A DNA stretch of 64,000 nucleotides from Spirochaetota bacterium (GCA_017999915.1 JAGNKX010000014.1:62001-126000); one strand, 5' to 3'. Numbered from the stretch's first letter, positions 1 through 64,000 are shown. Notes: generated by a model not told the origin, from the sequence alone. Program-made: numbers and translations.

Positions 1-30
1 TAATACCCCGGAATCAGGCAATTTTTAAGC

Positions 31-57
31 AAAAAAAAAGGATGCTCGATAGCATCC
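31..57 (-). terminator. Intrinsic terminator of the small lipoprotein gene
   Basis: A perfect 7-bp stem (GGATGCT/AGCATCC at 40-46 and 51-57) with a 4-nt loop is followed on the minus strand by nine T residues (A-run 31-39 on plus). It lies 25 bp past the stop codon of the gene that ends at 82. A shorter T-run on the other side may allow weak plus-strand termination. Confidence 0.88.
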
Positions 58-81
58 TTTTTGTTTCTGGTTTGAAAAAAA

Positions 82-264
82 TTACTTCTTGGCTTCTTCT
101 TTCTTTTCTTCTTTTTTCTCTTCGCCAGCAGGTGCAGCTTCTTCAGCTTTTTGTTCTTCGACTGCGGGCTCTTCGGGTTTGTCAGCTTTTTTGCAAGCAA
201 CAAAGCCAGCGCTGAAAGCGAGAGCAAAGATAGATACGAAGATCAAAGTAAAAATTCTTTTCAT
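82..264 (-). CDS. Small Glu/Lys/Ala-rich lipoprotein, 60 aa
   Basis: The protein has a basic start (MKR), a hydrophobic core and a relaxed spirochaete-type lipobox (F-V-A-C) with the acylated Cys at residue 24. This leaves a mature peptide of only 36 residues, made almost entirely of Lys, Glu, Ala and Pro and with no predicted fold. It has its own good ribosome site (AAGGAG 8-10 nt before ATG), a promoter with a perfect -10 and a strong terminator, so it is a stand-alone and probably well expressed gene. The function is unknown; it may be an abundant envelope spacer or charge-carrying lipoprotein. Alternatives cannot be separated from sequence alone. Confidence 0.75.
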   Translation of the reverse strand: MKRIFTLIFVSIFALAFSAGFVACKKADKPEEPAVEEQKAEEAAPAGEEKKEEKKEEAKK

Positions 265-308
265 ACTATGTACTCCTTCTGTTTGTGTAATAAATTTTGT
301 GCATCATG

Positions 309-336
309 ATTATAATGCCTTTAAAAAATCAATAAA
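309..336 (-). promoter_or_regulatory. Promoter of the small lipoprotein
   Basis: On the minus strand a perfect -10 TATAAT (309-314) is preceded, after 16 bp, by a weak -35 TTTATT (331-336). The start codon follows about 45 bp downstream. Confidence 0.5.
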
Positions 337-384
337 AAAATAAAAAAACTTCAAATTAATATTTACCATGTAAAATAATTTGAA
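331..384 (-). terminator. Likely weak terminator downstream of the DegT-like gene
   Basis: A 9-bp perfect AT-only inverted repeat (350-358 and 376-384, 17-nt loop) is followed on the minus strand by a long T-rich run (331-349). It is about 100 bp past the stop of the gene ending at 488. The stem is AT-only, so efficiency is doubtful. Confidence 0.4.
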
Positions 385-487
385 ATTCTTTTATCAATTT
401 TGACTTTGTCATATAAAACAAAAAAAGTATATAGCGTCAATATATTTTATTAATTTTTTTATATTTTTTTCAATGACCCTCGGGCGA

Positions 488-1594
488 TTAAATAAAGCCC
501 GCGATATTTTTCGAAATTTTTTCAACGTCCTTTCTGCTCAATGTCGGATACAGGGGCAGGGAAAAAAGCTTTTTCGAGAGGCGTTCGCTGTTGGGATACT
601 CTGGTCCCTGGTAGCCTGCAAGCCTGTGGAGGGGACAGGCTATGGGCCTGTGCACTTCAATGCGGCTTTTCCTCCAATAGGTCTCGATTTTATCATTGGA
701 CAGGTTGAATAATACGGGAAAGGCCTGGTATGCGAATTTTTCATTAAACTGGAACGGTGTTTTATGGGGGGTTATGCGGATCGATTCGTGGTAAATTCTG
801 GCTATTTCACGCCTCCGGTGGAGGAGATCGGGGAGCTTTGCCAGCTGGGAAATCCCCATGGCGCCCTGAAAATCGGTCATGGAATAATCAAAATGCAGGT
901 GCTCCTCGCCATTGCCGCGGAAATCTCTCATTACGGAATAATTCTTGGAATTGTTGGTGAAAACCATCCCGCCGTTTCCGGTCGTGATTATGCCGGCCGG
1001 ATCAAAGGATGCCACGGTAAAGGCGCTGTTCCTTCCGGCAGGTATCTCGTCGATCTCGGTGCCTATGGCATGGGAAATGTCTTCGATGACGGGGATTGAA
1101 AGATCTTCCAGGCCCCGAACCTGGAAATGGAAGCCAAAGAGGTGCCCGGTCACTATGGCCCTTGTCTTATCTGTTATTCTGCCCTTTATGTCATCCAGTG
1201 AAGGGAAAATTGAGTCATTTTCAATATCCACCAGGACCGCTTTCCCTCCCGTCATGGACAGGGCGCTCAGGGGAGCCTGCGAAAAGAAGGATGGCATGAT
1301 GATCTCGTCGGAACCGCCGATCTCAAGGGACTTGAAAACAAGATGGTAGGCCGCCGTGAGGGAACTGGTCGCCACCGCGTATTTGAGGCCTATCATTTTC
1401 GCCAGGGAGGATTCGAAAGTTTTGACCGATTCGCCCGCCACCAGGTCGTCGTTGATGAGACAGTCCAGGACCGCCTCGAGCTCTTTCCGGGTAATGGTGG
1501 GTTTGCTGGATACGATCTTCATACCCCTGCCTTTTACGTGTGTTTCCGGTATAATAACTGATGGATTGTTCATGGGATATTCTTTTTTCTCCAA
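488..1594 (-). CDS. DegT/DnrJ/EryC1/StrS-family protein lacking the PLP lysine
   Basis: At 368 aa the length and motif order fit the sugar aminotransferase family. An ATSSLTAAYHL stretch matches the usual SGTxAL phosphate-binding loop, EDISHAIG matches the EDxAQAxG Asp loop, and SFDPAGIITTGNGG stands where the family has SFxxxKxxxxGxGG. The catalytic Lys that holds pyridoxal phosphate is replaced by Gly201 (codon 992-994 on plus). Known relatives such as ColD, which lost Lys, have His there and act as dehydratases; Gly is different. It may be a non-catalytic or regulatory homologue, or bind PLP non-covalently. Start is uncertain between Met1 and Met8. It is transcribed alone. Confidence 0.8.
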   Translation of the reverse strand: MEKKEYPMNNPSVIIPETHVKGRGMKIVSSKPTITRKELEAVLDCLINDDLVAGESVKTFESSLAKMIGLKYAVATSSLTAAYHLVFKSLEIGGSDEIIMPSFFSQAPLSALSMTGGKAVLVDIENDSIFPSLDDIKGRITDKTRAIVTGHLFGFHFQVRGLEDLSIPVIEDISHAIGTEIDEIPAGRNSAFTVASFDPAGIITTGNGGMVFTNNSKNYSVMRDFRGNGEEHLHFDYSMTDFQGAMGISQLAKLPDLLHRRREIARIYHESIRITPHKTPFQFNEKFAYQAFPVLFNLSNDKIETYWRKSRIEVHRPIACPLHRLAGYQGPEYPNSERLSKKLFSLPLYPTLSRKDVEKISKNIAGFI

Positions 1595-1663
1595 TAACTA
1601 AATTTATCCAATATGGTCAAGAATGTTTTATGTCTCATTTAAAAAAATCCCTGCGGGGCTTGC

Positions 1664-1680
1664 AAGGGGCTCCGCCCCTT
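1664..1680. repeat. GC hairpin AAGGGGC-TCC-GCCCCTT
   Basis: Perfect 7-bp stem with a 3-nt loop, no T-run on either side. It lies 32 bp from the larger palindromic repeat and may belong to the same composite insertion. Confidence 0.5.
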
Positions 1681-1712
1681 GACCTCACAGAAAAAATATT
1701 ACATTTGAATCT

Positions 1713-1817
1713 ATTGACAGGGAGCTGTCCTGCTCGTCCGCCTCGTATAACATCCTGTTGACTCGGCGGAAACGGCGACATCCATGTCGCCTTCTCGCAG
1801 GACAGCTCCCTGTCAAT
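1713..1817. repeat. Palindromic interspersed repeat, copy 1
   Basis: A perfect 21-bp inverted repeat (1713-1733 and 1797-1817) closes a 105-bp element. Inside are a hairpin with TCCGCC (1737-1742) pairing with GGCGGA (1765-1770) and a second perfect hairpin GGCGACAT-CC-ATGTCGCC (1774-1791). The internal core 1737-1767 is recognisably shared with copy 2 at 15741-15774. No ORF is present, so it resembles a non-coding REP- or MITE-like element. Confidence 0.75.
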
Positions 1818-1934
1818 CATGACTTTGATAAAAATAGTTTATTTTGAACATGGAATTTTCTTATAAAGCTTATTTTTTTTATGTCCGATAAATAATAGAG
1901 AATATTATATAGTGCGGCAGGTTGGAGGTAAACC

Positions 1935-2789
1935 ATGAGATCAATAGCGAGAAATTGCGCCTTCGGAGCGGTGGGGATTCTGGCGCTCTTTTTATACGGG
2001 AGCTGTGCAACGGACAATTCCTACGCCAAAGAGCGTGATTACCGTAATGTCAAGGCCGGCGATTCCATGGAAAACGCTGATTACGATGAAGAAAGCAATG
2101 AGTTCAGCTCCGCTGACAGTGGGAGCGATAAGGGAGTATCGAATAAAAAAGCAGGCGCAGGCGACGAGGTCGATTCTTCGTATAAAAAGGGGAAATTTTT
2201 TCAAGTCGGCAAGGCCTCATGGTACGGCCGGGAATTCAATGGAAGAAAAACCGCCTCCGGCGAGCGTTTTGACATGAATGGATTGACGGCGGCACATAAA
2301 ACGCTTCCCTTCGGGACGATGGTGAAAGTGAAGAATTTTGAGAATGGTAAGATCATAACCGTCCGCGTCAACGACCGCGGCCCGTACAGGGGAAACAGAA
2401 TAATCGATCTCTCCTATGGCGCCGCTAAGAAAATCGGCATGATCAAGGGCGGTGAGACACAGGTGGGTCTGCAGATAGTTAACAAAGGCGGCGGGGAGGA
2501 GATCGAACGCGAGAATGACGGCGACATTGAAGCGGTATCGGATGACACGAGCCATGAGGATTCCAGCCCGTCAGGGGGCTATGCCATTCAGGCGGGCGCC
2601 TTTTATTCTAAGCGCAATGCCGATCAGCTGAAAGTCAGAATCGAGGGTATGACCAATAAGCCCGTTACCATCATTAATGACGGGGATATGTATAAGGTAC
2701 GGATTGAGGGCCTCGGATCAAAGAGTGACGTAAACAGGCTGAAACGAACGCTTTCAGATGAGGATATTCCGTCATATCTTGTAAAATAA
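1935..2789 (+). CDS. rlpA: RlpA-like septal lipoprotein (DPBB + SPOR)
   Basis: The start has a strong GGAGG site. Residues 1-24 form a lipoprotein signal ending in Y-G-S-C. Residues 25-85 are an acidic, Ser-rich linker; about 92-182 form the double-psi beta-barrel with GKASWYG, the conserved His121 and VNDRGP; about 213-284 form a SPOR domain (GYAIQAGAFYS). In characterised bacteria RlpA is a lytic transglycosylase acting on glycan stripped of stem peptides and recruited to septa by SPOR; this activity is inferred here. It is a single-gene unit with its own terminator. Confidence 0.88.
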   Translation: MRSIARNCAFGAVGILALFLYGSCATDNSYAKERDYRNVKAGDSMENADYDEESNEFSSADSGSDKGVSNKKAGAGDEVDSSYKKGKFFQVGKASWYGREFNGRKTASGERFDMNGLTAAHKTLPFGTMVKVKNFENGKIITVRVNDRGPYRGNRIIDLSYGAAKKIGMIKGGETQVGLQIVNKGGGEEIERENDGDIEAVSDDTSHEDSSPSGGYAIQAGAFYSKRNADQLKVRIEGMTNKPVTIINDGDMYKVRIEGLGSKSDVNRLKRTLSDEDIPSYLVK

Positions 2790-2815
2790 GCATTTTGATA
2801 GAAAAAAATCAGATT

Positions 2816-2843
2816 AAAAAACGGCACTGCAGTGCCGTTTTTT
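2816..2843 (+). terminator. Terminator after rlpA
   Basis: Perfect palindrome in which the CGGCACTG/CAGTGCCG stem is flanked by an A-run and a T-run, 27 bp after the stop codon. The symmetry makes it potentially bidirectional. Confidence 0.9.
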
Positions 2844-2956
2844 ATGTTATCAGCCATATCGGCTTGCATTTGGGGAAGCTTGGTTTTTAGAAGCACATGC
2901 CATATTTTTCATATTATTCAAAAAAATCCCAGAGTTAAGAAAATATCAAAATTTTA

Positions 2957-2984
2957 TTGACAAAAAAAGGGTGGTTTCTATGAT
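2957..2984 (+). promoter_or_regulatory. Promoter for tRNA-Thr and the downstream operon
   Basis: Consensus -35 TTGACA (2957-2962), 16-bp spacer, -10 TATGAT (2979-2984). The predicted start falls at about 2991, just before the tRNA. No other clear promoter precedes rpmG-secE-nusG, so this probably serves all of them. Confidence 0.75.
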
Positions 2985-2998
2985 TTCCACCTACCTCT

Positions 2999-3071
2999 GC
3001 CCACGTAGCTCAGTCGGTAGAGCATTTGCATGGTAAGCAAAAGGTCACCAGTTCAATTCTGGTCGTGGGCT
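2999..3071 (+). tRNA. tRNA-Thr (anticodon GGU)
   Basis: A 73-nt cloverleaf reads cleanly: acceptor GCCCACG (2999-3005) with CGTGGGC (3064-3070), D stem GCTC/GAGC, anticodon stem TTTGC/GCAAA with loop ATGGTAA, and T stem ACCAG/CTGGT with TTCAATT loop. The discriminator is T at 3071 and CCA is not encoded. Its place before secE-nusG recalls the thr tRNA genes upstream of this region in other bacteria. Confidence 0.95.
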
Positions 3072-3206
3072 CATTGTGTGCGTTGATGGCTGAGCTCACA
3101 GTGTCCAAATCCGCAAGGGGTAACTCCAATTTTTTTAATAATTGGTTGACTGCAGGGTAACTGCAACTTTTTTGTAACAATTTGTCATTAAGCCGAGGAA
3201 CGGGAT

Positions 3207-3359
3207 ATGCGCGAGATCATACTGTTGGCGTGCCAGGAATGTAAACGACGGAATTATTCCGTCACGAAAAACAAGAAGAACCAGACCGGCAAGCTGGAAG
3301 TGAAGAAGTACTGCAAGTTCTGCAACAAGCATACGAATCACAAGGAAACAAAGGCGTAG
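3207..3359 (+). CDS. rpmG: Ribosomal protein bL33, zinc-binding form
   Basis: This 50-residue basic protein of the large subunit E-site region starts at an ATG after a GAGGAA-like site. Cys9, Cys12, Cys36 and Cys39 form two CxxC pairs, marking the zinc-containing (C+) form. It sits 7 bp before secE, the common rpmG-secE-nusG order. At this length it is easily missed by ORF callers. Confidence 0.95.
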
Positions 3360-3366
3360 GTCCGAC

Positions 3367-3570
3367 GTGAACAAGATCCTTGATCCTATCCGCCGGTTTA
3401 TCGCGTATGTCCGTGACGCTAAAGATGAATTGAAAAAAGTCACCTGGCCGACGAGGGATGAGGTAACGAGTTTTACGATGGTCGTAGTGGTGGCCCTGCT
3501 GGTCATCTCGATTTTTCTCTGGGCCGTTGATGCCGGTCTCATGTATCTGATAAATTCCGTAGTGAAGTAA
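3367..3570 (+). CDS. secE: Preprotein translocase subunit SecE
   Basis: A 67-aa single-span SecE of the short bacterial type with a GTG start. The amphipathic segment carries the diagnostic KKVTWPTRDEV motif, followed by one transmembrane helix (about residues 40-60). It clamps SecY, encoded 25 kb downstream, in the inner-membrane channel. The 3-bp gap to nusG indicates co-transcription. Confidence 0.95.
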   Translation: MNKILDPIRRFIAYVRDAKDELKKVTWPTRDEVTSFTMVVVVALLVISIFLWAVDAGLMYLINSVVK

Positions 3571-3573
3571 TTT

Positions 3574-4116
3574 ATGGCGAAAGAGTGGTATGTCGTTCAT
3601 ACATATTCGGGCCACGAGAACAAGGTAAAGCTTGCTCTCGAAAAGGAAGCTGAAAAGCGCGGCCTGCAGGAAAAACTGATCCAGGTGAAGATACCGACCG
3701 TCGAGGTTCCCGAGGTAAAAGACGGTAAAAAGCGGGTCAGGTCGAAGAAATTCTTTCCGGGCTATGTCCTGGTGGAGATGGAATTCGATGACGAGACCTG
3801 GGGCCTGGTGAAGGGCATCACGGGCGTCACTAATTTTGTGGGCGCCTACGGATCTAACAGGCCGAAGCCGCTTTCCCGGGAGGAGGTCAATTCCCTCTTT
3901 GACCAGATGGGCGAGCAGAAGACGAAGGAGAAGATTTCCACGGTGGTGGACTTCTCCGTTGGAGAGCATGTCAAGGTCATTGACGGGCCCTTCAATAACT
4001 TCAGCGGCGTCGTCGAGGAAGTGTATCCTGAAAAGGGGAGGCTCCGGGTGAAGGTCGAGATTTTCGGACGCGGTACGCCGGTGGAGCTTGATTTTTTACA
4101 GGTTGGCAAAATTTAG
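3574..4116 (+). CDS. nusG: Transcription elongation factor NusG
   Basis: 180 aa, normal family length. The NGN domain (about 1-115) contains EWYVVHTYSGHE and KKFFPGYVLVEM, which contact the polymerase clamp; the KOW domain (about 125-178) contains GEHVKVIDGPF, the surface that binds S10 (NusE) or Rho. Its genomic neighbours are its functional partners: rpoB, rpoC and rpsJ lie downstream. Confidence 0.97.
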   Translation: MAKEWYVVHTYSGHENKVKLALEKEAEKRGLQEKLIQVKIPTVEVPEVKDGKKRVRSKKFFPGYVLVEMEFDDETWGLVKGITGVTNFVGAYGSNRPKPLSREEVNSLFDQMGEQKTKEKISTVVDFSVGEHVKVIDGPFNNFSGVVEEVYPEKGRLRVKVEIFGRGTPVELDFLQVGKI

Positions 4117-4232
4117 CGATATTATAATATTAATGGGTAAGTAAACGGTCTCCGCGTTGCTTTTTGCGGCCGGGATCATTAGATTCTACTATTAAATAAG
4201 AATTTTCTTTTTGGTTACTGTAGAGGAATATC

Positions 4233-4667
4233 ATGGCAAAGAAAGTCAAAACCATTGTTACTGAAATCAAGTTGCAGATTCCCGGCGGCCAGGCGAACCC
4301 GGCCCCCCCGGTAGGTCCGGCCCTGGGTCAGCACGGCCTGAACATCATGGATTTCTGCAAGTCCTTCAACGAGAAGACGAAGGACCAGATGGGGACGATC
4401 CTCCCGATCATCATCACGGTCTATGACGACCGGACCTATACGTTTGTCATTAAAACGCCGCCGGCGGCCGTTCTCATTAAAAAGTCGCTGAAGATCGAGA
4501 AGGGCTCATCGGAGCCGAACAAGACGAAAGTCGGCACCATTAACCGGAAGCAGCTCGAGGAAATAGCAGGCATCAAGATGCCTGACATCAACGCGAATGA
4601 TATTGACGCGGCCGTCAACATCATAGCCGGGACCGCCCGGTCTATGGGTGTGGACGTTGTCGAGTGA
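4233..4667 (+). CDS. rplK: Ribosomal protein uL11
   Basis: 144 aa. The N-terminal domain has the methylated, thiopeptide-contacting segment [17 protein letters not shown], and the C-terminal RNA-binding domain ends [10 protein letters not shown]. It forms the GTPase-associated centre stalk base with 23S rRNA. A 116-bp AT-rich leader precedes it, with a TATAAT at 4123-4128 but no well-spaced -35; in other bacteria this leader is where L1 represses the operon. Confidence 0.96.
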
Positions 4668-4709
4668 CGCGGCCGCGTGACGCAGATACAAATTCGAGGT
4701 ACGTAAGAA

Positions 4710-5393
4710 ATGAAACGTGGTAAAAAAATAGCGGCGGCGAAGACCAGGGTCGACAGGAACAAGCTGTACAATGTCGATGAAGCGGTCAAGCTGATGAAAG
4801 AGTGCAAGTATTCCAAATTCGATGAAACGGTGGACATACAGATCAAGCTGATACACAAGAGCTTCCAGAATATTCGCGGCTCGGCGAGCCTTCCCGCGGG
4901 GACCGGCAAGGAGAAGAAGGTCCTGGTCATCTGCAAGGGAGATAAGCAGCGGGAAGCGCAGGAAGCCGGCGCCGATTATGTTGGCGCCGAGGATATGATC
5001 GAGAAGATCAAGACCGGGTGGATCGATTTCCAGGCGGTCGTGGCGACGCCCGACATGATGAAGGAGGTCGGCAAGCTGGGGCAGACGCTCGGCAAGAAGG
5101 GCCTCATGCCGAAGCCGAAGTCCGGGACCGTGACCGAGGACATCAAGGGCATCGTGAAGGAGCTCAAGGGCGGCCGGGTCGAGTACAAATCGGACAAGAC
5201 CGGAGTCATCCACATGGGCATCGGCAAGATATCGTTCACCGACGATGCGATCATCAGCAACGTAAGCGCTTTTTTCAATCAGGTGATGAAGGACAAGCCC
5301 TCCGACGCGAAGGGCAATTACATAAAATCGGTGTTTATCAGCTCCTCCATGGGGCCCGGTATCAAACTCAACCACAAGGGGATTGAAAAATAA
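4710..5393 (+). CDS. rplA: Ribosomal protein uL1
   Basis: 227 aa, normal length. The conserved segments [15 protein letters not shown] and [10 protein letters not shown] are present. L1 builds the mobile E-site stalk and in many bacteria also represses rplKA translation. Its stop overlaps the rplJ start (TAATG at 5391-5395), so the two are translationally coupled. Confidence 0.96.
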
Positions 5394-5914
5394 TGGTAAA
5401 GCAATATAAAATCGATGAAGTTTCGTCCATGGTCGCCCAGCTGAAGGAGAAGGGCAACATCATCCTCACGAACTATTCCGGGATCAGGGTTAAGGACCTG
5501 AGCAAGCTTCGCAAGACCCTCAGAGGCAAAAACGCGGATTACCGCGTTGTCAAGAACACGCTTTTCAAGCGGGCCCTGAAAGAAATGGGAATCGATGGCC
5601 TTGACGAGTACCTGAAGGGGCCCGTTGCCGTCGCCTTCGCAAAGGATGATGCGGGAGAGGTCGCCAAGGCGCTTAAGGATTTCGCCAAGGACGTGGAGAA
5701 GTTCAGTTACTCCGCCGGCTACCTCGACAATGTCCTCTATAATCAGGACCAGATCAAGACAATAGCCGATCTTCCGACTAAAGAGGTCGTTCTCGCCCAG
5801 TTGATGGGCATGATCAACGGGCCGGCACGGGGCGTTGCGGTGGGCATGAATCAGATCATGGCTTCCCTGGCGCGGGGCATCAAGGCGGTAGCCGAGGTCC
5901 AGAACAAGCAGTAG
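5393..5914 (+). CDS. rplJ: Ribosomal protein uL10
   Basis: 173 aa. The N-terminal globular rRNA-binding part has LTNYSGIRVKDLSKLR and VVKNTLFKRA; the C-terminal alpha-helix that carries L7/L12 dimers follows. Because the start overlaps rplA there is no room for the usual L10-binding leader in front of the gene, unlike many bacteria. A 176-bp gap instead follows it. Confidence 0.95.
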   Translation: MVKQYKIDEVSSMVAQLKEKGNIILTNYSGIRVKDLSKLRKTLRGKNADYRVVKNTLFKRALKEMGIDGLDEYLKGPVAVAFAKDDAGEVAKALKDFAKDVEKFSYSAGYLDNVLYNQDQIKTIADLPTKEVVLAQLMGMINGPARGVAVGMNQIMASLARGIKAVAEVQNKQ

Positions 5915-5925
5915 CATGTGTTTTG

Positions 5926-5959
5926 CATAATACCGCTTTCGGGCGGAAAATTATGTTTT
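5926..5959 (+). promoter_or_regulatory. Stem-loop in the rplJ-rplL spacer
   Basis: CATAAT (5926-5931) and CCGC (5933-5936) pair with GCGG (5943-5946) and ATTATG (5950-5955), followed by TTTT. It could be a partial terminator, an L10 site or an mRNA-processing signal. Confidence 0.45.
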
Positions 5960-6001
5960 AAATTATTATTTTAATAGAAAAGGTTCTGTTTCCAGTGTAT
6001 A

Positions 6002-6007
6002 TATAAT
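6002..6007 (+). promoter_or_regulatory. Possible -10 box for rplL
   Basis: A perfect TATAAT stands 83 bp before rplL, but the correctly spaced upstream hexamer is poor. A dedicated rplL promoter would help make the four or more copies of L7/L12 needed per ribosome. Confidence 0.3.
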
Positions 6008-6090
6008 ATGCGGATACAATGCCTTTATAGGTTTTTACGATTCATTCGTATTAACTTGAAGAAATTCACTAAGTATAAAGGAGATTCACA

Positions 6091-6465
6091 ATGGCAAAGG
6101 TTCAAGAATTACTGGACGCGATCGGCTCTCTGACTCTTATCGAAGCCGCTGAGCTGGTCAAGGCGATGGAAGAGAAATTCGGCATTTCTGCCGCGGCGCC
6201 GGTCGCGGTGGCCGCTGCAGCGGGTCCCGCTGCCGCCGAGGCAGCCGACGAACAAACCGAGTTTGACGTGATCCTCGCGGGTTTCGGCGACAACAAGGTC
6301 GCGGTCATCAAGGAAGTCCGGACCATAACCGGGCTCGGCCTCAAAGAAGCGAAAGAACTCGTCGAAGCCGGCGGCAAACCGGTCAAAGAAAAAGTTTCCA
6401 AGGAAGAAGCTGAGAAAATCAAACAGCAGCTGGTTGCGGCAGGCGCGACAGTTGAGGTAAAATAA
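6091..6465 (+). CDS. rplL: Ribosomal protein bL12 (L7/L12)
   Basis: 124 aa. An N-terminal dimerisation segment (about 1-33) is followed by a long Ala/Pro hinge (about 34-56) and the C-terminal factor-binding domain with [13 protein letters not shown]. It recruits EF-G and EF-Tu, both encoded in this window. A consensus-like AAGGAG site precedes the ATG. Confidence 0.97.
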
Positions 6466-6508
6466 TCTGGCGAGTGATAATCATTTTTTTCCACAAAAAA
6501 CGAGCAAC

Positions 6509-6537
6509 AGGTTTGGTTGGCGACAATCAAACCTTTT
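6509..6537 (+). terminator. rplL-rpoB attenuator
   Basis: An 11-bp stem (6509-6519 with 6524-6534, one G-U pair) capped by a GCGA tetraloop is followed by a short TTTT. A partial terminator at this junction is well known in E. coli, where it reduces polymerase subunit expression below ribosomal protein levels. Confidence 0.65.
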
Positions 6538-6574
6538 GGCGTTTTTAAACATCTCGGTAAAGGTTTAAACATCC

Positions 6575-9500
6575 ATGCAAGAGTCAAAAAAAGTCGTTAA
6601 TTTTGGCAAGATTAAGACGGGGCTTGAGCTGCCCAATTTGATAGAAATCCAGCTGAAGTCCTATGACTGGTTTCTCCAGCCCGGTGCGGTCAAGAAGAGG
6701 TCGCAGGGACTTCAGGCGGTGTTCGAGGAGATATTTCCGATAGAGAGCCCCCACGAGGACGTGGTCCTCGAATACCTCGATTACGAGATCGGGGATCCGA
6801 AATATTCGGAGCTCGAGTCGAAGGAGCGCGACGTCACCTATGCCGCGCCCCTGAAAGCGACCATACGGCTCATCAGGAAGGACAGCATGGAGGTGCGGGA
6901 GCAGTCGGTGTACATGGGGGATATTCCCCTCATGACGCCCCGCGGCACCTTTATCATCAACGGGGCCGAGCGGGTCGTGGTAAACCAGCTGCACCGCTCT
7001 CCCGGTATCTTCTTTTTCTACGAAGAAGCCGAGCGGATCTACAATTACCGCGTCATTCCTGACCGGGGATCGTGGCTCGAGTTCGAGATGGACCCGAAGG
7101 GCTACATCATCGCCCGGATCGACCGGAAGAAGAAGTTCCCGGTGACACTCCTCATAAAGGCCCTCGGGTACGAGACCGACGAGGAGGTGGTGAAGCTTTT
7201 CTACGGCACGAAGACGATCCGCCTTAAGAGCGATGAGGATTTCGACGTGCTCAACGGCAAGCGCGTCGCCCGCGACGTGGTCAGCAAGCAGACGGGCGAG
7301 GTCATCATCGAGGTCGGCGAGCGCATCAGTATGGACATGATCGACCGTCTGAAAGAGGAGAAAGTCCATGACGTCGAGGTGATCGAGTTCCCCAACAACA
7401 AGGAAGATTCGTACCTGAGCACGACCCTTGAGGTGGAGAAGGAATTCATCAACAAGCACGTGAAATCTTCGGCCGCCGGTGAGCTGAAGAAATCGGAGCT
7501 CGCCCTCCTGACGATCCACGCCATCATGTGGCAGAGCGAACCGACCAACCTCGAAAACGCCTCGGATCATTTCAAGCGCCTCTTCTTCGATCCGAAGACC
7601 TACAGCCTGGGAGCCGTCGGGCGTTACAAGATATCGAGCAAATTCGGGATGGAGGATTTCGCCACCCAGACCCTGAAACCTGAAGACATCATTTTTTCAC
7701 TGAAATACTTTTTATATCTCATCGCCGAGGCTGATGGATACGAGATTGACGATCCCGATCCGCGCTCCAAGACGCACAAGAAGATGATCCCCACGGTCGT
7801 CGACGACATCGACCACCTGGGGAACCGGCGTGTGCGTTCCGTCGGCGAGCTGATCATGAACCAGATCAAGATCGGCTTCCAGCGCATGGAGCGCGTCATC
7901 AAGGAGCGGATGACCATCCAGGACCTGGACGTCATCACACCGCAGGCGCTGATCAGCATCAAGCCGATCACGGCCGTCATTAACGAGTTCTTCGGCTCGA
8001 GCCAGCTTTCCCAGTTTATGGATCAGACCAACCCCCTGGCGGAGCTCACGCACAAGCGGAGGCTGAACGCCCTGGGGCCGGGCGGCCTCTCCCGCGAGCG
8101 GGCCGGATTCGAGGTGCGGGACGTGCACCCCTCCCACTACGGGCGGATGTGCCCCATCGAGACCCCTGAGGGACCGAACATCGGCCTCATCGTGTCCCTC
8201 AGCACCTACGCGCGGATAAACGATTACGGTTTCCTGGAGACCCCGTACCGGTACGTGGACAGCGGCAAGCTGACCGACCAGATCGAATATCTCACGGCTG
8301 ACCGGGAAGACCTCTATTTCATCGCCCAGGCGAACCAGGAGCTGGACGACAAGGGTAATTTTGTGAAGACCATGATCCCCTGCCGGCACCGGGGCAACTT
8401 CCCCTACAAGCGGCCGAAGGAGATCCAGTACATGGACGTCGCACCGCAGCAGATCTTCTCGGTGTCGACCTGCCTGATTCCCTTCCTGGAGCATGATGAC
8501 GCGAACCGGGCCCTGATGGGGTCCAACATGCAGCGCCAGGCGGTGCCGCTCATGATCGAGGAGGCGCCCTACGTGGGCACCGGCGTCGAGCCGAAGGCGG
8601 CCTATGATTCCGGCGTCCTCATGATATCGAACCATGGAGGCACGGTCGAGTCAGCCGATGCCGCGACCATCAAGATCAAGACGAGCGCCAGCGAGACCAT
8701 CAGCTATGATATGATGAAGTTCAAGCGGACCAACCAGGGCACCTGCTTCAACCAGCGGCCCGTGGTCAAGGAAGGGCAGAAAATCAAGAAGGGCGACGTC
8801 CTCGCCGACGGCCCGGCCACCGACAACGGCCGGCTGGCCCTGGGCAAGAACATCCTGGTTGCCTTCATGCCCTGGATGGGCTACAACTTCGAGGACGCCA
8901 TCCTCATATCTGAAAAGCTCGTCGAGAACGATACCTACACCTCGATCCATATCGAACAGTTCGAGGTGGAGGCGCGCGAGACCAAGCTCGGCCGCGAGGT
9001 GATCACCCGGGACATCCCGAACCTGTCGGAAAAAGCCTTCCGCGACCTCGACCAGGACGGCATCGTTCGCCGCGGTGCCTACGTGCAGCCCGACGACATC
9101 CTGGTGGGCAAGGTCACTCCCAAGGGCGAGCAGGACCTGACGCCGGAATACAAGCTGCTCCACTCGATCTTCGGCGAAAAGGCGCGGGAAGTCCGCGACA
9201 CCTCGCTCAGGGTCCCCAACGGCGTTGAGGGCATAGTCATAGACGTGAAGCGTTTTTCCCGCGAACAGGGTGACGAGCTCGCCCCCGGCGTGGAAGAACT
9301 GGTGAAGGTATATATAGCCGACAAGCGGAAGATATCGGTCGGCGACAAGATGGCGGGTCGCCACGGAAATAAGGGCGTTATCTCGAAAATCGTTCCGATT
9401 TACGACATGCCCTACCTGCCCGACGGGACGCCGATGGATATCGTGCTGAATCCCCTTTCTGTTCCGTCACGGATGAACCTGGGACAGCTCCTGGAAACGG

Positions 9501-10108
9501 AGTTGGGCTGGGCCGCTGAAAAGCTGAATACGCTTTTCGAGACACCGATATTCGACGGCGCCAAGGAGAGCGATATCCGCGAACTTTTGAAGAAGTCCGG
9601 GCTGCCGGAGACCTCCAAGTCGGTGCTGTACGACGGCCGCACGGGCATACCCTTCGAGCAGGAGGTCATGGTGGGCCAGATCTACATGCTGAAGCTCGCC
9701 CACATGGTGGACGACAAGATCCACGCCCGCTCCACCGGCCCGTACTCCCTGGTCACCCAGCAGCCTCTGGGCGGCAAGGCCCAGTTCGGCGGACAGCGCC
9801 TGGGAGAGATGGAGGTGTGGGCCCTTGAGGCGTACGGCGCGGCCTATACCCTGCAGGAGCTCCTCACGGTCAAGTCCGACGACATGCTCGGACGGGCGCG
9901 CATCTACGAGGCTATCGTAAAGGGCATAAATACGTCATCGCCGGGCATACCGGAGTCCTTCAACGTTCTCATCCAGGAGCTCCGCGGCCTCGCCCTTGAC
10001 GTCCGGATCTACGACGATAAGGGTAAGGAAATAAGCCTCTCCGAATGGAGCGAGGGCTACGGCAAGACCAAGAAGAGGATCAAGATAGACTCATTGAAGA
10101 ATATCTGA
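6575..10108 (+). CDS. rpoB: RNA polymerase beta subunit
   Basis: 1177 aa, shorter than E. coli (1342) because large lineage-specific insertions are absent. The rifampicin pocket ([42 protein letters not shown]), the active-site segment NFEDAI and [10 protein letters not shown] are intact. Residue 498, equivalent to E. coli 531, is Asn instead of Ser, a substitution known to give natural rifampicin resistance in spirochaetes. It follows the rplL attenuator and is separated from rpoC by an inserted-looking dyad. Confidence 0.98.
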
Positions 10109-10237
10109 CCTCACCCGCGCTCTGCGCACCCTCTCCCATGATGCTCGGAAAAAAGGAGAGGGTTTCCGCACTAAGCGCTTAATCTTACCCCCTTTCCTTT
10201 CTTCAATTCTTAATGGGAGAGGGGCCGGGGGTGAGGG
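10109..10237. repeat. Inverted-repeat element between rpoB and rpoC
   Basis: CCTCACCC (10109-10116) and ACCCTCTCCCAT (about 10128-10139) are mirrored by ATGGGAGAGGGG (10213-10224) and GGGTGAGG (10229-10236). The element begins immediately after the rpoB stop and fills most of the 176-bp spacer. Similar GGGAGAGGGG...GGGTGAGG elements occur between genes in many unrelated genomes (from memory), so this is probably a mobile non-coding repeat. Confidence 0.7.
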
Positions 10238-10284
10238 ATGATAGATGGAATTTAGAAGTAAACAACTCTTTCAGAGGATGCAAC

Positions 10285-13200
10285 ATGAGAGATTTTAACG
10301 ATTTCAGTTCAATCCAGATTAAATTAGCTTCGCCTGACCAGATACGCGAGTGGTCCTACGGCGAGGTTAAAAAACCTGAGACCATAAACTACCGGACCCT
10401 GAAGCCGGAGCGGGACGGGCTGTTCTGCGAGAAGATTTTCGGAACGACCAAGGAGTGGGAGTGCTACTGCGGCAAGTTCAAGTCGATCCGGTACAAGGGC
10501 GTCATCTGTGACCGCTGCGGCGTCGAGGTAACGCACTACAAGGTCCGCCGCGAGCGGGGCGGCCATATCGAGCTGGCCTGTCCCGTGGCCCACATCTGGT
10601 ACTACCGCTCGGTTCCCTCGAGGCTGGGACTCCTCCTAGACCTCACGGTCAATACGCTGAAATCGGTCCTGTATTATGAAAAATATATCGTCATCGATCC
10701 CGGTGACGCGGCCGAGGAGGACATAAAGATCGGCGACTCCCTTGACGAGGAAGCCTTCCTGGCCATGAACGAAAAATACGGCGATACCCTGGTCTGCGGG
10801 ATGGGCGCCACGGCTATCAAGGACCTCCTCACCAGGATCGACCTTGACGAGGAATCGCGTCAGATCAGGGCCACGATCCAGGCCAAGGCGAAAAAAGAGA
10901 AAGACGCGAAGATAGACAAGAAGCTGATCAAGCGGCTTGAGATAATCGAGGCCTTCAAGGAATCGGGAAACGAGACCGACTGGATGATACTGGACACCAT
11001 CCCCGTCATACCCCCGGAGCTCAGGCCGATGGTCCAGCTCGACGGCGGGCGCTTCGCCACCTCAGACCTGAACGACCTCTACCGGCGCGTCATCAACCGG
11101 AACAACCGCCTGAAGCGGCTCCTGATGCTCCGCGCGCCGGAGATCATCGTGCGGAACGAGAAGCGGATGCTCCAGGAAGCGGTGGACGCCCTCTTTGACA
11201 ATAGCCGGCGGAAGCGCGCGGTCAAGGGAAAGGGGAACAGGCCCCTCAAGTCGCTGTCGGACATGCTCAAGGGCAAGCAGGGCCGGTTCCGCCAGAACCT
11301 CCTCGGGAAGCGGGTCGACTATTCCGGCCGGTCCGTCATCGTCATAGGCCCCGAGCTTAAGCTGTACCAGTGCGGCCTCCCCAAGAAGATGGCCGTCGAG
11401 CTCTTCAAGCCCTTCATCATGAAGCGCCTTGTCGATAAGGACTATGTCCAGAACATCAAGTCCTCCAAGAAGATGGTCGAGAACGAACGCCCCGAGGTAT
11501 GGGAAGTCCTCGAGGAAGTCATATCCGAACACCCGGTGCTCCTGAACAGGGCCCCGACGCTGCACCGGCTGGGGATCCAGGCCTTTGAGCCGATCCTGGT
11601 GGAAGGGAAGGCGATCCGCCTTCATCCCCTGGTCTGCCACGCCTACAACGCCGACTTCGACGGCGACCAGATGGCGGTGCACGTGCCGCTGTCGCCGCGG
11701 GCCCAGATGGAGTGCTGGACCCTGATGCTTTCGTCGCACAACCTCCTGTCGCCGGCCAACGGCCACCCGGTGGTGTCGCCGACGCAGGACATCGTCCTCG
11801 GTATTTTCTATCTCACCTCGATCCTCGAGGGCGCGCCCGGCGAGGGCAAGCTCTTCGACGAGGAGTCGGAACTGCTCAGGGCCGTTGATTACGGCCAGGT
11901 GAAGATGCGTTCCAAGATCAAGTTCGTCAACAAAAACAATGAAATCATTGAGACTTCGGCGGGACGCCTTATCTTCAACGGCCTGCTGCCCGCCGGCCAC
12001 CCCTTTGTGAACCGCGTCATCAACGACAAGGAGCTCTCGCACCTTATTTCCGTGATCCTGCGGCAGTACGGGCCTAATGTCACGGTGAAGATGCTCGACG
12101 ACATTAAGGAGGCCGGGTACAAGTATGCGACGATATTCGCGCCGACCATATCCATGTCGGACATCATCGTGCCGACGGTGAAGCGCGAGATTATCGTCGA
12201 GGAAGACAAGAAGCTCGAGAAGATAGAGAACGAATACCGCAACGGCTACATCACCAACGAGGAGCGTTACAACCGCGTTATCAATCTCTGGACCAACGCC
12301 AACGAGATCATCGCCGACAAGATGTTCGAGGAACTGTCGGCCAACACCAACGGTTTTAACCCGATCTATGTCATGGCCCAGTCCGGCGCCCGGGGAAGCA
12401 AGCAGCAGATCCGCCAGCTGGCGGGGATGCGCGGCCTCATGGCGAAGCCGTCGGGGGAAATTATCGAGGTTCCCATCAGGACCAACTTCAAGGAGGGCCT
12501 CACGGTCCTGGAATACTTCATCTCGACCAACGGCGCCCGGAAAGGCCTCGCCGACACGGCCCTCAAAACGGCCGACGCCGGTTACCTGACGCGGCGTCTC
12601 GTGGACATCGCCCAGGATGTGGTCATTTCCACGGTAGACTGCGGCACCACCATCGGCATTGACATTTACGCCATCAAGGAAGGCGACGATGTGATCGAAT
12701 CCCTCGGCGACAGGGCCCTGGGACGCACCCTCCTCTACGACCTGCTTCACCCGGTCACGGGGGACGTCATCTGCAAGGCGGACGAGATCGTCACCGAGGA
12801 AATAGCGGAGCTCATAGATCAGCTGGACATCGACTCCATCGAGATTCGGTCCGTCCTCACCTGCGAGGCCAAGCACGGCGTGTGCAGCAAGTGCTACGGA
12901 CGCAACCTGGCCAACGCGATGCCGGTGGACATCGGCGAGGCCGTCGGGATCATCGCCGCCCAGTCGATCGGCCAGCCGGGAACGCAGTTGACCATGCGTA
13001 CCTTCCACATCGGCGGCATCGCGTCGCGGGCTGTCGAAGAGAGCGAGATCAAGCTCAGCTATCCCTCCTACGTAAAGGAAATAACGTCGAAAACCATCAG
13101 GACCGAGGATGAGAAATCCGAGGAAAAGAAGACGATCTCGGTCCGGCGTGGATATCTCATCATACAGAGGGTCGTATCCGAGATGACCCTGAAGGGCGAG

Positions 13201-14526
13201 CCGGAACTTCTTGTCGGCGAAAACGAGAAGGTCTACGCCGGAGTGAAGATAGCCAAGACCGAAGACGGCGAGGACATCATCGCGAAGAACTCCGGCCTGG
13301 TTAAACCCGTAAAGAACAAGGTGTACATACTGGGCGATCCCCACTCCATTCCGATCAACGTGGGAACTGAGATTAGGGCGAAAGCGGGCAGGTTCTACGA
13401 CAGGAACGAGATCCTTGCCGCCTTCGACCCGTGGTTCGAGCCGATCCTGACGGAAGTGACCGGCAAGGTCGAGTTCGTCGATGTCGAGCTCAACAAGAGC
13501 CTCCGGGAGGAGATAGATCCGTCGTCGAACGTAACCAAGCGGGTCATCGTGGAGTACAAGACCGAGAAGCTGCAGCCGCGCGTTGACATCGTCGGGCCGT
13601 CGAAGCAGGTCATCACCTACCTCCTGCCGAAGGGGGCCAACCTGATGGTCAACAGCAACGACAAGGTGACGGCCGGAACTATCCTCGCGAAGATTCCGCG
13701 GGGCGCTGAGAAAACCAAGGACATCACCGGCGGTCTGCCGCGGGTCGCGGAGCTCTTCGAGGCCAGGGCGCCGAAGGACGCCGCCACGCTTTCAGAGCTC
13801 GACGGCACCATAGAGATCGGCGACACCGTGAAGAACAAGCGCAAGATCATCGTCACCGGCGAGGACGGAACGGTGAAGGAATATTCGATTCCCGTTTCCA
13901 AGTTCCTCCGCGTCCAGGACCGCGACTTTATAGCCAAGGGCGAGCAGGTGGACGACGGCGCCGTGGATCCCCATGAGATCCTCAAGATCAAGGGGCCGCG
14001 GGAGCTGCAGAAATTCCTGGTCAACGAGATCCAGGAGGTGTACCGCCTCCAGGGCGTCTCGATCAACGACAAGCATATAGAGGTCATCGTTCGGCAGATG
14101 CTCCGGAAGGTCAAGCTTACCGATCCGGGCGATTCGACCTTCGTCATAGAGCAGATCGTGGACAAATTTGATTTTGTCGATGAGAACGAGCGGGTGCTCA
14201 ATGAGGGCGGGAAGCCGGCGACGGCCATCCCGATCCTTATGGGGATCACCAAGGCAGCTCTCAACACCGAGTCCTTTATCTCCGCGGCCTCGTTCCAGGA
14301 GACGACGAGGGTCCTCACCGATGCCGCGATCAAGGGGAAAGTCGATAATCTCAGGGGCCTCAAGGAGAATGTCATCATAGGACACCTGATCCCGGCCGGA
14401 ACCGGTGTTCGCCAGTACGGCAACATCAGCGTATATGAAAACGAGATCGGCGACCTCGAGGGGCCGCCTCCGGGCGAGGCCGAACAGATTGCGTCCGATG
14501 AAGAGGTTGTAGCGGATAACGAGTAG
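10285..14526 (+). CDS. rpoC: RNA polymerase beta-prime subunit
   Basis: 1413 aa from the ATG at 10285, which has an AGAGGA site; the upstream in-frame ATG at 10213 lies inside the inverted repeat and gives a non-conserved 24-residue extension. The N-terminal zinc ribbon uses Cys60, Cys62, Cys75 and Cys78. The catalytic loop NADFDGD places the Mg-binding aspartates at 457, 459 and 461. The second zinc site includes Cys860, Cys867 and Cys870 plus the Cys of VDCGTT, and the trigger-loop region [19 protein letters not shown] follows the second zinc site. The C terminus ends with an acidic tail. Confidence 0.98.
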
Positions 14527-14534
14527 GGAACAGC

Positions 14535-14566
14535 GGCTTCCCGGGATTCCATGGGCGCGGGAAGCC
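14535..14566 (+). terminator. Hairpin after rpoC, no T-run
   Basis: A 9-bp perfect stem GGCTTCCCG/CGGGAAGCC with a 14-nt loop lies 8 bp after the stop. The lack of a T-run makes it more likely an mRNA stabilising or processing structure than an intrinsic terminator. A TTGACA at 14596-14601 downstream could be part of a new rpsL promoter, but I see no matching -10. Confidence 0.45.
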
Positions 14567-14699
14567 TGCCTTACACGATTAATCAAATTAATAACTTGAC
14601 AAAAAATATCATAATTCGCAAATACCATTTTATCGTTCAAGAAATCCCGGCGATGGTATGAATATACGATATTATATGTAATCAGGAACAGGAGTACTA

Positions 14700-15074
14700 A
14701 TGCCAACAATCAATCAGTTAATTCGTCAGGGACGGGAAATGAAGAGAAAAAAGACAAAATCCCCCGCCCTCAAGAACTGCCCGCAGAAGCGCGGCGTATG
14801 CACCAGGGTAATGACCTTTACCCCGAAGAAACCGAACTCGGCCCTGCGGAAGGTGGCGCGGGTGCGCCTTACCAACGGCATTGAAGTGACGGCTTATATC
14901 CCCGGCATCGGCCACAACCTGCAGGAGCACAGCGCGGTGCTTATCCGGGGCGGCCGTGTCAAGGACCTGCCGGGCGTCAGGTACCACATTATCCGGGGGA
15001 CCCTGGACACCCTCGGTGTGGACGATCGTAAAAAGAGCCGGTCAAAATACGGGACCAAGCGGCCCAAGGCATAA
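14700..15074 (+). CDS. rpsL: Ribosomal protein uS12
   Basis: 124 aa. The decoding-centre loops [11 protein letters not shown] and [13 protein letters not shown] are unchanged, so the streptomycin-contact lysines are wild-type and nothing predicts target-based resistance. An AACAGGAG site precedes the ATG. First gene of a truncated str operon; rpsG follows after 22 bp. Confidence 0.97.
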
Positions 15075-15084
15075 TCATTGATAG

Positions 15085-15564
<480 letters not shown>

Positions 15565-15578
15565 GTTGAAGTCAATCA

Positions 15579-15609
15579 CATGCCCCCGCCGCTGGCGGGG
15601 GCATGTTTT
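15579..15609 (+). terminator. Terminator 1 after rpsG
   Basis: A very strong 12-bp perfect stem CATGCCCCCGCC/GGCGGGGGCATG with a 3-nt loop is followed by TTTT. Confidence 0.9.
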
Positions 15610-15629
15610 GTATAATATGAAATTGTTCG

Positions 15630-15655
15630 AAATACCAGGCTTTCCTGGTATTTTT
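15630..15655 (+). terminator. Terminator 2 after rpsG
   Basis: A 10-bp perfect stem AAATACCAGG/CCTGGTATTT with loop CTTT runs into a T-run. It lies 25 bp after the first terminator. Confidence 0.85.
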
Positions 15656-15720
15656 ACATCTGGTGAATCTATCATTTTTTTGCATAAAAGGGATTCATTT
15701 GAAATGCCGCAATTGCAAAC

Positions 15721-15870
15721 GCGGCAGATATCTCACTTGTTCCGCCTCGTAGTTACGTCCCTGTAAGACTCGGCTGTCGACCTCATCCGTGACGCTACTA
15801 CTGCCAGGATGGCAGGAGTGCCGCGAAGGACAGGAGGTCCGAGAGCGGCCTCGTTGAGATATCATGCCGC
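15721..15870. repeat. Palindromic interspersed repeat, copy 2
   Basis: Terminal inverted repeats GCGGCAGATATCTCA (15721-15735) and its complement with one extra base (15855-15870) close a 150-bp element; weaker pairing extends outward to about 15712 and 15881. The core 15741-15774 (TCCGCCTCGTA ... ACTCGGC) matches copy 1. A small inner hairpin CTGCC-AGGAT-GGCAG is also present. No ORF. Confidence 0.7.
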
Positions 15871-15943
15871 TTTTACACGCAATCACATCGGCCAGGCTGC
15901 TCTGATGCTTTTCACGGCATCTACATGAATACTGAAGGTATAT

Positions 15944-18031
15944 ATGCCACGGGAACTGCCCCTCAACAGAACGCGCAATATCGGCATCATGGCCCACATC
16001 GATGCCGGCAAAACGACGCTTACGGAGAGGATCCTTTTCTATACCGGCAAGACCCACAAGTTGGGGGAAGTGCACGAAGGGACCGCGGAGATGGACTGGA
16101 TGGTGCAGGAAAAGGAGCGGGGCATCACCATCACGGCGGCTGCGACCTCCTGTTTCTGGAAGAACACGATCATCAATATCATCGACACGCCGGGCCACGT
16201 CGATTTCACCATGGAGGTGGAGCGGAGCCTGCGAGTTCTCGATTCGGCCATCGCCGTGTTTGACGGCGTAGCCGGAGTCGAGCCGCAGTCGGAGACCGTG
16301 TGGCGCCAGGCAGACCACTACCACATTCCGCGCATCTGCTTCGTGAACAAGATGGACCGGGTGGGCGCCGATTTCGAGCGGTGCCTGGCCATGATCCGGG
16401 AAAAGCTTCACGCGGTTCCGCTGCCCCTCCAGATCCCTATGGGCACCGAGGACGCGCACCGCGGCGTCGTGGACCTCGTAACGATGAAGGCCCTTGCCTG
16501 GACCGATGAGCTGGGCAATGAAATCGCGGAAGCGGCGATCCCCGCCGAGTTAGCCGAAAAGGCCCGGTCATACCGGGAAGCGCTCATTGAAACCGTGGCG
16601 GAGCACGATGACGCGATCATGCACAAGTACCTGGAAGGCGAGGAGCCGGCCGAGCAGGAAATAAGGGACGTCATAAGGAAAATAACCGCTGAAACAGCGG
16701 TGTTTCCCGTGCTGTGCGGATCAGCTCTCCGCAACAAGGGGGTGCAGCCGGTCCTTGACGCCATCGTGGAATATCTTCCCTCGCCCCGTGACATCAAGCC
16801 CGTCGAGGGCCATAATCCTAAAAATACAGAAGAGATCGTCACGCGGGAGGCGAGCGACAAGGCCCCCTTCTGCGGCCTGGTGTTCAAGCTGATGAGCGAT
16901 CCCTACGTGGGCAAGCTGTCCTACCTGCGGGTCTACTCCGGGCACATCAAGACCGGCGATCAGGTATTCAATGTCACGACCGGCAAGAAGGAGCGTCTCC
17001 AGCGGTGCCTCCGCATGCACGCCAACGACCGGGAGGACATCAAGGAAGTCTACACCGGCGACATCGTCGCGGTGGTGGGATTGCGGAGCGCCCGCACCGG
17101 CGATACGCTGGCCGACGAATTCAACCCGGTACTCCTTGAAAAAATGGAATTCCCGGATCCGGTCATCTCCGTGGCCATCGAGCCGAAGACGAAAGCCGAC
17201 CAGGAAAAGCTGGAAGCTGCCCTGCGGCGCCTCGAAGAGGAAGATCCCACCTTCCATGTCAATGCCGACCCGGGATCGGGTCAGACCCTGATATCGGGCA
17301 TGGGGGAGCTCCACCTTGAGATAATCGTGGACCGGATCACCCGCGAATTCAACATACAGGCAAACGTGGGGAAACCACAGGTGACCTACAAGGAGACCAT
17401 CACCAGGGGCACCGAATCGGAATACAGGTACGAGAAACAGATCGGCGGCAAGGACCAGTTCGGCCACGTGGTTATACGCATGGAGCCGGGACAGGCCGGG
17501 ACCGGCCTTGTCTTCAAGAACGAGCTCAGGGGCGATGAGATCCCGGCCGCTCTGATCAAGGACGTCGAAGCGGGCCTGGGTGACGCCATGCAGGCCGGCG
17601 TAATAGCCGGATACAAGATGGATGACGTTGCCGTGTCCCTGATCGGCGGGTCCTACAATGAGACCGCGTCGATTCCCATGGCGTACCGCATCGCAGCCAA
17701 CAACGCCTTCAAGGAGGGGGCACGCAAGGCCGGGCCTGCCCTCATGGAGCCCATCATGAAGCTGGAAGTCGTCTGCCCCGATGAATACACCGGGGACGTC
17801 ATCAATGACATCAATTCGCGGCGGGGCAGGATCGATAATATCAACATCAGGGGCATGCTGAAGGTCATTGACGCCTTCGTTCCCCTCTCGGAAGTGTTCG
17901 GCTACGCCACCAGCGTTCGGTCCATGAGCCAGGGAAGGGCGACCCACACATTGCAGGTTTCCCATTACGAGATCGTCCCCAAAGAAATAACTGATAGGAT
18001 TATCGGGAGGATGAGCGGCATTTTTTATTGA
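15944..18031 (+). CDS. fusA: Translation elongation factor G
   Basis: 695 aa. GTPase motifs are complete: AHIDAGKTT (P-loop), RGITITAA (switch I), DTPGHVDFT (G3), NKMDR (G4) and GSAL (G5). Domains II-V follow, including the domain IV segment [15 protein letters not shown]. It translocates tRNA-mRNA on the ribosome. It is uncoupled from rpsG by two terminators and from tuf by a 466-bp spacer, so it is probably its own unit. An EF-G paralogue specialised for recycling cannot be excluded without a tree. Confidence 0.93.
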
Positions 18032-18091
18032 TCGTGCATGCCAAAACGGCAGAAACACGGTTTTTGGAAAAAATTTTTAAATATTCGAAAA

Positions 18092-18118
18092 TCCGGTATT
18101 TTCATTAAAAATGCCGGA
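18092..18118 (+). terminator. Possible fusA terminator
   Basis: TCCGGTATTTT pairs with AAAATGCCGGA (one G-U pair) across a 5-nt loop, 60 bp after fusA. No T-run follows, so this is uncertain. Confidence 0.4.
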
Positions 18119-18217
18119 AGGGCAACACCTGAAAATAGTTTGGGTACCAGTAAACGATCTGAAATCTGATTTTTTTATCGATAAAACATTAATTTAGAAT
18201 AATTTTTTATTAATTTG

Positions 18218-18246
18218 TTGACAGAATAAGCACATTTTTTTTAATT
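18218..18246 (+). promoter_or_regulatory. Candidate tuf promoter
   Basis: Perfect -35 TTGACA (18218-18223) with a 17-bp spacer and a poor -10 TTAATT (18241-18246), in very AT-rich DNA. Confidence 0.45.
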
Positions 18247-18356
18247 CTAAAACTCGCAATTTGTATGGGCAAAAATTGAACGGTACGCATAAAATTTGTA
18301 TTTTTTTAATGTTTTAAATAAAAAATGCAATTTTTAACCTGATATGAGTACCAAAA

Positions 18357-18420
18357 AAGGAAACAACCTAATTCGTTTTGTCAAAAGTTTCCTTATAACA
18401 ATTTTATTCTTTATTGTTAT
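18357..18420 (+). promoter_or_regulatory. Tandem leader hairpins upstream of tuf
   Basis: AAGGAAAC (18357-18364) pairs with GTTTCCTT (18387-18394), and immediately after it ATAACAAT (18395-18402) pairs with ATTGTTAT (18413-18420). Both are perfect 8-bp stems, 78 bp before the start codon. They may regulate or protect tuf mRNA. Confidence 0.45.
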
Positions 18421-18497
18421 ACATTAATATCATCCTTTTTGTGGGTAGATATTTTACTTAATGTTGTGCAGGAAAAATAATTAAGGAGTGAAATCCA

Positions 18498-19712
18498 ATG
18501 GGTAAAGAAAAATTTCAACGGACCAAACCTCACGTTAACGTTGGCACGATTGGTCACATCGATCATGGCAAGACAACTCTGACATCGGCTATTACAAAAT
18601 GCCTGTTTTTGAAATATGGTCTTGGCAAGCCTATTGAATTTGATCAGATCGACAATGCTCCGGAAGAGAAGGCGCGGGGTATAACGATTGCCACGTCACA
18701 CCAGGAATATGAAACGCCCAAGCGGCACTACGCCCATGTCGACTGCCCGGGCCATGCCGACTATATCAAGAACATGATCACCGGCGCCGCCCAGATGGAC
18801 GCAGCCATTCTCGTTGTCGCCGCCGGCGACGGCGCCATGCCGCAAACCAAGGAGCACGTTCTCCTGGCTCACCAGGTCAACGTTCCCTACATGGTCGTTT
18901 TCCTTAATAAAGTAGACATGATAGACAAGTCCGAGCGGGACGAGATGATCGAGCTGGTCGAGATGGAAATCAGGGAGCTCCTCTCCAAGTATGAATTCCC
19001 CGGCGACGAAGTTCCTATAATCCCCGGTTCGGCCCTCAAGGCTCTTGAGGAAGCCGATGCGAAGAAAACCGACGGCGAATGGTTCACCACGGTTATCAAG
19101 CTTGCCGAAGCCCTGGACGAGTACGTTCCCGAGCCGAAGCGCGCCACCGACAAACCCTTCCTGATGCCGATCGAGGACGTCTTCTCCATTACCGGCCGCG
19201 GCACTGTCGTGACCGGCAGGATCGAGCGTGGCATTGTCCACACCGGCGACGAAGTCGAGATTATCGGCTTCACCGAAACGAAGAAAACGGTATGCACCGG
19301 CGTTGAGATGTTCCGCAAGATTCTTGATGAAGGCCAGGCCGGCGACAATGTCGGTTGCCTCCTCCGCGGTACCGGAAAAGACGAGGTTATGCGCGGCCAG
19401 GTCCTCGCGAAGCCCGGCTCAATCACACCTCATAAGAAATTTACCGGGAAAGTGTATGTCCTCAAGAAAGAAGAGGGCGGACGCCATACTCCGTTTTTCG
19501 GGAATTACCGGCCGCAGTTTTATTTCAGAACGACCGACGTTACGGGTATAGTGACCCTTCCGTCGGGAGTCGAGATGGTTATGCCCGGAGATGATATAGA
19601 TATGACGATTGAGCTTATCACCCCGGTGGCAATGGAAGAAGAACTCCGTTTCGCCATCCGCGAAGGCGGCAGAACCGTCGGCGCGGGGGTCGTTACAAAG
19701 GTTATAGAGTAG
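18498..19712 (+). CDS. tuf: Translation elongation factor Tu
   Basis: 404 aa. [32 protein letters not shown] and NKVD give the GTPase core; domains 2 and 3 follow to GVVTKVIE. The [17 protein letters not shown] segment is the effector loop. The wording ATSHQEYET and MDAAILVV resembles, from memory, Leptospira EF-Tu. AAGGAG precedes the ATG. Only one tuf gene is visible here. A perfect 13-bp hairpin separates it from rpsJ. Confidence 0.97.
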
Positions 19713-19747
19713 CATATTCTGTTAAGGACGCGAATATAGCACTTTAT

Positions 19748-19776
19748 GGTCAGACCATCATACTGATGGTCTGACC
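19748..19776 (+). terminator. Perfect hairpin between tuf and rpsJ
   Basis: GGTCAGACCATCA (19748-19760) pairs perfectly with its complement (19764-19776) around a 3-nt loop, with no T-run. Only 41 bp remain before rpsJ, too little for an obvious promoter, so partial termination or RNase processing inside a tuf-S10 transcript is likely. Confidence 0.55.
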
Positions 19777-19817
19777 TGTGTATTTTGATGATATAAAAAT
19801 TATTTCAGGTAAGTGAA

Positions 19818-20135
19818 GTGGCAAAGTCTACTGGACAACGTATAAGGGTTAAGCTAAGATCATTTGACGCAAAGTTGCTGGATCAATCAGCCGAGAAGAT
19901 CGTCGCCACCACCAATCGGAGCGGCGCCAAGGTTGCGGGTCCCATACCTCTGCCGACAAAGATCGAGAAGTTCTGCGTGCTCAAATCACCTCACGTGAAC
20001 AAGAAGGCCCGTGAGCAGTTTGAGATCCGCACGCACAAGCGTTTGATTGACATCATTGATCCGAATTCTGATACGGTCGAGGCTCTGATGAAGCTGGAGC
20101 TGCCCGCCGGTGTTTCGGTTGATATTAAATCCTGA
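19818..20135 (+). CDS. rpsJ: Ribosomal protein uS10 (NusE)
   Basis: 105 aa, GTG start. Contains [17 protein letters not shown] and [24 protein letters not shown], whose loop inserts into the 30S head. S10 also binds NusG in coupled transcription-translation. First gene of the S10-spc-alpha supercluster. Confidence 0.97.
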
Positions 20136-20197
20136 CCTTGCATAGTTCTTTATCTTAGTTTCCTTATCATCTAATATTTTTTGGATAGGAATGAGTG

Positions 20198-20815
20198 ATG
20201 AAAAAGGCGCTTATTGGCAGAAAAATCGGGATGACCCAGTTTATACATGAGGATGGTACGGCGACGCCCGTTACCGTGTGCGAGCTCGGCCCCTGCGTGG
20301 TTGTGCAGAAAAAGAACGTAGAGAAGGACGGCTACTCGGCGTTGAAGCTCGGCTTCAGGGATGTCAAAGAACAGCGGTTGACCAAGCCGATACTTTCTGA
20401 TTTGAAGAAAAAGAGCATCAGGCCCCTCGGGACTTTCGGCGAGATTGCCGTATTCGACGAATCCCTTGATGTGGGCAGCGAGATCAAATGCTCCATCTTC
20501 GCCGAGAATACGGTCGTCAACGTTACCGGCGTATCAAAGGGCAAGGGCTTTGCCGGCGTTGTCAAGCGGCACGGCTTCGGCGGCGGCCGCGAGACCCACG
20601 GTTCGACCTTTCACCGCGCCCCCGGCTCCATCGGCGCCTGCGCTTTCCCGAGTGAAGTGTGGAGGGGCCAGCGCATGCCGGGAAGAATGGGTTTCAGGAC
20701 CGTCACTGTCAAGAACCTGAAAATCGTAAAGGTCTTCGAGGATAAGAACATTGTGCTGATTTCCGGGGCCATACCGGGCAGAAAAAACACACTGATTACA
20801 GTGTGCGAACGATAG
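20198..20815 (+). CDS. rplC: Ribosomal protein uL3
   Basis: 205 aa from the ATG at 20198; a GTG one codon earlier is also possible, both served by the AGGA at 20187-20190. GKGFAGVVKRHGFGGG and THGSTFHRAPGSIGA form the loop that reaches the peptidyl transferase centre. L3 is an early 50S assembly protein. Confidence 0.95.
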   Translation: MKKALIGRKIGMTQFIHEDGTATPVTVCELGPCVVVQKKNVEKDGYSALKLGFRDVKEQRLTKPILSDLKKKSIRPLGTFGEIAVFDESLDVGSEIKCSIFAENTVVNVTGVSKGKGFAGVVKRHGFGGGRETHGSTFHRAPGSIGACAFPSEVWRGQRMPGRMGFRTVTVKNLKIVKVFEDKNIVLISGAIPGRKNTLITVCER

Positions 20816-20826
20816 GCAGGCGGACG

Positions 20827-21453
20827 ATGAAAGTTGATAAATATTCCATAGACGGCAAAGTCGTAGGCTCGATCGAGCTGTCCGACAGTGTCTTCAGCGC
20901 TGAAGTAAACGATATACTGATATACGAACTCGTTAAATCGGCAAACGCGAACCTGCGCCAGGGAACACATAAGACGAAGGAGCGCTCCGAGGTGAGCGGC
21001 GGCGGCGCAAAGCCGTGGAAGCAGAAAGGCACGGGCCGTGCCCACTCGGGATCGAGCCGGTCGCCCATATGGCGGGGCGGCGGCACCATTTTCGGGCCCG
21101 TACCGCGCAGCTACCGGATAGATCTTCCGCGCACCATCAAGCGATCCGCATACCGGGCACTTTTTTCTCTAAAGGCAAAGCAGGGAAGCATCAAGGTGGT
21201 TGAGGATTTCAAGGTTAACGGGAAAACAAAGGAAGTCGCAAAAATCGGCAAGGCCTTCTCCATTTCGAAGGGGATCATCATCGCCGACAGCGACGATATG
21301 ATGCTCAAGCGGTCGGTGAAGAATATTCCATGGCTGACCTACAATAATGTTAACAGAATTTCAGGCAAGGATATCTTTTATTCGAAGGAACTCATCATTA
21401 CGGAAAGCGCGGTGATGAAGCTGAATGAACGATATGCCGAGGGCGGCAAATAA
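20827..21453 (+). CDS. rplD: Ribosomal protein uL4
   Basis: 208 aa from the ATG at 20827 with an AGGCAGG site; the longer GTG frame from 20803 overlaps rplC and is less likely. The tunnel-lining loop has KPWKQKGTGRAHSGSSRSP. In E. coli L4 represses the S10 operon; whether it does so here is unknown. The stop overlaps the rplW start. Confidence 0.95.
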   Translation: MKVDKYSIDGKVVGSIELSDSVFSAEVNDILIYELVKSANANLRQGTHKTKERSEVSGGGAKPWKQKGTGRAHSGSSRSPIWRGGGTIFGPVPRSYRIDLPRTIKRSAYRALFSLKAKQGSIKVVEDFKVNGKTKEVAKIGKAFSISKGIIIADSDDMMLKRSVKNIPWLTYNNVNRISGKDIFYSKELIITESAVMKLNERYAEGGK

Positions 21454-21737
21454 TGAACGCGAATGATATCATTTTAAAGCCGGTTATTTCGGAAAAGACT
21501 ACCGAGCTTATGGGAATAAACAAGTATGTATTCCGGGTGTCCATGAAGGCCAACAAGCTCATGGTGTACGGCGCCGTGAAGGAGCTGTTCGGCGTACAGC
21601 CGGAGAAGGTGAATGTTCTCGTCATGCGGGGTAAAAACCGAAGGCTCCGTTACCGGACCGGCAAGAGGAGCGCATGGAAGAAGGCGATCGTAACGCTCAA
21701 GCCGGGCGAAAAGATAGAGCTTTTCGAAGCGCAATAA
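21453..21737 (+). CDS. rplW: Ribosomal protein uL23
   Basis: 94 aa, start overlapping the last base of rplD. KPVISEKTTELM is the family signature. It lies at the peptide exit and is the docking site for trigger factor and SRP. Confidence 0.95.
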   Translation: MNANDIILKPVISEKTTELMGINKYVFRVSMKANKLMVYGAVKELFGVQPEKVNVLVMRGKNRRLRYRTGKRSAWKKAIVTLKPGEKIELFEAQ

Positions 21738-21780
21738 CAGCCGGTGATGCCCGGTTTGCACAGTTGAAGAGGAACCAGAT

Positions 21781-22608
21781 ATGGGACTGAAAAAATTTAG
21801 ACCGATAACTCAGACGACACGATACAAGACGGTTCTCGATTTTTCCGAGATTACGGAAACCGAACCGTATAAACCCCTGACCAGGGGCAAAAAGGAAAAC
21901 GCGGGCCGCGGCAACAAGGGTCATATTTCCGTGCGGCGTCGCGGCGGCGGCCACAAGCGCCTGTACCGCATCATCGATTTCAAGCGTGACAAGCACGGCA
22001 TCGCGGGCCGTGTTGATACGATCGAGTATGATCCCAACCGTTCGGCCAACATAGCGCTGATCACCTATATTGACGGGGAAAAAAGATATATCGTCGCTCC
22101 GGATACGCTCAAGGTGGGAGACTCGATAATGTCCGGCGACAATGCCGAGATCAAGGTCGGGAACGCTCTTCCCCTTAAGAGCATACCGCTGGGCACCAAC
22201 ATCTTTAATATTGAAATGAGCCGCGGCAAGGGAGGCCAGTTGGTCCGGTCGGCCGGCGCGTCGGCGGTAATCACCGCCAAAGAAGGAACATACTGTCTGA
22301 TCAAGCTCCCCTCGGGGGAGATTCGCAAGATACACCAGGAATGCTACGCCACCATCGGCGAAGTCGGCAACAAGGACTTCGGTCTCGTGACTATCGGCAA
22401 GGCCGGCAGGTCCCGGTGGATGAATAAGAGACCCAAGGTGCGGGGGGTCGCCATGAACCCGGTCGATCACCCACTAGGAGGCGGTGAAGGAAAATCGTCC
22501 GGAGGCCGTCACCCTTGTTCGCCGACGGGCGTTCCCAGCAAGGGATACAAGACACGAAAGAAGTATAAAGTAAGCGACAAATATATTGTTAATCGAAGGA
22601 AGAAGTAA
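21781..22608 (+). CDS. rplB: Ribosomal protein uL2
   Basis: 275 aa, normal length. [15 protein letters not shown] and the C-terminal [13 protein letters not shown] segment, with the conserved His near the peptidyl transferase centre, are intact. The last base of its stop is the first base of rpsS. Confidence 0.97.
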
Positions 22609-22892
22609 TGGCTCGGTCAGTAAAAAAAGGTCCGTACGTTGACATTAAGTTGTTCAAAAAGATTGAGGACATGAATTCCTCGAACTCGAAGAAGGCCATC
22701 AAAACATGGTCGCGCAGATCGACGATTTTTCCGGAAATGATAGGCCACACGCTGATGGTTCACAACGGGAAAAACTTCATCCCTGTGTATGTCACGGAAA
22801 ACATGATCGGCCACAAGCTCGGTGAGTTCGCGCCGACGAGGACCTACCGGGGCCATAGAACGAAAGACGATAAAATTGCCAAGAGGAAGTAG
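22608..22892 (+). CDS. rpsS: Ribosomal protein uS19
   Basis: 94 aa; [12 protein letters not shown] and [16 protein letters not shown] are characteristic. It binds the 30S head near the B1 bridge. Translationally coupled to rplB by a 1-nt overlap and to rplV by a 2-nt gap. Confidence 0.96.
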
Positions 22893-22894
22893 CA

Positions 22895-23233
22895 ATGGAA
22901 GCGCAAGCTTTTTCGAAAAATAACAGGATTTCCGCCTCAAAAGCGAGGCTGGTCGCCAACGAGGTACGGGGCGAGGAGCTTCTGTACGCGATAGAAATTC
23001 TCAAGGCGATGCCGCAGAAATCGGCCCGCCTCATACTGAAGACGCTCTATTCGGCCGGGGCGAACGCGAAATACATCAAGCCCGATATCATGGACAAGGA
23101 TCTCTACATTAAAAAGATCGTCGTCGACGTTGGGCCGACCATGAAGCGGTTCCGCCCCAGGGCGCGGGGCCGGGCGAACCGGATCAAGAAAAGAACAAGC
23201 AGCATTCGGATTGTATTATCTGACGAAAATTAA
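22895..23233 (+). CDS. rplV: Ribosomal protein uL22
   Basis: 112 aa. SASKARLVANEVRG opens the globular domain and the extended hairpin MKRFRPRARGRANRIKKRTS lines the exit tunnel, where macrolide-resistance changes occur in other bacteria; none is obvious here. Confidence 0.95.
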   Translation: MEAQAFSKNNRISASKARLVANEVRGEELLYAIEILKAMPQKSARLILKTLYSAGANAKYIKPDIMDKDLYIKKIVVDVGPTMKRFRPRARGRANRIKKRTSSIRIVLSDEN

Positions 23234-23252
23234 AATATAAGGGTATCCATAT

Positions 23253-23933
23253 ATGGGTCAAAAGGTAAATCCAATAGGACTGAGGGTGGGCGTCAACAGG
23301 ACGTGGGATTCCATCTGGTATGAAGATAAAAAGAATTACGCGAAATATCTTCATGAAGACCTTGCTATAAAGGAATATGTCGAGAAGGAGAAAAAATCAG
23401 CCGGAATATCCAGAGTGGCCATCGACCGCTTCCCTGACAGGGTCAATGTAAATATCCACGCTTCCCGTCCCGGCGTCCTCATCGGCAAGAAGGGGTCCGA
23501 TATCGAGGCCCTGAAGGAAAAGCTCCAGAAGATTGCGTCGAAAAATGTATATATAAACATTATCGAGGTGAAGAAGCCAGAAAAGAATGCGAGCCTCATC
23601 GCCCAGCAGATAGCCCAGCAGGTCGAGGGGCGGTTCCCCTACCGGAGGGCCGTCAAGCAGGCCATTACCAACGCGATGCGGACCGGCGCCCTGGGGATCA
23701 AAGTGGTCTGCTCGGGACGATTGAACAACGCCGAGATGGCGCGCCAGGAAGCTTACAAGGAAGGAAGGATACCCCTTCATACGCTGCGCGCCGAAATTGA
23801 TTATGGGTTTGCCGAGGCGCTGACCACCTTCGGCCTGATCGGAGTGAAGGTGTGGATATACAACGGCGATGTTCTCACGAAAGACGTCGAGGACGAAGAA
23901 GACAAATATACCGTAAAACGCAAAACAAAGTGA
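23253..23933 (+). CDS. rpsC: Ribosomal protein uS3
   Basis: 226 aa. MGQKVNPIGLRVGVNRTW starts the protein; the KH domain holds PGVLIGKKGSDIEALK; the C-terminal domain has EGRIPLHTLRAEIDYG. Part of the mRNA entry helicase with S4 and S5. Confidence 0.97.
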   Translation: MGQKVNPIGLRVGVNRTWDSIWYEDKKNYAKYLHEDLAIKEYVEKEKKSAGISRVAIDRFPDRVNVNIHASRPGVLIGKKGSDIEALKEKLQKIASKNVYINIIEVKKPEKNASLIAQQIAQQVEGRFPYRRAVKQAITNAMRTGALGIKVVCSGRLNNAEMARQEAYKEGRIPLHTLRAEIDYGFAEALTTFGLIGVKVWIYNGDVLTKDVEDEEDKYTVKRKTK

Positions 23934-23949
23934 GTAAGGGATAGCTGCC

Positions 23950-24360
23950 ATGTTAATGCCGAAACGACAAAGATTCAGGAAAGTGCAGCGTGGACATATG
24001 CGGGGCGCCGCCCATCGCGGCTCCACGATAGCCTTCGGTGAAATCGGCCTCAAGGTCATTGAACCGGGCGAGATTACAGCGCGCCAGATTGAGGCCGCTC
24101 GGGTCGCCATCACCAGGAGGGTCAAGCGGGGCGGAAAGCTCTGGATCAGGATTTTTCCGGACCGTCCCTTCACCAAGAAGCCGGCTGAGACCCGGATGGG
24201 CAAGGGCAAGGGAAATCCCGAGGGTTTTGTGGCCAGGGTAAAGCCGGGCAAAATACTTTTTGAAATAGCCGGTATCGATGAAATCCTGGCGAAGGAAGCG
24301 CTGCTGAACGCGGCGTTCAAGCTTCCGCTCAAGACTAAAATTGTGAAAATAAACGAATAG
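23950..24360 (+). CDS. rplP: Ribosomal protein uL16
   Basis: 136 aa, beginning MLMPKRQRF as in many homologues. [18 protein letters not shown] and [18 protein letters not shown] are conserved near the A-site tRNA elbow. Confidence 0.96.
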
Positions 24361-24379
24361 CAGACGCGAGGATTGATTC

Positions 24380-24592
24380 ATGAAAGGGAAACTGGAAGAA
24401 TTGACGCTTGAGGAACTGGATCGAAGCCTCAATGAAACGAAGGAAATCCTTCGGAAAGAGCGGTTCAAGGCCGTCACCAGCAAGGTTGAGAATCCGAAGA
24501 AAATCAAGGAATTGAAAAAGCATATCGCCCGCGTATTGACCCTGAAAAAGGAATATGCCCTGGGCGTCAGACAGACTAAGGCATCTCGATAA
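24380..24592 (+). CDS. rpmC: Ribosomal protein uL29
   Basis: 70 aa, all-helical. LTLEELDRSLNETKEILRKERF followed by ENPKKIKELKKHIARVLT gives the two long helices that pack next to L23 at the tunnel exit. Confidence 0.92.
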   Translation: MKGKLEELTLEELDRSLNETKEILRKERFKAVTSKVENPKKIKELKKHIARVLTLKKEYALGVRQTKASR

Positions 24593-24616
24593 CCGTACGA
24601 AGGAAATGGTCGGACC

Positions 24617-24868
24617 ATGGTAAAAAAAAGGAAACAGTTAATCGGAAAAGTAGTAAGCGACAAAATGGACAAGACGATCGTTATTGAGATCGAAAACCTT
24701 GTCATGCATTCTCTATATAAAAAGTCGGTACGCAGGACCAAGCGGATCAAGAGTCACGACGAGAAGAATGAATGCGCCGTCGGCGATATCGTCAAGATCG
24801 AGGAAGCCAGGCCGTTATCTAAAGAGAAGAGATACCGTTTAATTGAAATTGTAGAAAAAGCCAAATAG
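24617..24868 (+). CDS. rpsQ: Ribosomal protein uS17
   Basis: 83 aa OB-fold protein. [17 protein letters not shown] is the family signature. A primary 16S rRNA binder of the 30S body. Confidence 0.95.
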
Positions 24869-24878
24869 AGGAATAGCG

Positions 24879-25271
24879 ATGATTCAAGTTCAAACAATGC
24901 TGGAAGTGGCTGATAACAGCGGCGTGAAAAGGGTCCAGTGCATCAAGGTGCTGGGCGGAACGAGGCGGCGGTACGCCACGGTCGGCGATATTATCGTCGT
25001 TGCCGTCAAAGACTCGCAGCCCTCATACGGGCTGAAGGATTCGATGGGGAAAAAAGTTCATGGCAAGGCCGTATTGAGGGCGGTCGTGGTTCGCACGACG
25101 AGTCCGGTGCGCCGCAAGGACGGTTCATACATCAGGTTCGACGATAATGCCGTTGCCATCATTGACGCCAAGGGCGAGCCCCGGGGTTCGCGTATATTCG
25201 GGCCGGTAGCACGGGAACTGCGCGACAGGAATTTTCTCAAGATCGTATCGCTGGCTCCCGAGGTCCTTTAA
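24879..25271 (+). CDS. rplN: Ribosomal protein uL14 with a short insertion
   Basis: 130 aa against the usual 122-123. [21 protein letters not shown] and [11 protein letters not shown] are conserved. The extra residues fall at about 48-60 ([18 protein letters not shown]), where most homologues have a shorter loop. L14 makes an intersubunit bridge and is the target of the silencing factor RsfS; the insertion may alter that face. A similar longer loop is, from memory, present in Leptospira. Confidence 0.95.
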
Positions 25272-25282
25272 GGGTGAATTAT

Positions 25283-25612
25283 ATGAAGCAGGATACTACC
25301 ACAACACGGATAAAGAAAAATGACAATGTTGTCGTGAACGCCGGCGCGGACCGCGGCAGGCGCGGCAAGGTCCTGAAAGTCGGGACTAAGTCCGGCAGGA
25401 TCATCGTCGAAGGAATCAACAAAAGGAAGAAGTACCTCAAACCGGGTCCGGAACAGCCCAAGGGCGGCGTCGTGAACATGGAATTTCCCGTTGACATATC
25501 CAATGTCATGATTTTCTGCGACAAATGCAAGAAGGGAGTACGCATCGGGATCCAGTTCAAGGACAAGAACAGGGTCAGGGTCTGCAAGAAATGCGGAAAG
25601 AGCCTGGATTAG
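25283..25612 (+). CDS. rplX: Ribosomal protein uL24 with zinc-finger-like tail
   Basis: 109 aa from the ATG at 25283, which has AAGGG at proper spacing; a GTG at 25274 is too close to that site. The KOW core [18 protein letters not shown] is followed by CDKC and CKKC pairs that could bind zinc. Assembly initiator of the 50S. Confidence 0.94.
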
Positions 25613-25643
25613 TACTACATTTGGATTAAAAAGGACAGTAGCA

Positions 25644-26186
25644 ATGGCTGCAAGATTGAGAGAAGAATACGACAAGAATATAAAAAAGAAGCTGATGGAC
25701 AGTTTCAAGTTTACGTCCATCATGCAGGTTCCTAAGCTTGAGAAAATCGTTCTGAATGTGGGCATGGGCGACGGTCATGCAAACCCGAACGGCATGAAGG
25801 CCGTTGTGGAGGAGCTTTCCAACATCACCGGGCAGCGCGCGGTAAAGACGCTTTCCAAGAAATCGATCGCCAATTTCAAGATCAGGGACGGCATGGACGT
25901 GGGCGCCCGCGTGACACTGCGCGGAGACCGGATGTACGAATTCCTGGACCGCCTCATCAACGTGGCCCTTCCCCGGGTGCGCGACTTCAAGGGGCTGTCG
26001 CCGAAATCCTTCGACAACTTCGGCAATTATAACTTTTCCGTAATGGAACAGATCATTTTCCCGGAAATAGATTTCGACAAGGTAGAGAAAATACACGGCA
26101 TCAACATCACAATCGTCACAACAGCGAAAAAGAAGGAATATGCTAAAGCGCTGCTGGACGGGTTTAAAATGCCTTTTAGATCATAG
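25644..26186 (+). CDS. rplE: Ribosomal protein uL5
   Basis: 180 aa, normal length. [11 protein letters not shown] and [16 protein letters not shown] are conserved; the [15 protein letters not shown] segment is typical. Binds 5S rRNA together with L18. Confidence 0.96.
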
Positions 26187-26197
26187 GAGATACGACT

Positions 26198-26383
26198 GTG
26201 GCACGAACAAGCTTGTGGGCAAAACAGGAAATCGGTCCCAAATACAATGTGCGGTGGCACAACAGGTGCAAGATATGCGGACGCCCCCGCGGATACTTGA
26301 GAAGGTTTGAAATGTGCAGGATTTGTTTCAGAAAACTGGCGAGCCAGGGGAAAATTCCCGGCGTTGTGAAATCATCGTGGTAA
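26198..26383 (+). CDS. rpsZ: Ribosomal protein uS14, zinc-binding short form
   Basis: 61 aa, GTG start with AGGAGA. Cys24, Cys27, Cys40 and Cys43 form a CxxC...CxxC zinc site, marking the type Z (C+) paralogue. Confidence 0.95.
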
Positions 26384-26406
26384 AAAATTAATCAGGAAAA
26401 GAACAC

Positions 26407-26808
26407 ATGAGTGCTATTACAGACCCCATTGCAGATATGCTGACGAGAATCAGGAACGCCGTTAAGGCCGGTCATTTGATCGTCGATGTTCCATCGTCCA
26501 AGATGAAGGTTTCCATCGCCAAAATTTTGAAGGACGAGGGCTTTATAAAGAATTACAAGTTGAATGACGACAATCGGCAAAAGATCTTACGGATCTATTT
26601 GAAGTACTCCGAGGAAAATCAGCCGGCGATCCTGAACCTGACGCGCATCAGCAAGCCGGGCCGGCGAGTATACATCAAGGCCGAGGAACTTATCCCGATC
26701 TACAATAATATCGGGATCTGGATCATATCCACGTCAAAAGGAATAATAACCAATAAAACCGCGAAGAAGATGAACGTCGGCGGTGAAATTTTGTGCGAAA
26801 TATCATAA
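26407..26808 (+). CDS. rpsH: Ribosomal protein uS8
   Basis: 133 aa. ITDPIADMLTRIRNA at the start and STSKGIITNKTAKK near the end match the family. In E. coli S8 represses the spc operon by binding the rplE start; no equivalent was searched for here. Confidence 0.96.
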   Translation: MSAITDPIADMLTRIRNAVKAGHLIVDVPSSKMKVSIAKILKDEGFIKNYKLNDDNRQKILRIYLKYSEENQPAILNLTRISKPGRRVYIKAEELIPIYNNIGIWIISTSKGIITNKTAKKMNVGGEILCEIS

Positions 26809-26824
26809 CAGGATAGTAGCGGCA

Positions 26825-27367
26825 ATGTCACGAGTAGCTAGGAAACCGGTCATAATACCGAAAGGCGTAACAGTAGATTATACAAACAGGATCATATCGG
26901 TCAAGGGCCCCCTGGGCGAAGACAAGCTGACCCTCATGGACGGTATTGACCTGGAAGTTAAGGATAATGCTATTTCCATAATAGCTAAAAACTCCAAGGA
27001 AGATAAAAAGATTGCTGCGGCTTCGGGCCTGATACGGTCCCTCGTGAGCAATATGGTGACCGGAGTCTCCCAGGGCTTTGAAAAGCAGATGGAGATAATC
27101 GGGGTTGGATACCGGGTTCAGCAGCAGAACAAGGATGTCCAATTCCAGCTCGGATACTCGCACCCGATCCTTTTTTCCCCACCCGCGGGAATTACCATCG
27201 AAGTACAGGAAGCCACAAAGTTTAAGATAAAAGGCTCCAATAAGCAGGTAGTAGGCCAGGTCGCGGCTAATATCCGCAAGCTCAGGCCGCCGGAACCATA
27301 CAAGGGAAAGGGAATCCGGTATAAAGACGAGCATGTAAGGAAAAAAGCAGGCAAGACAGGTAAATAG
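26825..27367 (+). CDS. rplF: Ribosomal protein uL6
   Basis: 180 aa from ATG 26825; the longer frame from 26783 runs through the end of rpsH and is not the start. KPVIIPKGVTVDY opens the first repeat and RPPEPYKGKGIRYKDE closes the second. Near the sarcin-ricin loop. Confidence 0.95.
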   Translation: MSRVARKPVIIPKGVTVDYTNRIISVKGPLGEDKLTLMDGIDLEVKDNAISIIAKNSKEDKKIAAASGLIRSLVSNMVTGVSQGFEKQMEIIGVGYRVQQQNKDVQFQLGYSHPILFSPPAGITIEVQEATKFKIKGSNKQVVGQVAANIRKLRPPEPYKGKGIRYKDEHVRKKAGKTGK

Positions 27368-27369
27368 AA

Positions 27370-27735
27370 ATGGATAAGATCGCATTAAAAAAGAAACGGA
27401 TTACCAGAAGACGGTTCATCATAAAGAAAAAGATAGGCGTCAACAAGGACGTTCTGCGGCTCTGTATCAGCAAGTACAACAGCAATATGTACGCTCAGAT
27501 CATAGATGACCGGAAGCAGCACACGGTGGTGGCCATGTCGACCCTCTCCAAGGAATTCCCCGCGATGAAGAACAAGGCCAACAAGGAAGGGGCGGCTATG
27601 CTTGGCAAGATGCTGGGAGAAAAGGCCGTAAAGGCGGGCATTAAAAAAGTTGTCTTTGACAGGAACGGCTACATATACCACGGCAGGGTCAAGGCCTTCG
27701 CCGACGCGGCGCGCGAAAGCGGCCTTGAGTTTTAG
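27370..27735 (+). CDS. rplR: Ribosomal protein uL18
   Basis: 121 aa, 2 bp after rplF. The basic N terminus and [20 protein letters not shown] tail are typical. Binds 5S rRNA. Confidence 0.95.
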
Positions 27736-27746
27736 GAGACGCGATA

Positions 27747-28259
27747 ATGAAACTGAAAAGAAAGAAAACATCTGCCACCGAACTGGAACTTTCGGAAAAA
27801 ATAGTCACCATCAACCGTGTCGCCAAGGTCGTTAAAGGTGGCCGGCGCTTTTCATTTAACGCACTGGCGGTCATCGGCGACGGCAAGGGTCACGTCGGCA
27901 TAGGCTTCGGTAAGGCCAATGAGGTTCCCGACGCTATCGATAAAAGCAAGGAAGACGCCAAGAAAAACATTTTCAGGGTGAATCTTCATAAAAATACGAT
28001 TCCTCATCAGGTTATCGGCAAGTTTAAATCCGCCAAGGTCATCCTCAAACCGGCGGCCCCCGGTACCGGTCTTATCGCCGGAGCGTCGGTCAGGGCAGTC
28101 CTTGAGCGTGCAGGCATCAGCGATGTGCTATCGAAAGCACAGGGGTCCAGAAACCCGGTCAACCTGGTAAAGGCGACCCTTGACGGATTGCTCCAGTTAC
28201 GGAGCTTTGAGGAAGCCGCGAAGCTGCGGGATGTGCCGATGAGCAGGTTGTGGGAATAG
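27747..28259 (+). CDS. rpsE: Ribosomal protein uS5
   Basis: 170 aa. [18 protein letters not shown] lies in the dsRNA-binding-like domain, whose loop contacts helix 34; the C-terminal domain has [14 protein letters not shown]. Spectinomycin-contact residues look ordinary. Confidence 0.96.
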
Positions 28260-28271
28260 TTGGGTGATGAT

Positions 28272-28460
28272 ATGGCAAAAAAACTGGTAGTTAAGCAAAT
28301 AAAGAGCAATATCGGCATCTTGCCGAAGCAGAGGGCGACCCTCAGGGCGCTTGGCCTGCGGAAGATTTCCGCCGAGCGCGTTCACGACGATACCGCGGTC
28401 GTGCGGGGCATGATCGACAAGGTGAGTCACCTGGTAACCGTCAAACATATAGATCAGTAG
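28272..28460 (+). CDS. rpmD: Ribosomal protein uL30
   Basis: 62 aa from ATG 28272 (GGGTGATGAT spacer after rpsE). KKLVVKQIKSNIGILPKQRATLRALGLR is the short bacterial L30 fold with a typical VRGMIDKVSHLV end. Confidence 0.93.
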   Translation: MAKKLVVKQIKSNIGILPKQRATLRALGLRKISAERVHDDTAVVRGMIDKVSHLVTVKHIDQ

Positions 28461-28472
28461 AGAGATGGCATT

Positions 28473-28934
28473 ATGGAAGAAATATATTTGCTGAAAAAGC
28501 CTGATTGTATTAAGCGCAGAAAAAGGGTCGGCCGCGGCAACAGCAGCGGTCATGGCAGCCAGAGCGGTAAGGGCCATGACGGGCAGCTCTCAAGGGCTGG
28601 CAAGAAGCACTATGCCTGGTTCGAGGGCGGCCAGATGCCCCTGCAGAGGCGCATACCGAAGCGGGGCTTCAATAACTATACCAAGAAGGAATTTCAGGTT
28701 GTCAACATATCCCTGCTCGAAAAGCTGGGGCTTTCAGAGATCAACCCGGAAATCTTGAAGAAAGAAGGGGCTATCACCAGGGTAGATAAGCTGGTAAAGA
28801 TCCTCGGCAAAGGTGATATCACCAAGGCTGTCAAGGTGACGGCCGATGCCTATTCCGGTTCGGCCATTGAGAAAATAAAAAAGGCCGGCGGCGAAGCAAA
28901 CATCCGCAAGGCATCGGCCAAGAAAGAGAATTGA
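28473..28934 (+). CDS. rplO: Ribosomal protein uL15
   Basis: 153 aa. RVGRGNSSGHGSQSGKGHDG is the extended Gly/Arg-rich tail that threads into 23S rRNA; GGQMPLQRRIPKRGF follows. A late 50S assembly protein placed before secY as in most bacteria. Confidence 0.95.
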   Translation: MEEIYLLKKPDCIKRRKRVGRGNSSGHGSQSGKGHDGQLSRAGKKHYAWFEGGQMPLQRRIPKRGFNNYTKKEFQVVNISLLEKLGLSEINPEILKKEGAITRVDKLVKILGKGDITKAVKVTADAYSGSAIEKIKKAGGEANIRKASAKKEN

Positions 28935-28971
28935 TAGCAGATATTTATTTAAGGGTCCAACAAGGTAGATA

Positions 28972-30312
28972 ATGTCCAACGTAGTCGTTAACATATTCAA
29001 GATTCCCGATCTCAGGAAGCGGATATTTTTTACCTTGGCCATATTGATCGTGTATCGGGTCGGCGCCCATATTCCCATACCGGGCATCAATGTTGACGCT
29101 CTGTCTGAATACTTCACCCAGGCTCAGAGCGCCGGCGGAATGCTCGATTTCATCGATCTTTTCTCGGGCGGCGCATTCAAGCGGTTCACGATCTTCGCGC
29201 TGGGCATCATGCCCTATATTTCGTCGTCGATTATCATAGACCTGCTGAAGGTAGTGTTCCCGGCCCTGGAGCGACTCGCCAAAGAGGGCCACGAGGGCCA
29301 GAAAAAGATCACCCAGTATACAAGGTACGGCACGGTGTTTCTCTGCGCCGCCCAGTCCTTCGGCCTGACTTTCTGGATGAAGAGCATGCGGACGACAACG
29401 GGCGGCTCGGTCGTTCCGGAAGACTCTGGTATATGGTTTGTCATCATAGCGGTCGTGACCATAACGACCGGCACCATGGTGCTGGTGTGGCTTGGCGACG
29501 TTATTACTGAGCGCGGTATCGGCAACGGTATCTCCCTTATCATCATGGCCGGAATCGTTGTCAGGGCGCCCCAGGCATTCACTGCCACCATGAAGAAAAT
29601 AGGCGATTCCGGTGAGCCCATCATCGGAATAATCCTCATAGGCCTTTTCCTGGCTGTCGTGGCGGCGTCTATCCTTCTGACCCTGGGCCAGAGGAGGATA
29701 CCGGTCCAGTACGGTAAAAAACAGACGAACCGCGGCACGGTGCAGCGAAGCGCCCAGTACATTCCGCTCCGGGTCAACGCTGCCGGCGTTATTCCGATCA
29801 TTTTTGCCGCCGCGATTATTACGTTCCCGACGCAGATGATACACATGATCGGCGGCACCAGCTCCGGTATATTGAACAAGCTGCAGTTCTGGCTGTCGCC
29901 CGGCCAGATTCCCTATATGATTCTGTACAGCGGCCTTATCATTTTCTTTTGCTTTTTTTATACCGCAATCAGGTTCAACCCGACGGAGATCGCGGACAAC
30001 CTGAAAAAGTATGGCGGTTTCATTCCCGGCATCAGGCCGGGCCAGAATACGGCTGAATATATCATGGCCATCCTGAACAAGATCAATCTTTCGGGATCCA
30101 TTTTCCTGGCGTTCATCGCCATTATACCAGACTTGATACTGAGCATCTGGCCGGAACAGGTATCGGTTGAAATGGCCCACCTGTTCGGCGGGACGTCGCT
30201 TCTGATCATCGTCGGTGTGGCTCTGGATACGCTGCAGCAGATCGAGTCGCAACTTCTCATGAGGCACTATGACGGTTTCATGAAGGGCGCTCGCATGAAA
30301 GGGCGGCATTGA
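28972..30312 (+). CDS. secY: Preprotein translocase channel SecY
   Basis: 446 aa with ten hydrophobic segments. RKRIFFTLAILIVYRVGAHIP starts helix 1, LGIMPYISSSIIIDLL gives helix 2b-like segment, and RFNPTEIADNLKKYGGFIPG is the conserved cytosolic loop that meets SecA or the ribosome. The channel partner SecE lies upstream at 3.4 kb. adk and map, often found after secY, are absent. Confidence 0.97.
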   Translation: MSNVVVNIFKIPDLRKRIFFTLAILIVYRVGAHIPIPGINVDALSEYFTQAQSAGGMLDFIDLFSGGAFKRFTIFALGIMPYISSSIIIDLLKVVFPALERLAKEGHEGQKKITQYTRYGTVFLCAAQSFGLTFWMKSMRTTTGGSVVPEDSGIWFVIIAVVTITTGTMVLVWLGDVITERGIGNGISLIIMAGIVVRAPQAFTATMKKIGDSGEPIIGIILIGLFLAVVAASILLTLGQRRIPVQYGKKQTNRGTVQRSAQYIPLRVNAAGVIPIIFAAAIITFPTQMIHMIGGTSSGILNKLQFWLSPGQIPYMILYSGLIIFFCFFYTAIRFNPTEIADNLKKYGGFIPGIRPGQNTAEYIMAILNKINLSGSIFLAFIAIIPDLILSIWPEQVSVEMAHLFGGTSLLIIVGVALDTLQQIESQLLMRHYDGFMKGARMKGRH

Positions 30313-30344
30313 TATCCGGAGTATTTTAAATTATATGTGGTTAT

Positions 30345-30566
30345 ATGGCAAAAGAAGAACCAATTGAAGTTGAAGGCGTTGTAGTGGAACCGCTGCCCAA
30401 TGCGATGTTCAGGGTAAAACTGGATAATGGTCATGTCGTTCTCGCCCATATATCCGGTAAAATGAGAATGCATTATATCAGGATACTGGCGGGTGACAAG
30501 GTAACAGTTGAATTATCGCCCTACGATTTAAGCCGGGGCAGAATCATATACCGCTCGAAAAACTGA
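30345..30566 (+). CDS. infA: Translation initiation factor IF-1
   Basis: 73 aa OB-fold. [21 protein letters not shown] and [18 protein letters not shown] are the family core. It blocks the A site during initiation. Confidence 0.96.
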
Positions 30567-30618
30567 AAAAAGGGTGTCGGGCGTTGAAGAGAACTGAAGC
30601 CGTATAAAGAGGTACACG

Positions 30619-30753
30619 ATGAAAGTGAGAGTTTCGGTCAGGAAAATATGCAATGATTGCAAGGTCATCAAGCGGCATGGCGTGGTGCGGGTTATTTGTA
30701 CGAATCCCCGTCACAAACAGCGCCAGAAGGTGAGGACCGTTAAAAAACATTAA
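30619..30753 (+). CDS. rpmJ: Ribosomal protein bL36, zinc-binding form
   Basis: 44 aa, slightly longer than the usual 37-38 because of a basic C-terminal tail after NPRHKQRQK. Cys11, Cys14, Cys27 and His32 form the zinc site. AAAGAGG precedes the ATG. The gene is too short for most ORF filters but sits at its standard place between infA and rpsM. Confidence 0.95.
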
Positions 30754-30776
30754 TGTAATAGCACCACGAGGAGCAT

Positions 30777-31160
30777 ATGGCACGTATAGCTGGCGTTGAT
30801 TTACCAAATAATAAAAGAGTAGAAATCGCTTTGACCTATATCTTTGGAATCGGTTTGACGACATCCAAGAAAATTCTGGCCGAAGCAAAGGTTGATCCCG
30901 ACAAGCGGGTCAAGGATCTCGCGGACGAGGAGATCAACGACATACGGAAAACGATTGAAAAAACGGCGAAGGTCGAGGGTGATCTGAGGACTGAAGTCGC
31001 CATGAATATAAAACGGCTGATGGACATCGGCTGTTATCGGGGAATCCGCCATCGGAGAGGCCTGCCGGTGCGGGGACAGAATACTAAGAACAACGCCCGG
31101 ACACGGAAGGGCAAACGGGGCGCCCCGGTCGGCGGCAAGAAGAAAACTCAAGCCAAGTAA
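30777..31160 (+). CDS. rpsM: Ribosomal protein uS13
   Basis: 127 aa. [20 protein letters not shown] and [20 protein letters not shown] are conserved, with a Lys-rich tail that reaches the P-site tRNA. Confidence 0.96.
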
Positions 31161-31170
31161 GGAGTGAATA

Positions 31171-31563
31171 GTGAAAGGGAAAAAAGTAAAAACACGAAAA
31201 AAGGAAAAAAGGGTTATCCCCATAGGGAAAGCCTATGTCCAGGCCACCTATAATAACACCATCATAACCCTGACCGACATGCAGGGGAACGTTATTTCGT
31301 GGGCGTCCGCCGGCGGTGAGGGATTCAAAGGCTCACGTAAGTCTACTCCTTTCGCGGCGCAGATGGCGGCGAAAACAGCGGCCCAGAACGCCATTACCAA
31401 TGCGGGGCTGCAGAATGTGGAAGTGTTTGTCAAAGGTCCGGGGATCGGAAGGGAAGCGGCGGTACGCTCCCTGTTCCAGTCCGGGCTGAATGTGACTAAG
31501 ATAAAGGATGTGACCCCGGTGCCGCATAACGGATGCAGGCCTAAAAAGAGAAGAAGAGTATAA
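31171..31563 (+). CDS. rpsK: Ribosomal protein uS11
   Basis: 130 aa, GTG start with [21 protein letters not shown] and [18 protein letters not shown] are diagnostic; 30S platform protein. Confidence 0.96.
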
Positions 31564-31577
31564 TGGAGTGATGTGCT

Positions 31578-32210
31578 ATGGGAAGATATACCGGTCCACG
31601 GTGTAAATTATGCCGGCGTGAAATGACGCCGCTCATGTTGAAAGGCCAGCGTTGCCTGACCGATAAATGCCCTATCAAGGGTAAGAAAAAATATCCTCCG
31701 GGACCCCCGCGGAAAAGGCGCGCGAAATTGTCCGATTACGCCGTCCAGCTACGCGAAAAGCAGAGGATCAGAAGGAGCTACGGCCTGCTGGAGAAGCAGT
31801 TCAGGCTCTTGTTCCATGACGCGATGCGCATGAAGGGCGTTACCGGCGACAATATGATGTCGCTCCTCGAACGCCGCCTGGACAACGTGATCTTCAGGAT
31901 GGGTTTCGCCTCTTCCCGCAGCCAGGCCCGCCAGCTGGTCATGCATAAGCATGTCATGGTGAACGGCAGGATCGTCGATATCCCGTCCTTCAGGGTCACG
32001 GAAGGCGCCGTGGTCGCTGTAAGGGAGAATTACGCGGGCAATGTCATGGTCGAGGATTCGATTAAGCTCGCCAAGGCTATTGACTCGATACCCGGATGGA
32101 TCGAAGTGGATTTTGAAAAAAGAAGCGGCAAGATTTTACGTCTGCCGTTGCGTGAAGATTTAACATCGAATTTTAACGACCAGCTTGTTGTTGAGCTATA
32201 CTCGAAATAA
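31578..32210 (+). CDS. rpsD: Ribosomal protein uS4
   Basis: 210 aa. Cys9, Cys12, Cys26 and Cys31 form the N-terminal zinc site of the C+ form. The S4 domain contains LLERRLDNVIFRMGFA and QARQLVMHKHVMVNG. S4 is a nucleating 30S protein and, in other bacteria, a translational repressor and antiterminator. The structured spacer right after it is a candidate target. Confidence 0.97.
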   Translation: MGRYTGPRCKLCRREMTPLMLKGQRCLTDKCPIKGKKKYPPGPPRKRRAKLSDYAVQLREKQRIRRSYGLLEKQFRLLFHDAMRMKGVTGDNMMSLLERRLDNVIFRMGFASSRSQARQLVMHKHVMVNGRIVDIPSFRVTEGAVVAVRENYAGNVMVEDSIKLAKAIDSIPGWIEVDFEKRSGKILRLPLREDLTSNFNDQLVVELYSK

Positions 32211-32217
32211 CATGTAG

Positions 32218-32300
32218 TGCGGGTCTATCGGTGCGCCGGAGCGGCAGCAGGCTGCAATATGCCCGGCATTATCCGATAGGCTCCGGAGGGAACACCCGTA
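32218..32300 (+). promoter_or_regulatory. Multi-stem RNA element between rpsD and rpoA
   Basis: Nested pairings can be read: TGCGGGT (32218-32224) with ACCCGTA (32294-32300), CTATCGG (32225-32231) with CCGATAG (32273-32279), GCCGG (32235-32239) with CCGGC (32263-32267), and GCAG (32244-32247) with CTGC (32252-32255). A side palindrome CTCCGGAG is left in the 3' branch. Likely an autoregulatory or processing element; an inserted repeat is the alternative. Confidence 0.55.
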
Positions 32301-32348
32301 TAACAGAGAGGTTCCCTTATTTGTTTTGTACTGTAAATGGAGGTGAAA

Positions 32349-33314
32349 ATGGCCCCACGTAACCTGCTCAAGGGCTTTAAGAGACCAAGTAAAATCACAT
32401 TCGAACATGATGAATTACAGCCGAATTATGGTCGTTTCGTAGCTGAGCCGTTTGAAAAGGGCTATGGTTTAACAATCGGGAATTCCCTGAGACGCGTATT
32501 GCTGTCTTCCATAGAAGGCGCCGCAATTACAGCCATAAAAATTGAGGGCGTACCCCATGAATTTTTTACCATCCCCGGCGTGTATGAGGATGTGACAAGG
32601 ATCATTCTGAACCTGAAAAAACTGCGGTTCAAGTACAGCGGAGAGCTGCAAAAGGTTCTTCATATCAAGAAAACGGGATCCGGCGATCTGACCGGTTCTG
32701 ATTTCAACGTGGATCCGGAAATCGAGGTGATGAATCCGGAGCAAGTGGTCGCGACATTGAACGATTCGGCCGATATAGACATGGAAGTGCAGATCGAGCG
32801 CGGTCGCGGATATATTCCGGCCGAAGTCAACAAGTCGAACACGGAAACCGTCGGTGTCATACCGATAGATTCCATCTTTTCACCGATAAAGAAGGTGAAC
32901 GTAAAGGTGGAGGATACACGGGTAGGACAGCGGACCGACTTCGACAAGCTGGTCCTCGAGATATGGACCGATGGCTCGATATCTCCCGATGACGCCCTGG
33001 CGCACGCGGCGAAGATTATCAAGGACCACATGACGATCTTCATCAACTTTGAAGAGGAAGTCGAAGCCGAGATCGAGGAAGTCGATGAAAATCTTGAGAA
33101 GATGAGAACGCTCCTCGCCAAGTCGATCGATGAGATCGAGTTGTCGGTACGGTCGTATAACACGCTTAAGAGCCAGGACGTTTCAACGCTTGAACAGCTG
33201 GTGAAGAAGACGGAAGACGAACTGAAGAAATCGAAGCACTGCAGTGATCTTGTGCTGCATGAGATAAAATCAAAGCTCGAGTCATTGCATCTTAGCTTGG
33301 GATTAAAGGATTAA
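32349..33314 (+). CDS. rpoA: RNA polymerase alpha subunit
   Basis: 321 aa from ATG 32349, which has GGAGGT at good spacing; the earlier ATG at 32337 overlaps that site. The N-terminal domain has [19 protein letters not shown] (dimer interface) and RGRGYIPAE. The C-terminal domain (about 250-321) keeps SVRS, the Arg equivalent to E. coli R265, but the helix that normally reads NxGxKS is replaced by [11 protein letters not shown]-element reading should therefore differ. Confidence 0.97.
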
Positions 33315-33325
33315 CGAGGACGCAT

Positions 33326-33841
33326 ATGAGGCATAGAAATAGCGTAAAACAACTAGGCAGAACCCATGCCCACCGGAAGGCGATGTTCGGTAACATGGTG
33401 ACATCGCTTTTCAGGCACGAGCGCATCGTGACTACGAAAGAAAAAGGCAAGGAGCTGAAGCGGATATCTGAGCGTCTTATCACCAGGGCGAAGCATAACA
33501 TGGATATTCCCGAAACCGACGGTGGCCGGAAGCTCCACAACAAGCGCGAAGTGATGAAGGTCATCAAGGACCGTGACATCCTCAAAAAGCTTTTTGAAGA
33601 TATCGCGCCTCGTTTTAAGGACAGGAAAGGCGGATATACGAGGATATACCTCCTTGGAAAAAGATCGGGCGACGCGGCGGAGATGTCCATTATTGAGCTT
33701 GTTGAAAAGAAGGTTGTCGTTAAGAAGACCGAGGATAAGGAAGAGAAGAAAGATAAAAAGTCGAAAGAGAAAAAAGAATTAAAGAAAGAGAAAAAAGAAG
33801 CCAAAGAGGCAAAAGCAAAAAAGAAGAAAGAAGAAAAGTAG
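33326..33841 (+). CDS. rplQ: Ribosomal protein bL17 with Lys/Glu tail
   Basis: 171 aa against the usual 115-130. [21 protein letters not shown] and [20 protein letters not shown] define the conserved body (to about residue 120). About 50 residues of almost pure Lys, Glu and Ala follow. Last gene of the supercluster, with a strong terminator 16 bp later. Confidence 0.95.
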
Positions 33842-33856
33842 CTATTGCGAGCATAT

Positions 33857-33890
33857 AAAAAAAGCCGGGTTGATGAACCCGGCTTTTTGT
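33857..33890. terminator. Bidirectional terminator after rplQ
   Basis: A 13-bp perfect stem AAAAAGCCGGGTT/AACCCGGCTTTTT (33859-33871, 33876-33888) with loop GATG has T-runs in both directions. It ends the ribosomal supercluster on plus and the convergent gene ending at 33911 on minus. Confidence 0.93.
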
Positions 33891-33910
33891 GTCTAATACT
33901 GCGGAGTGTT

Positions 33911-34774
33911 TCATCCCTGCTTGTTGCCACCCTGGTTCTTCCCGAGTTTCTTCATCTCCACCGCGTGTATGAACCTGATATTGTCGTTGGCATCGACCTT
34001 GTACTGTTCCGGTATCCTGTCGTCGAAAATCGGGATGATAGAGCCATGGGAAACATTGTACTTTACCATGCTTTTCCCGAGCTCATTCATGTTTTTAACC
34101 CTGTGGATTTCTATGCCGCATTCCTTGGCTTCCCGGCAGAGCGTCACAACATTCAGGTAACTGGTAATGATAAAGTTGATGTTCTTAAAGGTCAGGGTTG
34201 TTTTTTTTCGCAGCAGTGCTATCTCCGGATCTTCGAAAATGGTCTTTGCCTTATGATATTTCTTATAGCCTTCACGAAGGTAGGAGCTGATCTTCTCCCT
34301 GTCGTGAAACAGGTGGTATTTAGTTGCATCGTAAGGTTTCACGTCTTTCAAGGGATCATAAGGGCGGGCAAAATATGCCGCCAGCCCGCTCTGCTTGCTG
34401 TATTCAATAAGAGAGTCAAAGGTGTCCTTGGAGGTTGAGTCGAGAATCTCCTTGGTCCTCTTGAGGTACATGTCGCCGAACACTTCGAGAATGGATATGA
34501 GTTCAAGTTTAACTTTTTTGAATTTCGACGCGGACGCGGTAAAATCCTGGCCGTAATAGTTTTCACTGGCGTCCTGAAATTGCTGCCGGATATCCGCATA
34601 CCGTTTTTTCAGCTGGTCATCGCCGAAGTTTTCCACCATAACACGGAGGCTCCTGAGCGTATCCAGGGCCATTGCGTAGTCTTTGTACGATTTTTCAATG
34701 GGTGATATGGGGTAAACGCTGCCGGCTCCTATGGTCAAGAGAAGCAGGGTAAATAGGGCAACATGCTTTTTCAT
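33911..34774 (-). CDS. Exported conserved-looking protein of unknown function
   Basis: 287 aa with a clear signal peptide (MKKHVALFTLLLLTIGAGS, cut near Tyr21-Pro22) and no lipobox, so it is probably periplasmic. The first half is helical and charged (MALDTLRSLRVMVENFG...), the second has a Lys-rich region and ends in KNQGGNKQG. I recognise no domain. It is monocistronic and convergent to rplQ. Confidence 0.75.
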   Translation of the reverse strand: MKKHVALFTLLLLTIGAGSVYPISPIEKSYKDYAMALDTLRSLRVMVENFGDDQLKKRYADIRQQFQDASENYYGQDFTASASKFKKVKLELISILEVFGDMYLKRTKEILDSTSKDTFDSLIEYSKQSGLAAYFARPYDPLKDVKPYDATKYHLFHDREKISSYLREGYKKYHKAKTIFEDPEIALLRKKTTLTFKNINFIITSYLNVVTLCREAKECGIEIHRVKNMNELGKSMVKYNVSHGSIIPIFDDRIPEQYKVDANDNIRFIHAVEMKKLGKNQGGNKQG

Positions 34775-35158
34775 TTCAACACCATATTCCTTGAAGATTT
34801 TACCTTTAAATACGCGTATACATTAATCTATTGAATTGCAGCGCTCAATATATAATACTTATAACCATTCATATGATCGACAATAAGCGGTCATTTCTTT
34901 ATTAATATATTGCAGCCAGCTATGATGCGATGCGGATTGAATCATGATAAGGATGCGTTGCTCATCAGGCATGGGATAAGGATTTTCATCGGGATTAACA
35001 TGGACGGTATTCGGCTGCGATAATATGGGACGGCATGTCATGGTTATTAAAAGAATTAATGGTATCCGGCAAAAATAATAAAAAAGGTTATTGATTTTTT
35101 TTTAAATAAATCAAAACATGAGGCAAATGTCCAATGTGGGAAAAATTCGGAGATGGTC
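34775..35158. other. 384-bp divergent spacer
   Basis: AT-rich DNA between two divergently transcribed genes. A 60-codon frame on minus (34859-35041) lacks a ribosome site and is not called. No clear promoter, hairpin or repeat is seen. Confidence 0.6.
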
Positions 35159-36037
35159 ATGGATAAAGATCTAAAGGTATCATACCGCCAGAAGAATGTT
35201 ACAATCTGCCCCGTGTGCTCCTTTGAATTCCACCGCGAAGAACTCTTTACGGGCGGTGGAAGATTGATAGCGGGCAAGTTGACCGATGAGCTGAGAAGAA
35301 ATTATGAGGCCAGCAAGAAATTCGGCACAATTCATCCCCTCATATATGTGCCGACGGTATGCCCGAGCTGTCTCTATACGGCTTTCCCGAAAGACTTTGA
35401 GAGTCTGGAGGAATCCGAAATTGATAAAATGCGCGAGCTCACAACTGCCCGCAAAAATGTCATAAAAAAATTTTTCGGCAATCTTGATTTCAACGGCGAT
35501 CGCGACCTGAACACGGGGGCGGCATCGTATATGCTTGCGGTGGACAGTTACGGATACCGCAATAAAAAAGTCGCTCCCACGTTCAAAATGGCCCAGGCGT
35601 CGATTCGGGCCGCGTGGCTCTTCACGGACCTGGCGAAGGAGAATCCCGAGACTCCATACGGTAAAATTGCGACCTTTTTTTATAAGAAGGCCTACCAGAC
35701 CTATGTAAAGGTGCTTGATCTGATGCAGACCGGCGGGGAGCCGATCGAGGCCGTCGGCAACATGGGGCCCGACACGGACAAGAACTGGGGATATGAGGGT
35801 GTACTGTATCTGACTGCCATATTGACCGTCAAAATCGGATCAAAAGAATCCGATCCTGCTAAAAGGATGGAAAACCTGGAGAAATGCAAGCGGTATCTCA
35901 GCAGATTGTTCGGGTCAGGCAAAACTTCAAAATCAAGGCCATCGGAGCTGCTCGATAAAACAAAAGATTGCTATGACAAAATCAACGAGATGATCGAAGA
36001 ATGGAACAAGGAACATGCGCCCAAGACAGAAGAATAG
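35159..36037 (+). CDS. DUF2225-family protein
   Basis: 292 aa from ATG 35159 (GGAG 7 nt upstream). CPVCSFEF near the N terminus and CPSCLYTAFP at about residue 67 form two CxxC pairs, likely a zinc ribbon; the rest is helical with TPR-like features (AWLFTDLAKENPETPYGKIA). The pattern fits DUF2225, a family I recall from spirochaetes and Firmicutes with no known activity. Its end overlaps truA by 37 bp. Confidence 0.75.
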   Translation: MDKDLKVSYRQKNVTICPVCSFEFHREELFTGGGRLIAGKLTDELRRNYEASKKFGTIHPLIYVPTVCPSCLYTAFPKDFESLEESEIDKMRELTTARKNVIKKFFGNLDFNGDRDLNTGAASYMLAVDSYGYRNKKVAPTFKMAQASIRAAWLFTDLAKENPETPYGKIATFFYKKAYQTYVKVLDLMQTGGEPIEAVGNMGPDTDKNWGYEGVLYLTAILTVKIGSKESDPAKRMENLEKCKRYLSRLFGSGKTSKSRPSELLDKTKDCYDKINEMIEEWNKEHAPKTEE

Positions 36038-36795
36038 CTCTCGAGGTGCAGTATGACGGGACCCGGTTCAACGGCTGGCAGATCCAGAATGGCGGCACGA
36101 CGGTGCAGGGGGAGCTTGAAAAGGCGATCGAAGTTTTAACACGGCACCAATCGAGGACCATTGCCTCGGGAAGGACCGATTCCGGTGTCCACGCCCTGGG
36201 GCAGATCGTTCATTTTGATATACACAGCGCCACTACCCTCCAGCGGATCTGCATCGGCCTCAACGGAATTCTACCCCGGGATATATCAATTATAAATGCC
36301 TATGAGGTCGATGGCGGGTTTCACGCGCGTTTTGACGCGGTGGAGAGAACGTACCGGTATTGCATTTACAACCATCCGTCGCGGTCGCCCTTCATGATGT
36401 ACCGGGCCATGTGGGTCCATGAACGGCTGGACGTCGAATATATCGACCGTGTCATGCGGCTGCTGATAGGTGAAAAGGATTTTTCATCGTTCTGCAAAAA
36501 GCGGGAATCAAAAAAAATCAACACCGTAAGAAGGATCATGGATGTTTCGGTGCGGAAGGTCGGCGATCTGATTGAGATCGAGATATCCGGCAACGCGTTT
36601 CTCCATAACATGATCAGGATCATCGTGGGTACTGTTGTGGAAATGAACAGGAAAAAGACCGATCCGGACGCGCTGGTTGATATTATAGCGAAACGGGACC
36701 GCGATTGCAGCGGCGTCACCGCCCCCCCCTACGGCCTGTATCTGGTCAAGGTTCGATACGAACCGAGCCTTGACACGGTCAGGTCGGCATTTTGA
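36001..36795 (+). CDS. truA: tRNA pseudouridine synthase A
   Basis: 264 aa. The catalytic Asp lies in ASGRTDSGVHALGQ; LEVQYDGTRFNGWQ and NAFLHNMIRIIVGT are family signatures. It modifies U38-40 in tRNA anticodon arms. Translationally coupled to the DUF2225 gene. Confidence 0.95.
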   Translation: MEQGTCAQDRRIALEVQYDGTRFNGWQIQNGGTTVQGELEKAIEVLTRHQSRTIASGRTDSGVHALGQIVHFDIHSATTLQRICIGLNGILPRDISIINAYEVDGGFHARFDAVERTYRYCIYNHPSRSPFMMYRAMWVHERLDVEYIDRVMRLLIGEKDFSSFCKKRESKKINTVRRIMDVSVRKVGDLIEIEISGNAFLHNMIRIIVGTVVEMNRKKTDPDALVDIIAKRDRDCSGVTAPPYGLYLVKVRYEPSLDTVRSAF

Positions 36796-36835
36796 TTGCC
36801 CCAGGATCACGGAACGCGGCGTCATATTTATTTTA

Positions 36836-36864
36836 TTGACATAAATGTGATGGAATAATCTATT
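36836..36864 (+). promoter_or_regulatory. Candidate promoter for the beta-barrel gene
   Basis: Perfect TTGACA (36836-36841), 17 bp, then a poor -10 TCTATT (36859-36864). A second -10 choice TAATCT has too short a spacer. Confidence 0.4.
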
Positions 36865-36923
36865 TACACTAATCTTCTGTAACAATATTGATATGCATAT
36901 TTCAAATAGATAATACATTTTAT

Positions 36924-37490
36924 ATGAAACTATTTTCCCTCTATTGTGCAATTATCGGCCTGGCTCTTCTGCTCGTCACGGCGAATGCCTTTGCCTACAA
37001 GGAACGGAAAGATTATTTTTCGAAGCCTCAGATCGGAGCATGGTTCGGGCCCGTTACTCCTCTCGATGACCTGGGCAAGCGCGTTGAAACCAATTTGGGC
37101 GGCGGGGCGTTCATCAGGTTTACCTTCCCGTGGCAGTATCTTAAATTCGGCATTGACTCGTCATACCAGCAGTTCAAATCCAAGGGCGTGAACGAGCTTC
37201 AATTTGTGCCGCTCTACGGAAATCTCTTGTTCCAGATCCCCGTTGAGTTTCCCGTCAGGTTCCAGTTCAAGGGCGGCATCGGCGGGGCATGGCTGTCCAT
37301 AAAGCCCGACAACAAGAACGGTTGGGACCCGATATTCATGGCCGGTTTCGAGGTTTCGTTTCCAGCAGGAAGGATCGTCAATATCGGTCTCCGCATTGAT
37401 TATATTTACATATATGAAGGATACCTCAAGGGATCAAAAGCCGGCGGTCACATCATTAATACCGGAATTCAACTCTATTTCAATATATGA
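36924..37490 (+). CDS. Predicted outer-membrane beta-barrel protein
   Basis: 188 aa from ATG 36924, which starts a good signal peptide (cut after ANAFA, residue 24). The mature part alternates polar and hydrophobic residues and ends in Phe-Asn-Ile after NTGIQLYF, as expected for a small eight-stranded barrel exported by BAM. No specific family recognised. It precedes a lipoprotein gene by 17 bp and may be co-transcribed. Confidence 0.65.
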   Translation: MKLFSLYCAIIGLALLLVTANAFAYKERKDYFSKPQIGAWFGPVTPLDDLGKRVETNLGGGAFIRFTFPWQYLKFGIDSSYQQFKSKGVNELQFVPLYGNLLFQIPVEFPVRFQFKGGIGGAWLSIKPDNKNGWDPIFMAGFEVSFPAGRIVNIGLRIDYIYIYEGYLKGSKAGGHIINTGIQLYFNI

Positions 37491-37507
37491 TCCTGGCGTG
37501 ACGGATA

Positions 37508-39049
37508 ATGAAACGTTATAAATACTTTTATAGGCATCTTATGAGATCGCTGAAACAATGCGCGGCTGCGGCGGGCGTCCTTCTGGTGACAGTTGCCGCG
37601 GGCTGCAATACTGATCCACTCCTGACGGAGATAAAGACGAAAAAGCTTCTTGTCGTCCTCAAGGGCACCTACGAGACCAACAGCCCGCAACCGTGGAACA
37701 TGCCTACGCTGTGCGCGAACTATGATTCCACGGGCAAATGCACCCAGTATACGCCTGAGTATCTCTCCCTGATGCAGGACGATTCTGTATATGAATGCGC
37801 TGCCACGGAAGACAAGCTACCCACGTCGTTCATGGTCGATATCGCTGAAATCAGGCTGTGGGATACCCGCGGTAAATCGTATAAATATGCCAATTATCGC
37901 CAAACATTCGCTTCCGGACTGAATGATATTGATCCGCTCTTCAACGGTATCGGCTATCCGTTGAATAATGACGATATTCCGTCAAAGCTGTATCCCTATG
38001 CTCTTCTGTATATCCGTAAAATGCTCACGGATGGAGCCCAGACGTACGTGGCACGGGCGAACGGATGGGCATCCTCCCCGACATGGGATGTCTATCGTGA
38101 AGCTGAATTCCCCATTTACAATTTTAACGGGTTACAGATACATTCCTTTTATGATACGATACGCCTTGAAAGCACCTCTATCAATCGGGTGTATCCGCTG
38201 GTGGTGCCCATCAATGACATGCTGACCGGCGGCGTCGGCATGGTGTATAATGGCAAGTTTTCCACGACCGTGCTGGAGATACGCATTCTCGTGAAGAATT
38301 ACATCAAGAAATACGAGCAGAGAACGTCTCTTCTCACCGATTACGGAGTGACCCATTTCTACGCTCTCTCCGATTGGGTCAATGACGTGGAAAGAGGGGA
38401 TACGGTCATAGGGGGGAATCTCCACGCCACGGCTCGCACCTATATTCCGGAGCTTGTCGGCAGGATAAGCGGTACCGTTCCGGCCGCCGCGGCCACCCCG
38501 GGAGTCCATGTGATCGCGATTCCGGCCGCGTCGGATATTCGATCCTATACCCTCAACAGGGACCCGTACTATTATTCAACAACCACGAGCGGCACCCTGC
38601 GCAGCAACAATCCGTGCAATCTGCCGAGAGCGCCCACGCAGTACACCGGCACCAGTATATATCAGGCCCTTGATTTTTTCCTGGAGACCGAATATTATAA
38701 GTACTCCTGGAACCAGAAGATCCCGGGCCCCTCGAATGTCTGTTCAAGCTATTCGCTGTACACCGCTCAATGGGACAAGTTTGCCGGCCTGGCCAACAGT
38801 TTCACCCTGCCCCAGCTGGCGGTGTATGTGCCGACCCAGGACGCCGGCGGCAATGCCACGAGCAGGCAGTTTGTGATCGAGAATGTCATGCCCGGCACGT
38901 ATAAGGTGTATTATGCGAACAGAGCCCCGGTCTATGGGACGCTCTATTATTATTACTATACCGACAAGGCAAGCGACGCATACGTGTGCGAGTTCAATCT
39001 CCTCGGCACGGTGACCGTCAGCATGGGATCCACGACCGCCGTCCCCTGA
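37508..39049 (+). CDS. Large Tyr-rich lipoprotein of unknown function
   Basis: 513 aa. A long basic start leads to a hydrophobic core and A-A-G-C, with Cys33 as the lipid anchor; Met12 at 37541 is an equally likely start. The mature protein is rich in Tyr, Ser and Thr, has paired cysteines (CANYDSTGKC, CNLP, VCSSY) and Tyr runs near the C terminus (YGTLYYYYYTDK). Surface display is plausible. No recognised domain. Confidence 0.7.
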   Translation: MKRYKYFYRHLMRSLKQCAAAAGVLLVTVAAGCNTDPLLTEIKTKKLLVVLKGTYETNSPQPWNMPTLCANYDSTGKCTQYTPEYLSLMQDDSVYECAATEDKLPTSFMVDIAEIRLWDTRGKSYKYANYRQTFASGLNDIDPLFNGIGYPLNNDDIPSKLYPYALLYIRKMLTDGAQTYVARANGWASSPTWDVYREAEFPIYNFNGLQIHSFYDTIRLESTSINRVYPLVVPINDMLTGGVGMVYNGKFSTTVLEIRILVKNYIKKYEQRTSLLTDYGVTHFYALSDWVNDVERGDTVIGGNLHATARTYIPELVGRISGTVPAAAATPGVHVIAIPAASDIRSYTLNRDPYYYSTTTSGTLRSNNPCNLPRAPTQYTGTSIYQALDFFLETEYYKYSWNQKIPGPSNVCSSYSLYTAQWDKFAGLANSFTLPQLAVYVPTQDAGGNATSRQFVIENVMPGTYKVYYANRAPVYGTLYYYYYTDKASDAYVCEFNLLGTVTVSMGSTTAVP

Positions 39050-39161
39050 TGCTCTTCCGGTTCCGCGAAAATAAAAAAAAGCCCCAATCAGATTAATTTA
39101 ATTGACCACACCAGGCATCTTCTTTAATTAGGATTAACACGTGTCCTGTGCGCGGTGTCGT

Positions 39162-39179
39162 CGGCGGTGTCAGCCGCCG
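39162..39179 (+). promoter_or_regulatory. Small GC hairpin before lysC
   Basis: CGGCGG/CCGCCG with a 6-nt loop, 26 bp before the start. It is too small for a lysine riboswitch. Confidence 0.3.
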
Positions 39180-39204
39180 TGCAATGAATTGTTGGGGAAC
39201 CACT

Positions 39205-40434
39205 ATGTCAGATCTGAAAATTATCGTTCAAAAGTATGGCGGGACCAGCGTCGGCACGCCGGAAAGGATCAAAGCGGTAGCCGAGCGGATCAAGAGCTAC
39301 ATGGACAAGGGCTTTTCGGTCGTTGTGGTCGTGTCGGCAATGGGTAAAACCACGGATGAACTCATCACCCTTTCAAAGAGCATCACCCTGAAGCCGAGCG
39401 AGAGGGAAATGGACATGCTTCTGTCAACGGGTGAGCAGGTATCGATAGCTCTTCTCGCCATGGCCCTCCATGAAATCGGGATAGACGCCATATCATATAC
39501 CGGCTCGCAGATCAAGGTTCTCACCGACGGTAATTTCAGCAAGGCCAAGATCGAGAGCATATCGACAGAACGGATAATCAAGTCCCTCAAGGAAAAAAAG
39601 GCGGTCATCGTCGCCGGATTCCAGGGCATCGACAGCGATGAGAACATCACCACGCTCGGCAGGGGAGGATCGGATACGTCTGCGGCCGCGCTGGCCGCAG
39701 TCCTGGGCACCAGGGACTGCGAGATCTATACCGATGTCGACGGCGTGTACACCGCCGATCCGAGGATCATAGCGCAGCCGGTCAAGCTGAAAGAGATCAG
39801 TTACGATGAGATGCTGGAGCTGGCCCGACTCGGAGCGGCCGTTCTGCACTCGCGGTCGGTCGAGTTTTCGAAAAAGTATAACATCCGGTTGCACGTTCGG
39901 TCAAGTTTTAACTACGAAGAGGGCACGGTCGTAATGCCCAAGGAGGAGATGATGGAGAAGTATGTTATCAGCGGTGTGACCGCAAAACGCGATGAAGCCA
40001 AGATTACCATTCGAGATATACCGGACCGTCCGGGCATAGCGGCGCGGCTGTTCAGCATCATGGGCGAAAACAAGGTTTATGTAAACATGATCGTGCAGTC
40101 GACCGGAAAGGACAACAAGGCGTCCATATCGTTCACCGTACTGAAAAACGATATGGATAAGGCCCTGAAGCTGTCGGAAGTACTGAAAAAGGAGCTCGGC
40201 GCCAGTTCCATAGAGTCGAAGCAGGATATCGCCATCGTTTCAGCCGTGGGCGTCGGGATGCTATCGTCCTACGGCGTGGCAGGAAAAATCTTCCAGATGC
40301 TCTCGGACCAGAATATCAACATCGAAATGATATCCACGTCGGAGATAGGCATCTCCTGCGTCATCGACGATATTTACGCCGAGCTAGCCCAGAAGGTTAT
40401 CCATAAGGCCTTTATCGAAACGGAGCAGAAATAA
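39205..40434 (+). CDS. lysC: Aspartate kinase
   Basis: 409 aa from ATG 39205 (GGGGA site); the longer frame from 39148 is not conserved. The kinase domain has QKYGGTSVG and [14 protein letters not shown]; two ACT domains from about residue 270 ([18 protein letters not shown]) suggest feedback control by lysine or threonine. It phosphorylates aspartate, feeding diaminopimelate, lysine, threonine and methionine. It is coupled to ddl by a TAATG overlap, tying precursor supply to peptidoglycan synthesis; dapF lies further on. Confidence 0.95.
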
Positions 40435-41534
40435 TGCTCACCGTGGGAGTCCTTTTCGGGGGGCGGTCGGGCGAACATGACGTCTCCCTCTGCTCGGCCG
40501 CGTCAGTGGTCGCGGCCATGGACCCCCGGAAGTACAAGGTGGTGGCCATCGGCATCGACCGGGACGGCCGGTGGTACGTGCAGGAACGCCCCGCCATTGT
40601 CGACGACAAGGATTTCGGCCGCATCCTGAAGCTGGAAAAAAAGGGTACCTGGTTCGTCAATCACTTCGAAGATAAGAACAAGCTGGTCCTGCATAATGCC
40701 GATGACAACACCACGGTGTCCGTTGACGTCGTCTTTCCCGCGGTCCACGGCACCTACTGCGAGGACGGCACGCTCCAGGGGCTCCTGGAGCTGGCCATGG
40801 TCCCCTACGTGGGGGCCGATTCTGTAGGCTCCTCGGTCGGGATAGACAAGGACATCACCAAGCGTCTGTTGCGCGACATCAGGATTCCAGTGGTGCCGTG
40901 GAAAACCATCTTCCGGGAGGAGTGGGAGCGCGATTCGGCGGCCGTTATGCGGTCCATCAGGGAAGACATCCCGCTGCCTCTCTTCGTGAAGCCGGCGCGG
41001 ACCGGTTCGTCGGTGGGTGTGAAGAAAGTGAAATCCGATGCCGACCTGGCCGACGCCATAACCTTCGCTTTCCAGTACGACACCAGGCTTCTCATCGAAA
41101 AGGGGATCAATGCCCGGGAGATAGAATGCGCCGTACTGGGCAACAATGATCCGCAGTCCTCCGTACTCGGCGAGGTTAAGACCCGCCACGAGTTTTATTC
41201 CTACGAGTCCAAGTATATCGATCCGGAGGGCGCAGAGCTGGTGATCCCGGCGGTCCTCGATGAAGAGACCGCCTCCTCAATCCGCAAGTCCGCCGTCGAA
41301 GGATACCGGGTCCTCTGCTGCGGGGGCATGGCCCGCGTGGACTTCTTTCTGGACAAAGATACCGGCGCGTATTATCTTAACGAGATCAACACGCTTCCCG
41401 GGTTCACCAGCATAAGCATGTACCCCAAGCTGTGGGCTAACACCGGCATTGACTATTCCTTACTCATCGATCGGCTGATCGATCTCGCACTCGAACGTCA
41501 CCGCGCCAGGATGAGCATCCGGACGGAACGATGA
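40434..41534 (+). CDS. ddl: D-alanine--D-alanine ligase
   Basis: 366 aa ATP-grasp enzyme. GGRSGEHDVSLCSA is the N-terminal signature, DGTLQGLLELAMVPYVG and GSSVGVKK follow, and the metal-binding end NEINTLPGFTSISMYPKLW is intact. It makes the dipeptide for UDP-MurNAc-pentapeptide. Overlaps its neighbours by 1 and 4 nt. Confidence 0.96.
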   Translation: MLTVGVLFGGRSGEHDVSLCSAASVVAAMDPRKYKVVAIGIDRDGRWYVQERPAIVDDKDFGRILKLEKKGTWFVNHFEDKNKLVLHNADDNTTVSVDVVFPAVHGTYCEDGTLQGLLELAMVPYVGADSVGSSVGIDKDITKRLLRDIRIPVVPWKTIFREEWERDSAAVMRSIREDIPLPLFVKPARTGSSVGVKKVKSDADLADAITFAFQYDTRLLIEKGINAREIECAVLGNNDPQSSVLGEVKTRHEFYSYESKYIDPEGAELVIPAVLDEETASSIRKSAVEGYRVLCCGGMARVDFFLDKDTGAYYLNEINTLPGFTSISMYPKLWANTGIDYSLLIDRLIDLALERHRARMSIRTER

Positions 41535-42181
41535 CCGTGGACGCCATTCTCTTCGACATGGACGGCGTCGTCGTCGATTCCATGCGCGTTCACGCCGACG
41601 CGTGGAAGAGCGTCCTCTCCGAATATGGCCTCGAATGCGACGACATCGACATTTTCCGGCGGGAGGGGATGTCGGGCCGCCAGTCGGTCGAGGATATTTT
41701 CATTGAAAAGCAGCGTCCCTTTCCCGGAGAGGAAGAATTCGCGGAGCTTCTCGCAAAAAAGCACCATTTCTTCGAGCAGCACCGAATAACCCTCTTCCCC
41801 ATTGTCGAGGAAATACTGGCATGGGCGGCAAGCAGGGGCATGGGCCTGGCCCTGGTGACCGGTTCACTGATGCGGTCTGTCCGGCACCTGCTGCCCACTG
41901 ATACGCTTTCGCGGTTCGGCGCAGTCATAACCGCCGAGGATGTTATAAAGGGAAAGCCGGACCCGGAGCCTTACCTCAAGGCCCTTGACCGCCTCGGTGT
42001 CAGTGCGGAGCGCTCGCTGATCATAGAGAACGCCCCGATGGGCATCCGCTCGGCACGGTCCGCCGGCGTGGCGTGTTACGCCATTACAACAACGCTTCCG
42101 GCAAGTTTTCTCTCCGAGGCCGATAAAATATTCGGTAATCACGACGATCTCTTCAAGTATTTGAAATCGACGATCCGGTAA
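41531..42181 (+). CDS. HAD-superfamily phosphatase (beta-phosphoglucomutase-like)
   Basis: 216 aa, ATGA overlap with ddl. FDMDGVVVDS carries the nucleophile and acid Asp, VTGSL motif II, and KGKPDPEPYLKAL plus ENAPMGIRSA motifs III and IV. A helical cap follows motif I, as in subclass I. Substrate cannot be told. Confidence 0.85.
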   Translation: MTVDAILFDMDGVVVDSMRVHADAWKSVLSEYGLECDDIDIFRREGMSGRQSVEDIFIEKQRPFPGEEEFAELLAKKHHFFEQHRITLFPIVEEILAWAASRGMGLALVTGSLMRSVRHLLPTDTLSRFGAVITAEDVIKGKPDPEPYLKALDRLGVSAERSLIIENAPMGIRSARSAGVACYAITTTLPASFLSEADKIFGNHDDLFKYLKSTIR

Positions 42182-42340
42182 CAGCTCTGTCGAGAACACG
42201 AATCATTCCATCCTGATTTTTTAATTGACAGTGCCACTTTTATCCCATTGTTTTGATTAAAAGTCGGAATGCGGCGGTACCATGAGTACCCATTAATCGG
42301 GCCCTTCGCTGACCGGTCATCTCCACCTTCAGGGGACTCT

Positions 42341-43225
42341 ATGGCAACAAATAGTTCAGAAAAGCGGAACGCGAAACGGGCCGAGCGCCGGATCAAACGC
42401 GGTGAAAAAAGGGCAGCCAGGGGAAAGGGCACCGGAAAGACACGCAGGGCCATCGGCGATTTCATAGTTAAAAAGCGTTCCATTGTTCCCAACATGATCA
42501 CTATGTCGAATATGACCATGGGTTTTTTCGCCATCATTCTGGCCGGGAGGGGCGACGCGAAGTCCCTGGCTGTGGCCGGCATTATGGTGTTCCTGGGTAC
42601 CCTCTTTGACGCAGTGGACGGCGCAGTCGCCAGGGCCATGCACGTTGAAAGCTCCGTGGGGGTGCAGCTGGATTCACTGGCTGACGGCATCGCCTACGGC
42701 ATCGCTCCCGCCGTCATTGCATACCAGGCCTACCTTTCGAAGCTCCCATCGGGCGCCTCCATGATCGATTTCGGCATGTTCATCGCCCTGATCTATCCCA
42801 TATGCGCCATATACCGCCTCGCGCGGTTCAATATCGGGGCCGAGGAGGATGACCACACTCGTTTCAACGGGCTTCCGTCGCCGGCCGCGGGCATCGTCAT
42901 TGCGATGATCCCGGTCGTTGAAATCCCGGATTTCCTGTCTGTCATGAAAATAACGCTTACACTGCCATGGCAGGCTTTTATCGCGATCTACGTGGTTATC
43001 AGCCTGCTTATGGTGTCGTGGGTCGATTACAGCAAGGTCTTTCCCGACATTTACCGTATCGGAGGAAAACCCTTCCTTGTGCTGGCCATTATCATTTCGA
43101 TTCTCGCCATCGGTCTCATGAGTGCATGGGCGATTTTCGGCTTTATGTGCTTCTATACGGTGGTCGGCATTGTTCTGTACGTGATTAAACTGGTGAAGGG
43201 CGGCGGGTCCAAGGTATCGGTGTAA
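42341..43225 (+). CDS. pssA: CDP-diacylglycerol--serine O-phosphatidyltransferase
   Basis: 294 aa from ATG 42341 (AGGGGA site). After a very basic, Arg/Lys-rich N terminus (about 45 residues) comes a membrane protein with the CDP-alcohol transferase motif DG-x2-AR-x8-G-x3-D-x3-D at DGAVARAMH...GVQLDSLAD. It makes phosphatidylserine, precursor of phosphatidylethanolamine. The specific alcohol (serine) is inferred from overall pattern. Confidence 0.82.
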   Translation: MATNSSEKRNAKRAERRIKRGEKRAARGKGTGKTRRAIGDFIVKKRSIVPNMITMSNMTMGFFAIILAGRGDAKSLAVAGIMVFLGTLFDAVDGAVARAMHVESSVGVQLDSLADGIAYGIAPAVIAYQAYLSKLPSGASMIDFGMFIALIYPICAIYRLARFNIGAEEDDHTRFNGLPSPAAGIVIAMIPVVEIPDFLSVMKITLTLPWQAFIAIYVVISLLMVSWVDYSKVFPDIYRIGGKPFLVLAIIISILAIGLMSAWAIFGFMCFYTVVGIVLYVIKLVKGGGSKVSV

Positions 43226-43243
43226 TTAATAGAGGTGGTTACC

Positions 43244-44431
43244 ATGAGCAGTGATTCCATAGTCATTATCGGCGCGTCAGCCGCCGGCATTTCCGCGGCC
43301 CGCGAGATCCGCGGCATCAATAATGATATTCAAGTGGATATATTCTCAGAGGAGACGCATTTCCCCTATTACAGGCCCTATTTAACAGAGTATATCGGGG
43401 ATGAGGCCATTGAAAAGAGGAGCAATTTCTACTTGAATCCTGAAAGCTGGTATGCGGAAAAGAAGGTGTCACTCCATCGCGGGGAAAGAATCGCCGCCGT
43501 TGATGCCGGGGCCGGAACGGTGGAGACGGAATCGGGAAAGAAGCATCCCTTCGGCAGACTTATCCTGGCCAACGGGAGCTCGCCTTTTGTGCCGGACCCT
43601 GAGGCCATCAAAAAGAAAAACGTGTATACGGTAAGGACAATCAGTGATGCGCGGAACGTTCACGCGCGGGCGCTGCAGAAGGGCCCGGCCATAATCCTCG
43701 GCGGCGGGCTCCTGGGGCTTGAGGCCGCCTATTCGCTCTCAAAGATGGGCCTGCAGGTCGCGGTTGTCGAAAGGAACGACCGTATACTGCCTCGCCAGCT
43801 CGATTCGGAGTGTTCCGCCATACTGGAAGGGATCATATCGAAAACAGGCGTCAGGCTTATCACCGGCAAAGCGGTTGAATCGATCACCGGCGGTGATCTC
43901 GCCGAGAGCGTAATCCTTGCCGGCGGGGAGGAGCTTCCGGCGGGCCTGGTGATATTCTCCATAGGCGTCAGGCCCAATGTGGACCTCGCCAAAACCGGCG
44001 GCGCACAGGTGAACCGGGCTGTTGTGGTGAACGAGCGCATGGAGACGTCCGTGCCGGGGATCTACGCCTGCGGCGATGTGGCCGAGTTCAACGGGAAAAA
44101 CATCGCCCTCTGGATGCCGGCATTGAAGCAGGGAAAGGTCGCCGGCTCCAACGCGGCCGGGAAGGAGGCCGTTTTTATAGACGAGGTATACCCGGCCATA
44201 CTCAATTCCTTCGGGACCAGGATATACTCGGTCGGCGATTTCTGCGTCGACAGGAAGGAAGGCGAGTTCAGGGTACACGAGGCCAGGGACGAGGAACGGG
44301 GGAATTTTAAGAAAATGTTCTTCGTCAATGACAGGATCGTCGGCCTGATTCTGATAGGCGATATTTCCGAGTCTCAGAAGCTGACCGCCGCCATCAAGAA
44401 TGGAACGGCCTACGGGGCCCTGGTGAATTGA
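43244..44431 (+). CDS. FAD/NAD(P)-dependent oxidoreductase, rubredoxin-reductase-like
   Basis: 395 aa from ATG 43244 (GAGGTGG site). IVIIGASAAGISAARE binds FAD, AIILGGGLLGLEAA binds NAD(P)H, GIYACGDVAEF closes the FAD site, and YYRPYLTEYI is typical of NADH-rubredoxin/nitrite reductase type enzymes. There is no CxxC redox disulfide. The electron acceptor is unknown. moaC follows after 12 bp. Confidence 0.85.
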   Translation: MSSDSIVIIGASAAGISAAREIRGINNDIQVDIFSEETHFPYYRPYLTEYIGDEAIEKRSNFYLNPESWYAEKKVSLHRGERIAAVDAGAGTVETESGKKHPFGRLILANGSSPFVPDPEAIKKKNVYTVRTISDARNVHARALQKGPAIILGGGLLGLEAAYSLSKMGLQVAVVERNDRILPRQLDSECSAILEGIISKTGVRLITGKAVESITGGDLAESVILAGGEELPAGLVIFSIGVRPNVDLAKTGGAQVNRAVVVNERMETSVPGIYACGDVAEFNGKNIALWMPALKQGKVAGSNAAGKEAVFIDEVYPAILNSFGTRIYSVGDFCVDRKEGEFRVHEARDEERGNFKKMFFVNDRIVGLILIGDISESQKLTAAIKNGTAYGALVN

Positions 44432-44443
44432 GCAGGTGAAGCC

Positions 44444-44926
44444 ATGAATGAGTTTTCCCATTATTCCAAGGACGGGACGCCGGTGATGGTCGATATTTCG
44501 GATAAGAAGATCACCATGCGCACCGCCAGGGCCGCGGGGTTTGTCCGGCTCCGGAGAGATACCCTCGACCTTATCGAAAAGCGCCTTCTCCCCAAGGGGG
44601 ACCTCTTCCAGATCGCCAAAATAGCCGGCATCATGGCAGCCAAGAGAAATGCCGAGCTGATTCCCATGTGCCATCCCCTGGCCCTATCCTATATAGACGT
44701 TGTAATTGAACTGGATTATGAGGGCTGCGGTGTCCGGATACGATCCGAGATACGCCTGGAAGGCAAGACCGGCGCCGAAATGGAAGCCCTCACCGCAGTT
44801 ACCATTGCTGCGCTGACCGTCTATGATATGTGCAAGGCCGTTGATAAATCCATGGTCATCGAGGATATTAAGCTGATTGAAAAAACCGGCGGAAAATCAG
44901 ATTTCTTAATCAATGACGGTAAATAG
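44444..44926 (+). CDS. moaC: Cyclic pyranopterin monophosphate synthase MoaC
   Basis: 160 aa. AELIPMCHPLALSYID, KTGAEMEALTAVTIAAL and YDMCKAVDKSM carry the catalytic residues. It converts the MoaA product to cPMP in molybdenum cofactor synthesis. No other mo genes are in the window. Confidence 0.95.
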   Translation: MNEFSHYSKDGTPVMVDISDKKITMRTARAAGFVRLRRDTLDLIEKRLLPKGDLFQIAKIAGIMAAKRNAELIPMCHPLALSYIDVVIELDYEGCGVRIRSEIRLEGKTGAEMEALTAVTIAALTVYDMCKAVDKSMVIEDIKLIEKTGGKSDFLINDGK

Positions 44927-45092
44927 ATACTTTCGGCCCCATTTTCATCATTATTACCAATTACAATCATTTTATAAGACATAATCCTCACAAATAGTAA
45001 ATATTTATATAAAACTTCTTATTTTTAATTCATTTGATTTGATTGCTAAAATTAGCTGAATTTTCAATTTATTTTAAAATAAATTTTAATAA

Positions 45093-45119
45093 TTGACAAA
45101 TACAGGCTGTAATTACATT
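45093..45119 (+). promoter_or_regulatory. Candidate groES-groEL promoter
   Basis: TTGACA (45093-45098), 15-bp spacer, TACATT (45114-45119). This would put CIRCE about 30 bp into the transcript. A second set, TTGATT (45119-45124) with TATTAA (45142-45147), would place CIRCE at the start site. Confidence 0.4.
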
Positions 45120-45154
45120 TGATTATCTGTGAAAATTTATATATTAATAAATTG

Positions 45155-45180
45155 TTAGCACTCGATTTAATGAGTGCTAA
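45155..45180 (+). promoter_or_regulatory. CIRCE element (HrcA operator)
   Basis: TTAGCACTC-N8-GAGTGCTAA matches the CIRCE consensus in both arms perfectly, and pairing extends to 12 bp (45152-45163 with 45172-45183). The spacer is 8 rather than the usual 9 nt. It implies HrcA repression of groES-groEL with heat induction; hrcA itself is not in the window. Confidence 0.93.
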
Positions 45181-45288
45181 CAAATGAACAAAATTATTGT
45201 AATTAATATATTAATTATCATATTAATATTTTTTTAATCTGAATACTTCTATACTCCTCCTGGATAGATAAAGGGAGGTGTTATAGAT

Positions 45289-45357
45289 TTTTCAGGTTTC
45301 AATAATATGTTCAAAATTGGGAACCTTAAAAATTTATTTTTCAAGGCTACCTGAAAA
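45289..45357 (+). promoter_or_regulatory. Long-range stem in the groES leader
   Basis: TTTTCAGGT (45289-45297) and ACCTGAAAA (45349-45357) are perfectly complementary across a 51-nt loop. Confidence 0.4.
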
Positions 45358-45375
45358 TCAACTTCTAATATGCAG

Positions 45376-45410
45376 ATTTTTTCTTCTGATTTAATTAAGA
45401 AGAAAAAAAT
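45376..45410 (+). promoter_or_regulatory. A/T hairpin before the groES ribosome site
   Basis: ATTTTTTCTTCT (45376-45387) pairs with AGAAGAAAAAAAT (45398-45410), one bulge, 17 bp before the Shine-Dalgarno. Its weak pairing could melt with heat, or it may be a terminator-like structure. Confidence 0.35.
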
Positions 45411-45439
45411 AATCACTTATGTTTTTAAGGAGGACGGAA

Positions 45440-45724
45440 GTGGCATTAAAACCTATAGGCGATCGTGTCGTTATCGAATTAATCGAGCAGGAAGCTGAAA
45501 AAGTCGGCTCCATCTTTGTTCCTGATACGGCAAAAGAAAAACCCCAGCAGGGTAAAATAATTGCCGTCGGCCAGGGGAGGCGTGACGGTAAGGATCTCAT
45601 CCCAATGACGGTGAAAGTCGGTGATACGGTTCTGTTCAGCAAGTATGGCGGAATGGAAGTAAAGCACGACGGAAAAGATTATTTGATCCTGTCGGAAAGC
45701 GATGTTCTGGCAGTGGTTGATTAG
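45440..45724 (+). CDS. groS: Co-chaperonin GroES
   Basis: 94 aa from GTG 45440 with AAGGAGG 6 nt upstream; the in-frame ATG at 45419 would include that site. [13 protein letters not shown], the mobile-loop region and [17 protein letters not shown] are standard. Forms the heptameric lid of GroEL. Confidence 0.96.
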
Positions 45725-45733
45725 CCGTCATAG

Positions 45734-47413
<1,680 letters not shown>

Positions 47414-47443
47414 TATCTTCCCAGCAGAGAAATTCGCATCTCC

Positions 47444-47507
47444 CAATGGCCGGGTCATTCTACCTGGCCATTGTATTTTATAACGCGGCGGCAGCGCCGC
47501 GTTTTGT
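47444..47507 (+). terminator. Two terminators after groEL
   Basis: First stem: 47444-47455 with 47462-47473 (12 bp, one G-U), then TATTTTA. Second stem: AACGCGGCG (47482-47490) with CGCCGCGTT (47495-47503), then TTG. Confidence 0.85.
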
Positions 47508-47552
47508 CTCATGAGACAGGCGTTTCAGCGGTGACAAAAAGAAATAATACAG

Positions 47553-47562
47553 GTATCGATAC
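47553..47562. promoter_or_regulatory. Palindrome GTATCGATAC before the STAS/HATPase operon
   Basis: Perfect 10-bp palindrome 48 bp before the first gene, in the stretch expected to hold the promoter. A GTGACA hexamer lies 17 bp upstream. It could be an operator. Confidence 0.3.
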
Positions 47563-47610
47563 ATTGTTCCGATCATAGAAGAGGGCGAGTAGCCTCAGGT
47601 CCGCGGGAAA

Positions 47611-48531
47611 ATGCATGCCCGCCGGCCCGACAATAACGCGCTGGTGCCTATGACAAACAATGTAATAGTCGTGCCGAACCGTTGCAAGGACCAATATGAG
47701 TTCGAGTACCTGATCGACCTGCAGGAGAAAATACTGAAGGACGCCAGGGAACTGGACCTGTCGCGGATCTCCTTTATCGAGCCATATTCGATGCTATCGC
47801 TGCTGCTGATGGGAAGGAACTATCTGCGGAAAAGCGGCAACAGGCTCAGGCTCACCGGCATCCCCATCAACATTCACCAGTACCTGCACCGGATGGATTT
47901 CTTCGAGACCGGCGTGTTCGACGTGCCCGAGCGGCTCAACGAGAAAATGCTCCTCAAGCGAAGCTCCTTCAGCAACCGCATACTGGAAATAACCGAGATT
48001 CCCAACAAGGAGCGCGAAAGCGTCCGCGTCATTACGGCCATCGTGGGCGTGTTCAGGAAGCGCGCCGCCCATATCCTCAAGTACTGGCTCACGGACCGCA
48101 TTATCGATTATTTTGTCACCGTCATATCCGAGATATGCCAGAACATCTACGAGCACAGCCTCGATTCGGGATACCTTGCCATGCAGACCTATACCATAGG
48201 CAAGGAAAACATCGTGAGGCTTTCAATCGGGGATTCCGGCATAGGGATACAGAAAAGCTTTGAATCAAGCGAGATCAGGTATGAGTCGCCGGCCCACCTC
48301 ATCGAGATGGCGCTCACGACGCCCCTGTCAAGCAAGAGGGAATTCGGGTACGGTCTCTGCCAGGTTAATGCCATCGTGGAGAAGCTGAAGGGTTCCATCT
48401 TCATCAGATCGGGCAACGCCTCCGTATCGACGCTGTACCACAAGAAAAGCGCCGGCGCGTCCTTTATCTTTCAAAAAAATGATCTGAGTCCCTTTGACGG
48501 AACACAGATTTCAATATCATTAATGGGATAA
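47611..48531 (+). CDS. STAS-like + HATPase (anti-sigma-factor-kinase-like) protein
   Basis: 306 aa; Met14 at 47650 is an alternative start. Residues about 17-110 look like an STAS fold: DLSRISFIEPYSMLSLLL occupies the usual core strand and helix, but the normal phosphorylated Ser is replaced (EPYS). Residues about 170-285 form a GHKL ATPase: N-box EICQNIYEHS, G1 box IGDSGIGI, G2 box FGYGLCQV. There is no His-phosphotransfer domain. This combination suggests a partner-switching kinase or ATP-dependent switch that acts on STAS proteins, such as the next gene product, 9 bp downstream. Exact role unknown. Confidence 0.78.
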   Translation: MHARRPDNNALVPMTNNVIVVPNRCKDQYEFEYLIDLQEKILKDARELDLSRISFIEPYSMLSLLLMGRNYLRKSGNRLRLTGIPINIHQYLHRMDFFETGVFDVPERLNEKMLLKRSSFSNRILEITEIPNKERESVRVITAIVGVFRKRAAHILKYWLTDRIIDYFVTVISEICQNIYEHSLDSGYLAMQTYTIGKENIVRLSIGDSGIGIQKSFESSEIRYESPAHLIEMALTTPLSSKREFGYGLCQVNAIVEKLKGSIFIRSGNASVSTLYHKKSAGASFIFQKNDLSPFDGTQISISLMG

Positions 48532-48540
48532 GAAGGGACC

Positions 48541-49092
48541 ATGGTCATCAATATTCAAAAAAAAGCGGAAGAACTGAAGATAAAGACGCCGGACCTGATC
48601 ACGCGGCCCTTGGGAAGGCGTATGTACAATTCCGTCAAGGGTGTGGTTGAGCATGTCGATGGGGGGGAGACGGTGGTCCTTGATTTCAGCGGGATCAAGG
48701 TCATCGATTCGTCGTTCATAGACGAGATGATCGTGAAGCTGATCCTTGATTCGAAGTCATTGCCGCGGGCGTTCTACATAAAGCTTAAGAACATATCGGA
48801 GATCGCGGAGACGAATATCGACCTGGTGTTTCGCTCCTATTCCAATTATAAAAATAAAAAAATTGTTGTAATTACCGAAAACATCTGCCAGAATAATGTC
48901 TTCTTTATCGGTCCCCTCTCGGACCGTGAGCGTGACGTTGTGGAATTCCTGAGGGTGAACAAGTCGATCACCGTGGATGATATCGTCAAGTTTACGGGAC
49001 AAACACGGGAGCAGGTGATGAAAACAATGGAAGACCTTGACGCCATGCGGGCCGTCAAGAAAGTGAAGAATGATGCTTTTTTTCCCGTATAG
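48541..49092 (+). CDS. STAS-like (DUF4325-type) + winged-helix protein
   Basis: 183 aa. The first two-thirds resemble DUF4325: ITRPLGRRMYNSVKG, then VVLDFSGIKVIDSSFIDEM, where the Ser pair after Asp sits at the site phosphorylated in SpoIIAA-type antagonists. Residues about 125-183 (LSDRERDVVEFLRVNKSIT...DDIVKFTGQTREQVMKTMEDL) fit a winged helix-turn-helix, so it may bind DNA. Likely substrate or partner of the upstream ATPase, transmitting its state to transcription. DUF4325 next to an ATPase is a known genomic pairing of unclear function. Confidence 0.72.
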   Translation: MVINIQKKAEELKIKTPDLITRPLGRRMYNSVKGVVEHVDGGETVVLDFSGIKVIDSSFIDEMIVKLILDSKSLPRAFYIKLKNISEIAETNIDLVFRSYSNYKNKKIVVITENICQNNVFFIGPLSDRERDVVEFLRVNKSITVDDIVKFTGQTREQVMKTMEDLDAMRAVKKVKNDAFFPV

Positions 49093-49140
49093 TCCGCCGG
49101 TGCTGAACGAGTCCGGGCGGGGAAGGAAATCGCGGCGGCC

Positions 49141-49608
49141 ATGAAACCATCGGCAAAAAATGTTACCAGGACAAAAGATGACACCCTCTACGGCCTCCTA
49201 TCCTCGTATAAATCGAGCTATACCTATATCCGGGTTCTCATGTCAGAGGACGATGATTCGGTCATTCTCCAGCTGACGGGAAATCCTAAGAATTTCGAGG
49301 CCCTTGCGCAGGATAGATACGCACACTACCGGGCACTTCGGAGGCTTGAGATCGGCGCACCTAAGGTGTTTTTGAAATATATCGTGCCGGAAAACCTGAT
49401 TGCCATCCTGGGGCCGATGCTTGATTTGAACATACCCGCCGACAAGGTGGTGATAACGGACAGCCTGAAAAAAAACGGCATCTATGCCATTGAAACGGCC
49501 CTCAAGTATAAAGTGAGAATGGTCCAGGGGGTCAGGAAGATACTCAACATGAGTCCGCAGAAGCGCTATGAGGTCATAGAAAAATACTTATCGGGATATC
49601 AGGAATAG
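49141..49608 (+). CDS. Unknown soluble protein, 155 aa
   Basis: No signal or membrane segment. A Lys/Thr-rich start is followed by alternating strands and helices (TYIRVLMSEDDDSVILQLTG, FLKYIVPENLIAILGPMLDL, KVRMVQGVRKILNM), suggesting an alpha/beta fold. I recognise no family. It lies 48 bp after the STAS-like gene and 4 bp before the next, so it belongs to the same operon. Confidence 0.65.
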   Translation: MKPSAKNVTRTKDDTLYGLLSSYKSSYTYIRVLMSEDDDSVILQLTGNPKNFEALAQDRYAHYRALRRLEIGAPKVFLKYIVPENLIAILGPMLDLNIPADKVVITDSLKKNGIYAIETALKYKVRMVQGVRKILNMSPQKRYEVIEKYLSGYQE

Positions 49609-49612
49609 GGAC

Positions 49613-50641
49613 ATGACTGAAGAATTCGATTCACTGGGTGATAAGACAAAACAGGTCGACATCGCAATGAAGTACACGAAGGGCGATATCCTCAAGGCCA
49701 AGGAAATGGCCTCGGGGCAGTACCTTGATGTCATGGTCGTCAAAGGGAAGTTTCTGGTGGATACCAAGGGCACCTCGGGTTTTTTTCTCGCCTTTTTCAA
49801 TTATATCCAGGAATACATAGCCAATGTAACGCCAATCATATCGTCGCGGCCCGTTCTTTTCGAGAAGACGAGAATATTCGACGACTGGAGAACCCTCTAC
49901 AACGATCTCCAGGCTTTCAAGGACAGCAGCGACATTGTGGATTCGCAGAACTTCGCCTATTTCCTCATAGATTCGTTCGTGGGGTATGACGTTTTTCCCG
50001 ACGTGCAGGAGCATAACCTCGACGATTTGACGAGAACCATCACCGAGATCATCGGCAAATCCTTCAACGCGGCCTCGGTGAAGTGCCAGATCGAGATGGA
50101 GGCAACCAGTTCACTCGCCCTTGAGACGGCGGGTGTAAGGATCGATATGCCCGGATCGGAAGGGCAACCCGGCGCTCAGATCCCCGCCGGGCCTGAGGAT
50201 GAGCGGATCAAGGCGATCGAAAGGGAAGCGAAATACGTGATCGAAGGGGCCGCCGTGCTCTCGCCGGTAAAGGGGAAAAATGTCAGCGACCTTATTTCAG
50301 GTGACAAGATAAGGGTCCTTCTGACGGGCAAAGACGTTGTCACTGACAAGATATTGAAGCTCCTGAACGCCTACGATGCAGAAGGGGCCCGTACGTCCAT
50401 CACCGGAAGGGTGAAGGCGAAGGTTCCGCTGGAAAAGAAGGGATATATTCTCTATGCCCTTGTCGCCAAGGGCGTGCTGACGAAGATCATCGAGGAAGAG
50501 AACGTCAAGATCATGCTAGATCAGCCCCTGGATGAATTCGCCGAGGAACCGTCCGGCTTTGACAGCCGCCTGGTGTATATCATTTCCGCCATCGTAGGGC
50601 TGGTCATCCTGCTCGGAATAATACTCTTCGTGCTACTCTGA
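49613..50641 (+). CDS. Tail-anchored membrane protein of unknown function
   Basis: 342 aa without a signal peptide. One strongly hydrophobic helix (about residues 321-342, LVYIISAIVGLVILLGIILF) ends the protein, so the whole 320-residue body should face the cytoplasm. The body has two parts: about 1-175 and, after a Gly/Pro-rich linker (EGQPGAQIPAGPEDE), about 200-310, with KGKNVSDLISGDKIRVLLTG resembling a small beta-rich module. No family recognised. 2-bp gap to the next gene. Confidence 0.68.
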   Translation: MTEEFDSLGDKTKQVDIAMKYTKGDILKAKEMASGQYLDVMVVKGKFLVDTKGTSGFFLAFFNYIQEYIANVTPIISSRPVLFEKTRIFDDWRTLYNDLQAFKDSSDIVDSQNFAYFLIDSFVGYDVFPDVQEHNLDDLTRTITEIIGKSFNAASVKCQIEMEATSSLALETAGVRIDMPGSEGQPGAQIPAGPEDERIKAIEREAKYVIEGAAVLSPVKGKNVSDLISGDKIRVLLTGKDVVTDKILKLLNAYDAEGARTSITGRVKAKVPLEKKGYILYALVAKGVLTKIIEEENVKIMLDQPLDEFAEEPSGFDSRLVYIISAIVGLVILLGIILFVLL

Positions 50642-50643
50642 GT

Positions 50644-51534
50644 ATGGGCAGTCGACTAACATGGGTTCTCCCGCTCATTTTTGCCGTTTCACTGACCTTC
50701 ATGGGACAGATGCCCGACTGGAAATATTTCAGGGACCGTGAAGGCAACACCTACTTCATCGATCAGGCCGGGAAAATACGCCTTACCACCGTGAAGAAAT
50801 ACCGCTATAAGGCGGTATCACCCCGCGGTATCGATTATTACCTCGAATACGGCGCCGAGCTTATCAAGGAGCACCGTCCCATTGAGGGCCTGTCCGTTCT
50901 CAAGTCCATCTGCGCCCTCCCGAACGATAACAACAGGATTTACCGGGCCCAGGTAAAAGCCGCGGAGCTTGTCATGGCCCTGAGGAAGCGCAACGGCAAT
51001 CGTTTCGACAGGATGAACGAGTCAGCGTCTCTCATGTTCTTCCAGACGGATGAAGGGATTGAAATCATCAATGACCTGATGCGCTATTCTCTCAGGGCGC
51101 CCGGACCGGTCGAGGTCATCCGCAAGGTCGACCGCGCCGGCCTGGATTACCGCTATTCCGGGATTCTCCTCGGCATTCTTCCGGCCGGGGCCGGCGATGG
51201 CCGCGGCGAGGCGGCCTATGAAATGCTGGTGGCCGTTGACACTGAGAAGTTTGCGGTTCCCTATAAGAATCTTTCCGAAGCCATTGAAAAATGGAAAGGT
51301 AACATCGGGTATGAAGGCCTCACCCGCGAGGTGCTGGCGCAGGACGGTAAACGGTTCATCTGCTCATTCAGGAACGGCGGGGAGCCGCGGTACGCCGGGA
51401 TCGAGGGCGTTTTTCTCAACGGGACCTACAGCCATTACGTGAGGCTCATTTCATCGGGAAAGGCATATCCAGGCCTGGAGAAGCGCATGAGGACCCTCAT
51501 GGACGGGTTCCGAGTCGTTGGCCGGAACGACTGA
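50644..51534 (+). CDS. Exported protein of unknown function
   Basis: 296 aa. The start MGSRLTWVLPLIFAVSLTF is a signal peptide or anchor. A short module DWKYFRDREGNTYFIDQAGK right after it looks like a small beta-domain; a helical part with KEHRPIEGLSVLKSI follows. It is the last of five closely spaced genes; the minus-strand GNAT gene converges 5 bp later. Confidence 0.65.
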   Translation: MGSRLTWVLPLIFAVSLTFMGQMPDWKYFRDREGNTYFIDQAGKIRLTTVKKYRYKAVSPRGIDYYLEYGAELIKEHRPIEGLSVLKSICALPNDNNRIYRAQVKAAELVMALRKRNGNRFDRMNESASLMFFQTDEGIEIINDLMRYSLRAPGPVEVIRKVDRAGLDYRYSGILLGILPAGAGDGRGEAAYEMLVAVDTEKFAVPYKNLSEAIEKWKGNIGYEGLTREVLAQDGKRFICSFRNGGEPRYAGIEGVFLNGTYSHYVRLISSGKAYPGLEKRMRTLMDGFRVVGRND

Positions 51535-51539
51535 CGGCG

Positions 51540-52022
51540 TTACCATGACGTGAATTCCAGGGCGGTTTCGGTGCAGTTGTCCTGCCTGTCGCAGTACATG
51601 CAGTCCTTCCAGATCTTTTCGGGCAGCGTGTCCATGTTGATCACGGAGAAGCCGTTTTTCTCGAAGAACGCCGGCGTATAGGTCAGGACGAAAATCCGCG
51701 GCGTGTTGGTCGCCCTGATCCGCGTGATGAGCGCTTTCAGCAGCTGCGAACCGATGCCCCTGCGGAGGTAGCCTTTGTTTACCGCCAGGGAGCGGACTTC
51801 CTTCAAATGGTCGCCGTAGTCGAAGAATGTTATCACGCCGACCGCGGACCCGCCGATTTCGGCGACCAGGAAATTATCGAGGGTGCGGGAGATGTCATCG
51901 AGGGTTCTCGAGAGAAGAATGCCCTCCGCCGAATAAGAAGTTATCATCTCGTGGATCGAATCGATATCGTTCGATGTGGCATCCCGTATAGCGGCGTTTT
52001 CTTTCAATGACCATACCTTCAT
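51540..52022 (-). CDS. GNAT N-acetyltransferase, ArgA/N-acetylglutamate-synthase-like
   Basis: 160 aa. AIRDATSNDIDSIHEMI opens the GNAT fold, VRSLAVNKGYLRRGIGSQLL binds acetyl-CoA, and YTPAFFEKNGF is motif B. The tail holds KDCMYCDRQDNC, a Cys cluster I associate with short ArgA-like enzymes, but the substrate is not proved. No arginine genes are nearby. Confidence 0.75.
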   Translation of the reverse strand: MKVWSLKENAAIRDATSNDIDSIHEMITSYSAEGILLSRTLDDISRTLDNFLVAEIGGSAVGVITFFDYGDHLKEVRSLAVNKGYLRRGIGSQLLKALITRIRATNTPRIFVLTYTPAFFEKNGFSVINMDTLPEKIWKDCMYCDRQDNCTETALEFTSW

Positions 52023-52201
52023 GTTGTGATGCGGCTTCAGGGCCCTGCGGACGCCCCGGTCCTCCGGCGATCAAATGCCGAAAAGGCATGGCCCTTTCTT
52101 TTGCGTATGACAATGCCTACCGACCGCCGTGGACGCGGCGGACCCTGCCGATGCGGGGCCCCGCATACGGAAGCACAACCGCCTGTTTCCGTTCGGTGAT
52201 G

Positions 52202-52861
52202 TTACCTTTTTATAATCCGTGTATTTTCCGCAAGCGAATATTTCTGGTAGGTGGCAATTTTTTTCAATGCCTCTTCGGCGTCGGCGCTGTTCTTGTAGGG
52301 GCCGACGAAGATGCGGTAGCGGGCGTTATTTTTTGATAGAATGACCGTATGGCCGCGGCGGCTTAAAAAGCCGGCGATTTTTTGGGACATATCATGGTCG
52401 TACTCGCTGGTGAGCCTGATGGCATAGGGGTAGCTTTTCTTAGGGAAAAGATTCTCCTGGGAAACCGATTCAGCGGGCTTTTCCTTGCTGAAGAGCGGGA
52501 GACTCTTGCCGATGTCGGCAACGGCATTGTATGTCTTTTTATCGACAAGATCGCGCTGGGCGCCGCCGACAAACTTTATCCCGATGACAATTCCCGCCGT
52601 GAATGATATGATGCAGAGGGACGTTATCAGGAAGAATATCCTGCTGGCTTTCTTTCTGACCCTCTCCATTTCACGCGGCGTGTTCTGGGCCATTCGGGGC
52701 AGGTATTCAGGGTCGTAGGTATCGGTGAATTGCGGAGGGGCTATCCGTATATTTTTTCTTTCATAGAAGTCGATATTTTGCATGTCCGGATCCTGTATGA
52801 TAGTTTCGTTTTCATGGCGCGCGACCGGCCCCCAAAAGGTATCACGGTCTGAATGTACCAT
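52202..52861 (-). CDS. Membrane-anchored SPOR-domain protein
   Basis: 219 aa. A cytoplasmic N terminus (about 1-72) leads to one transmembrane helix (about 73-98, IFFLITSLCIISFTAGIVIG) and a periplasmic linker, then a C-terminal SPOR domain (YPYAIRLTSEYDHDMSQKIA ... YRIFVGPYKNSADAEEALKK). SPOR domains bind denuded peptidoglycan at septa, so a role in division or wall sensing is likely. The second SPOR protein of the window after RlpA. Confidence 0.82.
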   Translation of the reverse strand: MVHSDRDTFWGPVARHENETIIQDPDMQNIDFYERKNIRIAPPQFTDTYDPEYLPRMAQNTPREMERVRKKASRIFFLITSLCIISFTAGIVIGIKFVGGAQRDLVDKKTYNAVADIGKSLPLFSKEKPAESVSQENLFPKKSYPYAIRLTSEYDHDMSQKIAGFLSRRGHTVILSKNNARYRIFVGPYKNSADAEEALKKIATYQKYSLAENTRIIKR

Positions 52862-53132
52862 CCTTATTAAAATTCGACATTAGCAACCATTTGCATAAGA
52901 AAATATTTTAAGGCGGAGGACCCGGGGCATGGCGTGATCTGTCAATAAATGCAGATAAATTTTTACGAGGCAGTTTTTTTCTTGATTAGTTATGAATATA
53001 TTGATTATTTCGTTTTCAATCCCAATCAAGGAAGAAACGGTTTAAACGTATTGTCGGAACCGGGAAGGCCCTTTATCCGGCCGGGGAAGGAACGACGTGG
53101 AACCTTTTATGCTCTATAACTTGGTATAACAC

Positions 53133-53486
53133 ATGATCGATGTAACAGCATATGATACCTACGCAATAATTTCGATCAAGATCGAGGAAATTGACTTTGT
53201 CAAAACCCCCCGGCTGTCGGAGATTATCAATCAGAACCTGGAGAAAATAAAGTATCCTGACATTATACTTAACCTGGATAATCTCTATTATATTGATTCG
53301 ACCGGGCTCAGCTCCCTGATCAACATCAGCCGCAAGATCAAGGAGTATGATAATGAGATGGTCGTGGTCTGCAGCAGCGCGAAAATCCTTCAGCTCTTCG
53401 ATATAGCCAAGGTGGGAATGTTTTTTAAGATTTTTGACACCGTGGAACGGGCCGGCCAGTATCTGGCAACGCGGAAAAAGCCGTAA
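53133..53486 (+). CDS. STAS-domain anti-sigma factor antagonist
   Basis: 117 aa, single STAS domain of SpoIIAA/RsbV type. ILNLDNLYYIDSTGLSSLIN carries the canonical phosphorylation Ser56 (I-D-S-T-G). It stands alone after a 271-bp AT-rich gap with no kinase beside it; the STAS/HATPase protein 4.6 kb upstream is a possible partner. Confidence 0.85.
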   Translation: MIDVTAYDTYAIISIKIEEIDFVKTPRLSEIINQNLEKIKYPDIILNLDNLYYIDSTGLSSLINISRKIKEYDNEMVVVCSSAKILQLFDIAKVGMFFKIFDTVERAGQYLATRKKP

Positions 53487-53509
53487 CCGGCCTCTTCACG
53501 GGCCGGCGG

Positions 53510-54238
53510 TTACTTCATGGCGGCCGCTTTTTTCAGATTTCGTATCTCCGTTTCGGTCAGGGTCCTGTGGGCCCCTTTCTTGAGGCGGCGCAGCGATAGC
53601 ATGCCATAGGCGGTCCGCTCGAGGCTCTTCACCTTGTACCCGAGGTTCAGGAAGGTATACCGTATCTGCCGGTTTTTCCCCTCAGTCAGTACGACCCTGA
53701 CACGCAGGCGGGCTTCATCGACGCACTCCACACGGGCCGGTCCGGTTTTTATCTCAAGCTGATGAATGTATACGCCCCGGGCTATGACCGCCCTGTCGGC
53801 TTCCTCGAGGGGCCTGTCCAGCACTACCTCGTATTCCTTCGTTACATGAAACTGAGGCTTGTTCAGCCTGTAAGCGAGATCGCCGTCATTGGTGAAGAGC
53901 AGGAGGCCCGAGGTGTCGCGGTCGAGCCTACCCACGGGGAACACGCCGGCGCGGCGGTATTTTTCAGGGATCAGGTCCATGACGGTGAGGCGGCCGCGGT
54001 CGTCGCTGACGGTGGTGACGTATCCTCGGGGCTTGTGCAGGATGAGATAGTGATGCCCGGTGCGCGGCTCCACCGGCGAGCCGTCGAGGGCCACCCGGTC
54101 GCCCGGCTCCACGAGGGTCCCCAGGGCGGTGACCTTCTTCCCGTTGATGGATACGCGGCCGGAGGATATGAGCTCCTCCACCGAGCGGCGCGATCCCAGG
54201 CCTGATTGCGACAGGTATTTATTGAGTCTTGTTGACAT
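53510..54238 (-). CDS. rluB: 23S rRNA pseudouridine synthase, RluB/RsuA family
   Basis: 242 aa. The S4 domain RLNKYLSQSGLGSRRSVEELI is followed by the catalytic GRLDRDTSGLLLFTND (nucleophile Asp) and GKNRQIRYTFLNLGYKVKSLER. It isomerises U near 2605 of 23S rRNA if RluB; RsuA/RluE specificity cannot be excluded. Overlaps the upstream lipoprotein gene by 20 bp. Confidence 0.88.
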   Translation of the reverse strand: MSTRLNKYLSQSGLGSRRSVEELISSGRVSINGKKVTALGTLVEPGDRVALDGSPVEPRTGHHYLILHKPRGYVTTVSDDRGRLTVMDLIPEKYRRAGVFPVGRLDRDTSGLLLFTNDGDLAYRLNKPQFHVTKEYEVVLDRPLEEADRAVIARGVYIHQLEIKTGPARVECVDEARLRVRVVLTEGKNRQIRYTFLNLGYKVKSLERTAYGMLSLRRLKKGAHRTLTETEIRNLKKAAAMK

Positions 54239-54965
54239 CGCCCGTGCCGGCAGGTTTCTTCTTTCCTGTTGCCTTGATCTCTGGTTCGGGGCTGGTCTCT
54301 ATTGAAATCTTGGTGAAGCGCAGCTCGAAGTCCTTCATGCTTTTCTTTATAATGTAGTCGTTGCCGCGCTTGGCTATGCTCAGGTTGTGCTTGAACGAGG
54401 TGCCGTTGGAAAAGACGATCTCATTCTTGTTGAAGTCAAGCTTGTATGCGCCCACGATCGGCTTTTCCTCGTTTCCCTTCATGTAGGATTTGTACTTTTC
54501 GCTCTCGTACAGCTCGAGGCAATGGTCGGTAAAATCGCCGAATTCGTTGGTGCTCCACCACTTGCCCATGAGATACTGCTTTATCTGGGCGTGTTCGGCG
54601 TTCATGAAGCTGGAAACGACGCGGTTCATCGAATCCTTCGACTTCGACGAGTAGATGGATATATTCGGCCCGAAGACCCAGCCCGTGAGTCCTTCCTTGG
54701 TCGATACCTTGTACCAGTAGCCGCTTGTCTTTCCGACCCAGCTCTGCTCCCTGGATTTTTCCAGCACCTGCACCGAGGTGCCCTTGTTCAACTCCGTAAC
54801 GATGCCGGAAAAAATCATCGGATCGATCCTCATGGCCGTGTATCCCTTGAGAATGATGCCGTAGGTGTCCTTGGTTATGGCGTCCCCGCTATTCGAGCAG
54901 GAGAGGCCGGCGATGGCGATAATGGCGGCCGTAATGAGGCCGAAAAATTGTGTGCTGGTTTTCAT
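54219..54965 (-). CDS. SH3-domain lipoprotein
   Basis: 248 aa. Lipobox A-G-L-S-C with Cys23. Residues about 35-105 read like a bacterial SH3 (GIILKGYTAMRID ... KTSGYWYKVSTKEGLTGWVFGP), a peptidoglycan- or peptide-binding module; the rest is a lipocalin-like beta-rich part (MGKWWSTNEFGDF...). Unknown partner. Co-transcribed with rluB. Confidence 0.75.
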   Translation of the reverse strand: MKTSTQFFGLITAAIIAIAGLSCSNSGDAITKDTYGIILKGYTAMRIDPMIFSGIVTELNKGTSVQVLEKSREQSWVGKTSGYWYKVSTKEGLTGWVFGPNISIYSSKSKDSMNRVVSSFMNAEHAQIKQYLMGKWWSTNEFGDFTDHCLELYESEKYKSYMKGNEEKPIVGAYKLDFNKNEIVFSNGTSFKHNLSIAKRGNDYIIKKSMKDFELRFTKISIETSPEPEIKATGKKKPAGTGDVNKTQ

Positions 54966-55098
54966 GGCACGATCACGCTATATCCTATTGATTGTTGTTC
55001 ATCAGAGTTACAGGCATTCCATTTTTCAAGTATTTTCTTCAACCGGCGGTTATTTTATTGAACCGGGGCGGGATTGGATAGGAATACCCCGGAGAATA

Positions 55099-55392
55099 AT
55101 GGACTTGCTTCGTAGAAATTATCTTGACGACTGGCGCTATTTTTGCAGTTATAATCAACCATTTGATGGGAAAATTCCGGTTAAACACATTTCCATATTC
55201 TTGGTTGTCCTCTTCTATATGCTCGGCGGCATAGAATATGTCAGGACATACGCACGGTACTATCGTGAAAAAAAGGCTCAGAACCTGTTTTATCATTTCG
55301 CTTCTTTTGTTTATGGCACTACCGGCATCCGCCTCATCCGAAAGCATGAGCATAATCCGTGCCGACGGCGGCGACTACCTGCCCCTCGATGA
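55099..55392 (+). CDS. Doubtful 97-codon membrane-segment ORF
   Basis: An ATG at 55099 with CCGGAGA close by opens a frame with one hydrophobic helix (HISIFLVVLFYMLGGIEYV) and a basic tail, but its 3' part overlaps the signal sequence of the amidase in another frame. It could be a small membrane protein upstream of the amidase or chance. Listed for completeness. Confidence 0.25.
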   Translation: MDLLRRNYLDDWRYFCSYNQPFDGKIPVKHISIFLVVLFYMLGGIEYVRTYARYYREKKAQNLFYHFASFVYGTTGIRLIRKHEHNPCRRRRLPAPR

Positions 55393-56437
55393 ATTGATTT
55401 CCCGCGCCGGCCTCGATCATTCCTTTGACATGATATCCCAGAAGGGAAGGCTGTACCGCAAGAATCACACCGCGGTGTATGGGGTCGGCCTGGCGGTAAT
55501 GCTCGTGGACGGCAGCCTGTACAAGTCATCCATGGCGGTTCGGCGTATCGGAGGAAGAGTGCTGATTCCCCTTGACGGGGGTGAGCGCATCCTGCTGGCC
55601 CTCAATCCGGACATGCGGACCCTTCGAAAGGGGGGAGCGCTGGAGTTGGAACTGGGGACCGGAGAGGAGAAGGTCCCGGACCGCAAGAAGGATACGCAGC
55701 GGCCCGGTGCAAGGGACCGGATAAGTTTCATCGTCATCGATCCGGGACACGGCGGGAAAGACCCGGGAGCGCTCGGACGGGGCGGCCTCAGGGAGAAGGA
55801 TATCACCCTGAAGGTGTCGCGCTACCTTGAGAAAAAATTAAAGGCAAAGCTTCCGGAAATACGGGTGTACATGACGCGCGGGGATGACCGCTTCATCGAG
55901 CTTGCCCTGCGGACGGAGATAGCCAACCGCCTGCTGAAAAAGAACGAGAATGGACTCTTCGTCAGCGTACACGTCAATGCCTCCCTGTCGGCGCGCATAT
56001 CCGGGTATGAAACCTATTTTCTCTCGCAGAATCCGACCAATGAAGAGGCGCGCAACACGGCCGCACTGGAGAATAATGTCGTCGTCCTTGAGAATACGCC
56101 AAAGAAGCGGGGGAGCCGCGATGACGCGGATTATATAGAGGCGATGATGATCACCACGCAGATACAGAAGGAAAGCTCGGCCCTTGCCGGGTCGATACAG
56201 GAGGGGATGGCGAAGATAAACAGGGCTTTCGCTTCCCGGGGGGTCAAGAAGGCCGATTTTTTCGTCCTCCGGGGCGTGTTGATGCCGGCGGCCCTGGTTG
56301 AAATAGGGTATATCTCCAATAAAAAAGAGTCGCAGTATCTGAAAAAGGATGCCCACCGGGAAAGCGTGGCGGAGGGCATAAGCAAGGGTGTCGAGCTTTT
56401 CATCAAGAAGTACAACAGCCTGATCAAGGTCAATTGA
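55265..56437 (+). CDS. N-acetylmuramoyl-L-alanine amidase (Amidase_3)
   Basis: 390 aa from GTG 55265, which puts KKRLRTCFIISLLLFMALPASA at the start as a signal peptide; ATG 55238 is the longer alternative. An N-terminal copper-amine-oxidase-like or AMIN-like region (about 25-150) precedes the zinc amidase: VIDPGHGGKDPGALG (first His), the Glu of GLREKDITLK, and LFVSVHVNAS (second His). It cleaves peptide stems from glycan in the periplasm, usually for cell separation. A GerMN-like gene follows. Confidence 0.9.
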   Translation: MKKRLRTCFIISLLLFMALPASASSESMSIIRADGGDYLPLDELISRAGLDHSFDMISQKGRLYRKNHTAVYGVGLAVMLVDGSLYKSSMAVRRIGGRVLIPLDGGERILLALNPDMRTLRKGGALELELGTGEEKVPDRKKDTQRPGARDRISFIVIDPGHGGKDPGALGRGGLREKDITLKVSRYLEKKLKAKLPEIRVYMTRGDDRFIELALRTEIANRLLKKNENGLFVSVHVNASLSARISGYETYFLSQNPTNEEARNTAALENNVVVLENTPKKRGSRDDADYIEAMMITTQIQKESSALAGSIQEGMAKINRAFASRGVKKADFFVLRGVLMPAALVEIGYISNKKESQYLKKDAHRESVAEGISKGVELFIKKYNSLIKVN

Positions 56438-56545
56438 CGACGGATCCCCGTGGAGAGCGTCCCCAAACCTGCATCCATTTAATCGGCGGCGCCGAAAAAA
56501 ATCCTTGATTCTACGAAGGCCATTTCCTAATGTACCTCAATCGCG

Positions 56546-57232
56546 GTGCCGCATATGAAATTTGACATGAACAGCACGAAGAACAACATTAAGCGCATGG
56601 TCCGGGCCCTGGCGGAAAGAATACGCGCCTTCTATGATGTGCGGATAAAGAGAAGGATCGCTGCGGCGGTTACCATGGTGCGGACTGAATTTATCGATTA
56701 TCCCGCCGGAAAGGAAAGGAACCGCCGCCTCATCCTTCTCTTCACCGGGATTTTCATCGCCGACTACCTGATGTACTGCCTCCATACGGATAAGAACATC
56801 GTCGACATATTCCCGGAACTGCCGTCCATGGCGCAGGAAAAGAATATATCGGTGTATCTCCCAGCCCTAGACGGGGCAACAATCTTTCGCGAGAAGCGCG
56901 CCATTCCCGTTTACAACAACGATGAAAAGACGGCTAAGCTTCTTTTTGAGATCGTCGCGAAGGGGTCTCTCTATGACAACACCGCCATGGCGGTGCCCGC
57001 CAACCTTTTTGTGAGGAAAGTCTGGATCCATGGACCTGCCGGGAAAGGCGGCACGGTGTGCGTCATTGACCTGGAGCCCGCCGAGCTGCGGTCCGCCGCG
57101 ACGGTCATACGGAATTCAGAGAGCCTGTTCAAGCGGGCCCTGGAAAAGACCATAACCGAGAACATACCGTCGATCAAGACGGTCCTGGTGCTGGAAAAGG
57201 GAGTTTCCGGCACCGCTCTCTGGGAGCTTTAA
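56546..57232 (+). CDS. Membrane-anchored GerMN-like protein
   Basis: 228 aa. A basic N-terminal region leads to one transmembrane helix (about 55-75, RLILLFTGIFIADYLMYCLH). The outer part (about 95-228) matches the GerMN pattern with LLFEIVAKGSLYDN, VCVIDLEPAEL and a final IPSIKTVLVLEKG. GerMN domains often accompany amidases in spores and wall remodelling; here the neighbour is the Amidase_3 gene. Family call is tentative. Its end overlaps dapF by 4 bp, convergent. Confidence 0.6.
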   Translation: MPHMKFDMNSTKNNIKRMVRALAERIRAFYDVRIKRRIAAAVTMVRTEFIDYPAGKERNRRLILLFTGIFIADYLMYCLHTDKNIVDIFPELPSMAQEKNISVYLPALDGATIFREKRAIPVYNNDEKTAKLLFEIVAKGSLYDNTAMAVPANLFVRKVWIHGPAGKGGTVCVIDLEPAELRSAATVIRNSESLFKRALEKTITENIPSIKTVLVLEKGVSGTALWEL

Positions 57233-58068
57233 CCGGGCCACTCACCCTTAAAAACCTCCACTGCGGGCCCGGAAAGATAGATCGTGTTGTCGTCTTCCCT
57301 CCATTCGGTTCTTAGATCGCCACCCCTCAGGTGTATCAGGATTTTTCTCTCCGTCAGCTTGTTGAGAACACAGGCGGCCGTGACCGCGGACGCGCCGGTT
57401 CCGCAGGATAGGGTCTCGCCGGTTCCACGCTCCCAGGTCCGCTGCACCACCTCGTTACGATTGAGCACCTTGATGAATTCGACATTGGTCCTGTTGGGGA
57501 AGAGCCTGTGGTGCTCTACAAGGGGGCCGTATTTGTCGACGGGGAACTTATCTATCTCCTCCACGAAGATGACGGCGTGGGGATTGCCCATTGAGACGGC
57601 CGTAATGGTGAAGCGGGACCCGTCTTCCATTTGCAGCGACTCGCCCACCACCATGCCCTGGTTGCCGATCATCGGGATCCGGTCGCGCCGCAATATGGGC
57701 TCGCCCATGGTGACGGTGATGCTCGTCACATGCTTGTTCTTAACCACGAGCTCCAGGCTCTTCGTGCCCGCCGCGGTCTCGATCCGGAGCTCCTTTTTAT
57801 TTGTTATCCGGTTATCATAGAGATACCTGGCAAAGCAGCGGATCCCGTTGCCGCACATTTCGGCTTCGCTTCCGTCCGGATTGAACATCCTCATGCGGAA
57901 ATCGGCCGTTTTGGATTCGAGAAGAACCAGAATGCCGTCGGAGCCGACGCCATAATGCCTGTCGCTCATGGCCCTGGCGAGCTTGCCGTATGAGGCGGTT
58001 TTCAGCTTCCTCCCGTCAATGATGACGTAATCGTTGCCAGTCCCGTGCATTTTTGTAAATTTTATCAT
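57229..58068 (-). CDS. dapF: Diaminopimelate epimerase
   Basis: 279 aa from ATG 58068 with GGGGAAA upstream; a longer frame to 58170 is not conserved. KFTKMHGTGNDYVIIDG, the first catalytic Cys in EMCGNGIRCFARY and the second in LSCGTGASAVTAAC are intact. It converts LL- to meso-diaminopimelate for peptidoglycan and lysine, downstream of LysC in the same pathway. Confidence 0.96.
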   Translation of the reverse strand: MIKFTKMHGTGNDYVIIDGRKLKTASYGKLARAMSDRHYGVGSDGILVLLESKTADFRMRMFNPDGSEAEMCGNGIRCFARYLYDNRITNKKELRIETAAGTKSLELVVKNKHVTSITVTMGEPILRRDRIPMIGNQGMVVGESLQMEDGSRFTITAVSMGNPHAVIFVEEIDKFPVDKYGPLVEHHRLFPNRTNVEFIKVLNRNEVVQRTWERGTGETLSCGTGASAVTAACVLNKLTERKILIHLRGGDLRTEWREDDNTIYLSGPAVEVFKGEWPG

Positions 58069-58279
58069 CGCAGTTTCCCCGTTGTCATGGCCCGGTATGG
58101 AATTCAGCGCCTTGCAGTCCGTTGTCTGAATGGAAATATCATACCATACCCCATTGAATTGTAAAGTCATAAAAATAATTCCTTGATTGAAAGAGCCTTG
58201 TTGTACGATACAATACTATGGTGGCGCTGCTCTGCCGCCGTCAGATTCTGTAATGGGTATTGAAACCGGGGCACCAGGC

Positions 58280-59095
58280 ATGAAGAGCATCTATATTCTC
58301 ATAGTCTCCATGGCCCTCTCCTTGGGCGCGGCACTCTTCTTTTATATAAATGACTACAATGAATTTTCCAGGGGGAGGATGGCGTGGCTCCACAAGGACA
58401 GGGAGATGCGATCGCGCCTGCTGATCATACCGATACTGCTCTATCATAATATCGACGGCAAGGGCGCCTTTTCGATCGATGCCGACACCCTGAGAGAGCA
58501 TTTTCAGCTGATCAGGGACCGCGGCATACGGGTCATTCCGCTGCGTGAACTCATCCACAAGCTCGAGCACCCGGCGCCGTACCGGGAGCGGGTGATCGCC
58601 ATCACCTTTGACGACGGATACGGATCGATGTATACCAAGCTGCTTCCCCTGGTGCGTGAATTCGGATATCCGGTCACCCTGTTCGTGTATACCGATAACG
58701 TTAAACAAAAATCGACGAAGAATCTCACCTGGAACAAGCTGCGGGCCATGGACCGGCAGGGAATCGATATCCAGGCCCATTCCATCACTCACTGCGATCT
58801 GACCCAGCTTTCTAAAAAGAAGAATGATCCGGAAGCTCAGAAACGGCTTTATGAGGAGCTCTATCTTTCAAAAAAGATCATGGAGCTTTATATGAAGAAG
58901 ACGATCGATCTCTATGCCTATCCCTATGGTAAATATGATCTGTCCATTATCGATATGACGTCAAAATCCGGGTATCGCCGGGCGTTTTCAACGGATTACG
59001 GTTCCAATATCATCACAAGGGATAATTTCTGCCTGAGGCGGCAGCATGTGAAAAGCAGTTATACCCTGAACTTCATCGACAACATCATCAGATAA
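58280..59095 (+). CDS. Polysaccharide deacetylase, membrane-anchored
   Basis: 271 aa from ATG 58280, where MKSIYILIVSMALSLGAALF gives a signal anchor. The NodB domain has IPILLYHNID, TFDDGY (catalytic and metal Asp) and AHSITHCDL (metal His pair). Probable de-N-acetylase of wall or surface glycan. The longer frame from 58187 lacks support. Confidence 0.85.
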   Translation: MKSIYILIVSMALSLGAALFFYINDYNEFSRGRMAWLHKDREMRSRLLIIPILLYHNIDGKGAFSIDADTLREHFQLIRDRGIRVIPLRELIHKLEHPAPYRERVIAITFDDGYGSMYTKLLPLVREFGYPVTLFVYTDNVKQKSTKNLTWNKLRAMDRQGIDIQAHSITHCDLTQLSKKKNDPEAQKRLYEELYLSKKIMELYMKKTIDLYAYPYGKYDLSIIDMTSKSGYRRAFSTDYGSNIITRDNFCLRRQHVKSSYTLNFIDNIIR

Positions 59096-59257
59096 TGCCT
59101 TCCAAAGAATGGTCCTGAGAGAGGTATTGGGGGACATAAAAAAAATATTTTTCATAAAAATTGAATAATTTACCAATATTGTATACAAAACAACGGGATT
59201 AATGAAAGCAGTCACTTGTTATGCGATTATTATACCGGGCAATATCCCATTTTTTTA

Positions 59258-59286
59258 TTGACAAATATAATAAGTGTTAATTAATA
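59258..59286 (+). promoter_or_regulatory. Promoter of the M23 peptidase gene
   Basis: TTGACA (59258-59263), 17 bp, TTAATA (59281-59286). The predicted start near 59293 lies inside the longest possible frame (59274), which supports the start at 59361. Confidence 0.55.
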
Positions 59287-59360
59287 ATAAAATCTTCGTG
59301 AAAATTGTCTTCGGATCAATTTCAAAATACATAGAAAAACCACAAGGAGTGGACGCGGTA

Positions 59361-60089
59361 ATGAGAAGCATAATCGGGACAGCCATATTTTTATTTTTTT
59401 TCTGTGGCGCTTCCTTTGCTGAGGAAGTAATCCGGGTTGATAATCAGTATGTTCAGGAGTACAAGGGCCGTCTAGGCATCTGGACTACGGTGGATTCGCA
59501 GCCCAAACTCAATTCGTATATCAGCAAATTCTATATTACATTGAAGGAATTCCAGGAAATTAATGGAACCTCAATAACCTGGGGCCAGTTCGTTTTCATA
59601 CCCTATTCGGAGAAATATATCCAGGAACTGGAGGCGCAGGGAGTGAAGCGCGACAGCCTGATCAGCCAGAAGAGCGATTTTATCTGGCCGCTGACACAGG
59701 TTGAGATTATCTCATCTACGTTCGGGATTAGAAACGGCAGGCTGCACACCGGCACTGACATGCCGGCCACCAATGGAACGCCGATCGTCGCCGTCATGGA
59801 CGGCAGGGTCCTGGCGGCCCGTTATGAGGGCGGCTTCGGCAAGACCGTCACCATGGAGCACAGGGATAATTTTATAACGAAATACGCCCACTGCGCGGAA
59901 ATGTTCGTCAAGGCGGGTGACGTTATTAAAAAAGGCCAGGTCATAGGAATGGTGGGCAGCACCGGAATCTCGACGGGCAACCATCTTCATTTTGAGATAA
60001 GGTACAATGACATTCCCCTGAATCCCCTGGATTTTCTGCCCTACAAGCAGAACCTGACCCAGTTGCATTTGCTGCGAAACTGGAAATAA
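59361..60089 (+). CDS. M23 family metallopeptidase (LytM-type)
   Basis: 242 aa from ATG 59361, giving signal MRSIIGTAIFLFFFCGASFA. A LysM-like segment (KFYITLKEFQEINGTSITWGQ) precedes the LytM domain: GRLHTGTDM (His and Asp zinc ligands) and GNHLHFEIRYND (HxH). All zinc ligands are present, so it should be an active endopeptidase cutting peptidoglycan cross-links, unlike EnvC/NlpD types. Terminator follows. Confidence 0.9.
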   Translation: MRSIIGTAIFLFFFCGASFAEEVIRVDNQYVQEYKGRLGIWTTVDSQPKLNSYISKFYITLKEFQEINGTSITWGQFVFIPYSEKYIQELEAQGVKRDSLISQKSDFIWPLTQVEIISSTFGIRNGRLHTGTDMPATNGTPIVAVMDGRVLAARYEGGFGKTVTMEHRDNFITKYAHCAEMFVKAGDVIKKGQVIGMVGSTGISTGNHLHFEIRYNDIPLNPLDFLPYKQNLTQLHLLRNWK

Positions 60090-60109
60090 AATAATTGCAG
60101 TGGAAAATG

Positions 60110-60139
60110 AAAAGGCGGCATTCAATGCCGCTTTTTTTA
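60110..60139 (+). terminator. Terminator after the M23 peptidase gene
   Basis: GCGGCAT (60115-60121) and ATGCCGC (60125-60131) with loop TCA, then seven T. Flanking A-run makes it usable from the minus side too. Confidence 0.9.
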
Positions 60140-60166
60140 TGATTGCCGTAATCCCTTAATCGCCTG

Positions 60167-61162
60167 TCACTTCGTTTCTGATTTCGTATCGCTCTTCACT
60201 TCGGTTTTTGAAGCCTTATCCACGGCATCCTCGAGATTGATGTTGTTGCTTTTCAGGAGCCTGGCCGTATCCCCGTCGATATTGTAGAGCTCGTCGATCA
60301 TGGCTTTGACCTTTTCCGGCGTGGGGAAGGTCTTCTTGATTATCTGCTCTTCCTCGGGAGAACCGTTATAGGCAAGGTAGGCGATCCTGCCGATTATTTT
60401 TTCCACGTCCTTCTGCGAGTTGTTTATGATGCAGACCAGGTTCGGCCCCGAATTGAAGCCCCATTCAAAACCATCGTTGCAATCGACTGTAAAGGTTTCG
60501 GTAATGCCATCGCCATTGGCGTCCTCCGCGGAATATATGGTTCCGCCGTCGGGAGTCCTGCCCGTGACGCGCGTCAGATATTTAACGGGACCGGTGTCCG
60601 ATATCTTTCTCGATATCCTTTCGCGGGAAATGCTGATTTCCGCCTCCTTTCTGTTCACTATCAATGAAAGGAAGATCGCCACGTGTTTTTTCAGGACCTT
60701 GTCCCTCACATTGAGGTAGAAATCCTTGTAGTTGGCGCTTACATAGTCCTTTGAGGAGCTCTTCTGCAGCTCAATTTTTCGATCTGTTATAATGATGAAA
60801 TTCGGGCTGCCGGAGATTTTATTGACCCACAGATCGGGGATGGCCTGTTTTCCGAGCTCATGGGTGAGCCTGTTGTTCCTGACTTCTTCCGGGTTGTCGT
60901 ATCCGTCCTCGATGAACAACACTTTCTTGTCCTTGATGACCATCAGGGCCGCGAATGAGTTGTCGGTGTACTCATACTCATTGGAGTTCTCATCATGGAT
61001 TTTTTCAAATTGCTGGTACATGACGCGGTTCTCGTCGTATCTGCTCAACTGTTTGATATCAATCATCAACATGGCTTTTTCTTTGGACGAGGAGGACGTC
61101 ACCGGCATGAGAAACGCGATGACAGCCGCGAAGACCAGGATTTTACGAATTATATGTCTCAT
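60167..61162 (-). CDS. Exported protein of unknown function
   Basis: 331 aa with a signal peptide (MRHIIRKILVFAAVIAFLMPVTS). A calcium-loop-like AEDANGDGITE lies near residue 218. Rich in Lys, Asp and Ser, with a Lys/Ser/Thr tail. The first part has segments like SRYDENRVMYQQFEK and LMVIKDKKVLFIEDGY. I recognise no family. It is convergent to the M23 gene and 88 bp downstream of the ARH-like gene on the same strand. Confidence 0.65.
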   Translation of the reverse strand: MRHIIRKILVFAAVIAFLMPVTSSSSKEKAMLMIDIKQLSRYDENRVMYQQFEKIHDENSNEYEYTDNSFAALMVIKDKKVLFIEDGYDNPEEVRNNRLTHELGKQAIPDLWVNKISGSPNFIIITDRKIELQKSSSKDYVSANYKDFYLNVRDKVLKKHVAIFLSLIVNRKEAEISISRERISRKISDTGPVKYLTRVTGRTPDGGTIYSAEDANGDGITETFTVDCNDGFEWGFNSGPNLVCIINNSQKDVEKIIGRIAYLAYNGSPEEEQIIKKTFPTPEKVKAMIDELYNIDGDTARLLKSNNINLEDAVDKASKTEVKSDTKSETK

Positions 61163-61250
61163 TGGGGTTCCTCCATGATTAGTGGCGTGATCACCGCCTT
61201 TCCATAGTTAATTGTAAGGTAATAGTAATCGGCAATTTGTCAAATATTTT

Positions 61251-62552
61251 TCATGGATTGTCGTTTTTATCATTGCGGCGTCGTTCTTTCCGCCACCGCG
61301 CCTTGTCGTACTTGGTCCAGCTTTCCACCGCGTGGCTGGTCAGCTTCTTTTCTTTATCAGCCTGTGTCAGGGGTGCTTTTTTCGGCTTTTTATGGCTGTG
61401 CTTGAGGCGGGCATTGAGCTCTTCCAGCTCCTTTGCGGTCAGGGTCGCTTCCTGGGCCATGAATTGTTCCAGGTCATGGGGCGCGCCGGTTGCGCCGTTC
61501 AGCGAATCGACCAGGGCCAGGATCTTTTTCCTGTTCACGAGATTGGTGACGAGGGTGTCAGGCTCAGGCGCTGCGTCATGGAGGCACGCGCCGATGGCGC
61601 CGGTCATAGCGGCAAGGGCCGCGGTCGAGCCCCCCTCGGACACGGCTGCGCCAAGGGGTATCGGTGGGGCAGGCGTCAGAAAAGTCAGCGCAAGGGCGTA
61701 GGGCAAGAGAGCCGACGGGTGATTGATCGTCGCGCGGGTAACCGGTGTCTTCAGGCTCCGGTTGACGCCGGAGACGATGATATCCTCAGCCGCCTGGAGC
61801 GTGTCCGCGGATGCGGTTTCGGAGAGGATGTCCATGAGGGATTGCAGCTCCTTCGTCAGGGAGCCGGGATTCACGGCCCGGGCGAACACGGCCGCTGAAT
61901 CGTTCTCAATGGTGTCCAGGATGCGGTGGGCTGCTTCAATTGAAGATGTAATGGGATCTGCCGCAGGGCCTCCGCCGGCCTTCAGTATCCTGAGAAGTGT
62001 TGAGTAAACCAGGGCTGCCGCGACCGTGGACAGGTCAATTGTGAAAAGGCGCACGGCCGAAATGACATCCAGGATGTGGTCAATGGAACCGGAACTCCTG
62101 AAGCTGAGAGCCGAGATTATCGGGATGATCCGCGCGCAGGGCTGCTCGCTTGCCTGCCGGGGGGCTGCCGGATCCAGCATCCGGGCAATGAAATTCCGTT
62201 CCACGGCGCCGGCATAGCGGAAGATGCCGTAATCCGACCCTGCGACCCCGGGAGAGGAGGCGACTGCTCGCTGGAAGCTATCGGCGCAGGAGCCTCGGCG
62301 CGGGATGGACAGCGCCATGATGAGGGCAAGCTGGGAGATCGATGAGTAGAGGCCCGGCTTGCGCCACTGGTCGATCTTGTTTTTAAGGGCCTTTTCGGGA
62401 TCGATATAGTCATTGATGGTCTTGAAATGGGAGCGTATGTGGCCCTTTGACATGCCCTCAACGGCCGATCCCAGGGCGTCACCGATAATCATGAATGTCA
62501 CTACTCTTTGCAACATGGATCGCACTTTGCACCGGTCGCTGTTTTCATGCAA
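61251..62552 (-). CDS. Degenerate ADP-ribosylglycohydrolase-fold protein
   Basis: 433 aa. Fold markers of the ADP-ribosylglycohydrolase family are readable: GDALGSAVEG (24-33), QLALIMAL (74-81) and AAMTGAIGAC (314-323). But the metal-binding motifs have gone: the usual T-D-D-T before Q-MAL is S-S-I-S (70-73), and GG-D-T-D-T is GG-S-T-A-A (307-312). It should not hydrolyse ADP-ribose. A Lys/Arg-rich C-terminal tail (about 385-433) is extra. Possible binding or scaffold role. Met13 is another possible start. Confidence 0.7.
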   Translation of the reverse strand: MHENSDRCKVRSMLQRVVTFMIIGDALGSAVEGMSKGHIRSHFKTINDYIDPEKALKNKIDQWRKPGLYSSISQLALIMALSIPRRGSCADSFQRAVASSPGVAGSDYGIFRYAGAVERNFIARMLDPAAPRQASEQPCARIIPIISALSFRSSGSIDHILDVISAVRLFTIDLSTVAAALVYSTLLRILKAGGGPAADPITSSIEAAHRILDTIENDSAAVFARAVNPGSLTKELQSLMDILSETASADTLQAAEDIIVSGVNRSLKTPVTRATINHPSALLPYALALTFLTPAPPIPLGAAVSEGGSTAALAAMTGAIGACLHDAAPEPDTLVTNLVNRKKILALVDSLNGATGAPHDLEQFMAQEATLTAKELEELNARLKHSHKKPKKAPLTQADKEKKLTSHAVESWTKYDKARWRKERRRNDKNDNP

Positions 62553-62660
62553 TTATTTTTCTTTCTGCTGTGGAAGGGGCTGGCGCATTATGTTCCATAT
62601 GTCCCCATAGCCGCGGCTAAGCCCCGGGATTTCCGAAGGGGTGCGTTCAAATTTGACATT

Positions 62661-62681
62661 TCGAGGCGTCCTTGACCTCGA
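62661..62681. other. Hairpin TCGAGG/CCTCGA upstream of the FecR gene
   Basis: 6-bp stem with 9-nt loop, followed on plus by a T-rich run. It looks like a terminator, but no plus-strand gene ends before it, so its role is unclear. Confidence 0.35.
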
Positions 62682-62833
62682 TTTTTATTATTTTTCTTGC
62701 ATTATCCCCCTCACAGTTGGTATAATAATCAGAAATGCGTGGAACGACGGTGCCACTCCCCGGGGATGTGCCGGGGGATAAAATAAACATAATACGGGCA
62801 CATCATTCACGGTTTCAAAAAGGAGGAGTTCTT

Positions 62834-63919
62834 ATGAAAAAAACAATCGCTCTGGCGGTTGCCCTCGCGGCTCTGTCATGGGGCTGCACCAGGGAACGGG
62901 TAGATGAATACGCCATGGTCACCTTCATGATCGGCGATGTGATGAAGAACAGCGCGGCGGTTCAGATAGGAGATGTCATTCAAGAGAAAGATGTTATCCA
63001 GACGGGAACTGATTCCTTCTGCGACATAAAGATCGGTCAATCCCTCATCAGGGTCAAACAAAAGACGAAGGTCGTCCTGGCGACCCTGATCAGGCAGGGC
63101 GGCATGGAAAACACCGCCATTGACCTGAGTTCCGGCAAGATGCTCTGCAAGCCGAAAAAGCTCATCAAGTCCGAATCGTTCATGGTGAAGACCCCGACGG
63201 CGGTCGCCGGCGTGCGCGGCACGCAATTTACCGTTGAAACAGACTCCACCGGCACCTCCCGCATCAAGGTGTTTGAAGGGTCCGTGAAAGTGGCGAAGAG
63301 GGTGAAGGAGCTGGAGGAAAGCATGCCCGAGGTCCTGAGCATTGCCCCGGACCTGAACAAGGAAGAAAAGGTCGTCATAACCAAGGAAGACGTTGATAAG
63401 GCAGAGAAGATCGTGCGGAAAATAATGAAATCCGAATCGGCAAAGGGCGGCGAAGCCGCGAAGGAAGCCCTGATCAAAAAGGCCGGCAAGGAACTGACGG
63501 TGAGCAAAAAAAATATCGAGAGATTCGCCGCCAGTGACTTTGAGAAGGACAACCGCGAGATCATCGACATAAAGCCGAAGTCGGCCGAGGTCATCAGGGA
63601 GATCAGCAAAGCCGTCGAGGAGGAAAAGGAGGAGCCGCGGCCCAACGGAAGGCTCCTCATAACCCGCTTCGAGGTGTATTTCATTCAGAACGGCAAGGTC
63701 GAGTGGCAGGGCTCCCTTGCGGAGGAGCCGGTCAAACAGGGTGACAGGATCTATGTCGCATCCGGCGAATATGTGTTCTGCGCCTCCGTGGACGGGCCGG
63801 TCATCTGGAGAAAGCAGGTGGCCAACGAGGGAAAGCTGCAGATACGGGACAGGGCGCTGGTCATTTCCGCCCAGGGCCGGGAAACCAGGCTGGACCTCAA
63901 GACCGGGGAGAGGTTGTAA
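62834..63919 (+). CDS. FecR-domain lipoprotein
   Basis: 361 aa from ATG 62834 with AGGAGGAG; the longer frame from 62735 is not supported. Lipobox L-S-W-G-C with Cys18. The FecR domain (about 30-150) shows MIGDVMKNSAAVQIGDVI, GTDSFCDIKIGQSLIRVK, and TPTAVAGVRGTQFTVE. A Lys/Glu-rich helical stretch (about 170-290) is followed by a repeat-like end (VIWRKQVANEG, LVISAQGRETRLDLKTGER) resembling a single PQQ-type blade. FecR domains of this lipid-anchored kind are common in spirochaetes and not linked to iron sigma factors. No sigma factor lies beside it. Confidence 0.82.
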   Translation: MKKTIALAVALAALSWGCTRERVDEYAMVTFMIGDVMKNSAAVQIGDVIQEKDVIQTGTDSFCDIKIGQSLIRVKQKTKVVLATLIRQGGMENTAIDLSSGKMLCKPKKLIKSESFMVKTPTAVAGVRGTQFTVETDSTGTSRIKVFEGSVKVAKRVKELEESMPEVLSIAPDLNKEEKVVITKEDVDKAEKIVRKIMKSESAKGGEAAKEALIKKAGKELTVSKKNIERFAASDFEKDNREIIDIKPKSAEVIREISKAVEEEKEEPRPNGRLLITRFEVYFIQNGKVEWQGSLAEEPVKQGDRIYVASGEYVFCASVDGPVIWRKQVANEGKLQIRDRALVISAQGRETRLDLKTGERL

Positions 63920-64000
63920 TTTAATCCTAACTCCTCTTTTGGCTAAGGAGAATGGGGTTGGAGCCTCCTGATCGTCTTACCTTCTATTCAGCAGAAATTT

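Follow-up and report, generated by a model that had tools for sequence, protein, structure and literature searches.

The closest described system to the locus discussed here is CapK/CapS, in which CapK is a kinase and CapS a Ser-phosphorylated STAS-wHTH repressor, encoded before immune operons (PMC13373217, EMBO J, June 2026). A known or predicted immune operon is preceded by CapKS in 348 of 443 cases (PMC13373217). CapK is activated by ssDNA, and phosphorylation splits the CapS dimer. The phosphorylation site, Ser54 of CapS, has been shown by experiment, and Asn218 of CapK is catalytic (PMC13373217). A conserved aromatic residue, Trp68 in CapK and Phe54 in VapK, contacts ssDNA, and deletion of the N-terminal HTH of CapK has no effect (PMC13373217). 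The wHTH of CapS contacts DNA through Asn145, Lys151 and Gly169-170 (PMC13373217). In VapS, no more than a short tail follows at the C-terminus, and the protein binds VapC, a PIN nuclease (PMC13373217).

The locus lies in a window of 64,000 nucleotides (the whole stretch of DNA that was analysed) from an uncultured order of spirochaetes. An operon of five genes, for products here called p1 to p5, had been proposed from the DNA alone. All five ORFs are present as described, with intergenic gaps of 9, 48, 4 and 2 bp (Table 1), and the arrangement is conserved across relatives. The 5' neighbour of the operon is groESL, with two terminator-like hairpins in between, and a convergent gene begins just past the 3' end. 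The pair's kind (CapK/CapS) has been known since 2026; what appears to be new is its fixation throughout an order, together with membrane/envelope cargo. The literature searched holds no description of this fixation with p3-p5 as cargo, nor of the union of the pair with these three genes, which the original prediction had called undescribed.

Table 1. Features of the operon and of the closest pair outside spirochaetes (window coordinates unless a locus is named)
Feature	Position	Strand	Description	Basis
Terminator-like 12-bp stem	47444-47473	+	3' of groEL; sets the operon apart from groESL
Genus-conserved element AAGAAATAATWCAG-N16-CCGATYATAGAA	47539-47580	+	before p1; fixed spacer
Gene 1 (p1)	47611-48531	+	STAS-GHKL kinase, CapK-like, without N-terminal HTH	HATPase_c E 1.8e-7; hhalign to CapK; orthologue starts
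p1 N-box, Glu174 (48130-48132) to Asn178 (48142-48144)	48130-48144	+	equivalents of CapK Glu214/Asn218	CapK alignment
Gene 2 (p2)	48541-49092	+	DUF4325 STAS domain and degenerate winged helix, CapS-like	DUF4325 in 33/33 members; hhalign to CapS
Ser58 codon of p2	48712-48714	+	predicted phosphorylation site (= CapS Ser54), in D-x-S-F-x-x-E	CapS alignment
p2 region matching the CapS DNA-reading helix (residues 154-168)	49000-49044	+	least conserved, acidic; columns 158 and 164
Gene 3 (p3)	49141-49608	+	soluble, 155 aa	phylum search; AlphaFold2 model
Gene 4 (p4)	49613-50641	+	LIC10486-family-like, C-terminal membrane anchor	NCBIfam LIC10486_fam E 2.9e-15; hydrophobic C-terminus 31/31
Gene 5 (p5)	50644-51534	+	exported protein	invariant predicted mature N-terminus; single copy in seven families
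Nostoc linckia NIES-25 pair	L151:3935-4783 and 4862-5455 (AP018224.1 91099-99869)		closest non-spirochaete pair found

A kinase and a putative substrate related to CapK and CapS

Profile searches returned the domains that had been proposed, HATPase_c behind a weak STAS_2 match in p1, and DUF4325 (E 1.6e-7 in the window's protein) with a weak wHTH in p2. As a reference for CapKS, we used five plasmid CapK-CapS pairs, reached via the CapS fragment in a PDB alignment; three of the five stand before multiubiquitin/ThiF genes. In hhalign comparisons, p1 matches CapK over the full length (275 columns, probability 99.0, E 4.2e-18), and p2 matches CapS over 148 columns (probability 96.6, E 6.6e-10).

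Like CapK, p1 combines a STAS domain with a GHKL kinase. Its gene is directly followed by the STAS-wHTH gene in 32/32 spirochaete loci, and the pair heads the operon. The N-box residues Glu174 and Asn178, the latter equivalent to the catalytic Asn of CapK, are invariant (33/33). In p2, Ser58 corresponds to CapS Ser54 in a common D-x-S-F-x-x-E motif, in which Ser58, Asp56 and Glu62 are invariant (33/33), Phe59 is present in 32/33 members and the neighbouring position 57 varies. The phospho position of the p1 STAS domain is taken by an invariant Tyr59 (33/33), so this domain is itself no substrate of this type. The original prediction, according to which the phospho-Ser is lacking in p1 and retained in p2, is thus borne out, and homology supports its proposal that the GHKL ATPase and the STAS-wHTH protein may act via Ser phosphorylation.

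There are also clear differences from CapK/CapS. Unlike CapK, p1 has no N-terminal HTH. The protein starts at the STAS domain, its true start probably being Met14 at 47650, where the orthologues begin; one plasmid CapK homologue (L118) is likewise devoid of the HTH. A conserved aromatic residue at the ssDNA-contact position is also lacking. The column aligned to CapK Trp68 holds Phe in 15, Cys in 10 and Leu in 8 members, in an alignment that is moderately certain with a gap nearby. Conservation thus does not support the view that p1 might sense ssDNA. In p2, the DNA-contact residues of CapS are replaced. The column of CapS Asn145 is never Asn and mostly Glu, and that of Lys151 is Lys in 2/33 and Glu/Asp in 22/33 members. 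The frequency of the majority residue averages 35% in the reading helix, compared to 61% in the STAS domain, and the net charge of the wHTH is zero or negative in 29/33 members. Finally, the spirochaete cargo is a membrane/export module, and the pair is kept vertically across one order and forms a separate branch of the kinase tree.

A plasmid of Nostoc linckia NIES-25 gave the one full-length match in a tblastn search of plasmids with p1 (34% identity, E 1e-32). In the comparison of the pairs, p1 has E 8e-36 and p2 a profile E of 1e-10, and the two Nostoc genes stand in the same order as in the spirochaetes. The pair is followed, as in CapKS, by a defence operon, here with genes for MBL and E2-ThiF, and all the products are annotated as hypothetical proteins. 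The Nostoc homologue of p2 retains a CapS-like ASNRLKRL in the reading helix, which places the erosion of this helix on the spirochaete side. A tree of 23 kinases groups the proteins of the spirochaetes and of Nostoc in a single clade (91/89), with CapK, in a clade of its own (100/100), and VapK outside it; this placement is provisional given several long branches. Judged from sequence, the spirochaete pair is related to CapKS and presumably CapKS-like in its working, not a strict member. A match to p2 on a Streptomyces plasmid sits in a beta-helix protein and is due to chance. Planctomycetota DNA (L083:4746-5909) encodes a STAS-GHKL relative of p1 that stands alone, with no STAS partner adjoining.

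Two other known arrangements are more distant. VapK/VapS/VapC gave a weaker profile match (probability 65). It shares with the spirochaete locus a STAS-GHKL kinase without HTH, next to which come a DUF4325 STAS protein and then a target gene. However, p2 has a winged-helix fold, and the next gene does not encode a PIN protein but p3, which is without Pfam match. With SpoIIAB/SpoIIAA and RsbW/RsbV, the pair would have in common a GHKL kinase that phosphorylates a Ser of a STAS partner. In contrast to these, the kinase has a STAS domain of its own and the substrate a winged helix. The conserved operon contains no sigma or anti-sigma gene.

Conservation of the operon within one order

In a search of 198 genomes of the phylum, p2 had 32 strong matches, every one in the order of the window, and p1 is present in exactly the same 32 genomes. 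The genes for p1-p2-p3-p4 occur in this order in 20/20 loci of a first set, with p5 adjoining in 17/20. In a second set, the p1-p4 order is kept in 32/32 relatives, far above chance, and p5 lies inside the retrieved sequence in 26/32. The flanking genes vary between loci, and groESL is found 5' of the operon in just 7/20, which indicates that the p1-p4 cluster is kept as a unit. All seven families carry the gene for p5 once in each genome; in two of them (f2 and f7) it is relocated. According to the phylum search, p3 is confined to this order, normally with one copy per genome. The pairwise divergences of the five proteins correlate (r 0.79-0.90), which is the expectation under common descent. 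The pair consists of fixed core genes that are vertically inherited in one spirochaete order.

Family f5 is an instructive exception. Its three genomes (90-96% complete) lack both p1 and p2, and p3-p4-p5 are still together. The operon thus consists of a regulatory pair and a separable target module.

Two minor variations were observed. One genome (G139) has an additional, solitary p3 copy (L131:6058-6600) distant from the operon, and in four loci of families f3 and f6 (L041, L042, L043 and L049) p4 and p5 stand about 450-650 bp apart, and the interval contains small ORFs on the opposite strand.

The proteins of the target module

The last three products had been described as soluble, C-terminally anchored and exported, and as impossible to assign. 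For p3 and p5 of the window, profile searches indeed found no domain match, and Pfam searches with all members gave scattered matches at chance level only. The AlphaFold2 model of p3 (mean pLDDT 85) matches no fold clearly; its best VIA match is the ACT part of an aspartate kinase (Z 4.6), and it has no Foldseek match below E 0.3. Kinship of p3 to p2 or p4 was rejected on comparison. The export signal of p5 holds, and the predicted mature N-terminus, Q-M/L-P-x-W (about 50707-50721), is invariant in all 18 orthologues, which suggests that the exposed N-terminus may have a role.

The C-terminal anchor of p4, behind a soluble part, is likewise confirmed, and present in all members. Of the three proteins, p4 alone can be placed, although remotely. 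It matches NCBIfam LIC10486_fam (NF047678) over its whole length (residues 12-339). The score of 56.2 bits is far below the cut-off of 500, so p4 is a distant relative and not a member of this family. Weak DUF4899 matches were found in Pfam searches for 14/31 members. The structure model (pLDDT 84) has no decisive fold match; residues 217-311 weakly resemble Tudor/SH3 barrels (Z 5.0), and the N-terminal part is barely covered. The family of p4 is present in 141/247 genomes of the phylum, and genomes of this order have some 3-5 members each. All that is known of LIC10486 of Leptospira is that it is a hypothetical protein that is seroreactive (PMC3798601).

Possible targets of the pair

We propose, with a probability of roughly 0.6, that p1 and p2 are a switch of the CapK/CapS kind, from a sister lineage, which alters the adjacent p3-p4-p5 upon phosphorylation of Ser58. 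A signal would trigger the GHKL kinase p1, which would bind the STAS domain of p2 and phosphorylate Ser58. The phosphate would then disrupt the other contact of p2 and alter the activity of p3-p4-p5, a module with the membrane-anchored LIC10486-family protein p4 as its central part. The proposal is based directly on homology, gene order, co-occurrence, the invariance of catalytic and target residues, and the lost DNA-contact residues of CapS; the phosphorylation, its direction and its output are what we infer. Several points count against it: the kinase activity of p1 could have been lost, no fold can be assigned to p3 and p5, the upstream element described below is confined to the genus, and the persistence of p3-p4-p5 in family f5 means that the pair is not essential to their function.

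With respect to the other contact of p2, the balance tips slightly towards one of the module's own proteins (p3, or p4 through its cytosolic part), bound in the way VapS binds VapC, and away from a DNA repressor of the CapS type, because the reading helix is eroded. The original prediction had envisaged a route from the envelope to DNA, via p2. The part that leads to DNA is weakened by the low conservation of the reading helix and by its acidic residues where CapS reads DNA, and the order of the genes, a regulator pair followed by membrane and exported proteins, fits envelope genes as the output equally well. More tentatively, the switch of an immune operon may have been domesticated in the ancestor of the order, have lost DNA reading, and now control a LIC10486-family protein by direct contact. 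As a stable, vertically inherited component of an order with quite different cargo, the CapKS-like pair shows the module to be more general than immunity.

The most serious competitor, which we regard as less likely, is that p2 is an autorepressor of the CapS type. Unphosphorylated dimers would sit on the element at 47539-47580, phosphorylation of Ser58 would free them and turn p3-p4-p5 on, and the helix would have co-diverged with the operator. The CapS-like architecture of p2 does extend through the wHTH, and CapS is autoregulatory (PMC13373217). The variability of the wHTH is also compatible with DNA binding, as a recognition helix can diverge along with its local operator. Moreover, the element AAGAAATAATWCAG-N16-CCGATYATAGAA is recognisable, with small changes, in 6/6 loci of the genus, and its strict version occurs once in this genome, before p1. 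It is probably a promoter or operator. However, the reading helix, the least conserved part of p2, varies within the genus although the element is kept, and the acidic residues in the Asn145 and Lys151 columns and the charge of the wHTH also speak against such a repressor. An order-wide operator was not found, since footprints in other genera share no motif and the element is absent outside the genus.

A different operator had been suggested at the presumed promoter, the palindrome GTATCGATAC at 47553-47562. The palindrome is present, but falls exactly inside the variable 16-nt spacer and is not conserved, so that its role as promoter or operator was rejected. With 94 perfect 10-bp palindromes in the window, it is probably there by chance. 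A consensus scan detected no sigma-70 promoter 5' of p1. The sequence CCGAT, which we take to be -10-like, and the 16-nt spacer recall sigma-28 promoters, although the -35 half mismatches.

Sigma factors are common targets of STAS/GHKL pairs. Canonical partner switching on an unlinked sigma factor or other regulator, with the proximity to p3-p5 reflecting co-expression only, would agree with this and with the canonical STAS protein encoded close by (53133-53486). It is nevertheless improbable, because the p1-p4 order is kept in 32/32 loci despite changing flanks, and because the neighbouring STAS gene is linked within the genus only. This gene encodes a free-standing protein of the anti-anti-sigma type (IDSTGL). 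Least probable of all is an unrecognised anti-phage system, with CapKS-like DNA-damage control of p3-p4-p5 as new immune cargo: CapKS and the Nostoc relative precede immune operons, but this operon is single-copy, order-wide and retained in separate families, not on a mobile island, genomes across the phylum carry several paralogues of the p4 family each, the conserved aromatic residue is absent at the CapK Trp68 position, a PADLOC search with p1-p5 gave a single weak match (p2), and the domain searches place p3-p5 in no immune family.

For the proposed switch acting on p3-p4-p5, the paralogues of p4 are informative. In 22/24 loci (L132:3896-5535 in the window's own genome, L148-L150, L155 and L157-L173), the gene for the order's closest p4 paralogue lies directly 3' of a CheY-like receiver. 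A phospho-signalling protein thus accompanies each of two members of this family, a pairing that supports, without proving, a role of p4 as the controlled element. Under the tentative domestication scenario above, LIC10486-family proteins would be general outputs of phospho-switches in the order, p4 for the STAS pair and the paralogue for the CheY-like receiver. The operon offers a first testable handle on this membrane-anchored family found throughout spirochaetes including Leptospira. Both exceptions among the receiver-paralogue loci are in family f5, where the receiver gene persists elsewhere; a joint loss of the receiver and p1-p2 in this family was rejected, as the receiver is merely relocated. 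In L132 and L150, a HATPase-HDOD-like gene is located just 5' of the receiver.
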